Shown: piece by piece, positions 1 through 64,000 of the stretch
Numbering within the stretch: position 1 is the first letter of the stretch
How the letters are laid out: each line of letters opens with the position of its first letter
Assembly: GCF_041321155.1 (NCBI RefSeq)
Contig: NZ_JBGGWB010000003.1
Coordinates: forward strand, 62,001 to 126,000
DNA from: Sphingomonas sp. IW22
Lineage (GTDB): Bacteria > Pseudomonadota > Alphaproteobacteria > Sphingomonadales > Sphingomonadaceae
DNA: 64,000 nucleotides
Reading direction: 5' to 3'
The notes under the pieces: generated by a model
Seen by the model: only the letters and a program-made list of their open reading frames with translations
The model's database searches: none
Told to the model about the DNA's origin: nothing
Made by a program: the position numbers and the translations under genes

Positions 1-126
1 GAAACCTGCGTCGCGGCGGTTGAGGCGGGGGTGGACGCGGCCGTCATCCTCGACGGGCGTATTCCGCACGGCATGCTGCTGGAAATCTTTACCCGGCGCG
101 GTGCCGGCACGCTGGTCCGGCGCTGA
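1..126 (+). CDS. argB: acetylglutamate kinase, C-terminal end (partial)
   Basis: The first 126 bases read in frame 1 as the last 41 residues of a protein cut by the window edge, ending in TGA at 124-126. The segment [19 protein letters not shown], followed by a Gly-Thr-Leu-Val tail, is the typical end of N-acetylglutamate kinase, the second enzyme of arginine biosynthesis, which phosphorylates N-acetylglutamate with ATP. The nucleotide-binding and substrate-binding parts are outside the window. A 7-bp hairpin (134-140 with 155-161) lies between this stop and the convergent phzF-like gene, but it has no T-run and is weak as a terminator. Confidence 0.85.
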
Positions 127-163
127 GGAACGTCGCGCCCATCGCCAGTGCGGCGGGCGCGGA

Positions 164-958
164 TTACAGGCGGAAGCGCCCCTCGATCACCGTGACGCAT
201 TGCCCCCGCAGGATGACGCGCTCGCCCGCCGCCTCGCAATCGACATGGCCGCCGCGAGCGCTCGCCTGAAACGCGGTGAAGCGCGAACGGCCAAGGCGCG
301 CGGCCCAATAGGGCGTCAGGACGCAGTGCGCCGATCCGGTCACCGGGTCTTCGTCGATGCCGACGGCGGGGGCGAAGACGCGGCTGACGACATCGGTGTC
401 GGTGCCGGGCGCGGTCACGATGTTCAGCGTGTCACCAATCGCTGCCAACGCACGGAAGTCGGGACGCAGCGCGCGGACGGCATCCCCATCGTCCAGCACA
501 ACCATGTCGTAACCCGCCGCGTGACGCAGAACCTCGCCCCGCTCGACACCCAGTGCCGCCAGCAATTCGGGCATCTCGACGGGCGAAGGCGGGTAGGCGG
601 GCAGCGCCATGGCATAGCCCGCGCCATCGCGTGCGACCGTCAGCACGCCCGCTTCGCGGGTGGCAAAGGTCACGCGGTCCAGCGCGGCATCGTTCGACAA
701 TAGCCAGTGGCCGCTGGCCAGCGTGGCGTGACCGCACAACTCCACCTCGACCGTGGGGGTGAACCAGCGCAGTTCGTAATCGGCACGACCACTTTGGTCG
801 GGGATCAGGAAGGCGGTTTCGGCCAGATTATTCTCCGCCGCAATCGCCTGCAGCACCACGTCGTCGAGCCAGGCGTCCATCGGCATCACCGCCGCCGGAT
901 TGCCCGCGAACGGGCGATCGGCAAAGGCGTCGATCTGAGCAAAGGTCAGCTCGGTCAT
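164..958 (-). CDS. PhzF-family isomerase/epimerase
   Basis: A 264-residue protein of the PhzF/YddE fold (two diaminopimelate-epimerase-like halves). The N-terminus has DAFADRPFAGNPAAV, followed by ENNLAETAF with the conserved catalytic Glu. Further on are GHATLASGH and, near the C-terminus, DPVTGSAHC, the usual family signatures. Family members outside phenazine clusters mostly have unknown substrates, so no reaction is assigned; there are no phenazine genes nearby. The start ATG (958) overlaps the last base of the upstream CDF gene stop (TGATG), so it is probably the third gene of a pdxH-CDF-phzF-like operon. Length and motifs look intact. Confidence 0.88.
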   Translation of the reverse strand: MTELTFAQIDAFADRPFAGNPAAVMPMDAWLDDVVLQAIAAENNLAETAFLIPDQSGRADYELRWFTPTVEVELCGHATLASGHWLLSNDAALDRVTFATREAGVLTVARDGAGYAMALPAYPPSPVEMPELLAALGVERGEVLRHAAGYDMVVLDDGDAVRALRPDFRALAAIGDTLNIVTAPGTDTDVVSRVFAPAVGIDEDPVTGSAHCVLTPYWAARLGRSRFTAFQASARGGHVDCEAAGERVILRGQCVTVIEGRFRL

Positions 959-1911
959 CAGGCGCGCTTTCGGAACCAGTGCGGGGTCACGTCTTCCTCG
1001 ACCAGGGGATCGTCGGTGTCGGTATGCCCTTCGGGGTCGAGGTGGATCAGCACCTCCACCTTGGGGAAGGCGCGGTGCAGCGCCATTTCCACCGCCTCGA
1101 CCACGTCATGCGCCTCGACGATGTTCAGCGTGCGGTCGACGTTCATGTGGAACTGCGCGAAATCGCGCGTGCCCGACCGGCGCGTGCGGAAATCATGTAT
1201 GCCGCGCACGTCGGGCACGGCAACGGCGACGGCGATATAACGCTGCCGCTCGTCCTCCGGCCATTCCTTGTCCATCAACTGATCGATGGCATGGGCCGAC
1301 GCCTTGAACGCGCCAAAGCCCAGCCACGCGGCAATGGCGATGCCGAACAGTGCGTCGGCGCCCGACAGGCCGAGATAACGATCAAGGACCAGTGCCGCGA
1401 TTACCGACAGGTTCAGCAGGATGTCGCCCTGATAATGAAGGCTGTCGGCCTGCACCGCGACCGATCCGGTCGCGGCGATGATCCGCTTTTGATAGGCGAC
1501 CAGCGCCAGCGTCGCGACGATCGCGACCACCGACACCGCAATGCCCAATCCCGGATCCGCAATCGGCGCATCGCTGCCAAGCGCGGTCACGCCGCGCCAG
1601 CCGATCGCCAGCGCAGATGCGGTAATCAATGCCACCTGGAACAGCGCGGCCAGCGCCTCTGCCTTGCCATGGCCGAAACGGTGGTCATGGTCGGCGGGCT
1701 GTGCCGCCAGCCGCACACCGTACAGCGTGACCAGCGACGCCAGCACGTCGAGCGCAGAGTCGGCAAGGCTGCCCAGCAGCGCGACCGAACTGGTCGTCCA
1801 GGCGGCATAGCCTTTCAGCGACAGCAGGAAGATCGCCGTCGCCACGCTCGCCATCGCGGCGCGCGCGGTGACGTTGTTCAGGATGGTGCGGCGGCGTTCG
1901 GTTTCGGTCAC
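958..1911 (-). CDS. cation diffusion facilitator transporter
   Basis: An inner-membrane divalent metal efflux protein of the CDF family (FieF/ZitB type), 317 residues. It has about six hydrophobic helices in the first ~210 residues and a C-terminal cytoplasmic metal-binding domain with the typical VRGIHDFRTRRSG and HMNVD stretches. Metal-site residues are visible in DSALDVLASL and in HDHRFGHGKAEALAAL. The frame is open further upstream, but the GTG at 1911 is preferred because the protein then begins VTETERRRTILN and the start overlaps the pdxH stop as GTGA. The tight overlaps on both sides imply co-translation with pdxH and the phzF-like gene. Which metal it exports cannot be read from the sequence. 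Confidence 0.85.
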   Translation of the reverse strand: MTETERRRTILNNVTARAAMASVATAIFLLSLKGYAAWTTSSVALLGSLADSALDVLASLVTLYGVRLAAQPADHDHRFGHGKAEALAALFQVALITASALAIGWRGVTALGSDAPIADPGLGIAVSVVAIVATLALVAYQKRIIAATGSVAVQADSLHYQGDILLNLSVIAALVLDRYLGLSGADALFGIAIAAWLGFGAFKASAHAIDQLMDKEWPEDERQRYIAVAVAVPDVRGIHDFRTRRSGTRDFAQFHMNVDRTLNIVEAHDVVEAVEMALHRAFPKVEVLIHLDPEGHTDTDDPLVEEDVTPHWFRKRA

Positions 1912-2486
1912 GGGTACAGCATCCCCTCCCGCCAGCCGTCGTCCGTCGCCGTGAACAGGCGGCGTTCGTGCAGCCGGTGGGCGCGGTCCTGCCAGAATTC
2001 GATGGCGGTCGGCGTCACGCGATAACCGCCCCAATGCGGCGGGCGCGGCACGTCGCCACCCTCGAACCGGGCCTTCATTTCATCGAACCGCGCTTCGAAC
2101 GTCGCGCGGTCGGCCAGCGGGCGCGACTGGTCGCTGGCCCAGGCGCCAAGCTGTGAGTCGCGGCTGCGGCTGGCGAAATAGGCGTCGGATTCGGCGTCGG
2201 TGGCGGGGGCGACGGTCCCCTCGATCCGGATTTGCCGGCGCAGCGATTTCCAGTGAAACAGCAGCGCGACATGCGTGTTCGCTGCCAGATCGCCCGCCTT
2301 GCGGCTTTCGCGATTGGTGTAGAAGACGAATCCGTCCGGGCCATGCCCCTTGAGCAACACCATGCGGACCGACGGGCGACCCGCTGCATCGGCGGTGGCC
2401 AGCGCCATCGCGTTCGAGTCGTTCAATTCGCTGGTTCGCGCTTCCGCGAACCATGCGTCGAACAGCGTAAAGGGATCGTCGGCCAT
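1908..2486 (-). CDS. pdxH: pyridoxamine 5'-phosphate oxidase
   Basis: A 192-residue FMN-dependent oxidase that converts pyridoxine or pyridoxamine 5'-phosphate to pyridoxal 5'-phosphate, the last step of vitamin B6 synthesis. The family signatures are clear: RPSVRMVLLKGHGPDGFVFY and TNRESRKAGDL in the FMN-binding barrel, LLFHWKSLRRQIRIEG in the middle, and the C-terminal motif GGYRVTPTAIEFWQ with RLHERR. The length matches the family. It is the first gene of the minus-strand operon and is divergent from ku, with about 98 bases between the two starts that must hold both promoters. Confidence 0.95.
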   Translation of the reverse strand: MADDPFTLFDAWFAEARTSELNDSNAMALATADAAGRPSVRMVLLKGHGPDGFVFYTNRESRKAGDLAANTHVALLFHWKSLRRQIRIEGTVAPATDAESDAYFASRSRDSQLGAWASDQSRPLADRATFEARFDEMKARFEGGDVPRPPHWGGYRVTPTAIEFWQDRAHRLHERRLFTATDDGWREGMLYP

Positions 2487-2584
2487 GATCGCGGCGACAT
2501 ACGCCTGTCATGTGGGGCTGTCGAGGAACACAAGCGGCGCTCACGCTTTGAATCGGCCTCGCAACGAACGGGATTGGATGCGTC

Positions 2585-3475
2585 ATGGCTGCGCGCGCTT
2601 ACTGGCAGGGGCAGATCCGCCTCGCCCTCGTCTCGATCCCGGTGGAAATCTATTCGGCGACGCGCAGCGGTGCCTCGATCAGCTTTCGCCAGATCCACGA
2701 ACCCACGGGTAAGCCGATCAAATATGAGAAGGTCGTCACCGGCGTCGGCCCGGTGGATGCCGACGAGATCATGAAGGGCTTCGAGATCGAGAAGGGCAGC
2801 TATGTCCTGCTCGATCAGGACGAGATCGAGGCGGTGAAGCTGGAATCGAAAAAGACGCTGGAGTTGACCCAGTTCGTCGACGCGCACGAGATTGACGTGC
2901 TTTATTACGAAAAGCCCTATTTCGTTGTCCCGGCCGACGATCTGGCGGAAGAAGCGTTCATCGTGCTGCGCGAGGCGTTGAAGCGCACCAAGAAGGTCGG
3001 GCTGGGCCAGTTGGCGCTGCGCGGCCGCGAATATGTCGTCAGCCTGAAACCATGCGGGCGCGGCATGGTGCTGGAGACGCTGCGTTATGCCGATGAAGTG
3101 CACAAGGCGCAGGGCTATTTCCGCGACATTCCCGACGATGCGCCCGATGCCGATCTGCTCGATCTGGCCGAAACGCTGATCGAGAAAAAGGCGGGCAAGT
3201 TCGACCCGTCGGTCTTTCACGACCGCTATGTCGACGCGCTGAAAGGGCTGATCGAGCGCAAGACCAAGGCCAAGGGCGGCAAGATCGTCGAGGATGCCGA
3301 CGACGATTCGCCCGCCCGGCGCGGTTCGAACGTCGTCGACCTGATGGCTGCGCTGAAGAAGAGTCTGGAGAAGCCGGGCGAGACGACCGGCGGCACGCCG
3401 CGAAAGGCGCCCGCCAAAAAGGCTGCGGCGAAGAAGCCTGCGCCCCGCAAATCCCCGGCCCGCAAGCGCGCGTGA
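2585..3475 (+). CDS. ku: non-homologous end-joining protein Ku
   Basis: A 296-residue bacterial Ku homodimer subunit, which binds DNA double-strand ends and recruits LigD. It begins with the family start ARAYWQGQIRLALVSIPVEI and contains the core beta-barrel bridge region (for example FRQIHEPTGKPIKYEKV and DLAEEAFIVLREAL). From about residue 260 the protein becomes a Lys/Ala/Pro-rich tail of the KAPAKKAAAKK type, the basic extension that many bacterial Ku proteins use for DNA contact. Its stop overlaps the next start (GTGA at 3472-3475), and ligD is the third gene, so the three genes form one operon. Confidence 0.95.
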   Translation: MAARAYWQGQIRLALVSIPVEIYSATRSGASISFRQIHEPTGKPIKYEKVVTGVGPVDADEIMKGFEIEKGSYVLLDQDEIEAVKLESKKTLELTQFVDAHEIDVLYYEKPYFVVPADDLAEEAFIVLREALKRTKKVGLGQLALRGREYVVSLKPCGRGMVLETLRYADEVHKAQGYFRDIPDDAPDADLLDLAETLIEKKAGKFDPSVFHDRYVDALKGLIERKTKAKGGKIVEDADDDSPARRGSNVVDLMAALKKSLEKPGETTGGTPRKAPAKKAAAKKPAPRKSPARKRA

Positions 3476-3951
3476 GCGGGTTGTTGCTGAACGCACCGAT
3501 TGCGCTCGACGCGCTGGGATGGGATGCGGTCGCACGGCTGGGCGGTGCGACAGCGGCGGGGCTGTTGCTGGGCGTCGACCGCGAGGTGCGTGGGCACGGG
3601 CCGGGACTGCGGACCCATGCCATCATCTGTTTTTCGACCGCGCTGCTGACGGTGGCGTCGATCGCGCTTTACCTGCAACTGGGCGGCCCCGAAGCGCGAC
3701 TGGACCCGCTGCGCGTGATCGAGGGGACGGCGGCGATGGTCGGCGTAATGGCGGGCGCGCTGATCGTGTTCAGCAAGGGGGAGGTCAAGAACCTGACCAC
3801 CGCCGCGCATCTGTGGCTGGCGGCAGCGATCGGCATCACCTTTGGCGCGGGGCAATATCCGCTGGCGCTGATGGGGATCGGCGTGGCGGTAGTGCTGTTG
3901 ACGGTGTTGCGCGCGGTCGAGCAGCGGGCGCCGGAGCGTGACGATGGCTGA
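3472..3951 (+). CDS. MgtC/SapB-family membrane protein
   Basis: A 159-residue integral membrane protein with about four to five hydrophobic helices. The segment RLGGATAAGLLLGVDREVRG, followed by LRTHAIICFSTALLTV, is the MgtC/SapB signature. The long cytoplasmic C-terminal domain of Salmonella MgtC is absent, so this is the short SapB-like form, whose function is not established. The start GTG overlaps the ku stop, and the stop overlaps the start of ligD, so it sits inside the end-joining operon. This position is unusual; whether it has any role in DNA repair is unknown and co-transcription may be incidental. Confidence 0.8.
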   Translation: MSGLLLNAPIALDALGWDAVARLGGATAAGLLLGVDREVRGHGPGLRTHAIICFSTALLTVASIALYLQLGGPEARLDPLRVIEGTAAMVGVMAGALIVFSKGEVKNLTTAAHLWLAAAIGITFGAGQYPLALMGIGVAVVLLTVLRAVEQRAPERDDG

Positions 3952-6352
3952 GCGCGATCCGCTTGCGACCTATAACGCCAAGCGCGATTTCGCGCGTACC
4001 GCCGAACCGGCAGGGTCGCTGGCGGCGGGCAACGGCAATTCGTTCGTCGTGCAAAAGCATGACGCGACGCGCCTGCATTGGGATTTTCGCATCGAACTGG
4101 ACGGCGTGCTGAAAAGCTGGGCGGTGACGCGCGGCCCCAGCCTGGACCCCGCCGAAAAGCGGCTGGCCGTGCGGACCGAGGATCATCCGCTGTCCTATGC
4201 CAGCTTTGAAGGAACGATTCCGGCGGACGAATATGGCGGCGGCACCGTCATGCTGTGGGACCGGGGCACATGGTCGCCGATCAAGGGCAAGTCGGCCAGC
4301 GACCTGGAAAAAGGGCATCTGCACTTCGTTCTGGATGGCGAGCGGATGAAGGGCGAGTGGCTGCTGATCCGCCTCAAACCGCGCGGGCGGGAGAAGCGGG
4401 AGAACTGGCTGCTCAGGAAAATCGATGATCCACATGCCGGGGGCGCCGACGAACTGGTCGAAACCGCGCTGACCAGCATCGATACCGGCCGCACGATGCA
4501 GGAAATCGCCGAGGGCAAGAAGGTGAAGCGCGCCGGGAAGAGCGTGCGCAAGGCGACGCGGCCCAAGTCGCAGGATGTGCAGCTTGCCACGCTGACCGAT
4601 GCGGTGCCGGCGGGCAATGGCTGGCTGCACGAGGTGAAATATGACGGCTATCGCGCGCTGATCGCGACCGGCGGCGATGGCCCGCGCGTCTATACGCGAT
4701 CCGGCCTCGACTGGACCGACAAGTTTCCCGCCATTGCAGACGCCATGGCCGCGATCGACACGCCCGCGCTGATCGACGGTGAGATCGTCGCGATGAAGGA
4801 CGGCAAGCCTGATTTCTCGACCTTGCAGGATGCGATTTCGAACGGCGGCGGCGACATGATGCTGTTCGCCTTCGACCTGTTGGCGGCGGGCGGGGACGAT
4901 CTGCGCGCGTTGCCGCTGGTCGAGCGCAAGCAGCGCTTGCAGGCGCTGCTGCCCGCCGGGGACACGCGCATCCATTATGCCGAACATGTGCTGGGCGCGG
5001 GCGAAAAGCTGTTCGACGCCATGTGTGCGGAGGGGCTGGAGGGCATCGTGTCCAAACGCGCCGACGCCCCCTATCGCGCGGGGCGCGGCAAATCGTGGCT
5101 GAAGGTCAAATGCGTCCGGCGGCAGGAATTCGTGATCGTCGGCTGGCTGCCGTCATCGGCCAAGGGGCGGGGTTTTCGCTCGCTGCTGCTGGGGCTCAAC
5201 GAGGATGGGCAACTGCGCTATGCGGGCAAGGTCGGGACCGGATTCAATGCCGCAACGCAGGACATGCTGCTGGCCAAGCTGGAAAAGCTGAGCCGAAAGA
5301 CCGCGCCGGTCGATGTCCCACGTGCTGCCGCACGGGGCGCGCAGTGGGTGACGCCCAAGCTGGTGGCCGAAGTCGCCTTTGCCGAGTTTACCGCCGAACA
5401 GGTGGTGCGCCACGCCAGCTTTATCGCACTGCGCGACGACAAGCCGGCGAAGGATGTGGCGTCGGAGCCGACGGTGGCGGTCGCTGCTGAACCGGCAATC
5501 CGCATCACCAGTCGCGAACGTGTGATCTTTCCCGGTGACGGCATTACCAAGGGGCAGTTGGCCGATTATTATGCTGCGATCGCCGCCCTGGCGCTGCCAT
5601 GGCTGGCCAACCGCCCGATCAGCCTGGTCCGCTGTCCCCAGGGGCGCGCGAAACAATGTTTTTTCCAGAAGCATGACGCGGGCAGTTTCGGCGAGCAGGT
5701 AAATCAGGTCGATATTCGGGAAAAGGACGGGGGGCACGAACCCTATCTGTATGTCGAGGATGCGGTCGGGATGCTGGCGTGCGTGCAGATGGGCACGATC
5801 GAGTTTCATGGCTGGGGCGTGCGGGTTACCGATGTCGAGCGGCCCGACCGACTTGTCTTCGACCTGGACCCCGATGAGGGGCTGGACTTCGGCGATGTCA
5901 AAAAGGCTGCCGAGCATCTGAAATCGGTGCTGGCCGATATGGGCCTGACCAGCTTTGCCATGCTGTCGGGTGGCAAGGGCGTGCATGTCGTCGCGCCGCT
6001 GACGCCGGAGGCCGAGTGGCCGGTGGTCAAATCCTTTGCCGACCGGTTCGCCCGCGCGCTGGCGACGGCGGAGCCGGATCGCTTCACCGCGACAATGAGC
6101 AAGGCGAAGCGCAAGGGGCGCATCTTCATCGACTGGCTACGCAATCAGCGCGGGGCGACGGCGGTGCTGCCCTATGTCGTGCGCGCGCGGCCCGGCGCGC
6201 CCGTGGCGGCGCCGGTCGCGTGGAGCGAGTTGAAGGACATCGACACCGCCGCCCGCTGGACGCTTGGCGATGCCGACGAACTGATCGAGCGCGCAAACGG
6301 CCGCATCCTGAAGGGCTGGGGCGCCGCCGATCAGGTGCTGCCGCCGATCTGA
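3944..6352 (+). CDS. ligD: multifunctional ATP-dependent DNA ligase D
   Basis: An 802-residue end-joining enzyme with three domains. Residues ~1-165 are the 3'-phosphoesterase domain (FVVQKHDATRLHWDFRIELD, with the conserved His and Asp). Residues ~205-520 are the ATP-dependent ligase domain, with the adenylated lysine in HEVKYDGYRALI and the motif EGIVSKRADAPY. Residues ~530-800 are the primase-polymerase domain (RVIFPGDGITKGQLADYY, LVFDLDPDEGLDF, MLSGGKGVHVVAPL). The order PE-Lig-Pol is the usual one outside mycobacteria. ATG 3944 is chosen over GTG 3938 because GGAG at 3933-3936 has the right spacing for it. It works with Ku to process and seal double-strand breaks. Confidence 0.95.
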   Translation: MAERDPLATYNAKRDFARTAEPAGSLAAGNGNSFVVQKHDATRLHWDFRIELDGVLKSWAVTRGPSLDPAEKRLAVRTEDHPLSYASFEGTIPADEYGGGTVMLWDRGTWSPIKGKSASDLEKGHLHFVLDGERMKGEWLLIRLKPRGREKRENWLLRKIDDPHAGGADELVETALTSIDTGRTMQEIAEGKKVKRAGKSVRKATRPKSQDVQLATLTDAVPAGNGWLHEVKYDGYRALIATGGDGPRVYTRSGLDWTDKFPAIADAMAAIDTPALIDGEIVAMKDGKPDFSTLQDAISNGGGDMMLFAFDLLAAGGDDLRALPLVERKQRLQALLPAGDTRIHYAEHVLGAGEKLFDAMCAEGLEGIVSKRADAPYRAGRGKSWLKVKCVRRQEFVIVGWLPSSAKGRGFRSLLLGLNEDGQLRYAGKVGTGFNAATQDMLLAKLEKLSRKTAPVDVPRAAARGAQWVTPKLVAEVAFAEFTAEQVVRHASFIALRDDKPAKDVASEPTVAVAAEPAIRITSRERVIFPGDGITKGQLADYYAAIAALALPWLANRPISLVRCPQGRAKQCFFQKHDAGSFGEQVNQVDIREKDGGHEPYLYVEDAVGMLACVQMGTIEFHGWGVRVTDVERPDRLVFDLDPDEGLDFGDVKKAAEHLKSVLADMGLTSFAMLSGGKGVHVVAPLTPEAEWPVVKSFADRFARALATAEPDRFTATMSKAKRKGRIFIDWLRNQRGATAVLPYVVRARPGAPVAAPVAWSELKDIDTAARWTLGDADELIERANGRILKGWGAADQVLPPI

Positions 6353-6356
6353 CGAG

Positions 6357-7286
6357 TTACTTCTTGATCATCCAGCCATTGACGGCGAGCCAGTGGATGA
6401 AGCTGTCGAACCAGTCGGTGCTGGTCGTCCCCTTCTTGCCCAGCCCAAAACCATGACCACCCGCCTGATACAGATGGAACTCCACCGGGCGCTTGGCCTT
6501 TTGCCACGATTCGATCAGCCCGAATCCCTTGCCCGCGAACAGCGGGTCGTCGCTGGCCAACACCGCGAACATCGGCGGTGCGTCGGCAGGCACATTGACC
6601 GCGCCGAACGAGCCATAAATGGGACCGATAAAGGCGGGCTTGGTGTCCGGCGCGGTCAGCGCGGTCGCCATCGTCGTGCCCGCGCCCGCCGAAAAGCCGA
6701 TCATGCCGACGCGCGCCGGATCGACGCGCCATTCGGTGCTGCGCTGGCGGATAAGGGCGAAGGCGGCGCGCGCATCCTCAACCCATGGCGCGACCTGTCC
6801 GGCGGGCGGTGCAGCGCGCGGCGAGGGCGTGGAGCGCGCGGCACCGGCGAACATCGCGTCCATTGCCTGCTTGAACTCGGCTTCCCCGCCCGGCGTCGGG
6901 CGAGTGCGGTATTTCAGGACGAAGGCAGCGATCCCGCGATCGGCCAGCGCCTGTGCCACGCGCCAGCCCTCATTCTCCATCGACAGGAACAGGAAGCCGC
7001 CGCCAGGCGCTACGATGACTGCCGTGCCGTTGGCCTTGGCCGGATCAGGCAGGAAGGGGGTCAGCGTCGCTTCGGTGACGTTGCGGGTGAAAGCGGTGCC
7101 ATATTGACGGAACCAGCTTTCGCGGGCGGTCGATCCCTCGACCCCCTTGGTGCCGAGCGAAATCGCATTCGGTTCGGCGGGGGCGGCGATAGGGATGATC
7201 GTTGCGTCCTGCGCCCGTGCAGGGGCCGCCATCAATGCGGCGGCGATGATAGCGTTACCAAATATGATGCGGCCGAAATACGTCAT
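6357..7286 (-). CDS. exported alpha/beta hydrolase (acetyl-esterase-like)
   Basis: A 309-residue protein starting with a Sec-type signal peptide (about 26 residues, ending ALMAAPARAQ), so probably periplasmic. The hydrolase fold shows an oxyanion strand VIVAPGGGF, the nucleophile elbow GMIGFSAGAG with serine, a later acidic DDPLF and a C-terminal GGHGFG with the catalytic histidine. It resembles the BD-FAE and acetylxylan-esterase-like hydrolases often found with polysaccharide degradation; the real substrate is unknown. The frame is open far upstream, but the ATG at 7286 is right because the signal peptide begins there. The stop lies 5 bases from the convergent ligD stop. Confidence 0.82.
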   Translation of the reverse strand: MTYFGRIIFGNAIIAAALMAAPARAQDATIIPIAAPAEPNAISLGTKGVEGSTARESWFRQYGTAFTRNVTEATLTPFLPDPAKANGTAVIVAPGGGFLFLSMENEGWRVAQALADRGIAAFVLKYRTRPTPGGEAEFKQAMDAMFAGAARSTPSPRAAPPAGQVAPWVEDARAAFALIRQRSTEWRVDPARVGMIGFSAGAGTTMATALTAPDTKPAFIGPIYGSFGAVNVPADAPPMFAVLASDDPLFAGKGFGLIESWQKAKRPVEFHLYQAGGHGFGLGKKGTTSTDWFDSFIHWLAVNGWMIKK

Positions 7287-7433
7287 GGCGTGTCGCTCTC
7301 CCGATACATGGAAAGCCCGCGTTGATGCGGGTCGTGGTCGCAAACATGCTGCCGCTTGCGCGCGGTGCGGGCAAGCCCATTGCGCGCGCCCGCGCTTTCG
7401 CGGAAAGGGGAGGGGCGCGTCGCAAGCGGGGGA

Positions 7434-9926
7434 ATGGCACGGATGGCAAGTCGAACGGCAAGCTTGTTCGACGCCGGTATCGTGGCGGACCGCTGGATCG
7501 CGGATTATCGCGCGGCGCGGTTGCGCGGCGACGTGATGGCCGATGCCGCTGACGATGCCGCATGGCGCGCGCTGTTCGAGGAACTGGCCGCCAATGTCGG
7601 CGAATCGCTGGCCGATGCGTTGGAACGCGCACAGCGCCAGGCCGATGACATCGGCACCGGCTTTCGTGTGGCGGGCGACAGTGACGAGCGCCCCTGGCCG
7701 CTGTCGCCGGTGCCCCTGCTGATCGACGGCGACGAATGGGCAGGTATTCGCGACGGCGTTATCCAGCGTGCCGAGTTGATGGAGACGATTGCCGCCGATC
7801 TCTATGGCCCCGCCCGGTTGGTGTCGCAGGGGCTGATTCCGGCGGCCGTGGTGACGGGCAGCCCCTATTTCCTGCGGCCGATGAAGGGTCTGGTGCCGCC
7901 GGGCGGGCATCACCTGAATGTCGTGGCGGTCGATCTGTGCCGCGGGCCGACCGGTGAATGGAGCGTGCTGGCCGATCATCTGCGCGGTCCCGTCGGCGCG
8001 GGCTATGCGCTGGAGAACCGGCTGGCAATCGCGCGGACGCTGGGCGGACTTCAGGCGCGGCTGAATGTAGAGCGGCATGCCCCCTTTTTCGCCAGCCTAC
8101 GCGACGGGCTGGCCGCCGCCTGCGCGCGCAGCGACCCGCGCATCGGGCTGATGACGCCGGGGCGGCTGAACCAGAGCTATGCCGAACAGGCACATCTGGC
8201 GCGCTATCTGGGCTTCTTGCTGGTTGAGGGTGCCGATCTGGCCGTGATCGACGACCGGCTTTACGTCCGCACCATCGCCGGGCTGAAGCGCGTCGACGGG
8301 CTGTGGCGGCGGACCGATCCCACGCTGCTGGACCCGCTGGCGTTCGATTCTACATCGGCGATCGGCGTGCCCGGACTGGTCGATGCGATGGCGGCGGGCA
8401 ATGTCGTGGTTGCCAATGCGCCCGGTGCAGGCGTGCTGGAATCGCCCGCACTGGCGGCGTTCCTCCCCGCGCTTTCCACCCGGCTGACGGGGGAGGGGCT
8501 GTCGCTGCCTAACATCGCCACCTGGTGGTGCGGACAGCCGCGCGCGGCGGCCCAGGTGGTCGATGAACTGGCCAGCATGACCATCGCTCCCGCTTTCGGC
8601 GTGCCGACCCTTGCCCTGTCCGACGGGCGCCCCGTTTCGGGGGCGGAGCTGTCCGACGATGCCCGTGCCGCGCTGCTGGCGGATATCGAGCGGCGGCCAC
8701 AGGATTATGTGGGGCAGGAAGTGGTGCATCTGTCCACTATGCCCGTCGTCATCGACGGCGCGCTGGTACCGCGACCCTTCACGCTGCGCGTCTTTGCCGC
8801 GCGCGACGGGCAAGGCGGGTGGAGCGTGCTGCCCGGCGGGTTCGCGCGCATCGGCGAACATGCCGACCCGCGCGCCACGGCCATCGGAGAGGGTGAATGG
8901 TCCGCCGACGTCATCGTCCATGGCAGCGATGCCGTGGAGCCGGTGTCGCTGCTGCCCGCCGTCGATTCGCTGCACCTGCGCCGCAATCCCGGCACCTTGC
9001 CCAGCCGCGCGGCGGACAATCTGTTCTGGCTGGGTCGCTATCTGGAACGGGGTGAGGCGCTGCTGGGCCTGATCCGCGTGTTGCTGGGCCATTCAATCAC
9101 TGCCGATGCGGGCGCGGCGCTGGCTCCGGCCACGGTCCGCCGCATCGCCGCGACGATCGCGTCGCTGGGTGCCGCGCCAGAACCGTCGAGCCACCGCCGC
9201 ACCGATCTGGTCACCACCGCGCGCACGGCCATGGAGAGCGTCGATAGTGGCTGGTATTCGGTGCGCGCCATCAACCGCCAGGCGCGCGGGCTGGGCCGGG
9301 TCAGCCGCGACCGGCTCGCCGCCGACATGATCCGCCTGCTGGACGCGCCGCACCCCACGCGGGGCGGGGTGCTGGACCGGGCAGGTTCGCTCCAGCGGCG
9401 CTATGCCGCGCTGGCGGGGCTATCGGCGGAGCATATGGGCCGCACCGATGGCTGGCGCTTCCACGATCTGGGTCGCCGCATCGAACGCGCGATCAAGATC
9501 GTGCGCGCGGTTCTGAGCTTCGGGATCGAGGCGTCGAGCGCCGATGACCTGTCGGTCCTGCTCGACCTGGCGGACAGCCAGATTAGTTATCGGCAGCGAT
9601 ATCTGACCGGCATCGCGCGGGTGGCGGTGATCGACCTGGTGGCGCTGGACCCCGGCAATCCGCGCGCGCTGGCATTTCAGGTGGCGCGCATCGCCGAGCA
9701 TCTGGCTGCGCTTCCGGTTCTGAAGGACGACGGACTGGCCGAACCGCAACAGCGCGTCGCCGCCGAACTGGGGGCGATGCTGGCGACGGCGGATGCCGCG
9801 ACGCTGGACGCCGGCGCGCTGTTGGCGATCGAGGGGCGGCTGATCGCGCTGGCGGACGCGGTGGCGCGGCGATATTTCCTGCAAGGGGCCGAACCCCTGC
9901 GCGCCAGCGGCCTGACGCTGGCATGA
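7434..9926 (+). CDS. fused circularly permuted ATP-grasp and alpha-E protein
   Basis: About 830 residues. The first ~480 are a circularly permuted ATP-grasp domain (DUF404/DUF407-type): GSPYFLRPMKGLVPPGGHH, a long central region with VVANAPGAGVLESPALAAFLP, then RPFTLRVFAARDG. The last ~320 residues form the all-helical alpha-E domain (DUF403), starting around SRAADNLFWLGRYLERGE. In many bacteria these are two genes next to a transglutaminase-like gene; here they are one polypeptide, overlapping the transglutaminase gene by 4 bases. The set is thought to make or process a peptide-like amide linkage, but no product is known. ATG 7443, with GGGGGA about 10 bases upstream, is an alternative start. 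Confidence 0.82.
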   Translation: MARMASRTASLFDAGIVADRWIADYRAARLRGDVMADAADDAAWRALFEELAANVGESLADALERAQRQADDIGTGFRVAGDSDERPWPLSPVPLLIDGDEWAGIRDGVIQRAELMETIAADLYGPARLVSQGLIPAAVVTGSPYFLRPMKGLVPPGGHHLNVVAVDLCRGPTGEWSVLADHLRGPVGAGYALENRLAIARTLGGLQARLNVERHAPFFASLRDGLAAACARSDPRIGLMTPGRLNQSYAEQAHLARYLGFLLVEGADLAVIDDRLYVRTIAGLKRVDGLWRRTDPTLLDPLAFDSTSAIGVPGLVDAMAAGNVVVANAPGAGVLESPALAAFLPALSTRLTGEGLSLPNIATWWCGQPRAAAQVVDELASMTIAPAFGVPTLALSDGRPVSGAELSDDARAALLADIERRPQDYVGQEVVHLSTMPVVIDGALVPRPFTLRVFAARDGQGGWSVLPGGFARIGEHADPRATAIGEGEWSADVIVHGSDAVEPVSLLPAVDSLHLRRNPGTLPSRAADNLFWLGRYLERGEALLGLIRVLLGHSITADAGAALAPATVRRIAATIASLGAAPEPSSHRRTDLVTTARTAMESVDSGWYSVRAINRQARGLGRVSRDRLAADMIRLLDAPHPTRGGVLDRAGSLQRRYAALAGLSAEHMGRTDGWRFHDLGRRIERAIKIVRAVLSFGIEASSADDLSVLLDLADSQISYRQRYLTGIARVAVIDLVALDPGNPRALAFQVARIAEHLAALPVLKDDGLAEPQQRVAAELGAMLATADAATLDAGALLAIEGRLIALADAVARRYFLQGAEPLRASGLTLA

Positions 9927-10810
9927 CCATCATGCGCTATGCCATCCGCCACGTGACGCATTTCGACTATGCCGAGCCGGTCGCGTTCGCCCGCTGTAAC
10001 CTCAGGCTCCAGCCCATCGACTGGCCGGGCCAGCGGGTGATCGACTATTCGCTGACCATCCGCCCTGGCGGCCGCACGGCGCCTGCACGCGCGCAGGCGG
10101 GGCTGGCGCACGTTACCCGGCTGGTCGTCGATCAGCCGACGCGCGAGCTGACCATCGAAAGCGTCGCGCACATTACCGTCGACCGGCCGATCCCCGTGCC
10201 CTCAGCCGATGATCCGACGCTCGCTGATGTCGCGCGGCTGGCCCGCGACAGCCGCGACCTGTCGCCGCTGTCGCCAGCGGCCTATCTGTACCCCAGCCCG
10301 CGCATCCCGGTGAACGACGAGATTGGGCGGTGGTGTGCTGAGGACCTGTCACCCGGACGCGGCGTGCTGGAGGCGGGGATCGCGCTTGCCCGGCGCATCC
10401 AGCGCGAATTCGCCTTCGACCCCGCCGCCACCCTGGTCGACACGCCGCCGGCAGAGGCATTCGCCAAGCGGGGTGGTGTGTGTCAGGACTTTGCCCAGAT
10501 CATGCTGTGCGGATTGCGCGCGGCGGGTGTGCCGGCGGCCTATGCGTCCGGTTATCTCCGCACGCTGCCACCACCGGGGCAGGAACGGCTGGTGGGTGCC
10601 GATGCCACTCATGCCTGGGTCCTGATCTGGTGCGGGCCGGTGCTGGGCTGGGTCGGGGTCGATCCGACCAACGGCATCTGGATGGCGACCGATCACGTCA
10701 TCGTTGCCATCGGCCGCGATTATGGCGACATCGCGCCGATCGACGGCATCGTCCTGGGTTCGGGTGCGCAGGACATGGACGTGTCGGTCGACGTCGCGCC
10801 ACAGGAGTGA
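9923..10810 (+). CDS. transglutaminase-like cysteine peptidase family protein
   Basis: A 295-residue protein with an N-terminal bacterial transglutaminase-like domain (YAIRHVTHFDYAEPV, typical of the family N-terminus) and a papain-like core. The likely catalytic triad is the Cys in GGVCQDFAQIM, the His in DATHAWVLIW and the Asp in GVDPTNG. There is no signal peptide, so it should act in the cytoplasm. It overlaps the ATP-grasp/alpha-E gene by ATGA, which indicates translational coupling; the common association of these domains suggests it hydrolyses or transfers the amide bond made by its neighbour. The specific reaction is unknown. Confidence 0.85.
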   Translation: MTIMRYAIRHVTHFDYAEPVAFARCNLRLQPIDWPGQRVIDYSLTIRPGGRTAPARAQAGLAHVTRLVVDQPTRELTIESVAHITVDRPIPVPSADDPTLADVARLARDSRDLSPLSPAAYLYPSPRIPVNDEIGRWCAEDLSPGRGVLEAGIALARRIQREFAFDPAATLVDTPPAEAFAKRGGVCQDFAQIMLCGLRAAGVPAAYASGYLRTLPPPGQERLVGADATHAWVLIWCGPVLGWVGVDPTNGIWMATDHVIVAIGRDYGDIAPIDGIVLGSGAQDMDVSVDVAPQE

Positions 10811-10879
10811 CGCGGCGAAGATTGCCATCGCGGTGATGGCGGCCCATCTAGCGGGCAACGATGTTCAACGGGGAATCAA

Positions 10880-11809
10880 GTGGCTGATCCTTACGCAACC
10901 CTCGGCGTGTCGCGCGGCGCGGGCGAGGACGAGATCAAGAAGGCATATCGCAAGCTCGCCAAGGAGCTGCACCCCGACCGGAATCGCGACAACCCAAAAG
11001 CGTCGGAGCGTTTTTCCCAGGTCACCAACGCCTATGACCTGCTGACCGACAAGGACAAGCGCGCGCGGTTCGACCGGGGTGAGATCGACGCCGACGGCAA
11101 CCCGACCGCGCCTTTCGGCTTTGGTCGCGGCGGGCCGGGCGGTGGCGCGGGCGGCGGTGGCTTTCGCCCCGATTTCGGCAGCGACGGTGGCGATTTCGGC
11201 GACATTTTCGAAGGCCTGTTCGGTGGCGCGCGCGGGGGTGGCGGTGGCGGTTTCGCCAGCGGCTTTGGCCGGCGTCAGGCGCCAAAGGGCGCGAACGTCG
11301 CCTATCGCGTGGCAGTGCCCTTTGTCGACGCGGTGACGCTGGCGCCGCAGCGGCTGAACCTGCCCGACGGCACGACGGTCGAGGTCAAGCTGCCCGCCGG
11401 CGTCGATACCGGCACCCAGATGCGCCTGGGCGGCAAGGGGCAGCCCGGCCCCGGTGGTAATGGCGATGCGATGGTGACGATCGAAGTCCAGCCGCACCCG
11501 TTTTTCAAGCGCGATGGCGACGATGTCCGCCTGGACCTGCCGATCACGCTGGCCGAAGCGGTACTGGGGGACGAAGTGCGTGTGCCGACGCCCGACAGCG
11601 CGGTGAAGCTCAAGGTGCCGCGCGGCGCCAGTTCGGGCAAGACATTGCGCGTGCGCGGTCGCGGTTTCCACCGCAAGGACGGGACGCGCGGCGACCTGCT
11701 GGTCACGCTGATGGTCGACCTGCCTGCCGATGATGCGGCGCTGCAAGCCTTTGTCGAGGGGTGGGAAGGCGCACACAAGGGGAACCCGCGCGGTCGCCTT
11801 GGCGTCTGA
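10880..11809 (+). CDS. DnaJ-class co-chaperone (CbpA/DnaJ-like, no zinc domain)
   Basis: A 309-residue protein starting at GTG 10880. Residues 1-70 are a J-domain (DPYATLGVSRGAGEDEIKKA, with the HPD tripeptide in KELHPDRN) that stimulates DnaK ATPase. It is followed by a Gly/Phe-rich linker (~85-135) and then the two-barrel DnaJ C-terminal substrate-binding region (LPAGVDTGTQMRLGGKGQPG, RGRGFHRKDGTRGDLLV). The cysteine-rich zinc-finger module is missing, which makes it a class II/CbpA-like J protein rather than DnaJ itself. It lies 9 bases upstream of the yihY-like gene and may share its transcript. Confidence 0.9.
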   Translation: MADPYATLGVSRGAGEDEIKKAYRKLAKELHPDRNRDNPKASERFSQVTNAYDLLTDKDKRARFDRGEIDADGNPTAPFGFGRGGPGGGAGGGGFRPDFGSDGGDFGDIFEGLFGGARGGGGGGFASGFGRRQAPKGANVAYRVAVPFVDAVTLAPQRLNLPDGTTVEVKLPAGVDTGTQMRLGGKGQPGPGGNGDAMVTIEVQPHPFFKRDGDDVRLDLPITLAEAVLGDEVRVPTPDSAVKLKVPRGASSGKTLRVRGRGFHRKDGTRGDLLVTLMVDLPADDAALQAFVEGWEGAHKGNPRGRLGV

Positions 11810-11818
11810 TCGGATAAT

Positions 11819-12769
11819 ATGAAGGTCGATCCGCATGAACTGACGCCGGAAGGGCGGGCGAAACAGGGCGTCGTGCGCCGGCATCTGGCGAGCCTGGGCA
11901 TTGGCGGGCGGGCCTTGGAGGTGATGAAGCGGGTGGCGGTCGGGACCTACACCACCGGGTTCACCCATGCCGGCAATCTGGCCTATCTGTCGATCCTGAC
12001 ATTGTTTCCGTTCTTCATCGTCGCCGCGTCCATCGCGCGTGTGTTCGGGCGGACGGGCGACGGCGTGCGCGCGCTGGACGCTTTTTTGCGAACCGTCCCG
12101 CCCGATGTGGCGGAAGTGTTGCAAAAGCCGATTGCCGACGTGCTGGCCGCGCGCGCGGGCAATCTGGTGTGGCTGGGTGTGATCGTCGGTTTATGGACGA
12201 CGGCCAGCTTCATCGAAACCGTGCGCGGCGTCCTGCGCGAGGCGTACGGCGTCACCATGTCGCGCCCCTTTTGGGAATATCGCCTGGGGTCGATCGGGCT
12301 GATCATCGCGTCGGTGCTGTTGGTGCTGATCGCCTTCAGCCTTCAGGTCGTGCTGACCGGGGTGGAGACGTTCATCGTGCGGCTGCTGCCCTTTGCGGGC
12401 GATATCGCGCAACTCGTCTCGATCAGCCGAATCGCCCCGGCGCTGGCGTTGTTCGGCGCGATTTACATGCTGTTCTATACGCTGACCCCGTCGCGCTGGC
12501 GTTGGTCGAAATGTCCGAAATGGCCCGGCGCCCTGCTGGTGGCGGTGTGGTGGATCGCAACCACCGCGTTGTTACCCGTGGTACTGGGCGGATTGGGCAA
12601 CTACGACCTTACCTATGGCAGCCTGGCCGGGGTGATGATCGCCCTGATTTTCTTTTTTGTGATCGGACTGGGACTGGTGGTTGGAGCCGAATTGAACGCC
12701 GCACTGGCGGAACTGCCCGAAAACGGTCTAGAGGCCGCCGACGTCCAGAAGGAGGATCAGGCGGCGTGA
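11819..12769 (+). CDS. YihY/BrkB-family inner membrane protein
   Basis: A 316-residue integral membrane protein with about six hydrophobic helices. The family pattern is visible in AGNLAYLSILTLFPFFIVAA near residue 45, in the central amphipathic region, and in YGSLAGVMIALIFFFVIGLG near the C-terminus, which ends in a soluble acidic tail. Members were once annotated as ribonuclease BN by mistake; the actual function is unknown. The stop overlaps the fabI start as GTGA (12766-12769), so the two are probably translated together. Confidence 0.88.
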   Translation: MKVDPHELTPEGRAKQGVVRRHLASLGIGGRALEVMKRVAVGTYTTGFTHAGNLAYLSILTLFPFFIVAASIARVFGRTGDGVRALDAFLRTVPPDVAEVLQKPIADVLAARAGNLVWLGVIVGLWTTASFIETVRGVLREAYGVTMSRPFWEYRLGSIGLIIASVLLVLIAFSLQVVLTGVETFIVRLLPFAGDIAQLVSISRIAPALALFGAIYMLFYTLTPSRWRWSKCPKWPGALLVAVWWIATTALLPVVLGGLGNYDLTYGSLAGVMIALIFFFVIGLGLVVGAELNAALAELPENGLEAADVQKEDQAA

Positions 12770-13569
12770 GCGGATTGATGCAGGGCAAGCGGGGACTCGT
12801 CATGGGTTTGGCGAACGATCGTTCGCTCGCCTGGGGCATTGCGAAACATTTGGCAGATCAGGGCGCCGAACTGGCGTTCAGCTATCAGGGCGATGCGCTG
12901 GCGCGTCGTGTGAAGCCGCTGGCTGAGCAGCTTGGCTCGGATTTCATCTTTGATTGCGACGTGAGCGACATGGCTTCGCTCGACGCCGCGTTCGAGACGC
13001 TGAAATCGCGGTGGGAGACGATCGATTTCGTCGTCCACGCCATCGGCTTTTCGGACAAGAACGAGCTGCGCGGTCGCTATTATGACACCAGCCTCGAAAA
13101 TTTCCTGATGACGATGAACATCAGCGTCTATTCCTTCACCGCCGTGGCACAGCGTGCGCGGGCGATGATGCCGAATGGCGGGTCGATGCTGACGCTGACC
13201 TATTACGGGTCGGAAAAGGTCGTGCCGCATTACAATGTGATGGGTGTGGCAAAGTCGGCGCTCGACACGTCGGTCAAATATCTTGCCGCCGATTTGGGAC
13301 CGGAGAATATTCGCGTGAACGCGATTTCCGCCGGGCCAATCAAGACGCTGGCGGCGTCCGGCATCGGCGATTTCCGCTACATCCTGAAGTGGAACGAGCT
13401 GAACGCGCCGCTGCGTCGCAACGTCACGATCGAGGATGTGGGTGGTGCTGGTCTCTACCTGTTGTCGGACCTGGCATCGGGCGTGACCGGCGAGATCCAC
13501 CATGTCGACGGCGGCTATAACGTGATCGGCATGAAGGCCGAGGACGCGCCCGACATCGCGCTGTCCTGA
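12766..13569 (+). CDS. fabI: enoyl-[acyl-carrier-protein] reductase (NADH)
   Basis: A 267-residue short-chain-dehydrogenase-type enzyme that reduces the trans-2 double bond of enoyl-ACP in the last step of each fatty-acid elongation cycle. The N-terminal nucleotide-binding segment GKRGLVMGLANDRSLAWGIA is FabI-specific. The catalytic pair is the Tyr and Lys in TYYGSEKVVPHYNVMGVAKSA, and the C-terminus GASGVTG-like segment is followed by HHVDGGYNVIGM. The GTG start overlaps the yihY stop; the alternative ATG at 12778 would shorten it by four residues. It is the probable target of triclosan-type inhibitors in this organism. Confidence 0.95.
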   Translation: MSGLMQGKRGLVMGLANDRSLAWGIAKHLADQGAELAFSYQGDALARRVKPLAEQLGSDFIFDCDVSDMASLDAAFETLKSRWETIDFVVHAIGFSDKNELRGRYYDTSLENFLMTMNISVYSFTAVAQRARAMMPNGGSMLTLTYYGSEKVVPHYNVMGVAKSALDTSVKYLAADLGPENIRVNAISAGPIKTLAASGIGDFRYILKWNELNAPLRRNVTIEDVGGAGLYLLSDLASGVTGEIHHVDGGYNVIGMKAEDAPDIALS

Positions 13570-13579
13570 CGCGCCGCCC

Positions 13580-14092
13580 ATGGACATCCGCCCCGCCCGG
13601 CCAGAGGACGTGCCCGCGCTGGACAGCCTGCTGCGCACCAGCTTCGAAAGCGCGGCGGAGGCGGATCTGGTGCGCCGCCTGTGCATCGACGGCGACATGG
13701 TGCTGACCATGATCGCGCGCGATCCCGATATCGTCGGCGCGGCCGTGTTCAGCCGCATGGCGGTGGAAGTGAACGGCGCGGCCATTCCCGCCGTCGCGCT
13801 GGCACCGCTGGCGGTGGCGGGGCCGTGGCGGCGACAGGGTGTGGGCGAAGCGCTGGTCGCGGCGGGGCATGACGCACTGGCGCGCGCCGGATGGGTACTG
13901 AGCTTCGTGCTGGGCGAGCCGGCTTATTATGCGCGCTTCGGCTATGCGGCCGATTGGGCGAGCGGTTTCGACAGCCCCTATGCCGGCGATTATCTGATGG
14001 CCATGCCGCTGCAATCGGCGGGGATGCCGTGCGGCGTGCGCGGCACGGCCACCCATGCGCCGGCCTTTGCCGCGCTATCGGAGGATGCATGA
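13580..14092 (+). CDS. GNAT-family N-acetyltransferase
   Basis: A 170-residue single-domain acetyltransferase. It starts [19 protein letters not shown], the usual first strand and helix of GNAT enzymes. The acetyl-CoA-binding motif A is [20 protein letters not shown], followed by [20 protein letters not shown], which places it near the YhbS-like group. The substrate is unknown. It lies 10 bases after fabI and overlaps aroC by ATGA; its 3' end also holds the strong GGAGGA ribosome-binding site for aroC at 14080-14085. Confidence 0.88.
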
Positions 14093-15156
14093 GCTTCAAC
14101 AGTTTCGGCCGGGTCTTTCGCTTCACGACCTGGGGTGAAAGCCACGGGCCGGCGATCGGCGCGGTGGTCGATGGCTGCCCGCCGGGACTGACGCTCAGCG
14201 AAGCGGACATTCAGCCCTTTCTGGACGCGCGCCGCCCCGGCACCAGCCGCTTCACGACGCAGCGGCGCGAACCCGACGCCGTCCGTATCCTGTCGGGCGT
14301 GTTCGAAGGGCGCACGACCGGCACGCCGATCAGCCTGATGATCGAAAATGTCGACCAGCGGTCCAAGGATTATTCGGAAGTCGCCAAGGCCTATCGCCCC
14401 GGTCACGCGGATTACGCCTATGACGCCAAGTACGGCTTTCGCGACTATCGCGGCGGCGGGCGATCGTCGGCCCGCGAAACGGCCAGCCGCGTGGCGGCGG
14501 GGGCGGTCGCGCGCGCGGTCATTCCCGAAGTGACGATCCGTGCCTGGGTCGAATCGATCGGCGGTGACGCCATCGACCCCACCCGGTTCGACGCGGATGA
14601 AATCGCGCGCAATCCCTTTTTCTGTCCCGATCCGGTCGCAGCAGCGCGTTGGGAAGGGCTGGTCGACGGCGCGCGCAAGGCGGGGTCATCGCTGGGCGCT
14701 GTCATCGCCGCAGAGGCGACCGGCGTGCCCGCCGGATGGGGCGCCCCGCTTTACGCGAAGCTGGACAGCGAACTGGCGGCGGCGATCATGTCGATCAACG
14801 CGGTAAAGGGCGTGGAGATCGGCGACGGGTTCGACGCCGCACGCCTGACGGGTGAGCAGAATGCCGATCCGATGCGCCCCGGCGAGGGCGGGCCCGCTTT
14901 CCTTGCCAATCATGCGGGCGGCATTGCGGGCGGTATTTCGACAGGCCAGCCGATCCGCCTGCGCTGTGCGTTCAAGCCGACCAGCTCGATCCTGACGCCG
15001 GTGGAGACGGTCACTCGCGAGGGCGAGGCGACCGAAATCGCGACGCGTGGGCGCCATGACCCCTGCGTAGGTATTCGCGGCGTGCCGGTCGTGGAGGCGA
15101 TGCTGGCGCTGGTTTTGGCTGATCAGAAGCTGCTTCACCGCGCCCAGTGCGGCTGA
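14089..15156 (+). CDS. aroC: chorismate synthase
   Basis: A 355-residue enzyme that converts 5-enolpyruvylshikimate-3-phosphate to chorismate with reduced FMN, the last shikimate-pathway step. It begins [20 protein letters not shown] and carries the signatures [22 protein letters not shown] (within the first third), [18 protein letters not shown] and, near the end, [17 protein letters not shown]. The length fits the family. The start overlaps the GNAT stop by four bases and has a strong GGAGGA site, so it is translated as the last gene of the yihY-fabI-GNAT-aroC run. Confidence 0.96.
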
Positions 15157-15275
15157 TTTCGGCTAAATAAGGCAAGAATCGGGCGGATGGATGCTATCCA
15201 GCGCCCAGTTGAGCGACCCTTTCCTGTTGGCGGGCGTTTAATACCCGCAAGTTCGCAAGAGGAAAGGTAGTTCCA

Positions 15276-15557
15276 ATGCGTAATAAAGCTATTGTTGCCG
15301 TGGCCCTGATGTTTGGTTCGACTGCGGCTGTCGCCCAGATGACGCCGCAAACGACTCCGCAGACCACGCCGGAAACCATGCAGCAGACGATGCCCGGCCA
15401 GACTGCGCCGCAGCCGACCACGCCGGATGCAACGATGCCGGGCCAGACTGCACCCGACAGCACGGTTGATGAGGGCATGAACAATCCGTCGACCACGACA
15501 GAGCCGACGGTGCCCGAAACCACCGAACCGACCGACGACACGCCCCCGCAGGGCTGA
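15276..15557 (+). CDS. small exported Thr/Pro-rich protein
   Basis: A 93-residue protein with a clear signal peptide (about 21 residues, MRNKAIVAVALMFGSTAAVA, cleaved before QMTPQ). The mature part is low-complexity and made of Thr, Pro, Gln and Met, with TPQTTPQTTPETMQQT and two copies of MPGQTAP, and ends in an acidic Thr/Pro region. There is no recognisable domain and no cysteine. It is preceded by GAGGAAAGG at about 15259-15267 and followed directly by a strong hairpin terminator, so it is probably a monocistronic real gene. Function unknown; a periplasmic or surface-exposed flexible protein is the most that can be said. Confidence 0.7.
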   Translation: MRNKAIVAVALMFGSTAAVAQMTPQTTPQTTPETMQQTMPGQTAPQPTTPDATMPGQTAPDSTVDEGMNNPSTTTEPTVPETTEPTDDTPPQG

Positions 15558-15575
15558 AGCCGGTAAATGAAAATC

Positions 15576-15602
15576 GGCCCCGCATCCCATCGATGCGGGG
15601 CC
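15576..15602. terminator. bidirectional hairpin terminator
   Basis: A perfect 11-bp stem (15576-15586 with 15592-15602) with a 5-base loop. It is followed on the plus strand by GTTTTCG and on the minus strand by GATTTTCA. It lies between the convergent small exported protein gene and purA and can serve both. Confidence 0.8.
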
Positions 15603-15611
15603 GTTTTCGTG

Positions 15612-16901
15612 TCAGTCGGCGAAGGGGTCGCGAACCAGGATCGTGTCTTCCCGTTCCGGGCTGGTCGACACCAGCGTGACGGGGCAGTGGATCAGTTCTT
15701 CGATCCGGCGGATATATTTGATCGCCTGTGCCGGCAGTTCGGCCCAGCTCCGCGCTCCGGCGGTCGTTTGTGACCAGCCTTCCATCGTTTCATAGATCGG
15801 CTCGACCCGTGCCTGATCGGCGGCATGGGCAGGGTAATGGTCGAGCTGCGTATCGCCCAGGCGATAGCCGGTGCAGATCTTCACTTCCTCAAACCCGTCC
15901 AGCACGTCCAGCTTGGTCAGCGCGATGCCGGTGATACCGCTGACCGCCGCCGACTGGCGCACCAGCACGGCGTCGAACCAGCCGCACCGGCGCTTGCGAC
16001 CGGTGACGGTGCCGAATTCATGCCCGCGCACGCCCAGCCGTTCGCCGGTCTCGTCCTCCAGCTCGGTGGGGAAGGGGCCAGAGCCGACGCGCGTCGTATA
16101 AGCCTTGGCGATGCCCAGCACGAAGCCGACCGCTCCCGGCCCCAGACCCGAACCGCCAGCCGCAGTGCCGGCGATCGTGTTGGAGGAGGTGACGAAGGGA
16201 TAGGTGCCGTGATCGATGTCGAGCAGCACGCCCTGCGCGCCTTCGAACAGGATGCGCTTGCCACCCGCGCGGGCGTCGTTCAGCATCCGCCACACCGGCG
16301 CCGCGAACGGCAGCACGAAGTCGGCGATGCCGCGCAGTTCCGCGATCAACGCCTCGCGGTCGATCGGCGATTCGCCGAAACCGGCGCGCAGCGCATCGTG
16401 ATGCGCGCTCAGCCGGTCGAGCTGCGGACCGAGATCGTCCAGATGCGCCAGGTCGCACACGCGGATCGCGCGACGGCCCACCTTGTCTTCATAAGCCGGG
16501 CCGATGCCGCGCCGCGTGGTGCCGATCTTGCCCGCGCCGCTCGCATCCTCACGCAGACCGTCCAGGTCGCGGTGGAAGGGCAGGATCAGCGTACAGGTTT
16601 CCGCGATCATCAGCGTGTCGGGGGTGACGGTCACGCCCTGTTCGCGCAGTCGCTCCACCTCTGCCTTCAGCGCCCAGGGGTCCAGAACGACGCCGTTGCC
16701 GATCACGCTGGGCGTGCCGCGGACGATGCCAGAGGGCAGCAGCGACAGCTTATAGACCTTTTCGCCCACGACCAGCGTGTGTCCGGCATTGTGGCCGCCC
16801 TGGAACCGGACCACAACGTCGGCACGCTCCGCCAGCCAGTCGACGATCTTGCCCTTGCCCTCGTCACCCCATTGGGCGCCGATTACCGCCACATTCGCCA
16901 C
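15612..16901 (-). CDS. purA: adenylosuccinate synthase
   Basis: A 429-residue enzyme joining IMP and aspartate with GTP, the first committed step to AMP. It starts at GTG 16901 with [20 protein letters not shown], the family N-terminus and P-loop, preceded by GAGGAA. Other signatures are [27 protein letters not shown], the [20 protein letters not shown] region and, near the C-terminus, [17 protein letters not shown]. The frame is open upstream of 16901, but those residues have no family resemblance. It ends ten bases before a bidirectional terminator. Confidence 0.96.
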
Positions 16902-16975
16902 GACTGTTCCTCGATGCTGGAAAAAATGCGGCCCCGCCCTATCGCCGGAGGGCGCCCACGTCCACCCGCACGCTG

Positions 16976-19900
16976 TCAGCCGTCGAGCGCGTGGCGCACA
17001 TGGCGGCTCAGTTGGGCAAGATTGAACGGTTTTGGCAGCAGCGGCGGGTCGCCCGGTTCCACCTCTACACCCTTTTCGCGAGTATAGCCGCTGGTGAACA
17101 GGACGCGCAGCCCCGGCACGCGTGCACGCGCGCTGTCGGCCAGTTCGCGTCCGGTCATTTCGGGCATGACCATATCGGTGAACAACAGGTCCGGGTGCAG
17201 CCCGTCTTCGATCAGTTTCAGCGCCTGTGGCCCGGTCGCGGCGCATTCGACGCGATAGCCAAGCTCACGCAACGCCTCGATCGAAAAGGCGCGGACCCGC
17301 TCCTCATCCTCGACGACCAGCACCAGCTCGCCGTCGCGCGCGTTCAGGCTGTTATGGTCGAGCGCCACGCGGGTTTCGCTGTCGCGATCATCTTCGGTCA
17401 CCAGAGGCGCGCACGGCAGGAATACGTGAACCGCCGTGCCCTCATTCGGAACCGAGTCGATCCGGACATGGCCGCCCGATTGCCGGACGAAGCCAAAGAC
17501 CTGGCTCAGGCCCAGCCCGGTGCCCTTGCCGACCGCCTTGGTCGTGAAAAACGGCTCGAACGCGCGGCGCACCACCTCTGGCGGCATACCGGCGCCGGTG
17601 TCGGACACGCAAAGGCTGACATATTCGCCGGGCTTGACGTGATAGCCCTCGGCCTCAGCGCCTTCGATCGGGCGCTGGCCCGTCTCGATCGTCAGCACCC
17701 CGCCGCCTGGCATTGCGTCGCGCGCATTGACCGCAAGGTTCAGCACAACGTTTTCAAGCTGGCTGGGGTCGGCCACCGCGTTGTGCAGATCGGCTGCCAG
17801 GTGCGTTTCGACGCGGATGTCGTCGCCGATGGTGCGCGTCAGCAGCTCGATCATGCCCCTGACCATCGCGTTCACATCGACCGCGCGCGGCGCCAGCGGC
17901 GTCTGGCGGGCAAAGGCGAGCAACCGTTGCGTCAGGCCGGCTGCGCGTGTCGCACCGTCGCGTGCGGCAGTGACATAGCGGCCGATATCGGTCGATCCTT
18001 GCGCGAGCCGCCGCTCGAGCAGATCGAGCGCGCCGATCACCACCGCCAGCATGTTGTTGAAATCATGCGCAATGCCGCCGGTCAGCTGGCCCACAGCCTC
18101 CATTTTCTGGGCCTGGCGCAACTGTTCCTCGGCTGATGTCAGCTGCTTGGTACGTTCGGCGATCGCGTGTTCCAGATCCTCGCGTGAGCGGGCAAGGACT
18201 TCGCGCGCCTCGACAACCGCCTGAATATCGGTGGTGGTGCCGAACCAGCGGGTGATGGCGCCGTGTTCGTCGCGCACCGCATTGGCGCGTCCCTGAACCC
18301 ACCGATATGTGCCGCTGGCTGCGTGAAAAAGGCGGAATTCGGCCTCATAGGGTTCGCCGCTGGCGACGCTGTGCTGCCATCGCTGGAACACGGCTTCGCG
18401 TTGATCGGGGTGGACCAGCGCTTCCCAGCGTTCGATGCCGATATCGGTGGCGGAGGTACCGGTATATTCGAACCAGCGGGCGTTGGAATAATCGATCTGG
18501 CCATCGGGCCGTGCCGCCCAGACCATGTGGTCGATCGAATTGGTGATGGCGCGGAACTGCGCCTCGCTTTCGCGCAGCCCGGCGACGGCGGTCGCGCGTT
18601 CGACCGCGTCCCATGAAATCTCGGCCACCGCCTCGACAAAGGCGACATCCTCGTCGCTCCAGTCGCGCGGCTCGGCCTGATTGACATACATGGTAGCGAC
18701 CCAGCGGCCGTGGCGCAGCAATGGAACGCCGACCGCCGCGCCAGTGACGCGCGCGATGGCCGTTCCTTTGAGTTCGGGGTCCGCGCGCGAATTGCTGGCG
18801 ACCATGCTGCGCCCCGCGCGATAGCGCTCGATCGATTTCCAGCCCAGTTCGGTTGCGGCAAGCGAGCCTTTCAGAATGGGCAGAACGCCATTGGACCAGC
18901 ACGGCCCCATTTGCGCGTTGCCGCCGCCGTCCAGCCGATAGAAGCCCACCCGGTCAAGCTTCATCCGCCGTCCAAGCGCCGCAGCCGTAAAGCGCATGAT
19001 CGCGTCGGGCGTGTCCAGCGAACGCTGCCGTTCGGCAAGCGCATAGATGAACGCCTGACTTTCGTTGGCGACTCGCAGCTCCTCCGCCGTCGCACGGGCG
19101 GCTTCCTCGGCGGCCTTACGCTCGGTGATGTCGAAGGTGACGCCGGGAAAGCGGACCATCGCCCCGTTTTCGCCCCGCAACGGACGCCCTTGGGCCGCGA
19201 CCCAGCGGACGCTGCCATCGGGCTGCGCCAGTCGATATTCCTCGGAAAACGGGGTGCCGGTCACCAACGTTAGATCGATCGCGGCTCGCACACGCGTCGC
19301 ATCGTCGGGGTGGATGGTGGCGAAAAAGTCCTTGAGTGGCGTGCCTTGAAGCGCCTGTTCGGCGTTCGTGCCATAGAGGCTGGCAAAGCGGGCGTCGGTC
19401 TTCACCCGGTCGTTGACGACATCCCAGTCCCAGATGCCGACACCCTGTGCCGCCTCCAGCGCAAGGTTCAGCCGCGCCTGGCTTTCCTCCAGCGCAAGTT
19501 CGGCCGATGCCCGGTCGGTGACGTCGGTTGCTTCGATGAAAATCCGGCTGACCGTGCCGTCGGGATCGCGGATCGGCTGATAGACGAAATCGAGGACGCG
19601 CTCCTCCAGCGGAACCGTGCCGCCGCGCGCCAGCAGGATGCGCGCACCCCATGCGCGATAGGTTTTGCCGGTGTCGCGCACATTGTCGAGCAGGTCGACA
19701 AAGCCCTGATTGGACACTTCGGGCAGCGCCTCCGCAATCGGCTTGCCGATGATGTCGCGCCGGCCGACCAGCTCGTGATAGCTGTCATTGGCCATGACGA
19801 AGCGATGATCCTGTCCCGACAACAGGGCAACCGCGCCGGGCGATTGCTGGAACAGCTCGACCAGCCGGTCGATCTCGGCACGCTGCTGGCGTTCGGCCAG

Positions 19901-20371
19901 CACGGTGCGCGTGGTTTCGTTGCCCTGATTCAAAATGCCGACGACGGCGCCATATTCGTCGCGAATCGGGGTGCCCGAATAATTCCAGTAGGTCTCGGTC
20001 GGAACGCCCCCACGGCGCATCATCAGCAACTGGTCGTAAGCGCTGAAAGACTGGCCATCCTGCAGGACGGAATCGAACTGTGGCCCCACCACATCCCAGA
20101 TATCGGACCACACTTCGGACCCGCGACGCCCCAGCGCCCAGGGATGGCGATCGGCCGGAATTTCCGACCAGGCATCATTGTAAAGCAGATGATATTCCGA
20201 CCCCCAATAGATCGCCATCGGAAAGGCAGAGGCCAGACAGATGTTCAGGCTGAAGCGCAACGCCTGCGGCCAGGTGTCGGGCGGGCCCAGCGGATGGCCG
20301 CGCCAATCCGCCTCGCGGATACGCGCCGCCATCTCCCCCGGATGGTCTAGAAAACGTAGCCCCGAATACAT
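16976..20371 (-). CDS. large multi-PAS/GAF hybrid histidine kinase
   Basis: About 1131 residues with no transmembrane segment, so a cytoplasmic sensor. The order is an N-terminal PAS-like region, two further PAS domains, a GAF domain (~440-600), another PAS (~605-735), and a HisKA dimerisation domain with the phospho-accepting His in [14 protein letters not shown]. Then come a HATPase domain ([29 protein letters not shown]) and a C-terminal receiver (~1013-1131) with the phospho-Asp in [13 protein letters not shown]. The ATG at 20371 is preferred over one 84 bases upstream because [20 protein letters not shown] resembles starts in this kinase class. No dedicated response regulator is adjacent; the signal is unknown. 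Confidence 0.9.
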
Positions 20372-20481
20372 CGGCACCTGCGATGCGGGGGGATTGGGGG
20401 GCTTGTCAATCGAAACCGCCGCTCGCTCGACAATGGCGAGCAAGCGACTATGCAAGTGTCATAGGATGCGGAGGTAAAACG

Positions 20482-21489
20482 ATGAAACTGGCCAGTCTGA
20501 AACAGGGGCGCGACGGTCGTCTGGTGGTCGTGTCGAACGACCTCGCCTGGTACGCTGATGCCGCGCATATCGCGCCGACTTTACAGGCGGCGCTGGACGA
20601 CTGGGACCGGGTTGCGCCCGATCTGGCGAATCTGGCCACCGACCTTGAGCATGAAGCCATCCCCCGGGAGCGATTCCACGAACGCGACGCCGCGTCGCCG
20701 CTGCCGCGCGCCTATCAATGGGCCGATGGATCGGCTTATGTGAACCATGTCGCGCTGGTCCGGCAGGCGCGCGGGGCGGAAATGCCCGACAGCTTCTGGC
20801 ACGACCCGCTGATGTACCAGGGCGGATCGGACGGCTTTCTGGGGCCGCGCGATCCGATCCCGCTGAAGGACGAAAGCTGGGGCTGCGATCTTGAGGCTGA
20901 AGTGGTCGTGGTGACCGGTGACGTGCCCATGGGTGCCAGCCGTGAGGAAGCACTGGCGGCGGTTCGGCTGGTCGGGCTGACCAACGACGTGTCACTGCGC
21001 GGGCTGATCCCCGGCGAACTGGCCAAGGGTTTCGGCTTTTTCCAGTCAAAGCCCGCCAGTGCATTCTCGCCTGTGTTCGTCACGCCCGATGCGCTGGGCG
21101 ATTGGTGGCGCGACGGCAAGCTGGACCGCCGGGTCAATGTCGACCTGAACGGCCAGCCCTTTGGCAGGGCACAGGCGGCGGAGGACATGACCTTCGACTT
21201 CGGCACGCTGATCGCCCATGCGGCCAAGTCGCGTGCGCTGGGGGCGGGGACGATCATCGGGTCGGGCACCGTTTCCAACCGCGACGAAAATGGCGGGCCG
21301 GGGCGCCCGGTCGCCGATGGCGGCGTCGGCTATTCCTGCATCGCCGAAATCCGTACCGTCGAGACAATTCAGCATGGGGCGGCGAAAACCCCGTTCCTCA
21401 AGCCCGGTGACACGGTTCGCATCTGGGCCGAGGACGATCGCCACCACAGCATTTTCGGCGCGATCGAACAGGCGGTGGTCGCGGCCTAA
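20482..21489 (+). CDS. fumarylacetoacetate hydrolase family protein
   Basis: A 335-residue member of the FAH superfamily, metal-dependent hydrolases or decarboxylases of 2-oxo and diketo acids. The start at 20482 has GCGGAGG upstream. The N-terminal half is the smaller FAA N-domain (DRVAPDLANL), and the catalytic part holds SWGCDLEAEVVVVTGDVP and GIGTVSNRDENGGPG-like residues (IGSGTVSNRD) with conserved metal-binding acidic residues. It could be a true fumarylacetoacetase-like enzyme of tyrosine degradation or a related hydrolase; no other tyrosine-degradation gene is nearby. It is divergent from the large kinase and convergent with the ygfZ-like gene, overlapping it by 4 bases. Confidence 0.86.
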   Translation: MKLASLKQGRDGRLVVVSNDLAWYADAAHIAPTLQAALDDWDRVAPDLANLATDLEHEAIPRERFHERDAASPLPRAYQWADGSAYVNHVALVRQARGAEMPDSFWHDPLMYQGGSDGFLGPRDPIPLKDESWGCDLEAEVVVVTGDVPMGASREEALAAVRLVGLTNDVSLRGLIPGELAKGFGFFQSKPASAFSPVFVTPDALGDWWRDGKLDRRVNVDLNGQPFGRAQAAEDMTFDFGTLIAHAAKSRALGAGTIIGSGTVSNRDENGGPGRPVADGGVGYSCIAEIRTVETIQHGAAKTPFLKPGDTVRIWAEDDRHHSIFGAIEQAVVAA

Positions 21490-22232
21490 TCCACTTCGGC
21501 GCTGGCGTCCGCCGCCAGCGCCGACGCCAGCCATTCGGGCATCAGCGCGTCGTCCAGCGCCTCGACCCGCGCATGTTCCACCATCAGGCCAAGGTCGGGA
21601 TAGGTCGCGCGCGCGCGCGGTCCCGCTTCGCCCAGCGGCTTGACCACCAGCCGGCGATTCACCTTAGAGCGATGGTGCATCCGCGCGGTATTTTCCTGTC
21701 CGACAAAGCAGCCCTTGGTAAAGCTGACGCCGTTCAGCTCGCGAGCATTGCATTCCAGCCACAGCGTCTCGCCATCGCCCAGCTCACCCACACCCTCTGT
21801 CACGCCCATCGACAGGCGGTGCGCGCGCCACGCGGCGCTGGCATCGTCGCTCGCCTCCGCCGACAGCCAGCGATGACCGAGGGCGGGCAAGCGCGGGTCG
21901 GCGGGCTGGTCGGCCATGCGCGGCGACCAATGGACCAACAGCGCGGGTTCGGGCGCGATGACGATCGCGCGACGCAGGCGATACAGCGTCAGCCGCTTGG
22001 CCAGTGCCTCCACGCGGTCAGCTTCGGCATCGACCAGCACGTCGTCGCCATCCGCCCATAACAGGAAATCGAACAGCACCTTGCCCTGCGGCGACAGCAG
22101 CGCCGTCCAAAGCGGCTGGGCGGGTGTCAGTTCGCGCAGGTTATGCGTGACCAGCCCCTGAAGGAAGCCGCGAACATCGTCGCCCGACAGGCGGATAAGC
22201 GCGCGATCGGCAAGGTGGGTGGCATCGTCCAT
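21486..22232 (-). CDS. folate-binding YgfZ/CAF17-like protein
   Basis: About 248 residues of the aminomethyltransferase-fold YgfZ family, which helps the assembly or repair of certain iron-sulfur enzymes using tetrahydrofolate. The family motif with the conserved cysteine, KGCFVGQE, is present near residue 195, preceded by LECNARELNGVSFT. The N-terminus reads LIRLSGDDVRGFLQGLVTHN, typical of the group. ATG 22232 is used; ATG 22256 would add eight residues, and neither has a good ribosome-binding site. It is divergent from pyrC, with little room for separate promoters. Confidence 0.88.
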   Translation of the reverse strand: MDDATHLADRALIRLSGDDVRGFLQGLVTHNLRELTPAQPLWTALLSPQGKVLFDFLLWADGDDVLVDAEADRVEALAKRLTLYRLRRAIVIAPEPALLVHWSPRMADQPADPRLPALGHRWLSAEASDDASAAWRAHRLSMGVTEGVGELGDGETLWLECNARELNGVSFTKGCFVGQENTARMHHRSKVNRRLVVKPLGEAGPRARATYPDLGLMVEHARVEALDDALMPEWLASALAADASAEVD

Positions 22233-22276
22233 GCCAAGAACGTAAGGGTTCGCCATCACCAGCGAAAGAGGCGGAC

Positions 22277-23599
22277 ATGGCATTTGATCTGAAGCTCAGC
22301 GGCGGCACGGTCCACTTGCCCGGCGGTCCGGCGCAGGTCGATGTGTTCGTCACCGACGGCCGCATCGCGGCGATCGGCGGGTCAGGCGATGCGGGCGAGA
22401 CGATCGACGTCACCGGCCTCGACGTGCTGCCCGGCGTCATCGACAGCCAGGTCCATTTCCGGGAGCCGGGACTGGAGCATAAGGAAGACCTGGAAACCGG
22501 CAGCGTCGCCGCCGTAATGGGCGGCGTGACGGCGGTGTTCGAAATGCCGAACACCAACCCCAATACCGACAATGAAGCCGCGATCACCGACAAGCTGACG
22601 CGCGCGCGCCGCATGTGGTGCGACCATGCCTTCTATGTCGGCGCGACCGGCCAGAATGCGGAGGAACTGCGCGCGCTCGAACGGATGCCGGGCACGGCGG
22701 GGGTCAAGATCTTCATGGGTTCCTCCACCGGCAACCTGCTGGTGGCCGAGGATGAGGCGCTGGCCCGCGTGCTGGCCAGCGGCACCCGCCGCGTCGCCAT
22801 CCATGCCGAGGACGAGGCGCGCATGAACGAACGCGCCGCCGACTATCGCATCGACGGCGATCCGTCCTCGCACCCCGTGTGGCGGGACGATGAAAGCGCG
22901 ATGATCGCCACCAAGCGCATTTTGCGACTGGCGCGGGAGGCCAAGCGGCGCATCCACGTCCTGCACATCTCCACCCCCGCCGAGCTGGAATTGCTGGCCC
23001 GGCACAAGGACATCGCAACGTGCGAAGTCACGCCCCAGCACCTGACGCTGGCGGGTGAGGAAGCCTATCCACAGATCGGCACCTATGCCCAGATGAATCC
23101 GCCGATCCGTTCCGGCGGGCACCGGGCGGGCCTTTGGCACTGGATGGCGCAGGGTGTGCCCGATGTCATCGGTTCGGACCACGCACCGCACACCATCGAG
23201 GAAAAGTCGCGCCCCTATCCCGCCAGCCCCAGTGGCATGCCAGGCGTGCAGACGCTGCTGCCCCTGATGCTGAACCATGTGGCGGAGGGGCGGCTGACGC
23301 TCCAGCGGCTGATCGACCTGACCAGCGCCGGGCCGCAGCGGATTTTCGGGCTGGTAGGCAAGGGGCGGATCGCGCTTGGTTACGACGCCGACTTCACCGT
23401 GGTCGACCTCAAGCGCCGCTGGACGGTGAGCAAGGACTGGCTCGCCTCGCGCTGCGACTGGTCGCCGTTCGAAGGCTGGGAACTGACCGGCAAGCCGATC
23501 GGCACCATCGTGCGTGGCCGTACCGCTATGTGGGAAGACCAGTTGGTCGGCACCGCGCAGGGCGCACCGATCCGCTTCGAGGCGACCGAGTTCCGTTAA
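22277..23599 (+). CDS. pyrC: dihydroorotase (class I)
   Basis: A 440-residue zinc amidohydrolase that cyclises N-carbamoyl-aspartate to dihydroorotate in pyrimidine synthesis. The metal-site motif HFREPG occurs in [19 protein letters not shown], followed by [24 protein letters not shown], and [12 protein letters not shown] near the C-terminus. The family is related to allantoinase and hydantoinase; the combination fits class I PyrC best. The start is preceded by GAAAGAGGCGG. A strong hairpin follows the stop. Confidence 0.92.
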
Positions 23600-23607
23600 G
23601 AACCGGG

Positions 23608-23640
23608 GCGGGCACGGGCACACCATTGCCCCGTGCCCGC
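23608..23640 (+). terminator. hairpin terminator after pyrC
   Basis: A perfect 11-bp GC-rich stem (23608-23618 with 23630-23640) and an 11-base loop, followed by TTCGTTCTCAT. It lies between the pyrC stop and the uvrB start, so it probably ends the pyrC transcript or attenuates read-through into uvrB. Confidence 0.65.
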
Positions 23641-23660
23641 TTCGTTCTCATATTCGCCGC

Positions 23661-25850
<2,190 letters not shown>

Positions 25851-25881
25851 GCGCGGGGCGCGCAGCCGCTACGCCCCGCGC
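25851..25881. terminator. hairpin between convergent uvrB and MFS genes
   Basis: A perfect 10-bp GC-rich stem (25851-25860 with 25872-25881) and an 11-base loop, starting directly after the uvrB stop and overlapping the last codons of the convergent MFS gene. There is no T-run, so the terminator role is only likely. Confidence 0.4.
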
Positions 25882-27188
25882 TGGTCCCACCAATCTCGCC
25901 GCAGCGGTTTGATCGCCAGCGCCATCAGCCCTGCCGCGACGAGGTAAAAGCCCAGCGCCAGGAACGCGGCCCAGCGCAGCGCGTCGTCGCCCATCGACGC
26001 CGTCATCGCGTCTGACATCGCGCCCATGATCCAGGAACCGAGACCCAGGCCGATCAGATTGTTGATCAGCAGGAACGATGCGCTGGCCGTCGCGCGCATG
26101 GGCGGCGGGACCAGCCCCTGCACCGCCGTCGTCACCGGGCCGAGCCACAGGATGTTGAGCCCATTGGGGATCAGAAAAAACGCCCAAGCGAGGATCGGCG
26201 AGCCGGACGCCATCAGCCCAGCGCCGAACAGCGGCACGGTGACCAGCCATGCGATCATCGGCAGCTTGGCATAGGCGCCCTTGTCCGCACCGCCCAGCCG
26301 GTCGGCCATCACGCCGCCCAGCAGCACGCCCGCACTGCCGCCGATCAACAGCGTCGAGCCGATGTACAGCGCCGCCGTGAACAGGTCGAAGCCAAAGCTG
26401 CGGATCAGCACCGATGGCATCCAATATGCCAGGCCATAGCCACACATCGAACTGAACCCGGCGGCAAAGCCCATCAGCCAGAAGCTGGGCTTGCGCGCCA
26501 ATATGGCAAAGACGCGGCCCACCGGCACGCGTTCGGATGTGGCGGGGGCAGGGTCGCTCATCCCCCGCACGGGTTCGCGGACGATCAGCCGGAACAGCGG
26601 GGCGATGACGATGCCCGCTACGCCCACCACCAGAAAGGCAGTGCGCCAGTTGACCGTCGCGGCGATGAACCCGCCCAGGATCGACCCGCCAGCCAGGCCG
26701 ATAGGCACGCCCAGCGAATATATGGACAGCGCCCGCGCGCGCTTTTCCGGCGGGAAATAATCCGCGATCATGGCATAGGATGGCGCGACGCCCCCCGCTT
26801 CGCCGACGCCGACGCCGACGCGAAACAGGAACAGCTGCCAGAAACTGGTCGCCATTCCGCACAGCGCAGTGAAGGCGCTCCACACGCCAAGCGAAATGGT
26901 GATGACCCAGCTGCGGCTGGTGCGGTCGGCGATCAGTGCCAGCGGGATCGCCAGCGTCGAATAGAGCATTGCAAAGGCGATGCCGCCCAATGCCCCCAGC
27001 TGGGTGTCAGTCAGCCCCAGTTCCGCCTTGATCGGCTGGACCAGGATGCCAAGAATCTGACGGTCGAGAAAGTTGAAGGTGTAGACCAGCAGCAGCATCG
27101 CCAGCACGGCGGCGCGATATCCCGGCGTTGCCGACGTCAGCCGCCGACCGGACCCTCGCGCTGCCTCTGTCGGAGCGGTGCTGGCCAT
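25869..27188 (-). CDS. MFS transporter (spinster-like)
   Basis: A 439-residue, 12-helix major facilitator carrier in the inner membrane. The N-terminal half has VYTFNFLDRQILGILVQPI and the loop motif ADRTSRSW, and helix 4-5 has GVGEAGGVAPSYAMIADYFP, features of the spinster-like group common in sphingomonads. The substrate is unknown; these carriers often lie beside TonB receptors for aromatic or organic compounds, as here (TonB receptor 108 bases upstream on the same strand). ATG 27188 is preferred, with AGAGGA upstream. Confidence 0.85.
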   Translation of the reverse strand: MASTAPTEAARGSGRRLTSATPGYRAAVLAMLLLVYTFNFLDRQILGILVQPIKAELGLTDTQLGALGGIAFAMLYSTLAIPLALIADRTSRSWVITISLGVWSAFTALCGMATSFWQLFLFRVGVGVGEAGGVAPSYAMIADYFPPEKRARALSIYSLGVPIGLAGGSILGGFIAATVNWRTAFLVVGVAGIVIAPLFRLIVREPVRGMSDPAPATSERVPVGRVFAILARKPSFWLMGFAAGFSSMCGYGLAYWMPSVLIRSFGFDLFTAALYIGSTLLIGGSAGVLLGGVMADRLGGADKGAYAKLPMIAWLVTVPLFGAGLMASGSPILAWAFFLIPNGLNILWLGPVTTAVQGLVPPPMRATASASFLLINNLIGLGLGSWIMGAMSDAMTASMGDDALRWAAFLALGFYLVAAGLMALAIKPLRRDWWDQRGA

Positions 27189-27257
27189 ACCTGATCCTCT
27201 AATTGTCTGACGACAGCTTACGCGATCGTGCGCGGATGCCAAGCCTTTCCGGCGCAT

Positions 27258-27289
27258 AATGGGCGAGCGCGATGCGGCGCCCGCCCATT
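27258..27289 (-). terminator. possible terminator of the TonB receptor gene
   Basis: An 8-bp inverted repeat (27258-27265 with 27282-27289) just downstream of the minus-strand TonB receptor stop. The 16-base loop is GC-rich and can pair further. It has no good T-run. Confidence 0.35.
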
Positions 27290-27296
27290 CCCCCCT

Positions 27297-29711
27297 TTAG
27301 AACTTTAGGCCCAGCGTCACATAGAACTGACGCGGATTACCGTAAAATGCGGTCGCCACGCCCTCTCGCCCCAGCGACGGGGTGATGCCGCCCGTCGGAG
27401 TGATGATCGGCAGACCGGTCTGGGGATTCGCCAGCGCGAACAGATAGCCCGAGGTGATGTAGCGCTCATCAGTCAGGTTCTTGCCGTGCAGACCAATCGA
27501 ATAGCGCCGCTCCGGTCCGAAGCTGTAATTGATGCTCGCGTCCCACAGGGCATAGCCCGGCTGGTCGAGGAACGGGTTGGGCACTTCGAACTGCGTCGTG
27601 TCGCTGCGATAGCTGAGCGTGGTGGAGGCGTTCAGCTCACCCGTGCCAATGGGCACGATCGACCCCAAAGTGCCCGACAGCGTCCAGTCGGGCGTGTTCT
27701 GGATGCGGCGGAAATCAGCCACTTCATTGCCGGCGGGGCCGATGAAGCTGTCATATTTCGCGTCGATATAGCCGAGCGTTCCGGAAAAGCTGACCTGTGA
27801 TCCGGCGCCTGCGAAATCGCGCAGCAGGCGCGCGAAGATCTCCGCCTCAACACCCTTCAGCGTCGCGGCGGCGGCATTGGTGGTGACGCCTGCAAAACCT
27901 TCGAAAATGCCGTCGCCATTGGCGTCGACGCCGACCGATCCGGGCACCTGTACGTCGGTGTAATCGGACCAGAAGCCAGTGACGGCATAGGTCAGGCCGC
28001 GGTCGAACAGCGATCCCTTGACGCCCACTTCATAGCTGTCGACCGTTTCGGGTTCGAACAGGAAGAAGTCGTAAATGTCGTCATACTGGATGCCCGGCAC
28101 GCCATTGTTGTTGGGCGCGATATTGGCGCTGCCGCGCGGGTCGAACCCGCCGCCCTTGAACCCCTTTGAATAAGAGGCATAGGCCATGAAATTGTCGGTG
28201 GGCGTCAGCGTGATGGCCGCGCGCGGGGTCCATTTGTCGAAGGTCGCTTCGCCTTCGAAATTGGTGATCGGCGCGCCAAGATTGGTGCCGCTGCCGCCGA
28301 ACTGTGCGTCGGCACCACCCAGCCGGTTGGCCTTGAAGATCGCCGAGCGCCGGGTATCGCTGGTGTAGCGAATGCCACCCGACAGTGCGAGCCAGTCGGT
28401 CACGTCATAGGTGAAGTCGGCAAAGCCCGACCAGGTGTCGGTACGCACATCGCCCGCCGTCTGCTGTCCGAACCCGGCCGAGACGGGCAGGCCCAGCGCC
28501 GGACCCGTCGTCGCCAGGATCACGTCGAACCGGGTCGAGGCGCGCGCGTCGAGATAGTAAAAGCCGACCAGACCGTTCAGCCGGTCGCTTTCATATGCCA
28601 GCTGGAATTCCTGGCTGATCTGTTCGTTGCGATAAACGGCGGGCACATCGACATCGACGCTGGGCAGCGCGTCGAAATCGATGGGCGTCAGGCTGCGATC
28701 CTCGCGCCATGCGCTGATGCTTTTCAGTGTCAGGCCCGTGGCAATCTCGGCGCTGATGTTCATGGCTAGCCCGCCCGCTTCGATGTCGTTGAGCGGGAAG
28801 GCCAGCCCGGCGCGGGTGTCGAACACATCGTCAAGCACCGGCGCGCCCGACGCGATGCCGGGGATCAGCCGGTGGCCATTGCGCGCGTTCGACTTGTCGT
28901 GGGTGTAATCGCCCGAAATGCGGACGAACAGGCGGTTGTCGGGCGTCTCGAACTCGATGGTCCCGCGACCGGCCCATACGTCTTTGTTGTAGTTCTCGAT
29001 CCCCAGCGTCAGATTGTCGCCGAAACCCCCGCGTGACAGCCGCGCGCCCGCAACGCCGACGCGGATGCCGTCGGTCAGCGGGGTGGAGACGCTGAGCACG
29101 CCATCGGCCTGATCGTAGCTGCCATAGGTGGCGCGGGCATTGACCGACAGGCGGTCGGGCAGTCGCCGCGTCACATATTTGATCGCGCCGCCGATGGTGT
29201 TGCGGCCGTAAAGCGTGCCCTGCGGCCCGCGCAGCACCTCGATCCGCTCGACGTCGTAAATGTCCAGCAGTGCCGCTTGCGGGCGGTTGAGATAGACATC
29301 GTCCAGATACAGGCCAACGCCCGATTCAAATCCGGGCACCGGGTCCTGCTGACCCACGCCGCGGATGAAGGCGGTCAGTGTCGAATTGGTCCCGCGTGAC
29401 GGCTCAAGCGTGACGTTGGGCGTGGTGTCGCCAATGTCGGACAGGTCGATCGCGCCCTGTGCCTCAAGCGCTTCACCCGAATAGGCGGTGACCGCGATCG
29501 GCACGCGCAGCAGCGATTCGGAGCGGCGCTGCGCCGTCACGACGATTTCCTGGTCGCCAAGCGCGGCGGACGGTGGTGGCGCTTCGGCGGCCTGCGCCTC
29601 TGCATCGGCGGGCGCGGCCATTTCCTGCGCGGCGGCGGGCGCCGCCAGCAGCGCGACGGGCGCAACGGTGAACATCAGATATGCGGCGAAACGATTGCGC
29701 AAGCGAGCCAT
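27297..29711 (-). CDS. TonB-dependent outer-membrane receptor
   Basis: An 804-residue outer-membrane importer. It starts with a signal peptide ending in PVALLAAPAAAQ, followed by an Ala/Glu/Pro-rich linker and the plug domain beginning QEIVVTAQRRSESLLRVPIA, with RGVGQQDPVPGFE and IEVLRGPQGTLYGRNTIGGA. The rest is a 22-strand-type barrel (repeated Asp/Tyr-rich strands such as MAYASYSKGFKGGGF), and the C-terminus ends in Phe (FYVTLGLKF). Such receptors in sphingomonads take up siderophores, sugars or aromatics; the ligand is unknown. ATG 29711 has GGGAGGGGA upstream. It is divergent from a TetR gene that likely regulates it. Confidence 0.92.
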   Translation of the reverse strand: MARLRNRFAAYLMFTVAPVALLAAPAAAQEMAAPADAEAQAAEAPPPSAALGDQEIVVTAQRRSESLLRVPIAVTAYSGEALEAQGAIDLSDIGDTTPNVTLEPSRGTNSTLTAFIRGVGQQDPVPGFESGVGLYLDDVYLNRPQAALLDIYDVERIEVLRGPQGTLYGRNTIGGAIKYVTRRLPDRLSVNARATYGSYDQADGVLSVSTPLTDGIRVGVAGARLSRGGFGDNLTLGIENYNKDVWAGRGTIEFETPDNRLFVRISGDYTHDKSNARNGHRLIPGIASGAPVLDDVFDTRAGLAFPLNDIEAGGLAMNISAEIATGLTLKSISAWREDRSLTPIDFDALPSVDVDVPAVYRNEQISQEFQLAYESDRLNGLVGFYYLDARASTRFDVILATTGPALGLPVSAGFGQQTAGDVRTDTWSGFADFTYDVTDWLALSGGIRYTSDTRRSAIFKANRLGGADAQFGGSGTNLGAPITNFEGEATFDKWTPRAAITLTPTDNFMAYASYSKGFKGGGFDPRGSANIAPNNNGVPGIQYDDIYDFFLFEPETVDSYEVGVKGSLFDRGLTYAVTGFWSDYTDVQVPGSVGVDANGDGIFEGFAGVTTNAAAATLKGVEAEIFARLLRDFAGAGSQVSFSGTLGYIDAKYDSFIGPAGNEVADFRRIQNTPDWTLSGTLGSIVPIGTGELNASTTLSYRSDTTQFEVPNPFLDQPGYALWDASINYSFGPERRYSIGLHGKNLTDERYITSGYLFALANPQTGLPIITPTGGITPSLGREGVATAFYGNPRQFYVTLGLKF

Positions 29712-29783
29712 CGGCCAGATCCCCTCCCATAAGGCATCCCCGCTTTTCGCTGCGGGGTTGTGCACTGGTAGGCTGCGTTATAC

Positions 29784-29804
29784 TGAAACCTGAACCGGGT
29801 TTCA
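29784..29804. promoter_or_regulatory. candidate TetR operator (inverted repeat)
   Basis: TGAAACC at 29784-29790 and its exact complement GGTTTCA at 29798-29804 form a 21-base inverted repeat in the ~125-base region between the divergent TonB receptor and tetR genes. Size and position fit a TetR-family operator. No binding is shown; this is inference from placement. Confidence 0.45.
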
Positions 29805-29836
29805 ACTTGAGAAGTCCGAGATGGGGGAGGGGGTCG

Positions 29837-30472
29837 ATGGCACGCTTGCCCGACGAACAGGATCAACAGGCGACCGGGGCAAGCGAGGGTAAGGCACCCC
29901 GCACCGCACGCGGTCGGCGCACGCTGCGCGCCATATTGGACGCGGCGGCCGTCGAATTCGGGGAAAAGGGTTTCCACGAAGGTTCGATCAGTGGAATCAC
30001 GCGCCGGGCCGGCGTGGCGCTGGGCAGCTTTTACACCTATTTCGACTCAAAGGATGCGGTGTTCCGCGCGCTGGTGCGCGACATGTCGGCACAGGTTCGC
30101 GATCATGTCGCTCCCGCGATCCGCACGGCGCCGGATGGTATCGCCGCCGAGCAGGCGGGCCTGCGCCACTTCATCGAGTTCGTGCGCGCGCACAAGGAAA
30201 TCTACCGCATCATCGACGAGGCGGAGTTCGTCGATGCCGACAGTTTTCGCCTTCATTACGCGACCACGGCCGAACGGATCGAGGCGCGGCTGCGCGCCGC
30301 CGCTGCGCGCGGGGAGGTGCGCGCCGACGTCGGTGCGGCCCATGCATGGGCGATCATGGGGATGAACGTGTTTCTGGGCCTGCGATACGGGGTCTGGAAC
30401 GAGGACCGCCCCGCCGACGACATCGCCGCCGATATGGCCGATTTCCTGCGTCACGGTCTGGCCCCGCGCTGA
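29837..30472 (+). CDS. TetR-family transcriptional regulator
   Basis: A 211-residue repressor-type regulator. The N-terminal helix-turn-helix runs from about residue 20 to 70 (GRRTLRAILDAAAVEFGEKG, then GISGITRRAGVALGSFYTYF, with the usual FYTYFDSKD end). The C-terminal helical domain would bind an unknown ligand. It has GGGGAGGGGG upstream of the ATG. Its position opposite the TonB receptor, with an inverted repeat between, suggests it controls that receptor and perhaps itself. Uptake of a hydrophobic or aromatic compound would be a typical setting. Confidence 0.88.
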   Translation: MARLPDEQDQQATGASEGKAPRTARGRRTLRAILDAAAVEFGEKGFHEGSISGITRRAGVALGSFYTYFDSKDAVFRALVRDMSAQVRDHVAPAIRTAPDGIAAEQAGLRHFIEFVRAHKEIYRIIDEAEFVDADSFRLHYATTAERIEARLRAAAARGEVRADVGAAHAWAIMGMNVFLGLRYGVWNEDRPADDIAADMADFLRHGLAPR

Positions 30473-30629
30473 TCCCATGCAGCCGAATGGCAAAGGCGCG
30501 CGTTGATACCCCAACCAACGGGTAAGGGTGCCGTGTTACCACGACATTGCGGGCGACATGGCGTGATTGCTATATCGGCCTGCCCTTTCCGCACCATGTG
30601 CGGGGAAGGTGGGACAGGAAGGACGGCCA

Positions 30630-31862
30630 ATGCTTTATAATGCCTATGAAATGCAGCGCTCGATGCTGGCGGGCGCCAGCGCGCTCGCCAATTTCGGGGC
30701 CGGCCTTCTCAACAATCCTGCCAACCCCTTTTCCTATTTCGGTGGCGGTCCGGTGGTGGCATCGGCGCTTGAGGTCTTTGCCCATGCCGCCGCGCCGCGC
30801 GGCAAGCCCGAATTCGGGCTGAACCAGACGATGATCGACGGCAAGCCCGTGGCCGTGCGTGAAGAGATCGTCGCGCGCAAGCCGTTCGGCCAGCTCAAGC
30901 ATTTCGTGCGCGAGGGCGTTCAGGGCGGGCCGAAGCTGCTGATCGTGGCGCCCATGTCGGGCCATTATGCGACGCTGCTGCGCGGCACGGTCGAGCGGAT
31001 GCTGCCGGTTGCGGATGTCTATATCACCGACTGGCGCGACGCGAAGCTGGTGCCGCTGAGCGAGGGTGGCTTCGACCTGGACGACTATATCGATTATGTC
31101 GTCGACTGGCTGGCGCAAATCGGGGCGGAGGGCGATGCGCGCGCGCATATGCTGGCGGTCTGCCAGCCGTCGGTCCCCTGCTATGCCGCCGTGGCGTTGA
31201 TGAGCGCGGACAAGCACCCGAACCTGCCGCGCACGCTGACCATGATGGGCGGGCCGATCGACACGCGTGAGGCGCCGACCGCCGTCAATACGCTGGCGAC
31301 CGAACGGCCCCATGCCTGGTTCCAGCAGAATGTGATCGCGACGGTACCGATGCTGTATGCCGGCGCCGGGCGCCAGGTTTATCCCGGTTTCCTTCAGCTG
31401 GCCGGGTTCATGACGATGAATCTGGGCAACCACCTGATTTCCCACTGGGAAATGTTCAAGCATCTGGTCCAGGGCGACGACGAAAGCGCCGATGCGACGA
31501 TGCGCTTCTACGAGGAATATCGATCGGTCTGCGACATGACGGCCGAATTCTATCTCCAGACGATCGATCTGGTGTTCCAGCGCCACGCCCTGCCGCTGGG
31601 TGAGATGACGCATCGCGGCCGCCCGGTCGATCCCGCTGCGATCACCGATGTCGGCATCCTGGCGATCGAGGGCGAGCGTGACGACATCTCAGGCATCGGC
31701 CAGACAAAGGCGGCGCTGACCATCGCGACGGCGCTGGACGAGGCGAAGAAGAAATATCTGATGGCCGAGGGCGTCGGCCATTACGGCATCTTCAACGGTT
31801 CGAAATGGCGCACGCGCATCGCACCCGTGGTCGAACAGTGGATGGCGGCGCATTCAGGATGA
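30630..31862 (+). CDS. phaZ: intracellular polyhydroxyalkanoate depolymerase
   Basis: A 410-residue PhaZ-type depolymerase that mobilises stored poly-3-hydroxybutyrate from granules in the cytoplasm. The family signatures are YNAYEMQRSMLAGASALANF at the start, LIVAPMSGHYATLLRGTVE, TDWRDAKLVPLS, and the nucleophile region MLAVCQPSVP, where the active residue is a cysteine rather than a serine in this family. EGERDDISGIGQT and GVGHYGIFNGSKWR supply the likely Asp and His. GGAAGGA lies upstream of the ATG. Its stop overlaps the next start by ATGA, so it is coupled to a formate/nitrite-type channel. Confidence 0.92.
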   Translation: MLYNAYEMQRSMLAGASALANFGAGLLNNPANPFSYFGGGPVVASALEVFAHAAAPRGKPEFGLNQTMIDGKPVAVREEIVARKPFGQLKHFVREGVQGGPKLLIVAPMSGHYATLLRGTVERMLPVADVYITDWRDAKLVPLSEGGFDLDDYIDYVVDWLAQIGAEGDARAHMLAVCQPSVPCYAAVALMSADKHPNLPRTLTMMGGPIDTREAPTAVNTLATERPHAWFQQNVIATVPMLYAGAGRQVYPGFLQLAGFMTMNLGNHLISHWEMFKHLVQGDDESADATMRFYEEYRSVCDMTAEFYLQTIDLVFQRHALPLGEMTHRGRPVDPAAITDVGILAIEGERDDISGIGQTKAALTIATALDEAKKKYLMAEGVGHYGIFNGSKWRTRIAPVVEQWMAAHSG

Positions 31863-32728
31863 CCCCCAGCGGCGAAGTCCCTGACGAGCCGCAGGAACCC
31901 GACCATCTGGACGCCGGGGAGCGTGAGGATGTGGCCGATCGTCAGACCGGATCGGCACTGGTGGTCTATGAAGTGATCCGCGCTGCGGGCGATGAGGAGT
32001 TGCATCGCCCGGCAAGCGGCCTGTTCTTTTCCGCGCTGGCGGCGGGCATCGGCGTATGTGCGTCTCTGCTTGGCGTCGCCACGCTGCGCGGCCACCTGCC
32101 CGACGCGCCATGGGTCGAACTGGTCGCGGCGCTTGGCTATACGCTGGGCTTCGTGATCGTAGTGTTGGGCAATCTCCAACTGTTCACGGAAGCGACGGTT
32201 ACTGCGGTGCTGCCCGTCATCGCCGACCCGCGACCGATCAATTGCCTTCGCCTGGTGCGGCTGTGGGCAATCGTGCTGATCGGCAATCTGATCGGCACGT
32301 TCATCGTCGCGTCGATGATCGCGATGCAATGGATTGTGGATGCACAAACGCTGGACGGCGCACTGGAATTTGCCGGGCACCTGACCGAATACTCCTTCGG
32401 CGCGCTGCTGGTGAGGGGCATCCCTGCGGGGTTCCTGATCGCCAGTCTTGCCTGGATCCTGCCCAATGCGCGGCAAGATGCGCTGGGCGTCGTGGTCGGC
32501 ATCACGTGGCTGGTCTCAGCGGGGGGCTTCACCCATGTCGTCGTCGGCTCGGCCGAGGCGTGGCTGCTCCTGCTGGCGGGCAGGGTGGGGATCGACTGGG
32601 TGCTGTTCGGCTTTATCGCGCCCGCATTTCTGGGCAACGTGATCGGCGGCAGCGGCCTGTTCGCGCTGATCGCCTACGGTCAGGTGCGAGAGCAGATGGC
32701 GGTGGCAAAGCACGAGCCAAAGGATTGA
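31859..32728 (+). CDS. formate/nitrite transporter family (FNT) protein
   Basis: A 289-residue membrane protein of the FocA/NirC fold with a ~50-residue acidic soluble N-terminus and about six helices. The segments SGLFFSALAAGIGVCASLLG, TLGFVIVVLGNLQLFTEATV and SAGGFTHVVVGSAEAW match the pore helices of the YfdC-like branch, in which the pore residues differ from FocA. The substrate may be a small anion such as formate, acetate or a short hydroxyacid. The coupling to phaZ (ATGA overlap) hints at movement of a product of PHA turnover, but this is inference. Confidence 0.85.
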   Translation: MTPSGEVPDEPQEPDHLDAGEREDVADRQTGSALVVYEVIRAAGDEELHRPASGLFFSALAAGIGVCASLLGVATLRGHLPDAPWVELVAALGYTLGFVIVVLGNLQLFTEATVTAVLPVIADPRPINCLRLVRLWAIVLIGNLIGTFIVASMIAMQWIVDAQTLDGALEFAGHLTEYSFGALLVRGIPAGFLIASLAWILPNARQDALGVVVGITWLVSAGGFTHVVVGSAEAWLLLLAGRVGIDWVLFGFIAPAFLGNVIGGSGLFALIAYGQVREQMAVAKHEPKD

Positions 32729-32732
32729 CCGA

Positions 32733-32757
32733 CGGGCGGCGCACCTGGCGCCGCCCG
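32733..32757. terminator. hairpin terminator between convergent genes
   Basis: A perfect 10-bp stem (32733-32742 with 32748-32757) and a 5-base loop between the FNT gene stop and the convergent pyridoxamine-oxidase-like gene. There is no long T-run on either side. Confidence 0.5.
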
Positions 32758-32763
32758 ACGTCG

Positions 32764-33246
32764 TTACAGCGCGACTTCGGCGTGCTTGCCCGCCTCATCG
32801 GGGCGGATGGTGTTGCCGGTCATCAGCTTCAGCTTGCCGGTCAGCGACAGGTCGGCCTCCCAGACCTCGGCATCCTTCAGGTCGAAGCGCAGCATCATGA
32901 CGTTGGGATCTTCCTTGCCGCCCTCGAACCATGCCTCGACCGGGTTCGACCAGTATTTGTCGAAGATTTCGCGCCGCGTTTCCTCGACCAGCGTGCCGTG
33001 GATGCATGCGAACAGGTCCTGCCCCTTGGACACGAACTGCACCATCGCCTCACCACCCTTGGCGATGCGGTTGTCGCGGTTGCAATAGAACCAGAACTCG
33101 CTGTTCGCGTCGGGATCGAGCTGCGCCGTCATCGGCTCATGATGGTCGTGGCTGCCGACCAGCCCGACCATGACGAACGGGCTTTTGCCCATCGCCTTCC
33201 ACATCGTTCCGCGAATTCGTGCATCCTGTTCCTGATCGACCTGCAT
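32764..33246 (-). CDS. general-stress-type FMN-binding split-barrel protein
   Basis: A 160-residue protein of the pyridoxamine-5'-phosphate-oxidase-like split-barrel superfamily, closest to the general stress protein 26 group. Signatures are MVGLVGSHDHHEPMTAQLD, FWFYCNRDNRIAKGGEAMVQ and YWSNPVEAWFEGGKEDPNVM. These proteins bind FMN or FAD; their reaction is not known and they are not PdxH. ATG 33246 has AAGGAG upstream and is preferred to one 30 bases further up. It is monocistronic, with a terminator just downstream. Confidence 0.88.
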   Translation of the reverse strand: MQVDQEQDARIRGTMWKAMGKSPFVMVGLVGSHDHHEPMTAQLDPDANSEFWFYCNRDNRIAKGGEAMVQFVSKGQDLFACIHGTLVEETRREIFDKYWSNPVEAWFEGGKEDPNVMMLRFDLKDAEVWEADLSLTGKLKLMTGNTIRPDEAGKHAEVAL

Positions 33247-33300
33247 GGCAAACTCCTTGTTGGGTTGCCCTGACAACGGCCGGAACGCGCACCGGTTGCG

Positions 33301-34629
33301 TCAGGTGGTGCGAAGCCGCACGACACTGCACAACAGTGCCAGCCCGGCAAAGGCGGCCGCAACGAACAGCGGCACCGGGCCGAGCCCCAAGCCCATCGCC
33401 AGCATTACGCCGACCGTTGACGCGCCCAAGGTCTGGCCCAGCAGCCGCCCGGTGGACAGCAGCCCGCCCGCCGCCGCCGCCCGGTCCTTTGGTGCCTGTC
33501 CGATGATCAGCCGCGAATTCGGGGCAAAAAACAGGCCGAACCCGCATGCCGTCAGCGACAAACGCCACCCAATGTCGGGCCAGGCCGCGTCCCCCGGCAT
33601 CGCCGCGATCAGCAGCAGGCCCGCAATTGCCAGCGCGCATCCGGCAATGCCCAGCAGCGACGGTTTGATCCGATCCGACAGCCACCCCGCCAGTGGCGCC
33701 ACAACCAACAGCGTCAGCGGGACCGGCAGGATCAGCAGGCCCACCTGTTCGGGCGGATAACCCATGCCCTGCTCGAACCGGAATGGCAGCAGCACGATGA
33801 GCGAAGCGGATGCGAGAAACGCACTGATCGCGCCCAGCACCGACAGGCCGATCACGCGCTGGCCCAGCAAATCGACCGGCAGCACCGGTCGCGTGCGCTG
33901 CCGCTCCCGCCGGACCAGCAGCACGGCGGACAGCACACCGCCCGCCATCATCGCGACACCAGGGGCGAATGCTTCGGCGCTGTGCGCGGCCAGCTCGATG
34001 CCGCCGATGATCGCGCCGATGGTCGCCGCGCTCCACACGCCGCCTGCCCAGTCGAACCGCTCGTCACGCGGGCGCGGTTCGGGCAGCGACCGGCCGAGAA
34101 GGATCGATACCAGTGCAAAGGGCGCGGCGGCGCAGAACACCCAGCGCCAGTCGGCATGGCCGACGATGAAACCGCCCAGCGTCGGCGCCAGCGCGTTGGC
34201 GGATGCGACGATCACGCTGTTGATGCCCAACCCGGAACCCAGTCGCCGCGCGGGATAGATGGTCCGCAACATCGCCGCCGACACGCTCAGCGCCATGCCC
34301 GCGCCCAACGCCTGCGCCACGCGCACGACCAATAGACCTGCAAAGCTGTCGACCAGCAGGCTGGCGGCGGACGCGAACAGGAAAACGACCTGCCCGACCT
34401 GATACAGCCGGCGGTGCCCCAGCCGGTCGCCCAGATTGGCAAAGGGCAACAGGCCCATCACCAGCACGAGTTGATAAAGGGTCACGACGGCGACCACCGC
34501 GCCCGCGGTGACGCCGGTATCGCGGGCGATGGTGGGCAGGGCGACATTGGCGATCGCCCCGTCGATCACGAACAGGGCGGTGCCGAACGAAATCGCCGCG
34601 ATGGCAACGAAACGGCGCGGACGCGGCAA
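33301..34629 (-). CDS. MFS transporter of the multidrug (DHA2-like) type
   Basis: A 442-residue inner-membrane protein, apparently with 14 hydrophobic helices. The N-terminus GTALFVIDGAIANVALPTIA is the DHA2 family helix-1 motif, and the loop GDRLGHRRLYQVG is motif A. Later come FDWAGGVWSAATIGAI and the second-half GWLSDRIKPS. Such carriers export drugs or other hydrophobic compounds by proton antiport; the substrate is unknown. No regulator is adjacent. A weak hairpin separates it from the upstream bfr gene on the same strand. Confidence 0.87.
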   Translation of the reverse strand: MPRPRRFVAIAAISFGTALFVIDGAIANVALPTIARDTGVTAGAVVAVVTLYQLVLVMGLLPFANLGDRLGHRRLYQVGQVVFLFASAASLLVDSFAGLLVVRVAQALGAGMALSVSAAMLRTIYPARRLGSGLGINSVIVASANALAPTLGGFIVGHADWRWVFCAAAPFALVSILLGRSLPEPRPRDERFDWAGGVWSAATIGAIIGGIELAAHSAEAFAPGVAMMAGGVLSAVLLVRRERQRTRPVLPVDLLGQRVIGLSVLGAISAFLASASLIVLLPFRFEQGMGYPPEQVGLLILPVPLTLLVVAPLAGWLSDRIKPSLLGIAGCALAIAGLLLIAAMPGDAAWPDIGWRLSLTACGFGLFFAPNSRLIIGQAPKDRAAAAGGLLSTGRLLGQTLGASTVGVMLAMGLGLGPVPLFVAAAFAGLALLCSVVRLRTT

Positions 34630-34702
34630 CCCGTCCTCGGTCCTTGCCGGTATCGGAGACGCGGTGTCGCTGGGCTGTAGGATGGCGGTTCTCGGTTCAT
34701 CA

Positions 34703-34735
34703 GGCGGGGTTCACGCCGAACGCGTAAGCCCCGCC
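34703..34735 (-). terminator. weak hairpin after bfr
   Basis: GGCGGGG at 34703-34709 pairs with CCCCGCC at 34729-34735 across a 19-base loop, directly downstream of the bfr stop on the minus strand. There is no T-run. Confidence 0.3.
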
Positions 34736-34745
34736 CGCCGGTTCC

Positions 34746-35240
34746 TCAATCCTTGCCGTCGGCGTCGTTTTCCGAACGCGAATTGAGCTGGATATAATTC
34801 TGGATGCCCATGCGCTCGATCATGTCGAACTGACGCTCCAGCGTGTCGAGATGCTCTTCCTCGCTGTCGAGAATGCGGCGGAACAGGTCGCGGCTGACGT
34901 AATCGCGCACCTTCTCGCAATGCTCGATCGCGTCGCGCAGCAGCGGAATCGCTTCCTCTTCAAGCGCCAGGTCGCCCTTCAGCACTTCCTCCACCGTCTC
35001 ACCGATACGAAGGCGGCCGAGCAGCTGGAAATTGGGCAGCCCGTCGAGGAACAGGATGCGTTCCGACAGCCAGTCGGCATGCTCCATTTCTTCGATTGAT
35101 TCCTTCCGCTCAAACTGGGCGAGCTTGTACACACCCCAATGGTCGAGCAGGCGATAGTGCAGCCAATATTGATTGATCGCGGTCAGCTCGTTCTTGAGCG
35201 CGAGGTTCAAATACTCGATGACCTGGGGGTCGCCCTTCAT
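34746..35240 (-). CDS. bfr: bacterioferritin
   Basis: A 164-residue ferritin-like protein that stores iron in a 24-subunit shell with haem at dimer interfaces. It begins MKGDPQVIEYLNLALKNELT with the first ferroxidase glutamate, then has QYWLHYRLLDHWG, KESIEEMEHADWLSERILFL with the haem-ligand-type Met in the expected place, and SEEEHLDTLERQ with the last metal ligands. The length is right for Bfr. The ferredoxin gene bfd lies 111 bases upstream on the same strand and an inverted repeat sits in the gap, which points to iron-dependent control. Confidence 0.95.
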   Translation of the reverse strand: MKGDPQVIEYLNLALKNELTAINQYWLHYRLLDHWGVYKLAQFERKESIEEMEHADWLSERILFLDGLPNFQLLGRLRIGETVEEVLKGDLALEEEAIPLLRDAIEHCEKVRDYVSRDLFRRILDSEEEHLDTLERQFDMIERMGIQNYIQLNSRSENDADGKD

Positions 35241-35289
35241 GACGGTCGGCCTTTATTCTGGATACGGAACAGATCGCCAGAATAGCGCC

Positions 35290-35306
35290 ATCAACGAGGC
35301 GTTGAT
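35290..35306 (-). promoter_or_regulatory. inverted repeat upstream of bfr
   Basis: ATCAACG at 35290-35296 and CGTTGAT at 35300-35306 form a perfect 7-bp inverted repeat with a 3-base spacer, about 50 bases before the bfr start. It could be an operator for an iron-responsive regulator such as Irr or a Rrf2-type protein. This is inference from symmetry and place only. Confidence 0.35.
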
Positions 35307-35351
35307 ACCCGGAAAATGGCTGAAATCCGGGCTTTTTCGGTGCTGCGAACG

Positions 35352-35522
35352 TCAGGCAGCAGCGCGTTCGGAATCGATAATGGCTCGCGCGAACGGCACA
35401 CACTGACCGCATTTGGCCTGGCACCCAAGCGCGCGATACGCCTGACAGGCGCTGCGTGCGCCGCCACGGGCCACTTCCCGCACTTCCCGTTCGCGAATTG
35501 CATTGCAGACGCAGACGACCAT
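35352..35522 (-). CDS. bfd: bacterioferritin-associated ferredoxin
   Basis: A 56-residue [2Fe-2S] protein that docks on bacterioferritin and passes electrons to release stored iron. The translation starts MVVCVCNAIRERE and continues with GCQAKCGQCVPFARAI; the CxC near the start and the later CxxC (Cys4, Cys6, Cys38, Cys41) are the four cluster ligands of the family. It is short and easily missed. It lies upstream of bfr on the same strand, the normal arrangement, so the two genes probably act and are regulated together. Confidence 0.88.
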   Translation of the reverse strand: MVVCVCNAIREREVREVARGGARSACQAYRALGCQAKCGQCVPFARAIIDSERAAA

Positions 35523-35578
35523 CGAACCCTCTCGCTGTTGCGAATCGTTCTACGGTTATTGCAACTGCCTCGCAAGCC

Positions 35579-36781
35579 TTATTGCGTCGCGTTCGCACTT
35601 TTGCGGTGGGCGGTGCCGCCGGACAGACGGCGCCACAACCATTCGACAGGACCCTGCCCGAATCGCGCAAGCCACCACGGCGACACGATCAGCATCACCG
35701 CCCACATTGCCGCCACGAACAGGTACAACTCCGCGCGTGGCACTTGCGCATACAGGTTCAGCCCGTGACCGTAGAAGATGGTCGTCATCAGGATGCTCGT
35801 CGCAAGATAGTTGGTGAACGCCATGCGGCCCGCTGCCGCAATCCGTGCGGTCAACCGCGCCGCCGCGAAGCGCCGCGCCAGCCACAGGATCAGCGTAAGA
35901 TGGCCAAGCGCGCTGGCGACCCGGAATGGAATCGACCAAGCCAGAAAATTGCCCGTCAGCACCACGGGATCGAAGCCCGAAAGCGCCCCCCACGCCGTCA
36001 GCGCGACCATGCCCGGGAGGCCCAACGCATAGCCCCACATCATCATCCGCCGCAGCGCCGCGTCGGACCACTCGGCCGTCAGCGCACCCGCGCGGTACAG
36101 GGCCATGCCGATCAGCATATAACCCAGCGACTCGCCACCCGCGAACTCCAGCAGGCGAAGCGGCGCGGCACCGCGCACGAACCAGCGATAGGCGACCGCA
36201 TCGGCCCATTCGCCGCGAAAGGCGGCAAGGTCGGCGGCCACGGTGGCGCTGCCCGCATGGGGGAAGGTGGCGACCATCGCCTGGTAGCGGGCGACCAGAT
36301 CGGCAGGCGCATCGGGCGCGGTGGCCAGCGACTGGAAATACAGCGCCCCGCCGAACTGGATCGACAGCAACGCGGTGTGCAGCACCAGCACGACGATGCC
36401 CGCCCGGGCCAGCCGCCCCGAATCCCAATCCCATGCGATCGGCAACAAACAGCCCAATACCGCATAATGCAGCAGGATATCGCCGTTCCAGATCAGATAG
36501 CCATGGGCGAGGCCAAACACCGCCAGCACGGCCATGCGCGCATAATGGCGGCGCACCGGATGCGTGGCCCGCATCGACAGCATCAGCACGCCCGCGCCGA
36601 ACAGCATCGCGAACAGCCCGCGCATCCGCCCTTCGAGCAGCATTTGCGTGAATGCCCATACGCCCAGATCGACCGCACGGTCGCCGCCCCAGGCCAGCGG
36701 ATTGACATAGGCATCGCCCGGCAGGGCGAAGCCGATGATGTTGATCGTCAAAATCCCCATCACCGCCACCCCGCGCACCAC
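35579..36781 (-). CDS. DUF418-family membrane protein
   Basis: At least 400 residues with about ten hydrophobic helices, starting VVRGVAVMGILTINIIGFAL and ending with the DUF418 C-terminal domain (GRMAFTNYLATSILMTTIFY). These proteins are related to acyltransferase-like membrane enzymes, but the function is unknown. The first standard start codon is GTG 36781, yet the family N-terminus (a basic stretch then PLDVVRGVAV) extends 17 codons further up in frame without ATG, GTG or TTG, to a CTG at 36832 that overlaps the purL stop as CTGA. The true start may be that CTG, making 417 residues coupled to purL. Confidence 0.78.
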   Translation of the reverse strand: MVRGVAVMGILTINIIGFALPGDAYVNPLAWGGDRAVDLGVWAFTQMLLEGRMRGLFAMLFGAGVLMLSMRATHPVRRHYARMAVLAVFGLAHGYLIWNGDILLHYAVLGCLLPIAWDWDSGRLARAGIVVLVLHTALLSIQFGGALYFQSLATAPDAPADLVARYQAMVATFPHAGSATVAADLAAFRGEWADAVAYRWFVRGAAPLRLLEFAGGESLGYMLIGMALYRAGALTAEWSDAALRRMMMWGYALGLPGMVALTAWGALSGFDPVVLTGNFLAWSIPFRVASALGHLTLILWLARRFAAARLTARIAAAGRMAFTNYLATSILMTTIFYGHGLNLYAQVPRAELYLFVAAMWAVMLIVSPWWLARFGQGPVEWLWRRLSGGTAHRKSANATQ

Positions 36782-36828
36782 GTCCAGCGGGACGTGGCGC
36801 GGGGGGCGGGTGAGGGTGCTGTCAGGCG

Positions 36829-39045
36829 TCAGGCCGCGACCTCGCCCTGCATCAGCTTGGGAAAGAAGCCCTCATGCGCGGCGCGCAGGTCGGCCAGGCT
36901 GACGGTCCAGTCGCCCGCTTCGGTTTCGAACACCAGCCGGTCGCGAATGGTGCGGCCCAGCGGGTCGGCAGGCACGTCGGCGCGGTCGGCGTCGGCCATG
37001 AAATCGGCCAGGCACTGGTCGCACACGGTGACGACATACAGGCCCTGATCCTCGCCAAAGAAGCTCTCGGCCATGCCGAAGGGCTGCACCGCGTCGATCA
37101 GTGCGCCGATATCGCCCGCCAGCGCCATTTCGGCAATCGCGACCGCCAGACCGCCGTCGGACACGTCGTGGCACGCCTTGATCGCGCCCTTTTCGATCTG
37201 GGCACGGATGAAGTCGCCGGTGCGCTTTTCGGCCTTCAGATCGACGGGCGGCGGTGGGCCGTCTTCCCGCCCATGCACTTCGCGCAGCCACAGCGACTGG
37301 CCCAGATGGCCCATGCGCTCACCCACCAGGATGATCGCGTCGCCGGTCCGGCGGAAGCCGATGCCGACCGACTTCTGCCAATCCTGCATCAGGCCAACGC
37401 CACCGATCGCAGGCGTGGGCAGGATGGCGGAGCCGCCGCCGGTCGCCTTGGATTCATTGTACAGCGACACGTTGCCGCTGACGATCGGGAAGTCGAGCGC
37501 GCGGCACGCATCGCCCATGCCCTCAAGGCATCCGACCAGCTGGCCCATGATTTCCGGGCGCTGCGGATTGGCGAAGTTGAGGCAGTTGGTAACCGCCAGC
37601 GGCTTGGCGCCCACGGCCGTCAGGTTCCGCCACGCCTCTGCAATCGCCTGCTTGCCGCCCTCGACCGGATCAGCAAAGCAATAACGCGGCGTGCAGTCGG
37701 TGGTGATCGCCAAGGCCTTGTTCGTGTCATGCACGCGCACCACCGCCGCGTCGCCGCCGGGGCGCTGCACCGTGTCGGCGCCGACCATGTGGTCATACTG
37801 CTCCCAGATCCAGCGGCGGCTGGCGATATCCGGGCTGCCCATCAGCTTGAGCAGGTCGGCGGCGACGTCGCTCGTCTCCGGCGCGTCGGTCAGCTCGTCG
37901 CGCTTGGGCGTCGGCACATGCGGGCGGTCATACAGCGGCGCATCGTCGGCCAGCGGAGCCAGCGGAATGTCGGCGACGGTCTCGCCCTTCCACTTCAGCA
38001 CCATGCGGCCCGTGTCGGTGACGGTGCCGATGACCGCGAAATCCAGTTCCCACTTGCGGAAGATCGCCTCAGCTTCAGCCTCGCGGCCGGGCTTCAGCAC
38101 CATCAGCATGCGTTCCTGCGATTCGGACAGCATCATTTCATACGGCGTCATGCCGGTTTCGCGCTGGGGGACATTGTCCATCACCAGTTCGATGCCGACG
38201 CCGCCCTTGGACGCCATTTCCACCGAGGAGCTGGTCAGGCCCGCGGCGCCCATGTCCTGAATGGCGACGATCGCGTCCGACGCCATCAGTTCCAGACACG
38301 CTTCGATCAGCAGCTTTTCGGTAAAGGGGTCGCCGACCTGCACCGTTGGGCGCTTGGCGTCCGAATCCTCTTCGAAATCGGCCGAGGCCATGGTCGCGCC
38401 GTGAATGCCGTCGCGACCCGTCTTGGACCCGACATAGACCACCGGATTGCCGATGCCGGCGGCGGCCGAATAAAAGATCTTGTCCTGCTGCGCGACGCCG
38501 ACGGTCATCGCGTTGACCAGGATGTTGCCGTCATAGGCCGGGTGGAAGTTCACTTCGCCGCCCACGGTCGGCACGCCGACGCAATTGCCGTAACCGCCGA
38601 TGCCATGGACCACGCCCGCGATCAGGTGGCGCATCTTGGGGTGATCGGGCCGCCCGAATCGCAGCGCGTTCATGTTGGCGACCGGCCGCGCGCCCATGGT
38701 GAACACGTCGCGCAGGATGCCGCCGACGCCCGTCGCCGCGCCCTGATACGGTTCGATATAGGACGGGTGGTTGTGGCTCTCCATCTTGAAGATCGCCGCC
38801 TGCCCATCGCCAATGTCGATGACGCCCGCATTTTCGCCGGGGCCACAGATCACCCACGGCGCCTCGGTCGGCAGTTTCTTCAGATGGATGCGGCTGGATT
38901 TATAGCTGCAATGTTCCGACCACATCACCGAAAAGATGCCCAGTTCGGTAAGATTGGGCGTTCGGCCCAGCGCGTTCAGGACGCGCTGATATTCTTCCGG
39001 CGACAGGCCATGTTCGGCGACGATTTCGGGCGTGATCTCGGTCAT
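36829..39045 (-). CDS. purL: phosphoribosylformylglycinamidine synthase subunit PurL
   Basis: A 738-residue small-type PurL, which forms formylglycinamidine ribonucleotide with PurQ and PurS in purine synthesis. Signatures are [20 protein letters not shown] near residue 45, then [20 protein letters not shown] and [12 protein letters not shown]. Later come [20 protein letters not shown] and [14 protein letters not shown] in the ATP-binding half. The length matches the family; PurQ and PurS are not in the window. The stop touches the DUF418 gene and the start lies about 50 bases after the broken arsC. Confidence 0.96.
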
Positions 39046-39095
39046 GCGCGCAGCCTCTAGCGGGGTGTGCGGGCGTCGTCATCCCCGTATGCGCG

Positions 39096-39440
39096 TTACA
39101 GCAGCGCGCGGACGCGATCCTGTGGCCGGCACAACGCAGCACCCTTGTCGGTTTCGACCATCGGGCGCTCGATCAGGATGGGGTGCGCCATCATCGCGGC
39201 CAGGATCGTCGCGTCGTCGGCATTGGTCAGCCCCATCTAGCGCGCCAGAGGCTCCTTTGCGCGCAGCCCGTCGCGCGGGGTCATGCCGGCACGCGCGTAC
39301 AGGCGCAGCAATTCCTCGCCCGACGGCGGCGTTTTGAGATATTCGATGACGTTGACTTCGAGGCCCGGCGTTTCCTCAAGGATCGCCAGCGCCTTGCGCG
39401 AAGTGCCGCAGCGCGGATTGTGCCAGATGGTCGCTTTCAT
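39096..39440 (-). pseudogene. arsC: arsenate reductase-like gene with in-frame TAG
   Basis: The minus strand from ATG 39440 reads KATIWHNPRCGTSRKALAIL, the thioredoxin-fold ArsC/YffB-type start with the redox Cys, and continues to DGLRAKEPLAR. It then meets TAG at 39237-39239. Reading on in the same frame gives MGLTNADDATILAAMMAHPI, LIERPMVETDKG and CRPQDRVRALL before a TAA at 39096-39098, exactly the family C-terminus (the IERP motif is characteristic). So a single base change turned one codon (GAG, CAG or AAG) into a stop, and the last ~46 residues would be lost. The shortened 66-residue product is unlikely to fold. A sequencing error is possible. Confidence 0.82.
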
Positions 39441-39492
39441 GGCGCGACCGGCTAACGCGCGGCACGGCGTACCGCAACCGGCCGATTCGCGC

Positions 39493-40949
39493 CTACGCCA
39501 TGGTCGTGAGCAACGCTGCGGCGGCCCGCACGGGCGTGTCCCATTCTCCCGGCGCGGGGCTGCGAAGCAGGCGGGTGTGCGGGTACCAGGGCGTGGCATA
39601 CGGGTCGAGCATCCAGCGCCAGTCGCCGAGCCACGGCAGGATTAGTAGTACGGGCTTGCCCATCGCGCCAGCGACATGAGCGACGGACGAATCGCAACAA
39701 ATCACAAGGTCGAGGTTCGCGATCATGCCCGCCGTGTCGCGAAAACTGGTGTGATCGGGCGCCATTTCCGTCCGCGTCATGACGCCGAGCTTGGCAGCCG
39801 CATCGCGCTCAACGGCAGGTTCGGGTTGCAGGCTGTAGAGGCGCACGCGCGGGACCGCGGCGAGCGGAGCCAGCGCTTGAGGGGGAATGGCCCGTTCCGG
39901 TCCGCGCGCCTGCCAATGGAGGCCAACGCGAAAGCCGTCGCGCGGGATGCGATCGGCCCACCAGCGCGCAACGTCCGGCTCCGCGCGGAGATAGGGAACG
40001 CCGCCCGGAATGGTCGAAATCGTCGTGCCAGCCGATCGGGAACACTCATGAGCGAGGTGTGGCAATCGAAATCCGGCAGCGGATCGCCATCGGTCATCAG
40101 GTGGTCGATACCCGCCACCCCGGCAAGCAGCGCCACAAGCTCAGGCTGGCACAGGAAGATTGTGCGCGCACCCCGTGCCTTGAGCACCGCCAAATAGCGG
40201 ACGAACTGGATTGTGTCGCCAAGGCCCTGCTCGAAATAGATGAGGATCGTGCGACCGGCGATGGCTTCGCCGCGCCATTCCGGTATGCCGGGAAAGCTGC
40301 GGTTCGAGCCCCAGATCGCTTGTTCGCGGCGAGCTTCATAATGTCGAAATCCCGACACCAGCTTGCCCTGCAGAAGTTCGCTGACGCCCAGATTCTTGCG
40401 ATAGGCGGGTACGGTATCGTCCATGATCGTTGCGCGGCGGTACAGACGCTCGGCATCGGCGGGGCGGCGCTGTGCCATGAACGCGGCGCCCAGATTGTTG
40501 AGCGTCGTTGCGGCGGCGGGATCTTGCACGATCGCGCGTCTGAGCGGTGCTTCCGCTTGCCAGGGCGCTTCGGCGCGCAGCAGCGCGAGGCCCAGCGCCT
40601 CGTCAAGACCGGGGTGGCGCGGAGCGATCTTCTCAAGCTGGAGGAGGTGCGCCAGCGCTGCCGGATAATCCCCGAGTTCGTTGAGTGCGCCCGCCAGGCA
40701 GAACAACGTATCGGGCTGATCGGGGATGCGGTCCAAAATGGTCCGCAGCATACCGACCGCTTCTGTCCTGCGGCCCAGATGTCGGAGTACCAAGGCCAGG
40801 TTGAAACGCGCCGCAACATGGTTCGCGTCGTGCTCCGTCGCTTCTTGAAAGCATTCGAGTGCCAGATCGTGTCGTCCGGCGCCGCCGTGTGCAAGACCCT
40901 GGGAAAAGGCGCGGGCGGCTCTGTCCCGCTGTTCTGTCAACGCTTGCAC
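39493..40949 (-). pseudogene. TPR/glycosyltransferase-9-like gene with one-base frameshift
   Basis: From GTG 40949 (AAGGA upstream) the reading frame gives a run of tetratricopeptide repeats (for example ALVLRHLGRRTEAVGMLRTI and TLNNLGAAFMAQRRPADAER). A glycosyltransferase-like part then begins (RTILIYFEQGLGDTIQFVRY, QPELVALLAGVAGID). Near 40028 the frame is lost after SVPDRL. The other frame continues the same domain to 39493 (STIPGGVPYLRAEP, ICCDSSVAHVAGAMGKPVLL), the heptosyltransferase-type end. One missing C in the run at 40028-40029 (a G on the coding strand) explains the shift. The intact protein would be ~485 residues and perhaps transfers a sugar to a cell-surface glycan; hldE is divergent next to it. 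Confidence 0.78.
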
Positions 40950-41026
40950 CTTTTCCTTGCCGCCGCCTCTATCTAGACGGCGAATTTCGCGGGGCCAAGC
41001 CGACGCCGAAACAGGGAGCGCAATGA

Positions 41027-42457
41027 ATGACGACCGCGTTCGAATCGATGTCGGAAGCGGCCGCGCCCGAACTGGGGCGGCGGGCGCTGCGCTCTGGCGC
41101 ACACATCCTGATCGTCGGCGACGCCATGCTCGACCGATATCATGAGGGCGCAACCGACCGTATCTCGCCCGAGGCGCCCGTGCCGGTGCTTCGCGTGTCG
41201 CAGACATATGACCGGCCGGGCGGCAGCGCCAATGTGGCCCTTAATATCGCAATGCTGGGGATGCGCGTGACGCTGCTGGCAAATGTCGGCGACGATCCCG
41301 AAAGCCATGCGTTGCAGTCTATGCTCGAACAGGCGGGAGTCACGTGCCGGTTCCGCCGTGCGCCTGCGTCGCGGACCATCGTGAAGATACGCGCCATCAG
41401 CATGCATCAGCAGGTGATGCGTATCGATTTCGAAAATGGCTTCGACGCGACGGATCGTGACGGGCTGCTCGCAGACTACCGTGCGCTGTTGGGCGACGCC
41501 CAACTGGTCGTATTCTCCGACTATGCAAAGGGCACTTTGAGCGGTGTGGCCGAATTGATCGACGCCGCACGACAGGCGGGCGTGCCAACGGTGGTCGATC
41601 CCAAAGGCGCCGATTTCGAACGCTATCGCGGCGCGACCGTCCTGACACCGAACGAAGCCGAGTTCCGGGCGGCATCGGACGGCTCGACCGAATTTGAATC
41701 GGCCGCCGCGGCGCTTCGTGCCCGGTTGGAGATCGACAACCTGCTGGTGACACGCGGCGACAAGGGGATGGTGCTGTTTCGCGAAAGTGCGGCGCCGATG
41801 ACCCTTCCGGCCGAAGCGCGCGACGTATTCGACGTGACCGGCGCGGGCGACACGGTGGTGGCGACCCTCGCCAGCGCGCTGACATCGGGCTGGCCGATGG
41901 AAGATGCGGTCGCGCTTGCCAATTGCGCGGCGGGCATTGTGGTCGGCCGCCGTGGCACTGCATCGGTTACCGCATCTGAACTGGCGCAGGTCGAACTGGG
42001 CGTCGATAATGCGGCGGCGGTGCTGCGCGACGTAAAGGTCTCGCGGATGCGGGGCGAGCGGATCGTGATGACCAATGGCTGCTTCGATATCCTGCATGCG
42101 GGGCATGTCCATTATCTGGCGCAGGCGCGGGCACGCGGGGACCGATTGCTGGTCGCGGTCAATTCTGACCGATCGGTTTCGCGACTGAAAGGGGCGGGGC
42201 GGCCATATAACAGTCTGGCCCAACGGCTTGAGGTGCTGGGCGCGCTGAAATGGGTCGACTGGCTGATGGTCTTCGGCGACGACGAAGCGCCGGGCGAAGA
42301 AGATCTGCCCTTGCGGCTTATCAGGGCGGTGCGCCCCGACGTGTTGGTCAAGGGCGCCGATTACACGGTGGAGACGATTGTGGGCGCCGTCGATAACCAT
42401 CCGACGCGGCGAGTGACGTCGCCTAGTGGGGAGCGTCCTAGCGGCAGCTTCTGTTAG
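41027..42457 (+). CDS. hldE: bifunctional heptose kinase/adenylyltransferase, 3'-truncated
   Basis: A 476-residue HldE (RfaE) that makes ADP-heptose for the lipopolysaccharide inner core. Residues ~20-330 are the ribokinase-like heptose-7-phosphate kinase ([20 protein letters not shown], and GAGDTVV with the catalytic Asp). Residues ~345 on are the adenylyltransferase ([18 protein letters not shown] with Hx[27 protein letters not shown]). After residue ~454 the sequence stops resembling the family. The last ~22 residues are unrelated and end at a chance stop, and the usual final segment with the VEGRST-type nucleotide-binding motif is absent. The kinase should be intact but adenylylation is doubtful. 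The break marks a junction with accessory DNA. Confidence 0.85.
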
Positions 42458-42816
42458 GAGCAGACGTTCGCGGTGGCGGATCTGAACGACTGGGTGTGGG
42501 CGTTAATTGCCACTCGCCTGGTCGCTCGGGCAGTGTTCGCTTCTACATCCGCCTTTACCGGAAGCGGTCAGTCTGCCGTCGGCCCATGAGCTGACGGACT
42601 GCTGCTGGAAACCAGCCGGTCAGCAAAGCGCCTTAATGTCAGTCATAGCGGATCGCCTGACGATCGCATTAAAGCGGACATGCTTGCTGATAGGTCTCAA
42701 AGGCTGGGTCTGGGGACTTAGCTGCCAGTCCGGTACTAGGCAGCAGTTCGGCGATAGCTGCCGTGCCGCGCCGAGAACCTCGATGTTACTTCAACAAGCG
42801 AGAAGAGCCGATTGCT
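42458..42816. other. non-coding stretch at the junction of accessory DNA
   Basis: About 360 bases between truncated hldE and the hybrid kinase. The plus strand is open across part of it, but that product resembles nothing and ends inside the kinase gene. No tRNA, terminal inverted repeat or target duplication was recognised. Small imperfect inverted repeats around GCGGA segments (for example near 42640-42690) are the only structure seen. It is probably debris from a rearrangement. Confidence 0.5.
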
Positions 42817-44751
42817 TCAAGTCGGTTCCGCGTCTGGTCGCGATGACGGGGACGCATTGACCAACTGCTTGATGCCAGCGGCTAGAGTTTCAAGCTTGTA
42901 CGGCTTGCGCAGTATCGGAAACTTGCGCTCGTTGATGGGTATGAACTGCTTGCTGCTGTAGCCGCTGGCGAGCAGGATGGGCAGCTCGCTTCGCGACTCC
43001 TTTATCTGGGTGGCCAATTCGAGCCCGCTCATGCCAGGCATAACGATGTCGGAGAATATGAGATGGACTTCATATTCTCCGATCAGGCGCAGCGCTTCGT
43101 GCCCCTCGGACGCCTCGACCACCTCACAGCCGAGATCCTCGAGCAGTTGGCGCGCGAAGTATCGGACATGCTCGCTGTCTTCCACGAGCAGAACTCTAAG
43201 CCCCTTGGGGAGCACGGCGTCACCGGCCGACGCTTGCTCGTTCTGGCGCTGCTTCTCCGTTCGGGGCAGCCATAGCTCGACCAGCGTGCCTTTGCCCACT
43301 TCGGACTCGATGCGGGCTGATCCGCCCGACTGCACCGCGTAGCCGTGAATCTGCGAGAGGCCGAGGCCAGTGCCTTTGCCGGTCGGCTTGGTGGTGAAGA
43401 ACGGCTCGAAGACGCGCTCCAGGGTCTCGGCCGGGATGCCTTCGCCGGTGTCCTGGATCGACAGCAGAACGCCGTCACCCTGTTCCCGCGTGGCATTCGC
43501 GGTCGAGATGGTGATCCGGCCACCATCCGGCATGGCATCGCGGGCGTTCAGGACCGCGTTCAGCAATGCCGCTTCGAGCCCCGTTGGATCGATCTCGACT
43601 GGCCACAGCGCCGGGGCAAGATCAAGCTGCAGATCGTAGACGCTGCCGAGCGTGCGCTGAAGCATTTCTCCCATGGCATCCAGCCGGACGCTGAGATCCA
43701 TGACCTCAGGCTCAAGCGGCTGGCGGCGAGCGAAGGCGAGCAACTGCGATGTCAAACTGGTCGCCCGCTCAGCCGTCTCCAGCATGACGCTCAAATAGCG
43801 GTTACGCTTTTCCAGGGGCAGGTCCGGCTGGTTCAGCAAGAAGTCCGCTGAGCCGCGCATCACCGTCATCAGATTGTTGAAGTCGTGTGCGATGCCACCG
43901 GCAAGCTCGCCCAAGGCCTGCAGCTTCTGCGATTGAAGCAGTGCCTCTTGGGTATGGCGTAGTTCCTGCTCTGCCTGCTTCTTCTCGCTTACGTCGCGCG
44001 TGATCTTCGCAAAGCCGACATGCTCGCCCGCTTCATTGTAGATAGGGTCGATCACCACGTGAGCCCAGAACGGCGAGCCGTCTTTCCGAACCCGTTGAGC
44101 CTCTGCTTCGAACTTCCCATCCCGCAAGGCTGTCTTCAAAGCAATGTCCGGAGCTCCGCGACCACGGTCCTCTTCAGTGTAGAAGAGGGAGAAGTGCTGC
44201 CCCAGCACCTCTCGTTCCTCGTACCCCTTGATCGCTTGTGCGCCGGAGTTCCAACTGGTGATCCTGCCATGCGGATCGAGCATGTAGATAGCGTGATCCC
44301 GCACGCCCTCGACCAGCATCTTGAGCTGAAGCGCGCTATCATAGGTAGCCTGCTCGAGGCGCCGCTTCTCGGTTATGTCCCGAGTGATCTTGGCGAAGCC
44401 CATAAGTGACCCATTCTCGTCATGAATGGCATCTACGATGACATGCGCGAGGAACCTCTCTCCATCTTTGCGAAGCCGCCATCCCTCCATCTCGAACCGC
44501 TTCTGCTCCGCAGCCGTCTTCAGGATGCGGGCGGGCAGGCCGCTCCGCTGATCGTCCGGCAGGAAGAACTTGGAGAAGTGTTGGCCAATGATCTCGTCAG
44601 CCTCGTATCCCTTGAAGCGGCGTGCGCCAGCGTTCCAAGTGATGACGCGCCCCTCAGGGTCCAGCATGTAAAGCGCGTAATCCGTCACAGCGTCCACCAG
44701 CAGCTGGAACGTCTCGGCTGGAGGCTGTTTGTTGGTGTCAGCTGTGCTCAA
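42817..44751 (-). CDS. PAS-PAS hybrid histidine kinase
   Basis: A 644-residue cytoplasmic sensor with two PAS domains (~15-130 and ~145-260) that share the phrases [13 protein letters not shown] and [13 protein letters not shown] and must come from duplication. HisKA follows, with His289 in [18 protein letters not shown], then a HATPase domain (Asn402 in the N box, [14 protein letters not shown]) and a C-terminal receiver with phospho-Asp568 in [13 protein letters not shown]. The PAS domains lack the LOV cysteine motif. It lies downstream of the LOV-HTH regulator on the same strand, with a palindrome of the LOV-HTH binding type 34 bases before its start, so it is a probable light-controlled target. 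Confidence 0.9.
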
Positions 44752-44784
44752 CGCTTGATCCTGTGCTAGCCCCCCGGCTCACAA

Positions 44785-44802
44785 TATGGACTAAAGTCCA
44801 TA
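44785..44802. promoter_or_regulatory. palindromic operator, EL222-type
   Basis: TATGGACT, a two-base AA spacer and AGTCCATA form an 18-base palindrome between the LOV-HTH gene and the kinase gene. Its centre, GGACTAAAGTCC, fits the pattern RGNCYWWRGNCY that I recall for EL222 binding sites. It lies about 34 bases before the kinase start, where an activator or autoregulator could act. Confidence 0.6.
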
Positions 44803-44864
44803 CTGGGCCGGAACGTTTGCGCAACAGGATTCGCGTTCTGTGCCGAGAAGGGCAGTGCGTCGAA

Positions 44865-45500
44865 CTAGAACCCCGCCTCGATCGCCAGCCGCATCGCTTC
44901 AGCCGCACTGGATACGCCCAGCCGCTTGAACAGCGCGCTTCGGTGCATCTTGATGGTCTTCTCGGTGAGGCCCAGCTGATCGCCGATCTGACGGTTGCGC
45001 ATGCCTCGTGCCATCAGGCGCAGAACGGTCTGCTGCTGCTTTGTAAGCTGATCAATCCTAGCCGCAGCTGACATACGGAGATCGTGGCTCTGGCCTTCAG
45101 CGACCTCCATCTGGCTGCCAACAAAATAGGCTAGATCCCCTTCTTCGTTGAAGACAGGAGCGATCATGACGGCGTTCAGGAATTTGCTGCCGTCCTTTCG
45201 GTAATTGACAAGCTCGATCACGATGGGGGTCGCTGTGGCGACTGCTTGAGCAAGAGCCGCGGAGTGCATCCGCTCGGTCTCCGGCCCCGCCAGAATGCGG
45301 CAGTTGCGACCGACCAGCTCCTTTTCGAAATAGCCGGTAAGGAGCTCGAACTGCCGGTTAGCCGCGATGATCGGATTGTCGTGAACCGTGGGATTTGTGA
45401 CGATCGATGCGATTGGCGAGAGCCGGATGGACCGGATGAGCTCCCGTTCGTCGCTGTTACGCCTGTCCAAACTGCTCTCGGTAAACATCCCCGCGCTCAT
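44865..45500 (-). CDS. LOV-HTH blue-light transcription factor (EL222-like)
   Basis: A 211-residue regulator. Residues ~20-135 form a LOV domain with the flavin-binding motif GRNCRIL, in which Cys67 would form the light-induced flavin adduct. Asn99 and Asn109 in VNYRKDGSKFLNAV and Gln130 in VGSQMEV are at the expected flavin-contact positions. Residues ~150-211 are a LuxR-type helix-turn-helix (RNRQIGDQLGLTEKTIKMHR). The order and length match EL222, which dimerises and binds DNA in blue light and is monomeric in the dark. The phrase SPIAS, the NP-IA pattern and GSQ-EV are shared with it. It is upstream of a hybrid kinase, with a matching palindrome between. Confidence 0.9.
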   Translation of the reverse strand: MSAGMFTESSLDRRNSDERELIRSIRLSPIASIVTNPTVHDNPIIAANRQFELLTGYFEKELVGRNCRILAGPETERMHSAALAQAVATATPIVIELVNYRKDGSKFLNAVMIAPVFNEEGDLAYFVGSQMEVAEGQSHDLRMSAAARIDQLTKQQQTVLRLMARGMRNRQIGDQLGLTEKTIKMHRSALFKRLGVSSAAEAMRLAIEAGF

Positions 45501-45814
45501 ATGGCAAGATGGCCAGAGACCGCAAACCTGATCCAGGTACCCGTAACACCGCGCCGCGTGTTGAGCTCGGATGCCGTAGCGTTGCAGGAGTCCGCTTCTC
45601 GCCGGCGTTCAGCCCGAGGTTGTCCGCTTTTCGGAAGCGGGGCGGACAGTCGAACGACGGGCAATGGTTGGAAGCTGCAACCATCAGCCGGAACCGAGAT
45701 GAAGGACATTCGCGCAAGTATCTCCATGGCCAATCAAGGCCGTGGAGAAGAACGAGGGGACATTCACAATTCGACCCTGCTATGGAGAACTGCCCTGCAT
45801 GGAACGCGGGAAAG
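45501..45814. other. non-coding stretch before the recombinase remnant
   Basis: About 310 bases upstream of the LOV-HTH gene and of the recombinase remnant. Open frames cross it, but their products do not resemble any family. A hairpin with TGTCCGC (45621-45627) and GCGGACA (45642-45648) is visible. The LOV-HTH promoter should lie here, but no clear -35/-10 pair could be chosen. Confidence 0.45.
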
Positions 45815-46117
45815 ATGGTCGGTGCCAAACGACCGCTCACGCAGAAGCAGATTTGGGCGGTGCGGTTTTACCTCGATCGCGAAGCACGGATCCGCGATCG
45901 GGCGCTTTTCGACCTCGCGCTCGATAGCAAGCTGCGACGCGCTGAATGTGGGACCCACTCACTTCGACGAACCAAGGCGGCAATGATCTATCGAGCAACC
46001 GGCAACATCAGGGCCATCCGAATCCTGCTTGGACACACCACGATCGAAAACACCGTCAGGTACCTCGGCGTGGACATCGAGGACGGGCTCATACTTGCGG
46101 AGAGAACGGAGATTTGA
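45815..46117 (+). pseudogene. tyrosine recombinase (integrase) with internal deletion
   Basis: From ATG 45815 the sequence reads VGAKRPLTQKQIWAVRFYLD, then REARIRDRALFDLALDSKLR, the usual start of a family of short site-specific tyrosine recombinases. It then jumps directly to ECGTHSLRRTKAAMIYRATG and LLGHTTIENTVRYLGVD, the C-terminal catalytic boxes with His-x-x-Arg, His and the nucleophile Tyr. In intact relatives roughly 90 residues, including the core of the catalytic domain, lie between these parts. The deletion keeps the frame, leaving ~100 residues, so the protein cannot be active. It is a trace of past integration in this accessory region. Confidence 0.78.
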
Positions 46118-46147
46118 TCCGGGCGGCCATCAGCCTTGTCGATGGGC

Positions 46148-46173
46148 CGCCTTGCCGGCCGGTCGGCAAGGCG
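46148..46173. terminator. strong hairpin between convergent genes
   Basis: A perfect 10-bp stem (46148-46157 with 46164-46173) and a 6-base loop between the recombinase remnant and the convergent anti-sigma gene. There is no T-run, so the terminator role is not certain. Confidence 0.4.
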
Positions 46174-46240
46174 CGCCAGAGCTGCCACTTCACAGCAGCA
46201 CTGCTTCGCCTGAAAGCTGCCGTGATGAAAGTTCCCTGCG

Positions 46241-46933
46241 CTATCGAGACCGCTCGCCAATGACAGCTGCCTCGGCGGCGGCATGAAGCGGCTCGCCTGC
46301 CATCATCGCCTGCGCATCGGCCATCAGTTCGGCGGCGGGTGAACCGGCCTGCCGATATTCGGCCCCCCGCGCGGCCATCCCGCCATAGAGCCGCTCGACC
46401 TGCCAATCCTTGCCTGACGCACAGGCGATGCCGCCAGTCGCGCCGCGCTCGAAACTGCGACAAAGGCGCTGAGCCTTGTCCCGGAAGGTAACGCCGATAC
46501 GGACGGTGGTGGCGTCAGTCTGCGTCGAGGCGAGTTGCGTGTCGAGAGCACGGGCGATGTCACCGCGGGCGAGCGTGCGGCCGTTCTCGATCGCGAGATC
46601 GCTGCGGGGCATGACCAGCGGCGCGGCGAACAGCCCGGCAATCAGGCTGGCCGCGACCGCGCCGATCCAGAAGGGGCGCTCGTTGCGCGGGGAGCGTCGG
46701 GTGAGCGGCACGACCTTTGATGACTCGCGCAGCAGTGTCTCTACGTTCGCCGGCACTGGCGCGCGTTCGACGGAGGCAAAGGCGTCGCGCAACGAAGCGG
46801 CGAGTACGCGATGACGTTCAACCTGCTCTGCCAGCGCAGGATCGGCAGCGATGGCCTGCTCGACGCGTCTTGCTTCGATCGGGTCGAGCTGGCCATCGGC
46901 ATGGGCCATCAGCGTTTCGGGATCGATCGTCAT
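46241..46933 (-). CDS. anti-sigma factor (membrane-anchored)
   Basis: A 230-residue protein. The N-terminal ~80 residues resemble the anti-sigma domain of ECF regulators (PETLMAHADGQLDPIEARRV, typical of RsgI/ChrR-like helical N-termini). A single membrane helix follows (FWIGAVAASLIAGLFAAPLV, ~88-108), and the rest is a periplasmic domain with two cysteines (LCRSFE and GIACASG) that could form a disulphide. Its start overlaps the sigma-factor stop by ATGA, the normal sign of a sigma/anti-sigma pair. It should hold the sigma factor at the membrane until an envelope signal releases it. Confidence 0.88.
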   Translation of the reverse strand: MTIDPETLMAHADGQLDPIEARRVEQAIAADPALAEQVERHRVLAASLRDAFASVERAPVPANVETLLRESSKVVPLTRRSPRNERPFWIGAVAASLIAGLFAAPLVMPRSDLAIENGRTLARGDIARALDTQLASTQTDATTVRIGVTFRDKAQRLCRSFERGATGGIACASGKDWQVERLYGGMAARGAEYRQAGSPAAELMADAQAMMAGEPLHAAAEAAVIGERSR

Positions 46934-47412
46934 GCCGCTTCTCCCAGCCGCGCCATCAGCGCCTCGCGCCCGCGCACCAGCCGCGAGGTGAGCGTGCCTA
47001 TCGGAATGTCGAGGATTTCGGCGGCTTCCTTGTACGCGAACCCCTCGATCACGACGAGCGCAACCGCCTCGCGCTGTTCGGGGGGTAGCCGACGCAGCGC
47101 GGCGCCGACCTTGCCGAGTTCGACCACCGATTCCTGATTGCCGTCCGCACCAATGAGGTCGCCGGCGTCGGGCGCCACGAAGGTCTCGCCGCGGCGGGTT
47201 TCAGCGCGGACGGTGTCGATCCACAGATTGCGCATTAGGCGGTACATCCAGCTGTCCAGTCGCGTGCCCGGTTCCCATTGCTCGCGCCGCTGCAGCGCCC
47301 GCTCAACCGAGGCCTGCAGCAGATCGTCCGCATCCGCGCCATTGCGCGCCAGCGCATGGGCGAAGCGGCGCAACCGCGGCAGGTGGTCGAGCAGTTGCTC
47401 CTCGAAGTGCAA
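46930..47412 (-). CDS. ECF-type RNA polymerase sigma factor
   Basis: A 160-residue sigma-70 family protein with only regions 2 and 4. Region 2 is visible in LPRLRRFAHALARNGADADD, LLQASVERALQR and LDSWMYRLMRNLWIDTVRAE. Region 4 is in LRRLPPEQREAVALVVIEGF and AYKEAAEILDIPIGTLTSRL. It is translationally coupled to the anti-sigma gene. A palindromic motif upstream (47435-47466) can drive both this gene and the divergent protease gene, which suggests positive autoregulation. Confidence 0.92.
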   Translation of the reverse strand: MHFEEQLLDHLPRLRRFAHALARNGADADDLLQASVERALQRREQWEPGTRLDSWMYRLMRNLWIDTVRAETRRGETFVAPDAGDLIGADGNQESVVELGKVGAALRRLPPEQREAVALVVIEGFAYKEAAEILDIPIGTLTSRLVRGREALMARLGEAA

Positions 47413-47434
47413 CCGGTGTTTCCTTCAGGTTCGT

Positions 47435-47466
47435 GGATGAAACGGACGCGGCAACTCGTTTCATCC
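47435..47466. promoter_or_regulatory. palindromic two-way ECF promoter candidate
   Basis: GGATGAAACG (47435-47444) and CGTTTCATCC (47457-47466) form a perfect 10-bp inverted repeat with a 12-base spacer. Each strand reads GGATGAAA, 14 bases, CGTTTC, as a possible -35/-10 pair, one toward the sigma gene and one toward the protease gene. The same layout, GGATTAAA-14 bases-CGTTCC, lies at 48738-48765 before the next gene. Confidence 0.6.
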
Positions 47467-47505
47467 AGCATGACGCAGAATTTTTCCAAGTCTAGGATGG
47501 CGGGC

Positions 47506-48729
47506 ATGAAGTGGACCGGGCTGATCGCGCTGGCATTGTGCCTGATGGGGCCGGCGCAAGCGCAATTGCTGCCGCAGTTGCCGCGCGTCGGCGGGGTGGT
47601 CGATCGCGTGAACGGTGTGTTGCCCAAGGTCAGCGAAAGGCTGGGCGATGCGCAATCGCTGGTGCGCGCGCAGACCGATCGCGTGCGCGATCTGGTGCGG
47701 CGACACCCCGACCGCGTGGCGATCGATCCCGAAGGTAACGCCGTGCGCGCAAACGAACTGATCGTGCTCGACGCCGACGAGACGGTGACGCAGGCGGCGA
47801 CGGCACGCGGCTTTCGCCTCATCGAGCGAATCGAATTGGACGAGCTGGGCGTCGGCTATGCCCGCTTCGCGACGCCGCGCGGCATGGGGCTGGCGCGTGC
47901 GCTCAAGCAATTGCGCGCGGTCGCGAACGGGCGCGAGGTCAGCGCCGATCCGCTTTACTTCGCGAGCGGTGGGGTGGGCGCGCCGGCCACCGGCAGCGCG
48001 ATTCAGGCCGGCGGCGCGAAGGGGCGGATCGGGATCGTCGATGGCGCGGTGCCGCCGGGCACGCCTGGTCTCGCGCGTCAGCAGAGCTTTGCACAGGGCG
48101 GTCCGCGTCCGAACGATCATGCCGCAGCGATCGCCTCGCTGCTGACCGGCGGCGGCGGGGTTCGGGCGAGTGCACCCGGCGCGCGGCTCCATGTCGCGGA
48201 CGTCTATGGCGGCGATCCGGCCGGCGGCAATGCGGCCGCGATCGGACAGGCGCTGGCGTGGATGACGCGCGAGCGCGTGCCGGTGGTGGTGGTCAGCCTC
48301 GCCGGACCGCGCAACCCGCTGCTCGGCCGCATCGTCGCGGCGGCGCGGCGGCTGGGCACGGTGATTGTCGCCGCGGTCGGCAATGACGGCCCGGCGGCGA
48401 AACCGGCTTATCCGGCCAGCTATCCCGAGGCAATCGCGGTGACTGGCGTCGATGCGCGCGGGCGGGTGTTGATCGAGGCCGGGCGCGCCGCGAAGCTTGA
48501 CTATGCCGCGCCGGGCGCGGACTTGCTCGGGCTGGGCTTGGACGGCAAAGCGCGTAAGCTGCGCGGCACCTCGTTCGCCGCGCCTTTCGTCGCCGCGCGG
48601 TTTTCGGCGCAGTTGGGCGAGGACATTGCCGGCGCGCTGGCGGGGCTCGATCGGGAGGCGAAAGGGCGCGGAAAGCGCGGGCTGGGGCGCGGCGTGCTGT
48701 GCGGCGACTGCGCCACGCGGCCGCGCTGA
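47506..48729 (+). CDS. exported S8 (subtilisin-like) serine peptidase
   Basis: A 407-residue secreted protease. The signal peptide is residues 1-20 (LIALALCLMGPAQAQ). The ~150-residue region that follows resembles a propeptide, and the S8 catalytic domain starts near 170. The triad is Asp179 in RIGIVDGAV, His205 in NDHAAAIASLL and Ser356 in GTSFAAPF, with Asn293 in AVGNDGP as the oxyanion residue. ATG 47506 is preferred because AGGA lies eight bases upstream and the signal peptide starts there. The promoter motif at 47435-47466 places it in the regulon of the adjacent ECF sigma factor. It may act in the periplasm or outside the cell. Confidence 0.88.
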   Translation: MKWTGLIALALCLMGPAQAQLLPQLPRVGGVVDRVNGVLPKVSERLGDAQSLVRAQTDRVRDLVRRHPDRVAIDPEGNAVRANELIVLDADETVTQAATARGFRLIERIELDELGVGYARFATPRGMGLARALKQLRAVANGREVSADPLYFASGGVGAPATGSAIQAGGAKGRIGIVDGAVPPGTPGLARQQSFAQGGPRPNDHAAAIASLLTGGGGVRASAPGARLHVADVYGGDPAGGNAAAIGQALAWMTRERVPVVVVSLAGPRNPLLGRIVAAARRLGTVIVAAVGNDGPAAKPAYPASYPEAIAVTGVDARGRVLIEAGRAAKLDYAAPGADLLGLGLDGKARKLRGTSFAAPFVAARFSAQLGEDIAGALAGLDREAKGRGKRGLGRGVLCGDCATRPR

Positions 48730-48737
48730 ATTTTTTT

Positions 48738-48765
48738 GGATTAAAGGCGAAACGGCATCCGTTCC
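48738..48765 (+). promoter_or_regulatory. ECF promoter candidate for the Gly/Ser-rich gene
   Basis: GGATTAAA at 48738-48745, 14 bases, then CGTTCC at 48760-48765 repeats the spacing and core of the palindromic motif at 47435-47466. It lies 47 bases before the ATG of the next gene and directly after the protease stop. Confidence 0.5.
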
Positions 48766-48812
48766 CCTTCCGAAGCGCCATGCGACATGGCGTCCGATCA
48801 GGAGGAACGACC

Positions 48813-49730
48813 ATGAAGACCTTGTTTCTCGCCGCTGTCGCGGCAACCGCACTGACGATCGCCGCTCCCGCCTCGGCGCAGTTGCTGGGCGGTGGCGGGC
48901 TGGGCGGCTCGCTCGGGGGCAGCCTAGGCGGTCAACTCGGCGGCACGCTGGGTGGCGGGCGGCTTGGCGGCTCACTTGACCGCACCCTTGAGCGTACCCG
49001 CGAACCGATCACCAGCACCACGCGTACCGCCAAGTCGGCGCGCGGCTCGGCCGACGTCGAGAAGAGCGCCGATCGCCGCAGCGGCCGCGTCGCGGCTGGC
49101 GGCAGCGCCGATGGCGGGATCGCCGGCGCGATCGACAACAGCACCAGCGCGCTGGGCCGCGGCGTCGGCGGGGCGGGCAGCGGCAGCGCGTCGGGCCGAG
49201 CCTCCGGCAGCGCCTCGGCCGACCTGATCGGCACCGACGGCCTGCGCAGCACCGTGCAGGGCGCGCGCGAGCGGGCGACCGGCGCGGTCGGCCGCGTGCG
49301 TGACACCAGCGGCGCGGTGCGCGATCGTGCGACCGACACGGCGGGTCAGGCCGTGGGGCGCGCGCAAGGCGCTGCGGGCGGGCTGGGTGGTACGCTCGAC
49401 GCTGCGGGTTCGGGCAGCGGGTCGGCCGGTAATGGCAGCGCGTCGGGATCCGCCGCGGGCGCGGGAGAGGGCATGCTCTCGCTGGGCGGCAGCTCAACGC
49501 CCGCGCTCGACCCCGGCACTCGGGTCGAAGATGCGCGCGGTCGCCTCGTCGGCCGCCTCGAGCAGGTCAACCGCAATGCCCGTGGTCGGATCGAATCGCT
49601 CGCGGTCCGGGTCGGCGACCGCATCGCCATGCTGCCGGCAAGCAACTTCAGCGCCGACGGTAACGTGCTTGTCTCGGCAATGGGCAAGGGTGCGTTGAAG
49701 AACGCCGCCAAGGAACAGGAACAGGACTGA
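48813..49730 (+). CDS. exported Gly/Ser/Ala-rich protein
   Basis: A 305-residue protein with a signal peptide (FLAAVAATALTIAAPASAQ), then GGGGLGGSLGGSLGGQLGG, a Gly/Leu-rich repeat. Next comes a long, probably disordered region rich in Gly, Ser, Ala and Arg, with short runs resembling helical linkers (GARERATGAVGRVRDTSGAV). The C-terminal ~70 residues look folded (VEDARGRLVGRLEQVNRNAR then VRVGDRIAMLPASNFSADG), like a small beta domain that often ends such sphingomonad proteins. AGGAGG lies upstream of the ATG. Function unknown. Its place behind the S8 protease and a shared promoter motif make it a candidate substrate or partner of the protease. Confidence 0.78.
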   Translation: MKTLFLAAVAATALTIAAPASAQLLGGGGLGGSLGGSLGGQLGGTLGGGRLGGSLDRTLERTREPITSTTRTAKSARGSADVEKSADRRSGRVAAGGSADGGIAGAIDNSTSALGRGVGGAGSGSASGRASGSASADLIGTDGLRSTVQGARERATGAVGRVRDTSGAVRDRATDTAGQAVGRAQGAAGGLGGTLDAAGSGSGSAGNGSASGSAAGAGEGMLSLGGSSTPALDPGTRVEDARGRLVGRLEQVNRNARGRIESLAVRVGDRIAMLPASNFSADGNVLVSAMGKGALKNAAKEQEQD

Positions 49731-49738
49731 TCGCAAGT

Positions 49739-49765
49739 CTCTCCCTGGCACATAGCTGGGGAGAG
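49739..49765 (+). terminator. possible terminator after the Gly/Ser-rich gene
   Basis: CTCTCCC at 49739-49745 pairs with GGGAGAG at 49759-49765 over a 13-base loop, a few bases after the stop. There is no T-run. Confidence 0.35.
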
Positions 49766-49967
49766 GCCGAACCGCTCAAGCTACCGTCCGCTGAGCGCCC
49801 CAAGAATAGACACTCGGCTACGTACACGCTCATTCTGAAAGCCGCCGTTTGCTAATCTCGCCGGAGAAGTTAGGGGGAAAGCGGACAGGCAGCATTTGCG
49901 ACCGAAACTGATACCGGCGCCGACCCGCGGAGCTTGGCTGCTCCACAGGCGGTGAACCGATCGCGGC

Positions 49968-50510
49968 TCAGCGATGCAGTGTAGACTTGCGGAACAGCCA
50001 AGCGGAAAGCAGCCAGGCGCTGGCCCAGATGGTCGAGAATATCCAGGAAAAGTGCCCCTGCACTTGAAGGACTGTTGCCACTGCTATCTGTGCGACAGCG
50101 GCCACAAGCATCGCGGCTGTCATACCGCAGGGTCGGAACCTCGCACCCGCTGCGCCGGCAAGGGCAAGAAGCGGAACCAAGTCGAACAAAAGGTTTATGT
50201 CGTCACTTTCGTTGCCTACGATGCCTACCGCAGCATTAGCCCAGAGCAGGAGCAGGCCCGCAGCCAAGGCAATCGCTACACCACCGCGATAGGTCCAGCT
50301 GCCATTTGCGCGAACGGTCATCTCGAACGCCAGGCCGACGCCGCCAAGCATCACGATGGCGAATGCGAAGTCCGCCATCGTCCAGTTGACCTCGCTCGTG
50401 AACTGCATAGCCACAGCCGGTAGGATGGTTAGCAGCACAATCGTGCCCCAGCCCACTATCCGTCCTGGTACCAACCGTGCCTTCCAACGTTGATCAATTG
50501 CCTTACGCAT
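49968..50510 (-). CDS. multi-pass membrane protein of unknown function
   Basis: A 180-residue protein with about five hydrophobic helices (for example WGTIVLLTILPAVAMQF, DFAFAIVMLGGVGLAFEM and LLFDLVPLLALAGAAGA). ATG 50510 has GGAGG upstream, and the N-terminus before the first helix is basic, which predicts a cytoplasmic N-terminus. No catalytic motif is visible. Sphingomonads carry similar small membrane proteins next to winged-helix regulators, and such a regulator gene, now decayed, is divergent here. This pairing suggests regulation of one by the other but no function. Confidence 0.72.
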   Translation of the reverse strand: MRKAIDQRWKARLVPGRIVGWGTIVLLTILPAVAMQFTSEVNWTMADFAFAIVMLGGVGLAFEMTVRANGSWTYRGGVAIALAAGLLLLWANAAVGIVGNESDDINLLFDLVPLLALAGAAGARFRPCGMTAAMLVAAVAQIAVATVLQVQGHFSWIFSTIWASAWLLSAWLFRKSTLHR

Positions 50511-50653
50511 AATCTTGCCTCCGCATTGCAGGAGCGCCATCGATGGTCGATCGCGTGATGAGCGGCATGAGAAGGATATAAGAAATCTCTGAAAAGAGCA
50601 CTGACGCGCGACTGTTTGGGCCATTCCGTCTGGACTGTGGTGATCGCAGGCTG

Positions 50654-51650
50654 TTGCGGGGGTCCGAACCGATCGATCTGCCTGCCCGCTACATGGATGT
50701 GCTGATCCTGCTCGTGCAAGGAGACGGGGCGCTCGTTACCGAGGACCGCGTCATGCATGAGGTTTGGCGGGGCGTGCCGGTTACCGACGAAGCTTTAACA
50801 CAGGCGATCCGCGCATTGCGAAAGGCACTGGGTGGCAGCGCCCTTGCTCCGAATTTTATCGAAACCATGCGGAAGCACGGCTACCGCTTCATTGCGCCGC
50901 TTGATTTGCCAGCATCGGACCGGCAGCCAGAACCGACGCCGATATTCATCCGCGACAGCATCATTCGCCAGACGTCAGTCGCCATTGCCGGTGCGTTGCT
51001 AGCAGGCGCCTTAGTAGGCTTGGTTTACGGATTTGCTGGAGCTGCTCACTTCAGCCGCGACGGAACGGTGTCGCTGTTGCTGGTGATCGTCCTAGTGTCA
51101 GCCGTTTCAGGCGGAGCGGCGGGAGTCGGCATCGCGGTTGGAATTGCTTGTCATACAAAGTCCTTATGCACGGTCGGCATTGGCAAGTGCCTGGCGCGGC
51201 ATTGGGCGGACTCACACTCGGCGCGGTCGCCAACATGATTGGGAAAGATACCCTTCGCCTGCTGTTCGGTCAGGCGGTCGGCCCGTTTGCCGCCGCGCTG
51301 GAAGGTTTTGTCGTGGGCGCCGAAACAGGTCTGGCATGCGGCTTGGCACATCAGCGGATCATATATTCCGCCGGCCTAGCGGCTCTGCTAGGGGCTACCA
51401 CCGGTCTGATCATTGTCCTGTTCGGCGGACGGATGATGGCCGCCAGCCTTCAGACGCTCGTCGCCGCTTTCCCGTCCTCACAGTTCCGATTCGATGGACT
51501 GGACAAGCGCTGGGGGAGCGGGGGTTCCGCGCTAGCAGCCGAATGCCCACCGCTGCGTTTGAAGGCGCGGTGTTCGTCGTGGCGATGGCCCAGGCCATAA
51601 GTCACTCCTTCGGCATCGGCAGCTCTCGGCAAGCTCCGGATCAGCACTGA
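50654..51650 (+). pseudogene. decayed winged-helix membrane regulator
   Basis: Frame 2 encodes an OmpR-type winged-helix DNA-binding domain (IDLPARYMDVLILLVQGDGA, EALTQAIRALRKALGGS, MRKHGYRFIAP) and then a membrane helix (SVAIAGALLAGALVGLVYGF), as in ToxR/CadC-like proteins. The frame opens at 50582, but no ATG, GTG or TTG occurs before TTG 50654, which would remove the first ~20 residues (FGPFRLDCGDRRL). The domain then continues in a second frame from ~51148 (GAALGGLTLGAVANMIGKDT) and in a third from ~51515 (GERGFRASSRMPTAAFEGAV). So there is no standard start and at least two frameshifts. It has been inactivated. Confidence 0.72.
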
Positions 51651-51819
51651 ACGCCTGCAATGTGGGCGCTAGCTACCGAGGCACTGTCGCGGTGTCCTGA
51701 CTTCCGAACGTTGCATATGTCGCCACTTTTGCAACCTTGGCATGGTTGAAGGCGGTTGTTGGTGGTCAGGTAGCTCTTGGGCAGAAATGGTCGAGAGCTG
51801 CGCTCAACGGCGGGACCAG

Positions 51820-52236
51820 TCAATTGTAGAGCGTCAGCGCTGGTGGCACCTCAATTCGCTCACCGCCTTTTGCAATCTGATAACTCACTAAGACCGCCGA
51901 ATTGAGGCCGGCGGTATGGAATGGCTTGCTGATGCAGCCGACTACAAGCGGGCTGACCGCATCTGGTGGGCAGTTGCCGCTCAAGTAAACGACAGGGATG
52001 CCCTGCTGCGCCAGCCCGTCCGCTGCATCGATGCCGCTGTCGCCATTTGCCAATCGCACGTCGCAAAGAGCTAGGTCGACCGGGCACGATCGTGAAATAT
52101 CGAGAGCTGACGTCACGGTATCGGCAATGCCCACGACGGTATGGCCGTACGAGAGCAGGGCGTCCTTAACCGTCATCGCGATCAGCGCCTCGTCCTCTAC
52201 AATCAGCAGGTTGAGCTTCGGAGTGCTATCAGACAT
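51820..52236 (-). CDS. single-domain response regulator
   Basis: A 138-residue receiver domain without an output domain. The phospho-acceptor is the Asp in LALCDVRLANGDSGIDAA, with the acidic pair in LLIVEDEALIAMTV and the conserved Lys in ISKPFHTAGLN. It is the natural partner of the adjacent GAF-containing kinase, in whose 3' end its start lies. Single receivers of this kind usually relay phosphate to another protein or regulate a kinase. It could feed into the alphaproteobacterial general stress response, but no PhyR or NepR gene is visible here. Confidence 0.9.
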   Translation of the reverse strand: MSDSTPKLNLLIVEDEALIAMTVKDALLSYGHTVVGIADTVTSALDISRSCPVDLALCDVRLANGDSGIDAADGLAQQGIPVVYLSGNCPPDAVSPLVVGCISKPFHTAGLNSAVLVSYQIAKGGERIEVPPALTLYN

Positions 52237-52359
52237 TTGGCGTCGCCTGCATTCGGATGATTAATACGTTAGATTTTGGCTCGGCCACGGCCCGCAACTG
52301 TCGAAGCAACGCTTGCGGAAAACGTCCCGAAAGCACCTGCGACGGGGATCGCAAGCCGG

Positions 52360-53337
52360 TCAACTCAACCGCCGTCCACGTCGCGCATGTCCTCGAACGA
52401 CTTCGACGGTGGCCGGTTCGTTCGCTGCCGAGCTTTCCGCGAGCGCTGTATGGACGAGTAGTGCCAACGCCACCCCCTGCTCAATCGGTAGATTTACATC
52501 CCGCGCGCCTGTCACCGTTAGCTTTTGATCCGTCGCGGCCTCGCCGACGGCGCCAAGTAGATCGAAGATGTTGACGATGCTGAAGTCTTCCGATGCGTAG
52601 ATCGGCCGATGGGCGGACGCGATTACCTCAATGCGCTCGACGGCTCTGTTTAGCGCGTTCAAGAAAGCTTCGCCCCTTGCTGACGCTGCTTCAAGACGGA
52701 CGACGCTTACCGCAAGCTGCAGAGCATTACGCACGCGGTGGTTTAGCTCGGAAAGGAGTCTATTCCTTTGCTCAAACCCGGTCCGCAACTTCTGTTCGAC
52801 CATGAAGCGGTACTTAGCCAACTCTACGAAATGGCAAAGCGTATGGAGGAACCGCAGTTCATCATCGGTGAAGCGGTCGGCCCACCGTCGTCCGAAACCA
52901 AGCGTCCCGATTAAGGTGTCCCCGTGTAGGAGCGGAGTGCACGCGTACGCGTCTAGCCCAACCTGCCGAACGAACGCGACCAGCGGATCATCGGACTTTT
53001 GTACGCCCGTTACATGGAAGCGCTGCCGATCCCGGGCGGCGCAACCACACACAGCCTGACCCAGCTCGAGCTCGGCCCCGGCGACCGCCTCTTCGGGAGT
53101 GAGGCCACCATGGGCTTCGAGCAACAGGCGATTCTCTTCCAGACGATAGTTGAAGAACACGTCCAGCCGCAGTTCTGTCTGGATTAGCGCGAAGAGCTCA
53201 TCGACCATCCGAGCGGGATCGTCCGCCGCAAGAAGCCGCTCTGCCGCCTCCGCTACCAAGGCTAGACGCCGCTGCGGTAGGTCAGGATCTAAGACCGGCC
53301 CGCCCTTTGGGATATTAACCTGTTGCTCAAGCGCCAT
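52360..53337 (-). CDS. GAF-domain HWE/HisKA_2-type histidine kinase (3' frameshift likely)
   Basis: A 325-residue protein starting at ATG 53337 with AAAGGAGGGAT upstream. Residues ~15-175 are a GAF domain (ARMVDELFALIQTELRLDVF, AVCGCAARDRQRFHVTGVQK). The HisKA_2/HWE-type His is in LLSELNHRVRNALQLAVSVV, and a degenerate ATPase region follows (LPIEQGVALALLVHTALAES). The end looks wrong. In another frame the same strand continues as VLSGRFPQALLRQLRAVAEP and NVLIIRMQA, up to a TGA at 52229 that overlaps the response-regulator start. That is the arrangement expected of the intact gene, so a frameshift near 52375 is likely. The ATP-binding part may be lost. Confidence 0.78.
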   Translation of the reverse strand: MALEQQVNIPKGGPVLDPDLPQRRLALVAEAAERLLAADDPARMVDELFALIQTELRLDVFFNYRLEENRLLLEAHGGLTPEEAVAGAELELGQAVCGCAARDRQRFHVTGVQKSDDPLVAFVRQVGLDAYACTPLLHGDTLIGTLGFGRRWADRFTDDELRFLHTLCHFVELAKYRFMVEQKLRTGFEQRNRLLSELNHRVRNALQLAVSVVRLEAASARGEAFLNALNRAVERIEVIASAHRPIYASEDFSIVNIFDLLGAVGEAATDQKLTVTGARDVNLPIEQGVALALLVHTALAESSAANEPATVEVVRGHARRGRRLS

Positions 53338-53481
53338 ATCCCTCCTTTGAACCATCGGCACGCGATCAGCAATGAGACGCGCTATGCCGTCCGACGGCTT
53401 TCCCCAATCGCCTGCGTGGTGCTGTCAGTCTAACGCGAACCGCCCTCCACACGATGCAGGAGGGGCAGGTAGGGCGGAGGT

Positions 53482-54000
53482 TTAGCTTGCGAGGAGCTGC
53501 CACTCCGCCCATGCGGCGGAGTGTCGATCCTTGTAAGTCTGGCGGTCAACAAGGTGGCGTTCGAGGTTGAAGTGGTTGTGGACGTTGGCGTGAACGCCGG
53601 CGAACCTTTGCAGCGTCTTCATCTGCCTGAATCGCAGCATCGCTCGCTCTCGTCGTCGGAAGGGAAGGTGGCTGTTCTCCACTCTGTTGTTGGCCCGGCG
53701 ACCTGTCTCATGCTTTTGCCGATTCCCGAGCTCGTCCATTGCTGCGCGGTACGAACGAAGCCTATCGGTAGTGATCGCCTCGGGAGCGCCATGGCGCTTT
53801 AACGGCCGCTTCACGAAGGTGAGCGCGGCCTTCTTGTCGCGAGTGCGGGTGATGTAGCTCTCCAGCACCTCGCCTTCATGATTCACTGCTCGCCACGGGT
53901 AGGCCATCTCGCCGCTAAGTTTCACATACATCTCTTCCAGGTGCCAACGCCAATGCCGAAAGGGGGTGTCGGCCGCGTGACGCTGGACGCGAAGCCCCCG
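53482..54000 (-). pseudogene. IS6-type transposase remnant
   Basis: The minus-strand frame ending at 53482 carries the C-terminal ~165 residues of an IS6-type DDE transposase: RAVNHEGEVLESYITRTRDK, LKRHGAPEAITTDRLRSYRA, NNRVENSHLPFRRRERAMLR and VHANVHNHFNLERHLVDRQT. The N-terminal helix-turn-helix part is missing; further upstream the frame is only the antisense of the small gene at 54047-54319. In WHLEEMYVKL the first catalytic Asp is Glu, whereas the second Asp (TTDRLRS) and the Glu (RVENSH) remain. It is dead both by truncation and by this substitution. No terminal inverted repeats were found. Confidence 0.75.
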
Positions 54001-54046
54001 CCAGTTATCGTGGTGTTTGAGGGAAACAGCATGAGGAGGGCAGAGC

Positions 54047-54319
54047 ATGGGACAGCCGAGAACCATCGACGACCTTGCGGCGCAGGTCGCGGCGCAGCGG
54101 GTTCTGTTAACCCAGCTGACGGCAGCGATCTTCGGAAGCTTTGGGAATACCAAAGCCGATTTCGCGGATTTTGCCCAGCTGGCGCGCGAATCGGTCGGTT
54201 TTGTCTCGAAAAATCTCTCGCCGACGACCAGCCAGCCGGAGTCCGTGCTGATAAAGGCGATGGTCATACGCCATCTGGACCAGCTGCTGGAACAGAGCAG
54301 CCTTGGCCTTAACGACTGA
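54047..54319 (+). CDS. small protein of unknown function (90 residues)
   Basis: The ATG is preceded by GAGGAGGGCAGAGC, a good ribosome-binding site, and the product is a mostly helical, soluble 90-residue protein (IDDLAAQVAAQRVLLTQLTA, LIKAMVIRHLDQLLEQSSLG) with a central Phe-rich stretch. It has no signal peptide, membrane segment or cysteine and resembles no family I know. It lies beside the transposase remnant and reads away from it. Two unrelated small genes follow in the same direction. A phage- or island-derived accessory protein is possible. Confidence 0.55.
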   Translation: MGQPRTIDDLAAQVAAQRVLLTQLTAAIFGSFGNTKADFADFAQLARESVGFVSKNLSPTTSQPESVLIKAMVIRHLDQLLEQSSLGLND

Positions 54320-54531
54320 ATATAGCCGCCGATCACGGCATCTTCATTCCCGCCAGACCGGACGGCGCGAAAAGCAGCCGAGAGCGTTGATACGCCTTAC
54401 ACTATCGCCCGGGCAAAGGCGGTCGTAATTTCCGGTCTCGCGGCCGATGGCAATAGGAAGAAGGGCAGTTCGATGATTTAGCCGCGCTATAACTATCCCA
54501 GGGGTAACATTGGTCCGAGAGGAAACTGAGC

Positions 54532-54792
54532 ATGAGGCAGTCCGTCGAAGTACAGCTTAGGTATCTGGATGAATCACCTACCCGACGCGAACTTCGCGAG
54601 ATTGTGTTCGTGCTGCAAGAAATGATGATGTGCCAGATCAACCTGCGGGCAACCCTGATCGCTGGAGATCCCAACAGCCCCCTCCTAACTGGTGCGGAGG
54701 CGGCGCTTGAGGCATCGCACACGCTTCAGGCAATTGTTCGACGCATGATGAACGCGGGTGTCGAAGATGACGGCCCGCCCACGATGCAATGA
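54532..54792 (+). CDS. small protein of unknown function, paralogue 1
   Basis: An 86-residue soluble helical protein with GAGAGGAAACTGAGC before its ATG. The conserved core shared with the next gene is YLDESPTRRELREIVFVLQE, then QINLRATLIAG and SHTLQAIVRRMMNAG. About half of the aligned positions are identical by eye, so the two arose by tandem duplication. There are no catalytic-looking residues, and the length and charge pattern suggest a small helical bundle or dimerising factor. Function unknown. Confidence 0.6.
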   Translation: MRQSVEVQLRYLDESPTRRELREIVFVLQEMMMCQINLRATLIAGDPNSPLLTGAEAALEASHTLQAIVRRMMNAGVEDDGPPTMQ

Positions 54793-54838
54793 CGCGATGT
54801 CCACGGGAGTCACCAATCTGCCTATGAAGGCTAGTGTA

Positions 54839-55138
54839 ATGAGAAAATCGCCTCAGGAGAGACTGAAATATCTGGAGGCGCCACCAACACGCGCCGAGTT
54901 GAGGGAGATTGTTTTCCTGCTTCACGATGTTGTCAGCGTCCAACTGAACATGCGAACCTTGTTGATTGGCGGGAATGCGAAAAGTCCTTTCGTCACAGAC
55001 GCGGATGTGCTGCTAGAGGCGTCTAATAAGTTGCAGTCGATGGCCCGCCGTCTGCTGAACGGTGGTGAAGACCTGATGGCGGATGATATGGCGCCGATAG
55101 TAAAGGATGTTGGTTCGGGTGGGAGCGGGCCGTCTTAA
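54839..55138 (+). CDS. small protein of unknown function, paralogue 2
   Basis: A 99-residue protein 46 bases after its paralogue, beginning MRKSPQERLKYLEAPPTRAE. The same core occurs: ELREIVFLLHDVV, VQLNMRTLLIGG and EASNKLQSMARRLLNGG. An ATG 15 bases upstream is also in frame, but the start at 54839 aligns best with the first copy. The C-terminal tail is extended, acidic and then Gly/Ser-rich. It lies in the same direction as the two small genes before it, so all three may form one transcript. Function unknown. Confidence 0.6.
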   Translation: MRKSPQERLKYLEAPPTRAELREIVFLLHDVVSVQLNMRTLLIGGNAKSPFVTDADVLLEASNKLQSMARRLLNGGEDLMADDMAPIVKDVGSGGSGPS

Positions 55139-55530
55139 GCAACGGCTTGTAGATGCTGATGGAAGCGAATCTTTAATTTGCTCGCTGGCGCGGGGCCGGC
55201 GTTCGATTCGTGCTCGGCGCTGGTCCAGTCAGACAGTCGGGCAGGCTGATGTGAGAACCTGATGGTCCTCGCATTGTCGGGCAGGCTGGCCCTGCGATTT
55301 TTTGGCGAACCTTTCTGTATCTCGGCCTGCCGTCCTTTGCGCGGTGGTGCATTCGGGCTGTTTCTTCGCGAACTCATCAAGTGGAGCCGCTGGATCGACG
55401 ACGGTGGTATGATTCGGAGGCTGCTCTGCGGGTGGGATCGTCGCGGATACCCCAGAAATTTTCTGGTGATTTGCGCCGAGCCGGGCGCGTTGACGCCAGC
55501 CTTTTAACAGTTGCGGCATAAGCTAGCGGG
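55139..55530. other. non-coding stretch with a short direct repeat
   Basis: About 390 bases before the diguanylate cyclase gene. A 13-base direct repeat, GTCGGGCAGGCTG, occurs at 55236-55248 and 55276-55288, 40 bases apart. Open frames in this stretch do not resemble proteins. The promoter of the downstream gene should lie here; no clear motif was chosen. Confidence 0.45.
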
Positions 55531-57330
55531 ATGTTCGAGTCTTTCCCTGGCTTTCCGCGGCGAGCGATTGCGCCACTCGTCACGGGCGTCGTTTATTATT
55601 TCGCAGCGGTTATTGCCCTTTCGTTGGCCGGGGGCCCCGATGAAATTGGGATGATCTGGCCGCCCAGCGGCATCTTGTTTGCGGCGATGCTTGCGTCCGG
55701 CAAAGGTAACGCGCAGTATCATCTGGCCACTGCCGGGTTGGCGAGCCTGATTGCCAATTTGCAGGCCGATAACACGGCGTATGTGTCCGTTGCGTTCACT
55801 GTCGCAAACCTGGTGGAATCGGCATTCGGCGCGTGGCTGTTGCGGTCACGGTTCAGGTCGCGCGTCTCGTTCAACGACCCCAAAGCGCTGATCTATTTCT
55901 GTGTTGCAGCGACGGCCTCGACGGCGGTTGGCGCAACGACCGCGGCGTTGCTTGCGCCTGCAACAGCGCTGTCGTTCTGGTTGAACTGGTTCTCAACCGA
56001 TCTTCTGGGCGTGCTAATTGTTACCCCCATGATTCTGATCATCGGACGCGAGCTGTATCGCAGCCCGATCAGAACTGCACTGCGGTCTATTCCCAAGGCA
56101 TTACTAGTTTTTGCAACGGTCGCGCTTGCAGGTTTGCTAGCCTTTTTCCAAGACAGCTATCCGCTGCTTTCGCTACCAATGCTGGCAGTGCTGTTCGCGT
56201 CATTGGCGCTTGGCCCGTTAGGCGCGGCGGTTGGCGTATTGATCGTCGCGTCGATCAGCACGGTGGCGCTGGTGTTTGGTCAAGGACCGATCGTGACTGT
56301 CTATGCCGAGTCACTGGTGCGTAGTTTGTTTCTTCAGCTTTATCTGCTGGTCCTGTTTGCTGGCGCCCTGCCGGTTGCTGCGCTGCTCGCGGCCCGAAAA
56401 CAGCTGCTTGAACGGCTGGCACAGGAAATGCGTCTGCTGCAGTTGGCCGAGAGTGCCGCTCAGGTGGGCCACTGGCGACTAGAGATCGCGACGAATACGC
56501 TGACATGGTCCGACGAGGTTTATCGAATTCATGGCCTTACGAGGTTTCAACCGGCAACTGTGGAAAGTGCGCTTGCCGCGTATCATCCTGAAGACGTTGG
56601 AGTCGTTACGGCGCACCTGAACCAGTCGATTGCGGAAGGGCGGGAGTTTGAGTTCACTGCGCGTATTATCCGTCCTGACGGCGAGGTTCGGCACGTCTTT
56701 TCGAAGGGAGAGATCGACCGAGGGGATGGTGATCATTCGGCAGGTTTGTTCGGGATAATCCGGGATATCACGGCGCAAGTCGTTCATGAGAGCGCGCTGA
56801 CGGACGCCCGCGCCAAAGCCGAAAATGCTGCACGTGAAGCGACCATCTTGGCGGAGACCGATCAACTTACCGGTATCTCAAACCGCCGAAAGACAACGTT
56901 CGTCCTGGACGAGGAAGTGCGAAAATTCGAGGCTTCGGGAAAACCGTTATCGGTTGTCAGTTTTGACATTGATCACTTCAAGCGGGTCAACGACAGCCAC
57001 GGCCATCATATAGGCGACGAGGTGATCGTTCGGGTGGCGGCGAGGGCAGCATCGGAATTGCGCAGGGGCGATCTTATCGGCCGAATGGGTGGCGAAGAGT
57101 TCCTGATCCTGCTGCCCGAGGCGACGTCCCAAGCTGCACTTGCGATCGCCGAGCGCGTTCGGCTCGCAATCGAGAGCGAAATGGTCGAACCGCGGGTGAC
57201 GATAAGCGCCGGTGTCGGCGTTTTGCAACCGGGGGAGGCCGCTGATGCCGTTTTGAGACGGGCGGACAGGGCGCTTTACGTTGCGAAGGAGGCGGGGCGA
57301 AACGCGGTCAAGCTGGCTGAGCCGTCGTAG
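55531..57330 (+). CDS. MASE1-PAS-GGDEF diguanylate cyclase
   Basis: A 599-residue membrane enzyme. The N-terminal ~300 residues are a MASE1-type sensor with about eight helices (VVYYFAAVIALSLAGG, GMIWPPSGILFAAMLA). A PAS domain (~315-425: LEIATNTLTWSDEVYRIHGL) follows, then the GGDEF domain (~435-599) with the active site GRMGGEEFLILLPE, a GGEEF variant that is normally functional. It makes cyclic di-GMP from two GTP and so affects biofilm and motility. There is no EAL domain. The signal sensed by MASE1 is unknown. Confidence 0.9.
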   Translation: MFESFPGFPRRAIAPLVTGVVYYFAAVIALSLAGGPDEIGMIWPPSGILFAAMLASGKGNAQYHLATAGLASLIANLQADNTAYVSVAFTVANLVESAFGAWLLRSRFRSRVSFNDPKALIYFCVAATASTAVGATTAALLAPATALSFWLNWFSTDLLGVLIVTPMILIIGRELYRSPIRTALRSIPKALLVFATVALAGLLAFFQDSYPLLSLPMLAVLFASLALGPLGAAVGVLIVASISTVALVFGQGPIVTVYAESLVRSLFLQLYLLVLFAGALPVAALLAARKQLLERLAQEMRLLQLAESAAQVGHWRLEIATNTLTWSDEVYRIHGLTRFQPATVESALAAYHPEDVGVVTAHLNQSIAEGREFEFTARIIRPDGEVRHVFSKGEIDRGDGDHSAGLFGIIRDITAQVVHESALTDARAKAENAAREATILAETDQLTGISNRRKTTFVLDEEVRKFEASGKPLSVVSFDIDHFKRVNDSHGHHIGDEVIVRVAARAASELRRGDLIGRMGGEEFLILLPEATSQAALAIAERVRLAIESEMVEPRVTISAGVGVLQPGEAADAVLRRADRALYVAKEAGRNAVKLAEPS

Positions 57331-57717
57331 AGCAAGTCGTTTAACTTCTCATCGGTTTACGCTGTGTTCCGGCCGGGGTCATGGGGCTTTTGAATGGAGC
57401 TGTTACCCGTCGCTGCCGTCCGAGGAGGGACCGCAAAGAGCAGGCGTTTGCCTTTATCTGTGGGTTCATCGTCGCGCAGGGCTATCGCCCGAGGATGCTC
57501 GACATTGCGGTCGGGTTGCAGGTCTGCAAAACGTGCGCGGCAGCTGGCTTGCCGGTCGTCTGTCGACAGCCTTAGACATGGTGGTCGACGCTCGACTGCT
57601 TACGGCCCAATAGTCGCCGCTCTCGTCCGGATCCATAATTTCGAAAGCTGCCGTAGGTTCATGTTCACCGATTTAGGCGTCATTACCACCTTTAGCGTCA
57701 TACCTACCCCGGACGCG
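57331..57717. other. mostly non-coding stretch with a possible small HTH remnant
   Basis: About 390 bases between two convergent genes. From 57381 a short plus-strand frame reads RKEQAFAFICGFIVAQGYRP and RMLDIAVGLQ, which recalls the N-terminal helix-turn-helix of LexA-like proteins. The resemblance is then lost and seems to continue in another frame (VRGSWLAGRLSTALDM). It may be a frameshifted remnant of a small DNA-binding protein, but the similarity is weak. Nothing else was recognised. Confidence 0.3.
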
Positions 57718-58212
57718 CTAGCCGACGATCTGCTTGCGGAAGTAAACCCGATCAAACCCATTTTCTTTCCGTCGCTCGGTTTCCTCGAAGCCGAGACGTG
57801 AATAAAGCGCGATATTCTCCACCATTTTCTCGTTGGTGTAGAGAGTTAGGGCTCCGAACCCACGCTTTCTTGCTGTCTCTTCCGCAAAGCTCATCAGTAA
57901 ACGACCGAAACCACGCCCCTGTGCAGCCGGATCGACCACCAGATCGTTGAGTTCGAGCGCGTCCCCTTTAGCCGTCAGGCGAACCGAACCGCTCAGTTTG
58001 CCGCCAGCGCGTAGGACATACACGCCTCCGCGTGCGATCAGCGCAAGCATGTCAGCTTGCATCGGGGCTGGCTCGCGGCCGATACGAGGGACATAGAGCG
58101 CGTAAGCTGAGCGGATCAGAGCGCGAATTGCTGGCGCATCAGCAACCGTGGCGGCCTCAATCTGAGAGAATCTTTCCAAAAAGAACCCCTTTTCACTGAT
58201 CCGTTGCTGCAT
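57718..58212 (-). CDS. GNAT-family N-acetyltransferase
   Basis: A 164-residue acetyltransferase. After a short N-terminal extension it begins FSQIEAATVADAPAIRALIR, and it has the acetyl-CoA-binding motif DLVVDPAAQGRGFGRLLMSF, then LYTNEKMVENIALYSRLGFE. It is similar to common environmental GNAT enzymes and the substrate is unknown. It starts ten bases after the esterase remnant on the same strand. ATG 58212 is the only reasonable start, although the family usually begins about 15 residues further in. Confidence 0.85.
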   Translation of the reverse strand: MQQRISEKGFFLERFSQIEAATVADAPAIRALIRSAYALYVPRIGREPAPMQADMLALIARGGVYVLRAGGKLSGSVRLTAKGDALELNDLVVDPAAQGRGFGRLLMSFAEETARKRGFGALTLYTNEKMVENIALYSRLGFEETERRKENGFDRVYFRKQIVG

Positions 58213-58221
58213 GCGGCGCCA

Positions 58222-59310
58222 TCAACGAGGCGCACCCCACGTCTGGCCGGGTCTGGCCACCGCATAGATCGCGCGCGACATCTCACGCCACAACGCGTCG
58301 CGGTCGCCGTTCTTCGCGTAAAGCATAGACATGCTGTGCGTGGCGCCCGGCACGTAGCGGAAGTCGGCACGACCGCCGACGTTGCGAAACGCGGCATCGA
58401 GCCGACGCACGGGGCCATCCAGATAGTAGGAATCAGCGGTTCCAACCACGACATGAACCTTGCCGTTGAGGTGCCCGCCCAGCCGCGGCCAGTCGGCTTC
58501 GATCCGATGCGCGATATCGTAGCGCTCACGCCAATAGGCTGCGACGGCGGGATCGACTGTGCCGGTCTCCCGGTCGAACAGGCGTGCGGGCTCGCCATCG
58601 GGTTTGCGGGGTGAAAAGACCCATTCAAACGAGCGAAACTGGCCGCCGTTGTGACCGAGAACGCGCTCCAGCCGGACGGCTTCCTTGATTGTTCCGACCA
58701 CGTTGTCGTGATCGCGTTCGAGCGGGCGCGGCGTGCCGCCGGCGGTATGGTACATGTTGGCGACAGGCGCGTAGAGATCCACGCCCAGGAAGTCGTGGAA
58801 GTCGACCGGGTCAGGCGCCGTTGCCCAACTGCCCCCGAAGAGTTGCGGGTAGCGGACGATGGTCCAAAGTGCGAACCAGCCGCCCGAGCTGTGCCCTGTC
58901 AGAAAGCGCCCGGACGGTTTGGCGTCCATCCTGTATTTGGCCTCAAGGGCGGGGATCACTTCGCTGACCAGCGCCTCGCCCCACGGGCCGTTATTTACGC
59001 TGTCGGCGAACTCTGTCGTGCCGGTCGCGGACGAGTGATCAAGGGCGACCCAGATCATCGGCGGCATGGCACCTGTTTCCATCAGGTGCCACATGCGCGA
59101 AAGCTGTTGTCCGGTCAGCTTGTGCCCAGCGCCGAACGCACCGGCTGTGTAGACGGCGGGATAGGTCGTGCGCGACCTGGGATCATAGCCCGGCGGCGTC
59201 AGCACCCAAGCAGCCACGGCCTGGCTCTCGCGGCGAAAGCGCGTCAGCAATCTGGAATGGGACGCTCGTGGTCCGCTTCGCCCGGCAGTCGGCGGACCCG
59301 ATACGCTCGC
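58222..59310 (-). pseudogene. 5'-truncated alpha/beta-hydrolase esterase
   Basis: The minus strand carries a putative-esterase domain (related to enterochelin-esterase-like hydrolases): VLTPPGYDPRSRTTYPAVYT, the nucleophile elbow FLTGHSSGGWFALW and the His in PGATHSMSMLY. The first usable start is TTG 59250, yet in-frame sequence that still resembles the family (VSGPPTAGR) continues up to a stop near 59311. The signal peptide and first domain of such proteins, perhaps more than 150 residues, are missing. The break lies only ~36 bases from the end of the metallo-beta-lactamase gene of the conjugation-like operon, so insertion or exchange of that operon may have removed it. Confidence 0.7.
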
Positions 59311-59346
59311 TTACCGCGCCGCTGATCCTGGGCGCTCGGTATCGTT

Positions 59347-60234
59347 CTAGCCAAACGAGCGAAGACTTGCGAGAAGGTCGGGCAGCTCCGGTGCCCTGTC
59401 CTCCCGCGTGCCCGACACTAAGAACCTGCCATCTGTCCCGACATCGATCGTGATGCTGCCATCCCGTCGAGTGGTCATGACCTTGCGGAGCGGCTGCCCC
59501 AGCAAACCTCCGGGCCTGCTGAAGTCGGGTATGCCCCGCGTGCGAGCGGCATACCAGTTCCGCGTTTCCTGGGTACCATACTGCTTACGGCCATCGGAGA
59601 AGATGACGAGCTCGGGATGGCAGATCTCGAAGATCTCTTCGCAGCAGCCGTTCTCGCGACCATGGTGGGACGCGACGTACACCGTGGTGGTCGCCAGCTT
59701 CGCACGGAAGGCAGGATTCTTCAGGAGTTGACGCCAACCGGCTCGCTCCAGATCGCCACCGAACACGATGGTGAACGGACCGAAGCGTACAAATGCGGCC
59801 AGGCTGAGGTTGTTCGTGTCGGCGAAGTCGACGCCATAGCGGTTCCAGAATACGTGCCAGGCGACGCCGCCCAGGTCATGGGACCAGTCGCCGAGGAACC
59901 CGGTACCTAAACGCTCGAGGATGCCGGCCGCGGCGGCGACGCCGGCACGCATGCCGCATTCCGCTTTCATCGACCTGAGCGCCCGCCAGTCGATCGTGGG
60001 GTTGGTTACCAGTCCGCCGATCGGGCAGTCGCGCCATAGATGAGGCAGATCCTCGCAGTGATCCTCATCGAGGTTCATCAGCATCAGGGTGGCGATGCGT
60101 TCGCCCCTGTAGGCGATGGACGGATACCATGGCCTATCGCTGCACAGCCCGCAGTCCAGCATCAGGCGGTGCCCGGCTGGGCCGGTGATCACCGTGCACC
60201 CGCCGTGATCGACGTCGTGGATGTCGATCCTCAT
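59347..60234 (-). CDS. ComEC-like metallo-beta-lactamase-fold protein (second copy)
   Basis: A 295-residue protein of the metallo-beta-lactamase fold, closest to the soluble domain of ComEC/Rec2. The first strands are IDIHDVDHGGCTVITGPAG and LMLDCG. The metal motif usually HxHxDH reads NLDEDH (Asn54-His59), so two of the first histidines are replaced. The later ligands appear in NNLSLAAFVRFG-VFGGD (Asp161) and YVASHHGRENG (His190-191), followed by LVIFSDG. Such domains cut phosphodiesters or act as sensors; with a reduced metal site catalysis is uncertain. It is the last gene of the operon, 31 bases after the membrane gene. Confidence 0.82.
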   Translation of the reverse strand: MRIDIHDVDHGGCTVITGPAGHRLMLDCGLCSDRPWYPSIAYRGERIATLMLMNLDEDHCEDLPHLWRDCPIGGLVTNPTIDWRALRSMKAECGMRAGVAAAAGILERLGTGFLGDWSHDLGGVAWHVFWNRYGVDFADTNNLSLAAFVRFGPFTIVFGGDLERAGWRQLLKNPAFRAKLATTTVYVASHHGRENGCCEEIFEICHPELVIFSDGRKQYGTQETRNWYAARTRGIPDFSRPGGLLGQPLRKVMTTRRDGSITIDVGTDGRFLVSGTREDRAPELPDLLASLRSFG

Positions 60235-60265
60235 CGACCGCGCTTTCGATCATGGATCCGAGGCA

Positions 60266-60880
60266 TCACGCCGTCCCCACCTTACGCGCGACCACGTTCC
60301 CGACGAGACGGACAGCGGCGTTGCGGGCGGACAGGGCCACGAAGACATAGGTCAGCAGCACCCCGCCGCCGAGCATGAGGATCCGTGCAGGGTCGCTCGC
60401 CGGCCACAAGAGTAGCACGGGGGTGGCCAGCGTGAGCAGCGCAAGAAGCACGGCGCTGTCGCGCAGGATCAAAAAGCGACGGTGGTTGTCCGCAATTGCG
60501 GGATCGTTTTCCGTCGCCTTCAGCCACTTGTACCAGAGCGCGTTCTGCTCGGTCGGGGTCATCAGCGCCGACGGAAGCAGTACGGCGAGGTCGGTCGGGT
60601 CCACCCGGGGGTCCTTGGGGGCGAAGCCGGTGAACGCCCGACAGCCGGGGACTCGGTCGCGGAGCCGCCAGAAGACGAGCACCTCCTTCACCGATCGGGG
60701 GAAGAGTTCCTGCAGCACTAGCATGACGATGCCGGCGACTCCCGCGAATCCGGCATGCTGGAGGAGGGTCTGGACCTGCGCCACTCGGTCGATGCCGAGC
60801 AACCCGGCCGCGGCCGCATAGGCCACGATGATCGGGGCTAGGTACTTCGTGTTGATGCCGGTTTTGAGCAGGTCACCCAT
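60266..60880 (-). CDS. multi-pass membrane protein of the conjugation-like operon
   Basis: A 204-residue protein with two hydrophobic segments near the N-terminus (KYLAPIIVAYAAAAGLLG, then GFAGVAGIVMLVLQELF) and two near the C-terminus (SAVLLALLTLATPVLLLWPA, ILMLGGGVLLTYVFVALSA). Between them is a ~75-residue soluble part with charged and aromatic residues. It has no signal peptide and resembles no family I can name. The start overlaps the stop of the E1/JAB gene (TGATG), so they are translated together. In defence operons such a small membrane protein is often the effector, but this is inference. Confidence 0.75.
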   Translation of the reverse strand: MGDLLKTGINTKYLAPIIVAYAAAAGLLGIDRVAQVQTLLQHAGFAGVAGIVMLVLQELFPRSVKEVLVFWRLRDRVPGCRAFTGFAPKDPRVDPTDLAVLLPSALMTPTEQNALWYKWLKATENDPAIADNHRRFLILRDSAVLLALLTLATPVLLLWPASDPARILMLGGGVLLTYVFVALSARNAAVRLVGNVVARKVGTA

Positions 60881-63156
60881 CACGGTAGCCTCAGATGTGC
60901 TTGAATGTCGTCCTGCGCCACGATGATCATCAGCGTCGGCCGCAGATCGGGTGCGTCCCTCTCCGCGTGAGCGGTCATGGCGCGATCGTCGCGGCCCGAC
61001 ATATGCGCCGATCCGTCCGGGTGGCTGTGCCAAGTGCCGCACAGATAGACGCGGCCACGGGAAAGGCGGGTCAGCCGTCGCTCCGCGAGGGTGCCGCCGG
61101 CCTTGCCGAGTTCGAGCCTGGTCTCGGTCGCCTCTGATCCAGGCGGAAGGGAGGAGGCGTGGATGACGGTGATCACCCGACGCGTCGGGTCCCAGCTGCC
61201 GTAGAGATAGCCACCGGTCTCGGCCGGAAGCACGGCGGTGCGCTCGGCGGCCATGGCCGCGATGGCAGAAGGCGAGACGCGGATCTGCCACTCGTCCGCG
61301 CTGGGGGGTCGGAGGACCGTGAATGCCTCCATGGGAACCCAGCGCGAGCCCGTCGGCCGGAGCCGCTCGTCAAGCGGATTGAGCAAGATGCCGGCTTCGC
61401 TCCGGTCGCCGAGAATGGCGGTGCAGGCGACCGACGCGTGCTGTTCGACGGCGTGCTTGGGCAGGTGCACCGTCATAGAGGTGCAGCCGAAGCCGTAGAG
61501 CAGCGGGTCGGGGCCCAGCGGATGCCGATCCTCGTACTTGAGCCAGGCCGCCACGTCGGGATCGTCGGGTGCAAGCCCGATCGTCGCGAGCATCATGTCC
61601 GACATGGTGGGCCCGCCCGGCGGCGACACGAACGTCATTCCGAGGCGCCCCTGGTGGAACATCTCGGTCCTCACGATGGTCGCGTCTGCCGATCCACGCA
61701 GTTCGTCCATCCGCAGCCGGACCTGTTCGTCGGCGCTGGCGTCGATCACGAGCCGTCCCTCGGTTCTTCCCTTGAGTTCGTCGATCCGCGCGGTCGCAAT
61801 GTCGTCCCGCACGGCCGCGGACTGGCCCTCGTCACGCCAGAGCGCGTCGGCCAGCCGCTTCGCCTGGTCGGCCTTGTTGGCGTAGATGTCCTTCGTGCGG
61901 GCGGAATGCCGGGTCAGGTTGTGCGGGTGGATCCGGTCCTTGTCCCACACCAGCACGTCCTCCATTCCGGAGCGGGCGAGGTTGTCATGTATCGCGCTGC
62001 CGAGGGCGCCGTGCCCAAGCAGCGCGACCGGCGGCAGCGGGTCAACCCCGGCCACCCAGCGCATGAGCGATGGTCGTGGCGGATAGTCGCCGACGATCGT
62101 CTCGATGCGGGTGTCGGCGTCAAGGATGTCCTTGTCGAGATCCTGCGAGATCAGGAAGGCCCGCAGTTCGAGGCTCCGGGCGGCGGGGTCGTCGGAATAG
62201 CCGAAGAAGGCGCTCATGATCGGCGCCGGTCGCCACACTCCTATGATGACCACCATCGCCTTCCCGCCGAGCGGCGGGCGGTGGCACCGAAAGTCTACGT
62301 CGTTTTTCCGCAGTTGCAGGATTGTGGAGACGAAGGCAGCGTCGACGCCGATCGCCTTCATGCCCTCCAGCAGCTCGCCGCCGGCCCGCCAGGTCTCGAA
62401 CAGCGGGTCACGTTCGACGGCCGAGGGTTCGCGCCATACGAACACCCACGGGATCGCGTGCCGCTCACCGCCGAAGTTCCCGTTGTGATGGCCGAGCGCC
62501 TTGATGACGTCATGGGGCTGGAGGATCTGCGAGAAGACGGACACCTGCTTGCGCTCGTCGTCATCGAAGTTGATCGCAACGCCGACCGCGCTTCCCGCCC
62601 CGGGGTTGGCGAGCGCATGCTCCTGGAAGACGCTCGGCTCGATCTGGCCCATTCGCAGCTTCTGACCGACGCCGAACGGCACCGGCTCCCAGCCATCCAT
62701 CATCAGGGTGCCCGTCTTCGCGTCGCGCAGGAAGTCACGCAGGCGGGTCATGATGGCCTCTATGCCGGCGCGCTCGTAGATCGGCTGTATGCCGCCGAGT
62801 GCCAGGCAGGGTGCTGCACGGCACCCGGACTCGCCCGAGCAGAGATGGCCGATCTTGCGCGGGAAGTCCTCGCGGTCGCAGAGCACATTGTAGGGCGCGG
62901 CGCGACCGAAGGCGCGGCCCTCACGGTAAACGAAATGGATGCGTTCCACCTCGCGCACGTCGGCTGCCGGTTCCTCGACCGTCGGCTCGGTCATGATGTC
63001 GAAGGTCAGTATCTCGCCTTCGTCCAGGCGGCGTAGCTCGATTGACGACGCGACGACACCAGCGGACTGCGAGATGCGCGCGATCTCCAGCAGCTGGCTA
63101 AGGTCCGGCTCCGCGACGATCTCGCCATCGACGGGTTCGTCGCTGCCGTCAGCCAT
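60880..63156 (-). CDS. E2-like/E1 (ThiF)/JAB deconjugase fusion protein
   Basis: A 758-residue protein with three apparent domains. Residues ~60-160 look like a bacterial E2-type conjugating domain, with Cys117 in SGCRAAPCLALGG and a final DAKTGTLMMDGWEP helix and strand. Residues ~370-570 are an E1/ThiF adenylating domain: nucleotide-binding GHGALGSAIH, Asp405 and the NLTRH stretch, and a candidate thioester Cys558 in YGFGCTSM. Residues ~620-758 are a JAB/JAMM metalloprotease with Glu646 (ETGGYLYG), His710, His712, Ser720 and Asp723 in TWHSHPDGSAHMSGRD. The set would activate, transfer and remove a small protein tag. It overlaps its neighbours by 8 and 1 bases. Confidence 0.85.
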   Translation of the reverse strand: MADGSDEPVDGEIVAEPDLSQLLEIARISQSAGVVASSIELRRLDEGEILTFDIMTEPTVEEPAADVREVERIHFVYREGRAFGRAAPYNVLCDREDFPRKIGHLCSGESGCRAAPCLALGGIQPIYERAGIEAIMTRLRDFLRDAKTGTLMMDGWEPVPFGVGQKLRMGQIEPSVFQEHALANPGAGSAVGVAINFDDDERKQVSVFSQILQPHDVIKALGHHNGNFGGERHAIPWVFVWREPSAVERDPLFETWRAGGELLEGMKAIGVDAAFVSTILQLRKNDVDFRCHRPPLGGKAMVVIIGVWRPAPIMSAFFGYSDDPAARSLELRAFLISQDLDKDILDADTRIETIVGDYPPRPSLMRWVAGVDPLPPVALLGHGALGSAIHDNLARSGMEDVLVWDKDRIHPHNLTRHSARTKDIYANKADQAKRLADALWRDEGQSAAVRDDIATARIDELKGRTEGRLVIDASADEQVRLRMDELRGSADATIVRTEMFHQGRLGMTFVSPPGGPTMSDMMLATIGLAPDDPDVAAWLKYEDRHPLGPDPLLYGFGCTSMTVHLPKHAVEQHASVACTAILGDRSEAGILLNPLDERLRPTGSRWVPMEAFTVLRPPSADEWQIRVSPSAIAAMAAERTAVLPAETGGYLYGSWDPTRRVITVIHASSLPPGSEATETRLELGKAGGTLAERRLTRLSRGRVYLCGTWHSHPDGSAHMSGRDDRAMTAHAERDAPDLRPTLMIIVAQDDIQAHLRLP

Positions 63157-64000
63157 AAGAGCCGCCCCCTCCGACCGCCGCGCCGCCGCCCCCGAGACCG
63201 ACGGTTGCCGGCACCTTTGCCGGCGCGAGTGACGGGCCGCCGCTGGTCAGGTTGAAGACGACATGGGCCGGAAGGTCCGAGGCTCCGTTCCCGCCGGTGC
63301 AGCGGAAGCGGCCCTCCACCGATCCGGTGATCTCGCCGCCGTTGGCGAGGATGCGCAGATAGCGGCGCTTGGCGTGCCATGACGGCGGCGTGTCGCCGCC
63401 CCGCACCACGCGCCGGCTGCTCGACACGACGTATCCGTTGCCGCGCTGCTCGCCGAGTGCCTTCAACGCCTCGGCCGACTCGGTGAACTCCTCGTCCTTA
63501 CAGCCGCCGTTGAGCACGCGTCCGATCGACCGGCGCGAGCAGTGATGCGGCGCCAGCAGGACGTGCCACGCTAGCTGGTCGGGGGTCTTGCGGTGAACCT
63601 CCTTTTCCAGCCTCTCCAGCACCTCGACCGAGGTGTCGCCGCAGGTTAGGATCAGATTCTCGCCGCCGAATCGCCGGATTGTCCACTGGATTACGAGGCT
63701 GGTGGGGTTCGAGGATGCGGGAGGGCAGCCCTCGGCGGTCTTGGGGATATTCCATTCTGCGGGTGTCGGCGCGAGAAGACGCCATTGGAAGTCGGTGGCG
63801 ATAGCCCCGTTCGTGAACCGACTGGTATCCATCACTTTGAGCCGGTTGCCATCGCGCTCGCCCGCGGCGGTGCCCTTGAGCGCGTTGCGCCGCTTGATCT
63901 CGTCGGTGATGGGCTTCGACTGTTCGGTGACGTAGTGGGGATTTAGGCCGTACGGGGTGCACCAGATCTCGTCCACGATGATCTTGGGATCAGAGTCTTC
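63149..64000 (-). CDS. ComEC-like metallo-beta-lactamase-fold protein with Gly-rich tail (partial)
   Basis: The visible 283 residues are the C-terminal part of a larger protein cut by the window edge; the frame is open at 64000. NPTSLVIQWTIRRFGGENLI, followed by LTCGD, and VLLAPHHCSRRSIGRV are the second half of a ComEC/Rec2-type metallo-beta-lactamase fold. The last ~85 residues form another small domain (RYLRILANGGEITGSVEGRF, HVVFNLTSGGPS) and end in GLGGGGAAVGGGGSYG, a glycine-rich tail. The first metal motif is outside the window. Its stop overlaps the start of the E1/JAB gene by 8 bases, so it is the operon gene immediately upstream. Confidence 0.78.
   Translation of the reverse strand, partial: EDSDPKIIVDEIWCTPYGLNPHYVTEQSKPITDEIKRRNALKGTAAGERDGNRLKVMDTSRFTNGAIATDFQWRLLAPTPAEWNIPKTAEGCPPASSNPTSLVIQWTIRRFGGENLILTCGDTSVEVLERLEKEVHRKTPDQLAWHVLLAPHHCSRRSIGRVLNGGCKDEEFTESAEALKALGEQRGNGYVVSSSRRVVRGGDTPPSWHAKRRYLRILANGGEITGSVEGRFRCTGGNGASDLPAHVVFNLTSGGPSLAPAKVPATVGLGGGGAAVGGGGSYG

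What the first reader, a model, noticed from the sequence alone, without database searches (positions are those of the whole stretch)
59347..64000. Operon with an E2-E1-JAB fusion between two metallo-beta-lactamase-fold proteins and a membrane protein
Four minus-strand genes overlap or nearly touch (8 bases, 1 base, 31-base gap). The 758-residue protein seems to combine in one chain the activities that other bacterial ubiquitin-like systems (type II CBASS Cap2/Cap3, Bil) keep in two or more proteins: E2-like with Cys117, E1 with GHGALGS and Cys558, and a complete JAMM motif. Both partner enzymes have the ComEC-like NxxSL...GD and SHH/PHH features. The location beside a truncated esterase and mobile-element debris fits a defence island. 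I cannot tell whether this architecture is already named in the literature.
Basis: partly seen in the sequence, partly recalled or inferred. Interest (0 to 1): 0.9.

Follow-up and report, generated by a model that had tools for sequence, protein, structure and literature searches.

The report
Bacterial ubiquitin-like defence operon (6A-MBL)
A mobile four-gene bacterial cassette carries an all-in-one ubiquitin-type enzyme of an already named anti-phage kind, and the tail of its partner enzyme suggests that this partner itself plays the part of ubiquitin, which can be tested directly.

Summary
The anatomy is confirmed. Four overlapping or adjacent minus-strand genes encode a ComEC-like metallo-beta-lactamase-fold protein (MBL1), a 758-aa E2-E1-JAB fusion, a 4-TM protein and a second ComEC-like MBL (MBL2). 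The architecture is not new: Iyer et al. 2006 list it as operon type 6a, and NCBIfam names both core proteins "anti-phage 6A-MBL system" above its cut-offs. The predicted fusion structure matches CBASS Cap2 over E2 and E1, and the catalytic residues are intact.

What I did not find in print: no ubiquitin-like gene turned up among the proteins and two small ORFs scanned, but MBL1 ends in a disordered tail with a terminal glycine. In 26 of 26 intact loci (20 groups under 60% identity, four phyla) [AHYF]-Gly lies with at most eight residues after it; 14 end in Gly and 12 carry a 1-6 residue extension, like a ubiquitin precursor. The same loose pattern occurs in 2 of 79 fusion homologues and 38 of 117 MBL2 homologues. 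I infer that MBL1 is the conjugated modifier, as cGAS is in type II CBASS. The gene after the fusion varies (patatin phospholipase, TM protein with or without MBL2), like an exchangeable membrane effector. No biochemistry was possible; the most relevant papers are not held.

The parts
63149..64000 (-). MBL1 (6A-MBL enzyme), ComEC-like metallo-beta-lactamase-fold protein, 377 aa; starts outside the window at window position 64282 (G000:C3:126282)
   Evidence: NF058524 227.1 bits, cut-off 220; AF2 model of the 93%-identical homologue P0006, pLDDT 88.9, nearest PDB chain ComEC domain 9ic4; D30, H69, D71, D73, H74, D216, H246, H247 in 26 of 26 loci
63152..63214 (-). Codons of the C-terminal tail of MBL1 (residues 357-377), ending in Gly377; proposed site of adenylation and conjugation
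   Evidence: pLDDT under 50 for residues 357-377 in the model of P0006; [AHYF]G followed by at most 8 residues in 26 of 26 loci
60880..63156 (-). E2-E1-JAB fusion (Cap2- and Cap3-like activities in one chain), 758 aa
   Evidence: NF058523 356.3 bits, cut-off 320; Pfam Prok-E2_A, ThiF, Prok-JAB
62677..63111 (-). E2-like part, about residues 16-160; H104 and C117
   Evidence: Prok-E2_A residues 65-159; the Cap2 7to3_A alignment starts at model residue 16; H104 and C117 in 24 of 24 loci
61315..62085 (-). E1-like adenylation part, about residues 358-614; C558
   Evidence: ThiF; Cap2, MoeB, ThiF and SUMO E1 matches; C558 in 24 of 24 loci
60880..61302 (-). JAB/JAMM isopeptidase part, about residues 619-758; E646, H710, H712, S720, D723
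   Evidence: Prok-JAB residues 630-748; the five residues in 24 of 24 loci
60266..60880 (-). 204-aa membrane protein with 2+2 TM segments by hydropathy, proposed membrane effector
   Evidence: hydropathy; relatives at the same place in L071 and L080 and in L004-L006
59347..60234 (-). MBL2, 295-aa ComEC-like MBL (PADLOC PDC-M48B), proposed regulator or second enzyme of the effector module
   Evidence: PDLC04674 207.9 bits; relatives of MBL2 in L065, L070, L080, L088 and PDC-M48B proteins in L068, L069, L075

Best explanation
This is a 6A-MBL operon (shown by family models, residues and fold). The E1 part adenylates the C-terminal glycine of MBL1, carries it as a thioester on C558, passes it to C117 of the E2 part, and conjugates MBL1 to a target; the JAB part trims tail extensions in relatives that have them and removes MBL1 again (inferred, about 75% likely). 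MBL1 is therefore the ubiquitin of its own system, as the cGAS-like cyclase is in type II CBASS. Conjugation places or primes its metal-dependent, ComEC-like nuclease or phosphodiesterase activity (inferred, about 50%). Output goes to a membrane effector, here the 4-TM protein with MBL2 as its accessory, elsewhere a patatin phospholipase (inferred from position and exchangeability, about 55%). Some relatives have only the two core genes, so the effector is optional.
For: Both core proteins above family cut-offs. Cap2 is the best structural match over E2 and E1, and the top chains are Cap2 with its cyclase or the cyclase C-terminus. The idea was written down before any homologue tail was seen (note, read back). 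Tails: 88 of the 120 listed of 190 homologues end in G; 110 of the 114 of at least 350 aa carry the motif; 26 of 26 intact loci, 20 of 20 representatives under 60% identity, median pairwise identity 28%. The rule that allows short extensions was formed; 12 of 12 later intact loci fit it (L078-L083, L085-L089, L091), one of them (L081, ending QG) only through an earlier AG. Extensions of 1-6 residues in 12 of 26 fit precursors trimmed by a JAB. The tail is disordered in the model. No beta-grasp family matched the operon proteins and two small ORFs. In CBASS cGAS is conjugated through a C-terminal Gly or Ala (Jenson 2023, passages read). Gene after the fusion, 27 loci: patatin 10, TM plus MBL2 7, TM without MBL2 5, MBL2 only 1, none recognised 4.
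Against: No conjugate, thioester or complex was shown or modelled. The motif pattern is loose: it also occurs in 16 of 147 other ORFs of at least 250 aa in 14 loci (29 of 161 with MBL1 counted), in 38 of 117 MBL2 homologues and 2 of 11 other MBLs of the loci, and it was refined after the first tails were seen. Strict C-terminal Gly holds in 14 of 26 loci only. Four of 114 close homologues lack the motif (ends SYA, SYA, GGGS, GDG). The Avs1a and MBL3-family controls planned were not run. A Ubl encoded elsewhere in the genome is not excluded. The third gene may be an independent neighbour in some loci. The anti-phage label is NCBI's name; I saw no experiment.
Confidence: 0.75

Rival explanations
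1. The E2-E1-JAB enzyme acts on a separate ubiquitin-like protein encoded elsewhere in the genome; MBL1 is an effector or a substrate, and its glycine tail binds the enzyme without being conjugated.
For: E1 enzymes of the ThiF class act on small beta-grasp carriers (established knowledge), and the genome has at least one other weak match to the E1 region of the model (G000:C1:575151-575450, 50.8 bits). Genome-wide Ubl genes were not searched for.
Against: Related operons occur in four phyla and I saw no Ubl gene in the record annotations of the 16 plasmid regions fetched; the end of the MBL1 tail is conserved where the linker before it is not; Cap2, the nearest structure, uses an operon-encoded enzyme as modifier.
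Confidence: 0.12
2. MBL1 is the modifier but the operon works like Bil: MBL1 is attached to phage structural proteins and spoils virions directly, and the third gene is an independent or optional addition.
For: Two-gene versions exist in E. coli and Klebsiella, with a WYL gene upstream and umuD or a umuC remnant, not an effector, downstream.
Against: 22 of 27 loci have a patatin or TM gene after the fusion, an arrangement like that of CBASS effectors.
Confidence: 0.2
3. Housekeeping sulfur-carrier adenylation (thiamine or molybdopterin type) or a decayed remnant with unrelated neighbours.
For: ThiF domain; one source names a homologue 'thiamine biosynthesis protein ThiF'.
Against: NF058523 over cut-off; E2, E1 and JAB residues intact; four-gene block shared with three other records.
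Confidence: 0.02

Closest known systems
6A-MBL anti-phage system (NCBIfam NF058523, NF058524); operon type 6a of Iyer et al. 2006
   Same: Same triple-module protein and same kind of MBL partner; both core proteins pass the curated cut-offs.
   Different: A low-scoring branch (356 against 320; 227 against 220), a GGGSYG tail, and a linked 4-TM protein and second MBL. The 2006 paper says usually two genes; its section 14, which I read, does not discuss the MBL tail.
Type II CBASS (CD-NTase, Cap2, Cap3, effector)
   Same: Cap2-type E2-E1 fold, JAB, a glycine at or near the C-terminus of the operon's own enzyme, membrane-type genes including patatins at the effector position, WYL genes upstream in several loci.
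   Different: An MBL enzyme in place of the cyclase; Cap2- and Cap3-like parts fused; no CD-NTase match. The two patatins and other third genes scanned gave no PADLOC effector match, so the patatins are not shown to be CapV.
Bil and Bub systems
   Same: E1, E2 and JAB activities (recalled; Bub structures appear).
   Different: Those have ubiquitin-like proteins (recalled); none was found here.
PADLOC PDC-M48
   Same: MBL2 matches PDC-M48B strongly.
   Different: No other PDC-M48 component was listed for the operon proteins; that an A component exists is inferred from the letter B.

Membership tests
6A-MBL system (NCBIfam) | E2-E1-JAB protein over the NF058523 cut-off | tested here: met
   356.3 bits, cut-off 320
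6A-MBL system (NCBIfam) | Adjacent MBL over the NF058524 cut-off | tested here: met
   227.1 bits, cut-off 220; genes overlap by 8 bases
6A-MBL system (NCBIfam) | Anti-phage activity | not testable with these tools
   known to me only from the family name
Operon type 6a (Iyer 2006) | E2, E1, JAB in that order in one chain, next to an MBL | tested here: met
Type II CBASS | CD-NTase in the operon | tested here: not met
   no CD-NTase among the listed matches of P0001-P0005 (for P0001 PADLOC shows the best 25 of 53)
Type II CBASS | Cap2-type E2-E1 protein | tested here: met
Type II CBASS | Operon-encoded enzyme with a conserved C-terminal Gly or Ala | tested here: met
   on MBL1, not on a cyclase: 14 of 26 loci end in G, the other 12 have the Gly 1-6 residues before the end
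Type II CBASS | Covalent conjugation of that enzyme | not testable with these tools
   no biochemistry
Bil / Bub | Ubiquitin-like protein in the operon | tested here: inconclusive
   no family match for the operon proteins and two small ORFs; small ORFs were not folded
ComEC/Rec2 | Membrane channel (competence) part beside the MBL domain | tested here: not met
   MBL1 (377 aa) and MBL2 (295 aa) have no TM segment by hydropathy; MBL1's fold resembles the MBL domain 9ic4 only
PDC-M48 (PADLOC) | B protein together with its partner | tested here: inconclusive
   B matched (PDLC04674); no partner model was listed, and whether one exists was not seen

The most novel reading that the evidence does not exclude
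A metallo-beta-lactamase-fold enzyme is the covalent modifier of its own E1-E2-JAB machine: it is adenylated at a glycine at or near its C-terminus (after JAB trimming in nearly half of the lineages seen), attached to targets and released again. Enzyme-as-ubiquitin would then be a general bacterial strategy, with at least two unrelated enzymes (cyclase, MBL) served by the same conjugation chassis and by the same kind of exchangeable membrane effector.
Probability: 0.7. Interest if true: 0.8.

Novelty: new member of a known kind. Interest (0 to 1): 0.62.

Why it matters
Operon type 6a was described in 2006 as a triple-module protein and an MBL, with no ubiquitin named in the section that I read. 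A conserved, disordered, glycine-ended tail on the MBL partner names a candidate modifier and the residue to mutate, and two-gene versions occur naturally in E. coli (29 of 5426 genomes hold at least 80% of the two genes). If true, it would extend the cGAS finding from an oddity of CBASS to a principle.

Tried and rejected
A ubiquitin-like gene right of the window: not found. ORFs of 60-82 aa between MBL3 and MBL1 (L002:5338-5586) match no Pfam family convincingly and lie mostly outside the block shared with L004-L006, which begins 113-126 bases before MBL1. MBL3 (P0003, 463 aa, L002:5583-6974) as a fifth member: rejected; no match in L004-L006 and outside the block.

MBL2 as modifier: it ends in G here, but homologues do not keep this (18 of 117 end in G, 38 of 117 match the loose motif), and the close Sphingomonas copies run on past it.

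Comparison of the two E. coli alleles of MBL1 for constraint on the tail: too few changes to tell.

Papers: '6A-MBL' occurs in 0 held papers; the listings of searches showed no title or abstract on conjugation of an MBL. [quoted passage not shown] Iyer 2006: passages and section 14. Ledvina 2023, Hor 2024, Chambers 2024, Ye 2026 and Gong 2025 are not held, so earlier publication of the tail idea cannot be excluded.

Sampling and rows dropped: of 282 plasmid records with a match (40 listed) I fetched 16, chosen for diversity; two more came and one E. coli chromosome. From I fetched every genome over the fusion cut-off plus G389; three weaker loci with the E1-E2 and JAB parts in separate ORFs (L012, L044, L045) showed no MBL1 match and the other weak matches were not examined. 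The tail count leaves out L066 (MBL1 in two ORFs), L084 (MBL1 cut by IS5), L005 (gives the same alignment figures as L004) and L007 (part of the fusion, no MBL1 match); L090, L091 and L092 were seen later, and of these only L091 is counted, among the 12 later loci. The 24 fusion proteins leave out L066, L073 (split), L087 (doubtful start) and L004-L007, L090, L092 (near-copies).

Full report
What is there. The window is G000:C3:62001-126000. Its right edge cuts the first gene of a minus-strand operon; with the neighbouring stretch (L002) the operon reads MBL1 (377 aa), E2-E1-JAB (758 aa), 4-TM protein (204 aa), MBL2 (295 aa), with overlaps of 8 and 1 bases and a 31-base gap. The same four genes form a block of about 5.14 kb at 85-87% DNA identity in three other Sphingomonas records (L004, L005, L006); the alignment begins 113-126 bases before MBL1 and ends 87 bases after MBL2. 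L004 and L005 give identical figures; the ORFs around L005 and L006 differ, so the cassette appears to travel as a unit. A further MBL gene (463 aa) 300 bases upstream lies outside the block.

What family it belongs to. The fusion passes NF058523 '6A-MBL_cap2_3' (356.3 against 320) and MBL1 passes NF058524 '6A-MBL_enzyme' (227.1 against 220). Iyer et al. 2006 (section 14 read; Table 1 passage) described the same triple-module protein next to a specialised MBL as operon type 6a. In 398 genomes sampled from the phylum, MBL1 over cut-off occurs in 7 and the fusion in the same 7 (6 over cut-off; G389's is in two pieces under it); in the class sample 4 of 385 have the fusion over cut-off, this genome included. 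Plasmid relatives lie in Pseudomonadota, Bacteroidota, Deinococcota and Actinomycetota.

Where is the ubiquitin? None of the operon proteins and two small ORFs scanned matches a beta-grasp family. In type II CBASS the modifier is the cyclase itself, joined through a C-terminal Gly or Ala (Jenson 2023, passages read). I noted the idea that MBL1, which ends ...GGGGSYG, plays that part before any homologue tail was shown (read back). Then: 88 of the 120 listed of 190 homologues end in G. Of the 114 of at least 350 aa, 110 have [AHYF]G followed by at most eight residues; the four exceptions end SYA, SYA, GGGS and GDG. Over 26 intact loci (20 representatives under 60% identity; median pairwise identity 28%) 26 of 26 have it; 14 end exactly in G (one, L081, in QG, so that it meets the pattern only through an earlier AG), and 12 carry one to six residues after the glycine. 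The recurring ends are RAG, AHG, GYG and GFG. The alignment shows a variable Ala/Gly/Ser/Pro-rich linker before the conserved end, and in the model of the close homologue P0006 residues 357-377 have pLDDT under 50 while the core is well predicted (mean 88.9).

Controls. The same loose pattern: 2 of 79 fusion homologues; 16 of 147 other ORFs of at least 250 aa in 14 loci (29 of 161 if the 14 MBL1 ORFs or pieces are counted); 38 of 117 MBL2 homologues and 2 of 11 other MBLs of the loci. The Avs1a and MBL3-family controls that I had planned were not run.

What MBL1 may do. D30, H69, D71, D73, H74, D216, H246 and H247 are identical in 26 of 26 loci, a ComEC-like metal site (motif recalled); the nearest solved structure is the ComEC lactamase-like domain 9ic4 (E 2.6e-14, TMq 0.50), followed by phosphorylcholine esterase, with RNase J folds further down. 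Nuclease or phosphodiesterase activity is therefore inferred, not shown.

The output gene. Over 27 locus types the position after the fusion holds a patatin in 10 (L067, L073, L077, L078 on the opposite strand, L079, L081, L082, L084, L085, L091), a TM protein with an MBL2 in 7 (window, L065, L068, L069, L070, L080, L088), a TM protein without one in 5 (L071, L072, L076, L083, L089), MBL2 alone in 1 (L075) and nothing recognised in 4 (L066, L074, L086, L087). The assignments rest on Pfam (L067), record annotation, PADLOC, similarity (L073 to L067, E 1e-145; L080 and L088 to MBL2) or hydropathy. The TM proteins fall in at least two sequence families: the window with L071 and L080, and L068, L069, L070, L076, L088 and L089; L065, L072 and L083 match neither. 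WYL-domain genes lie upstream in L075, L079, L081, L086, L087, L090 and L092; CapW, a WYL protein, is among the regulators of CBASS and other immune operons (passages in PMC13373217). This is the layout of CBASS with an MBL in place of the cyclase. The third genes scanned, two patatins among them, gave no PADLOC effector match, so identity with CBASS effectors is not claimed.

Verdict. A real, intact, mobile 6A-MBL operon of a known kind, with an accessory TM-MBL2 module. The part worth a specialist's time is the tail of MBL1, which names a candidate modifier for a machine without a recognised one. Whether this is already published with the 6A-MBL name could not be checked: the phrase occurs in no held paper, and five relevant papers are not held.

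Noticed in passing
L002:5583-6974 (G000:C3:126582-127973, just right of the window): A further 463-aa MBL-fold gene with weak LmuA and Avs1a matches; its best plasmid relatives are in Agrobacterium and Rhizobium, one near an IS1595 transposase and a short recombinase gene. Not part of the conserved cassette.
   Followed up: partly
L002:7606-9315 and L002:17270-18037: A glycosidase-like gene (named by eye) and a second, partial copy with a nearly identical C-terminal part, 8 kb apart, with a transposase-like fragment (recognised by eye) between them at L002:16468-16863: rearrangement beside the operon.
   Followed up: no
L073 (G389:C1), 4115-5695 and 9049-10629: Two 526-aa ORFs with the same last residues, one of them lying between the two pieces of the E2-E1-JAB gene: apparently an insertion element.
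   Followed up: no
L086, L090, L092: Two-gene 6A-MBL versions in E. coli and Klebsiella with an upstream WYL gene and an integrase nearby; 29 of 5426 E. coli genomes hold at least 80% of the two genes, in versions of at least 99% or 80-90% identity.
   Followed up: partly
L072:10416-11039: The TM protein after the fusion has a weak PADLOC match to Csx27 (E 0.0036), a protein associated with type VI-B CRISPR.
   Followed up: no
L084:2430-3248: An IS5 transposase gene sits between a shortened MBL1 and the fusion in a Roseomonas plasmid: the MBL1 tail is lost while the fusion and patatin genes remain.
   Followed up: no
L074:13288-14724, L083:9162-10098 and L087:5736-7163: Additional MBL-type genes near three of the plasmid operons (annotated as MBL fold in L083 and L087, a weak profile match in L074); in L087 one gene away from an AAA ATPase gene. 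Possibly a separate defence system.
   Followed up: no
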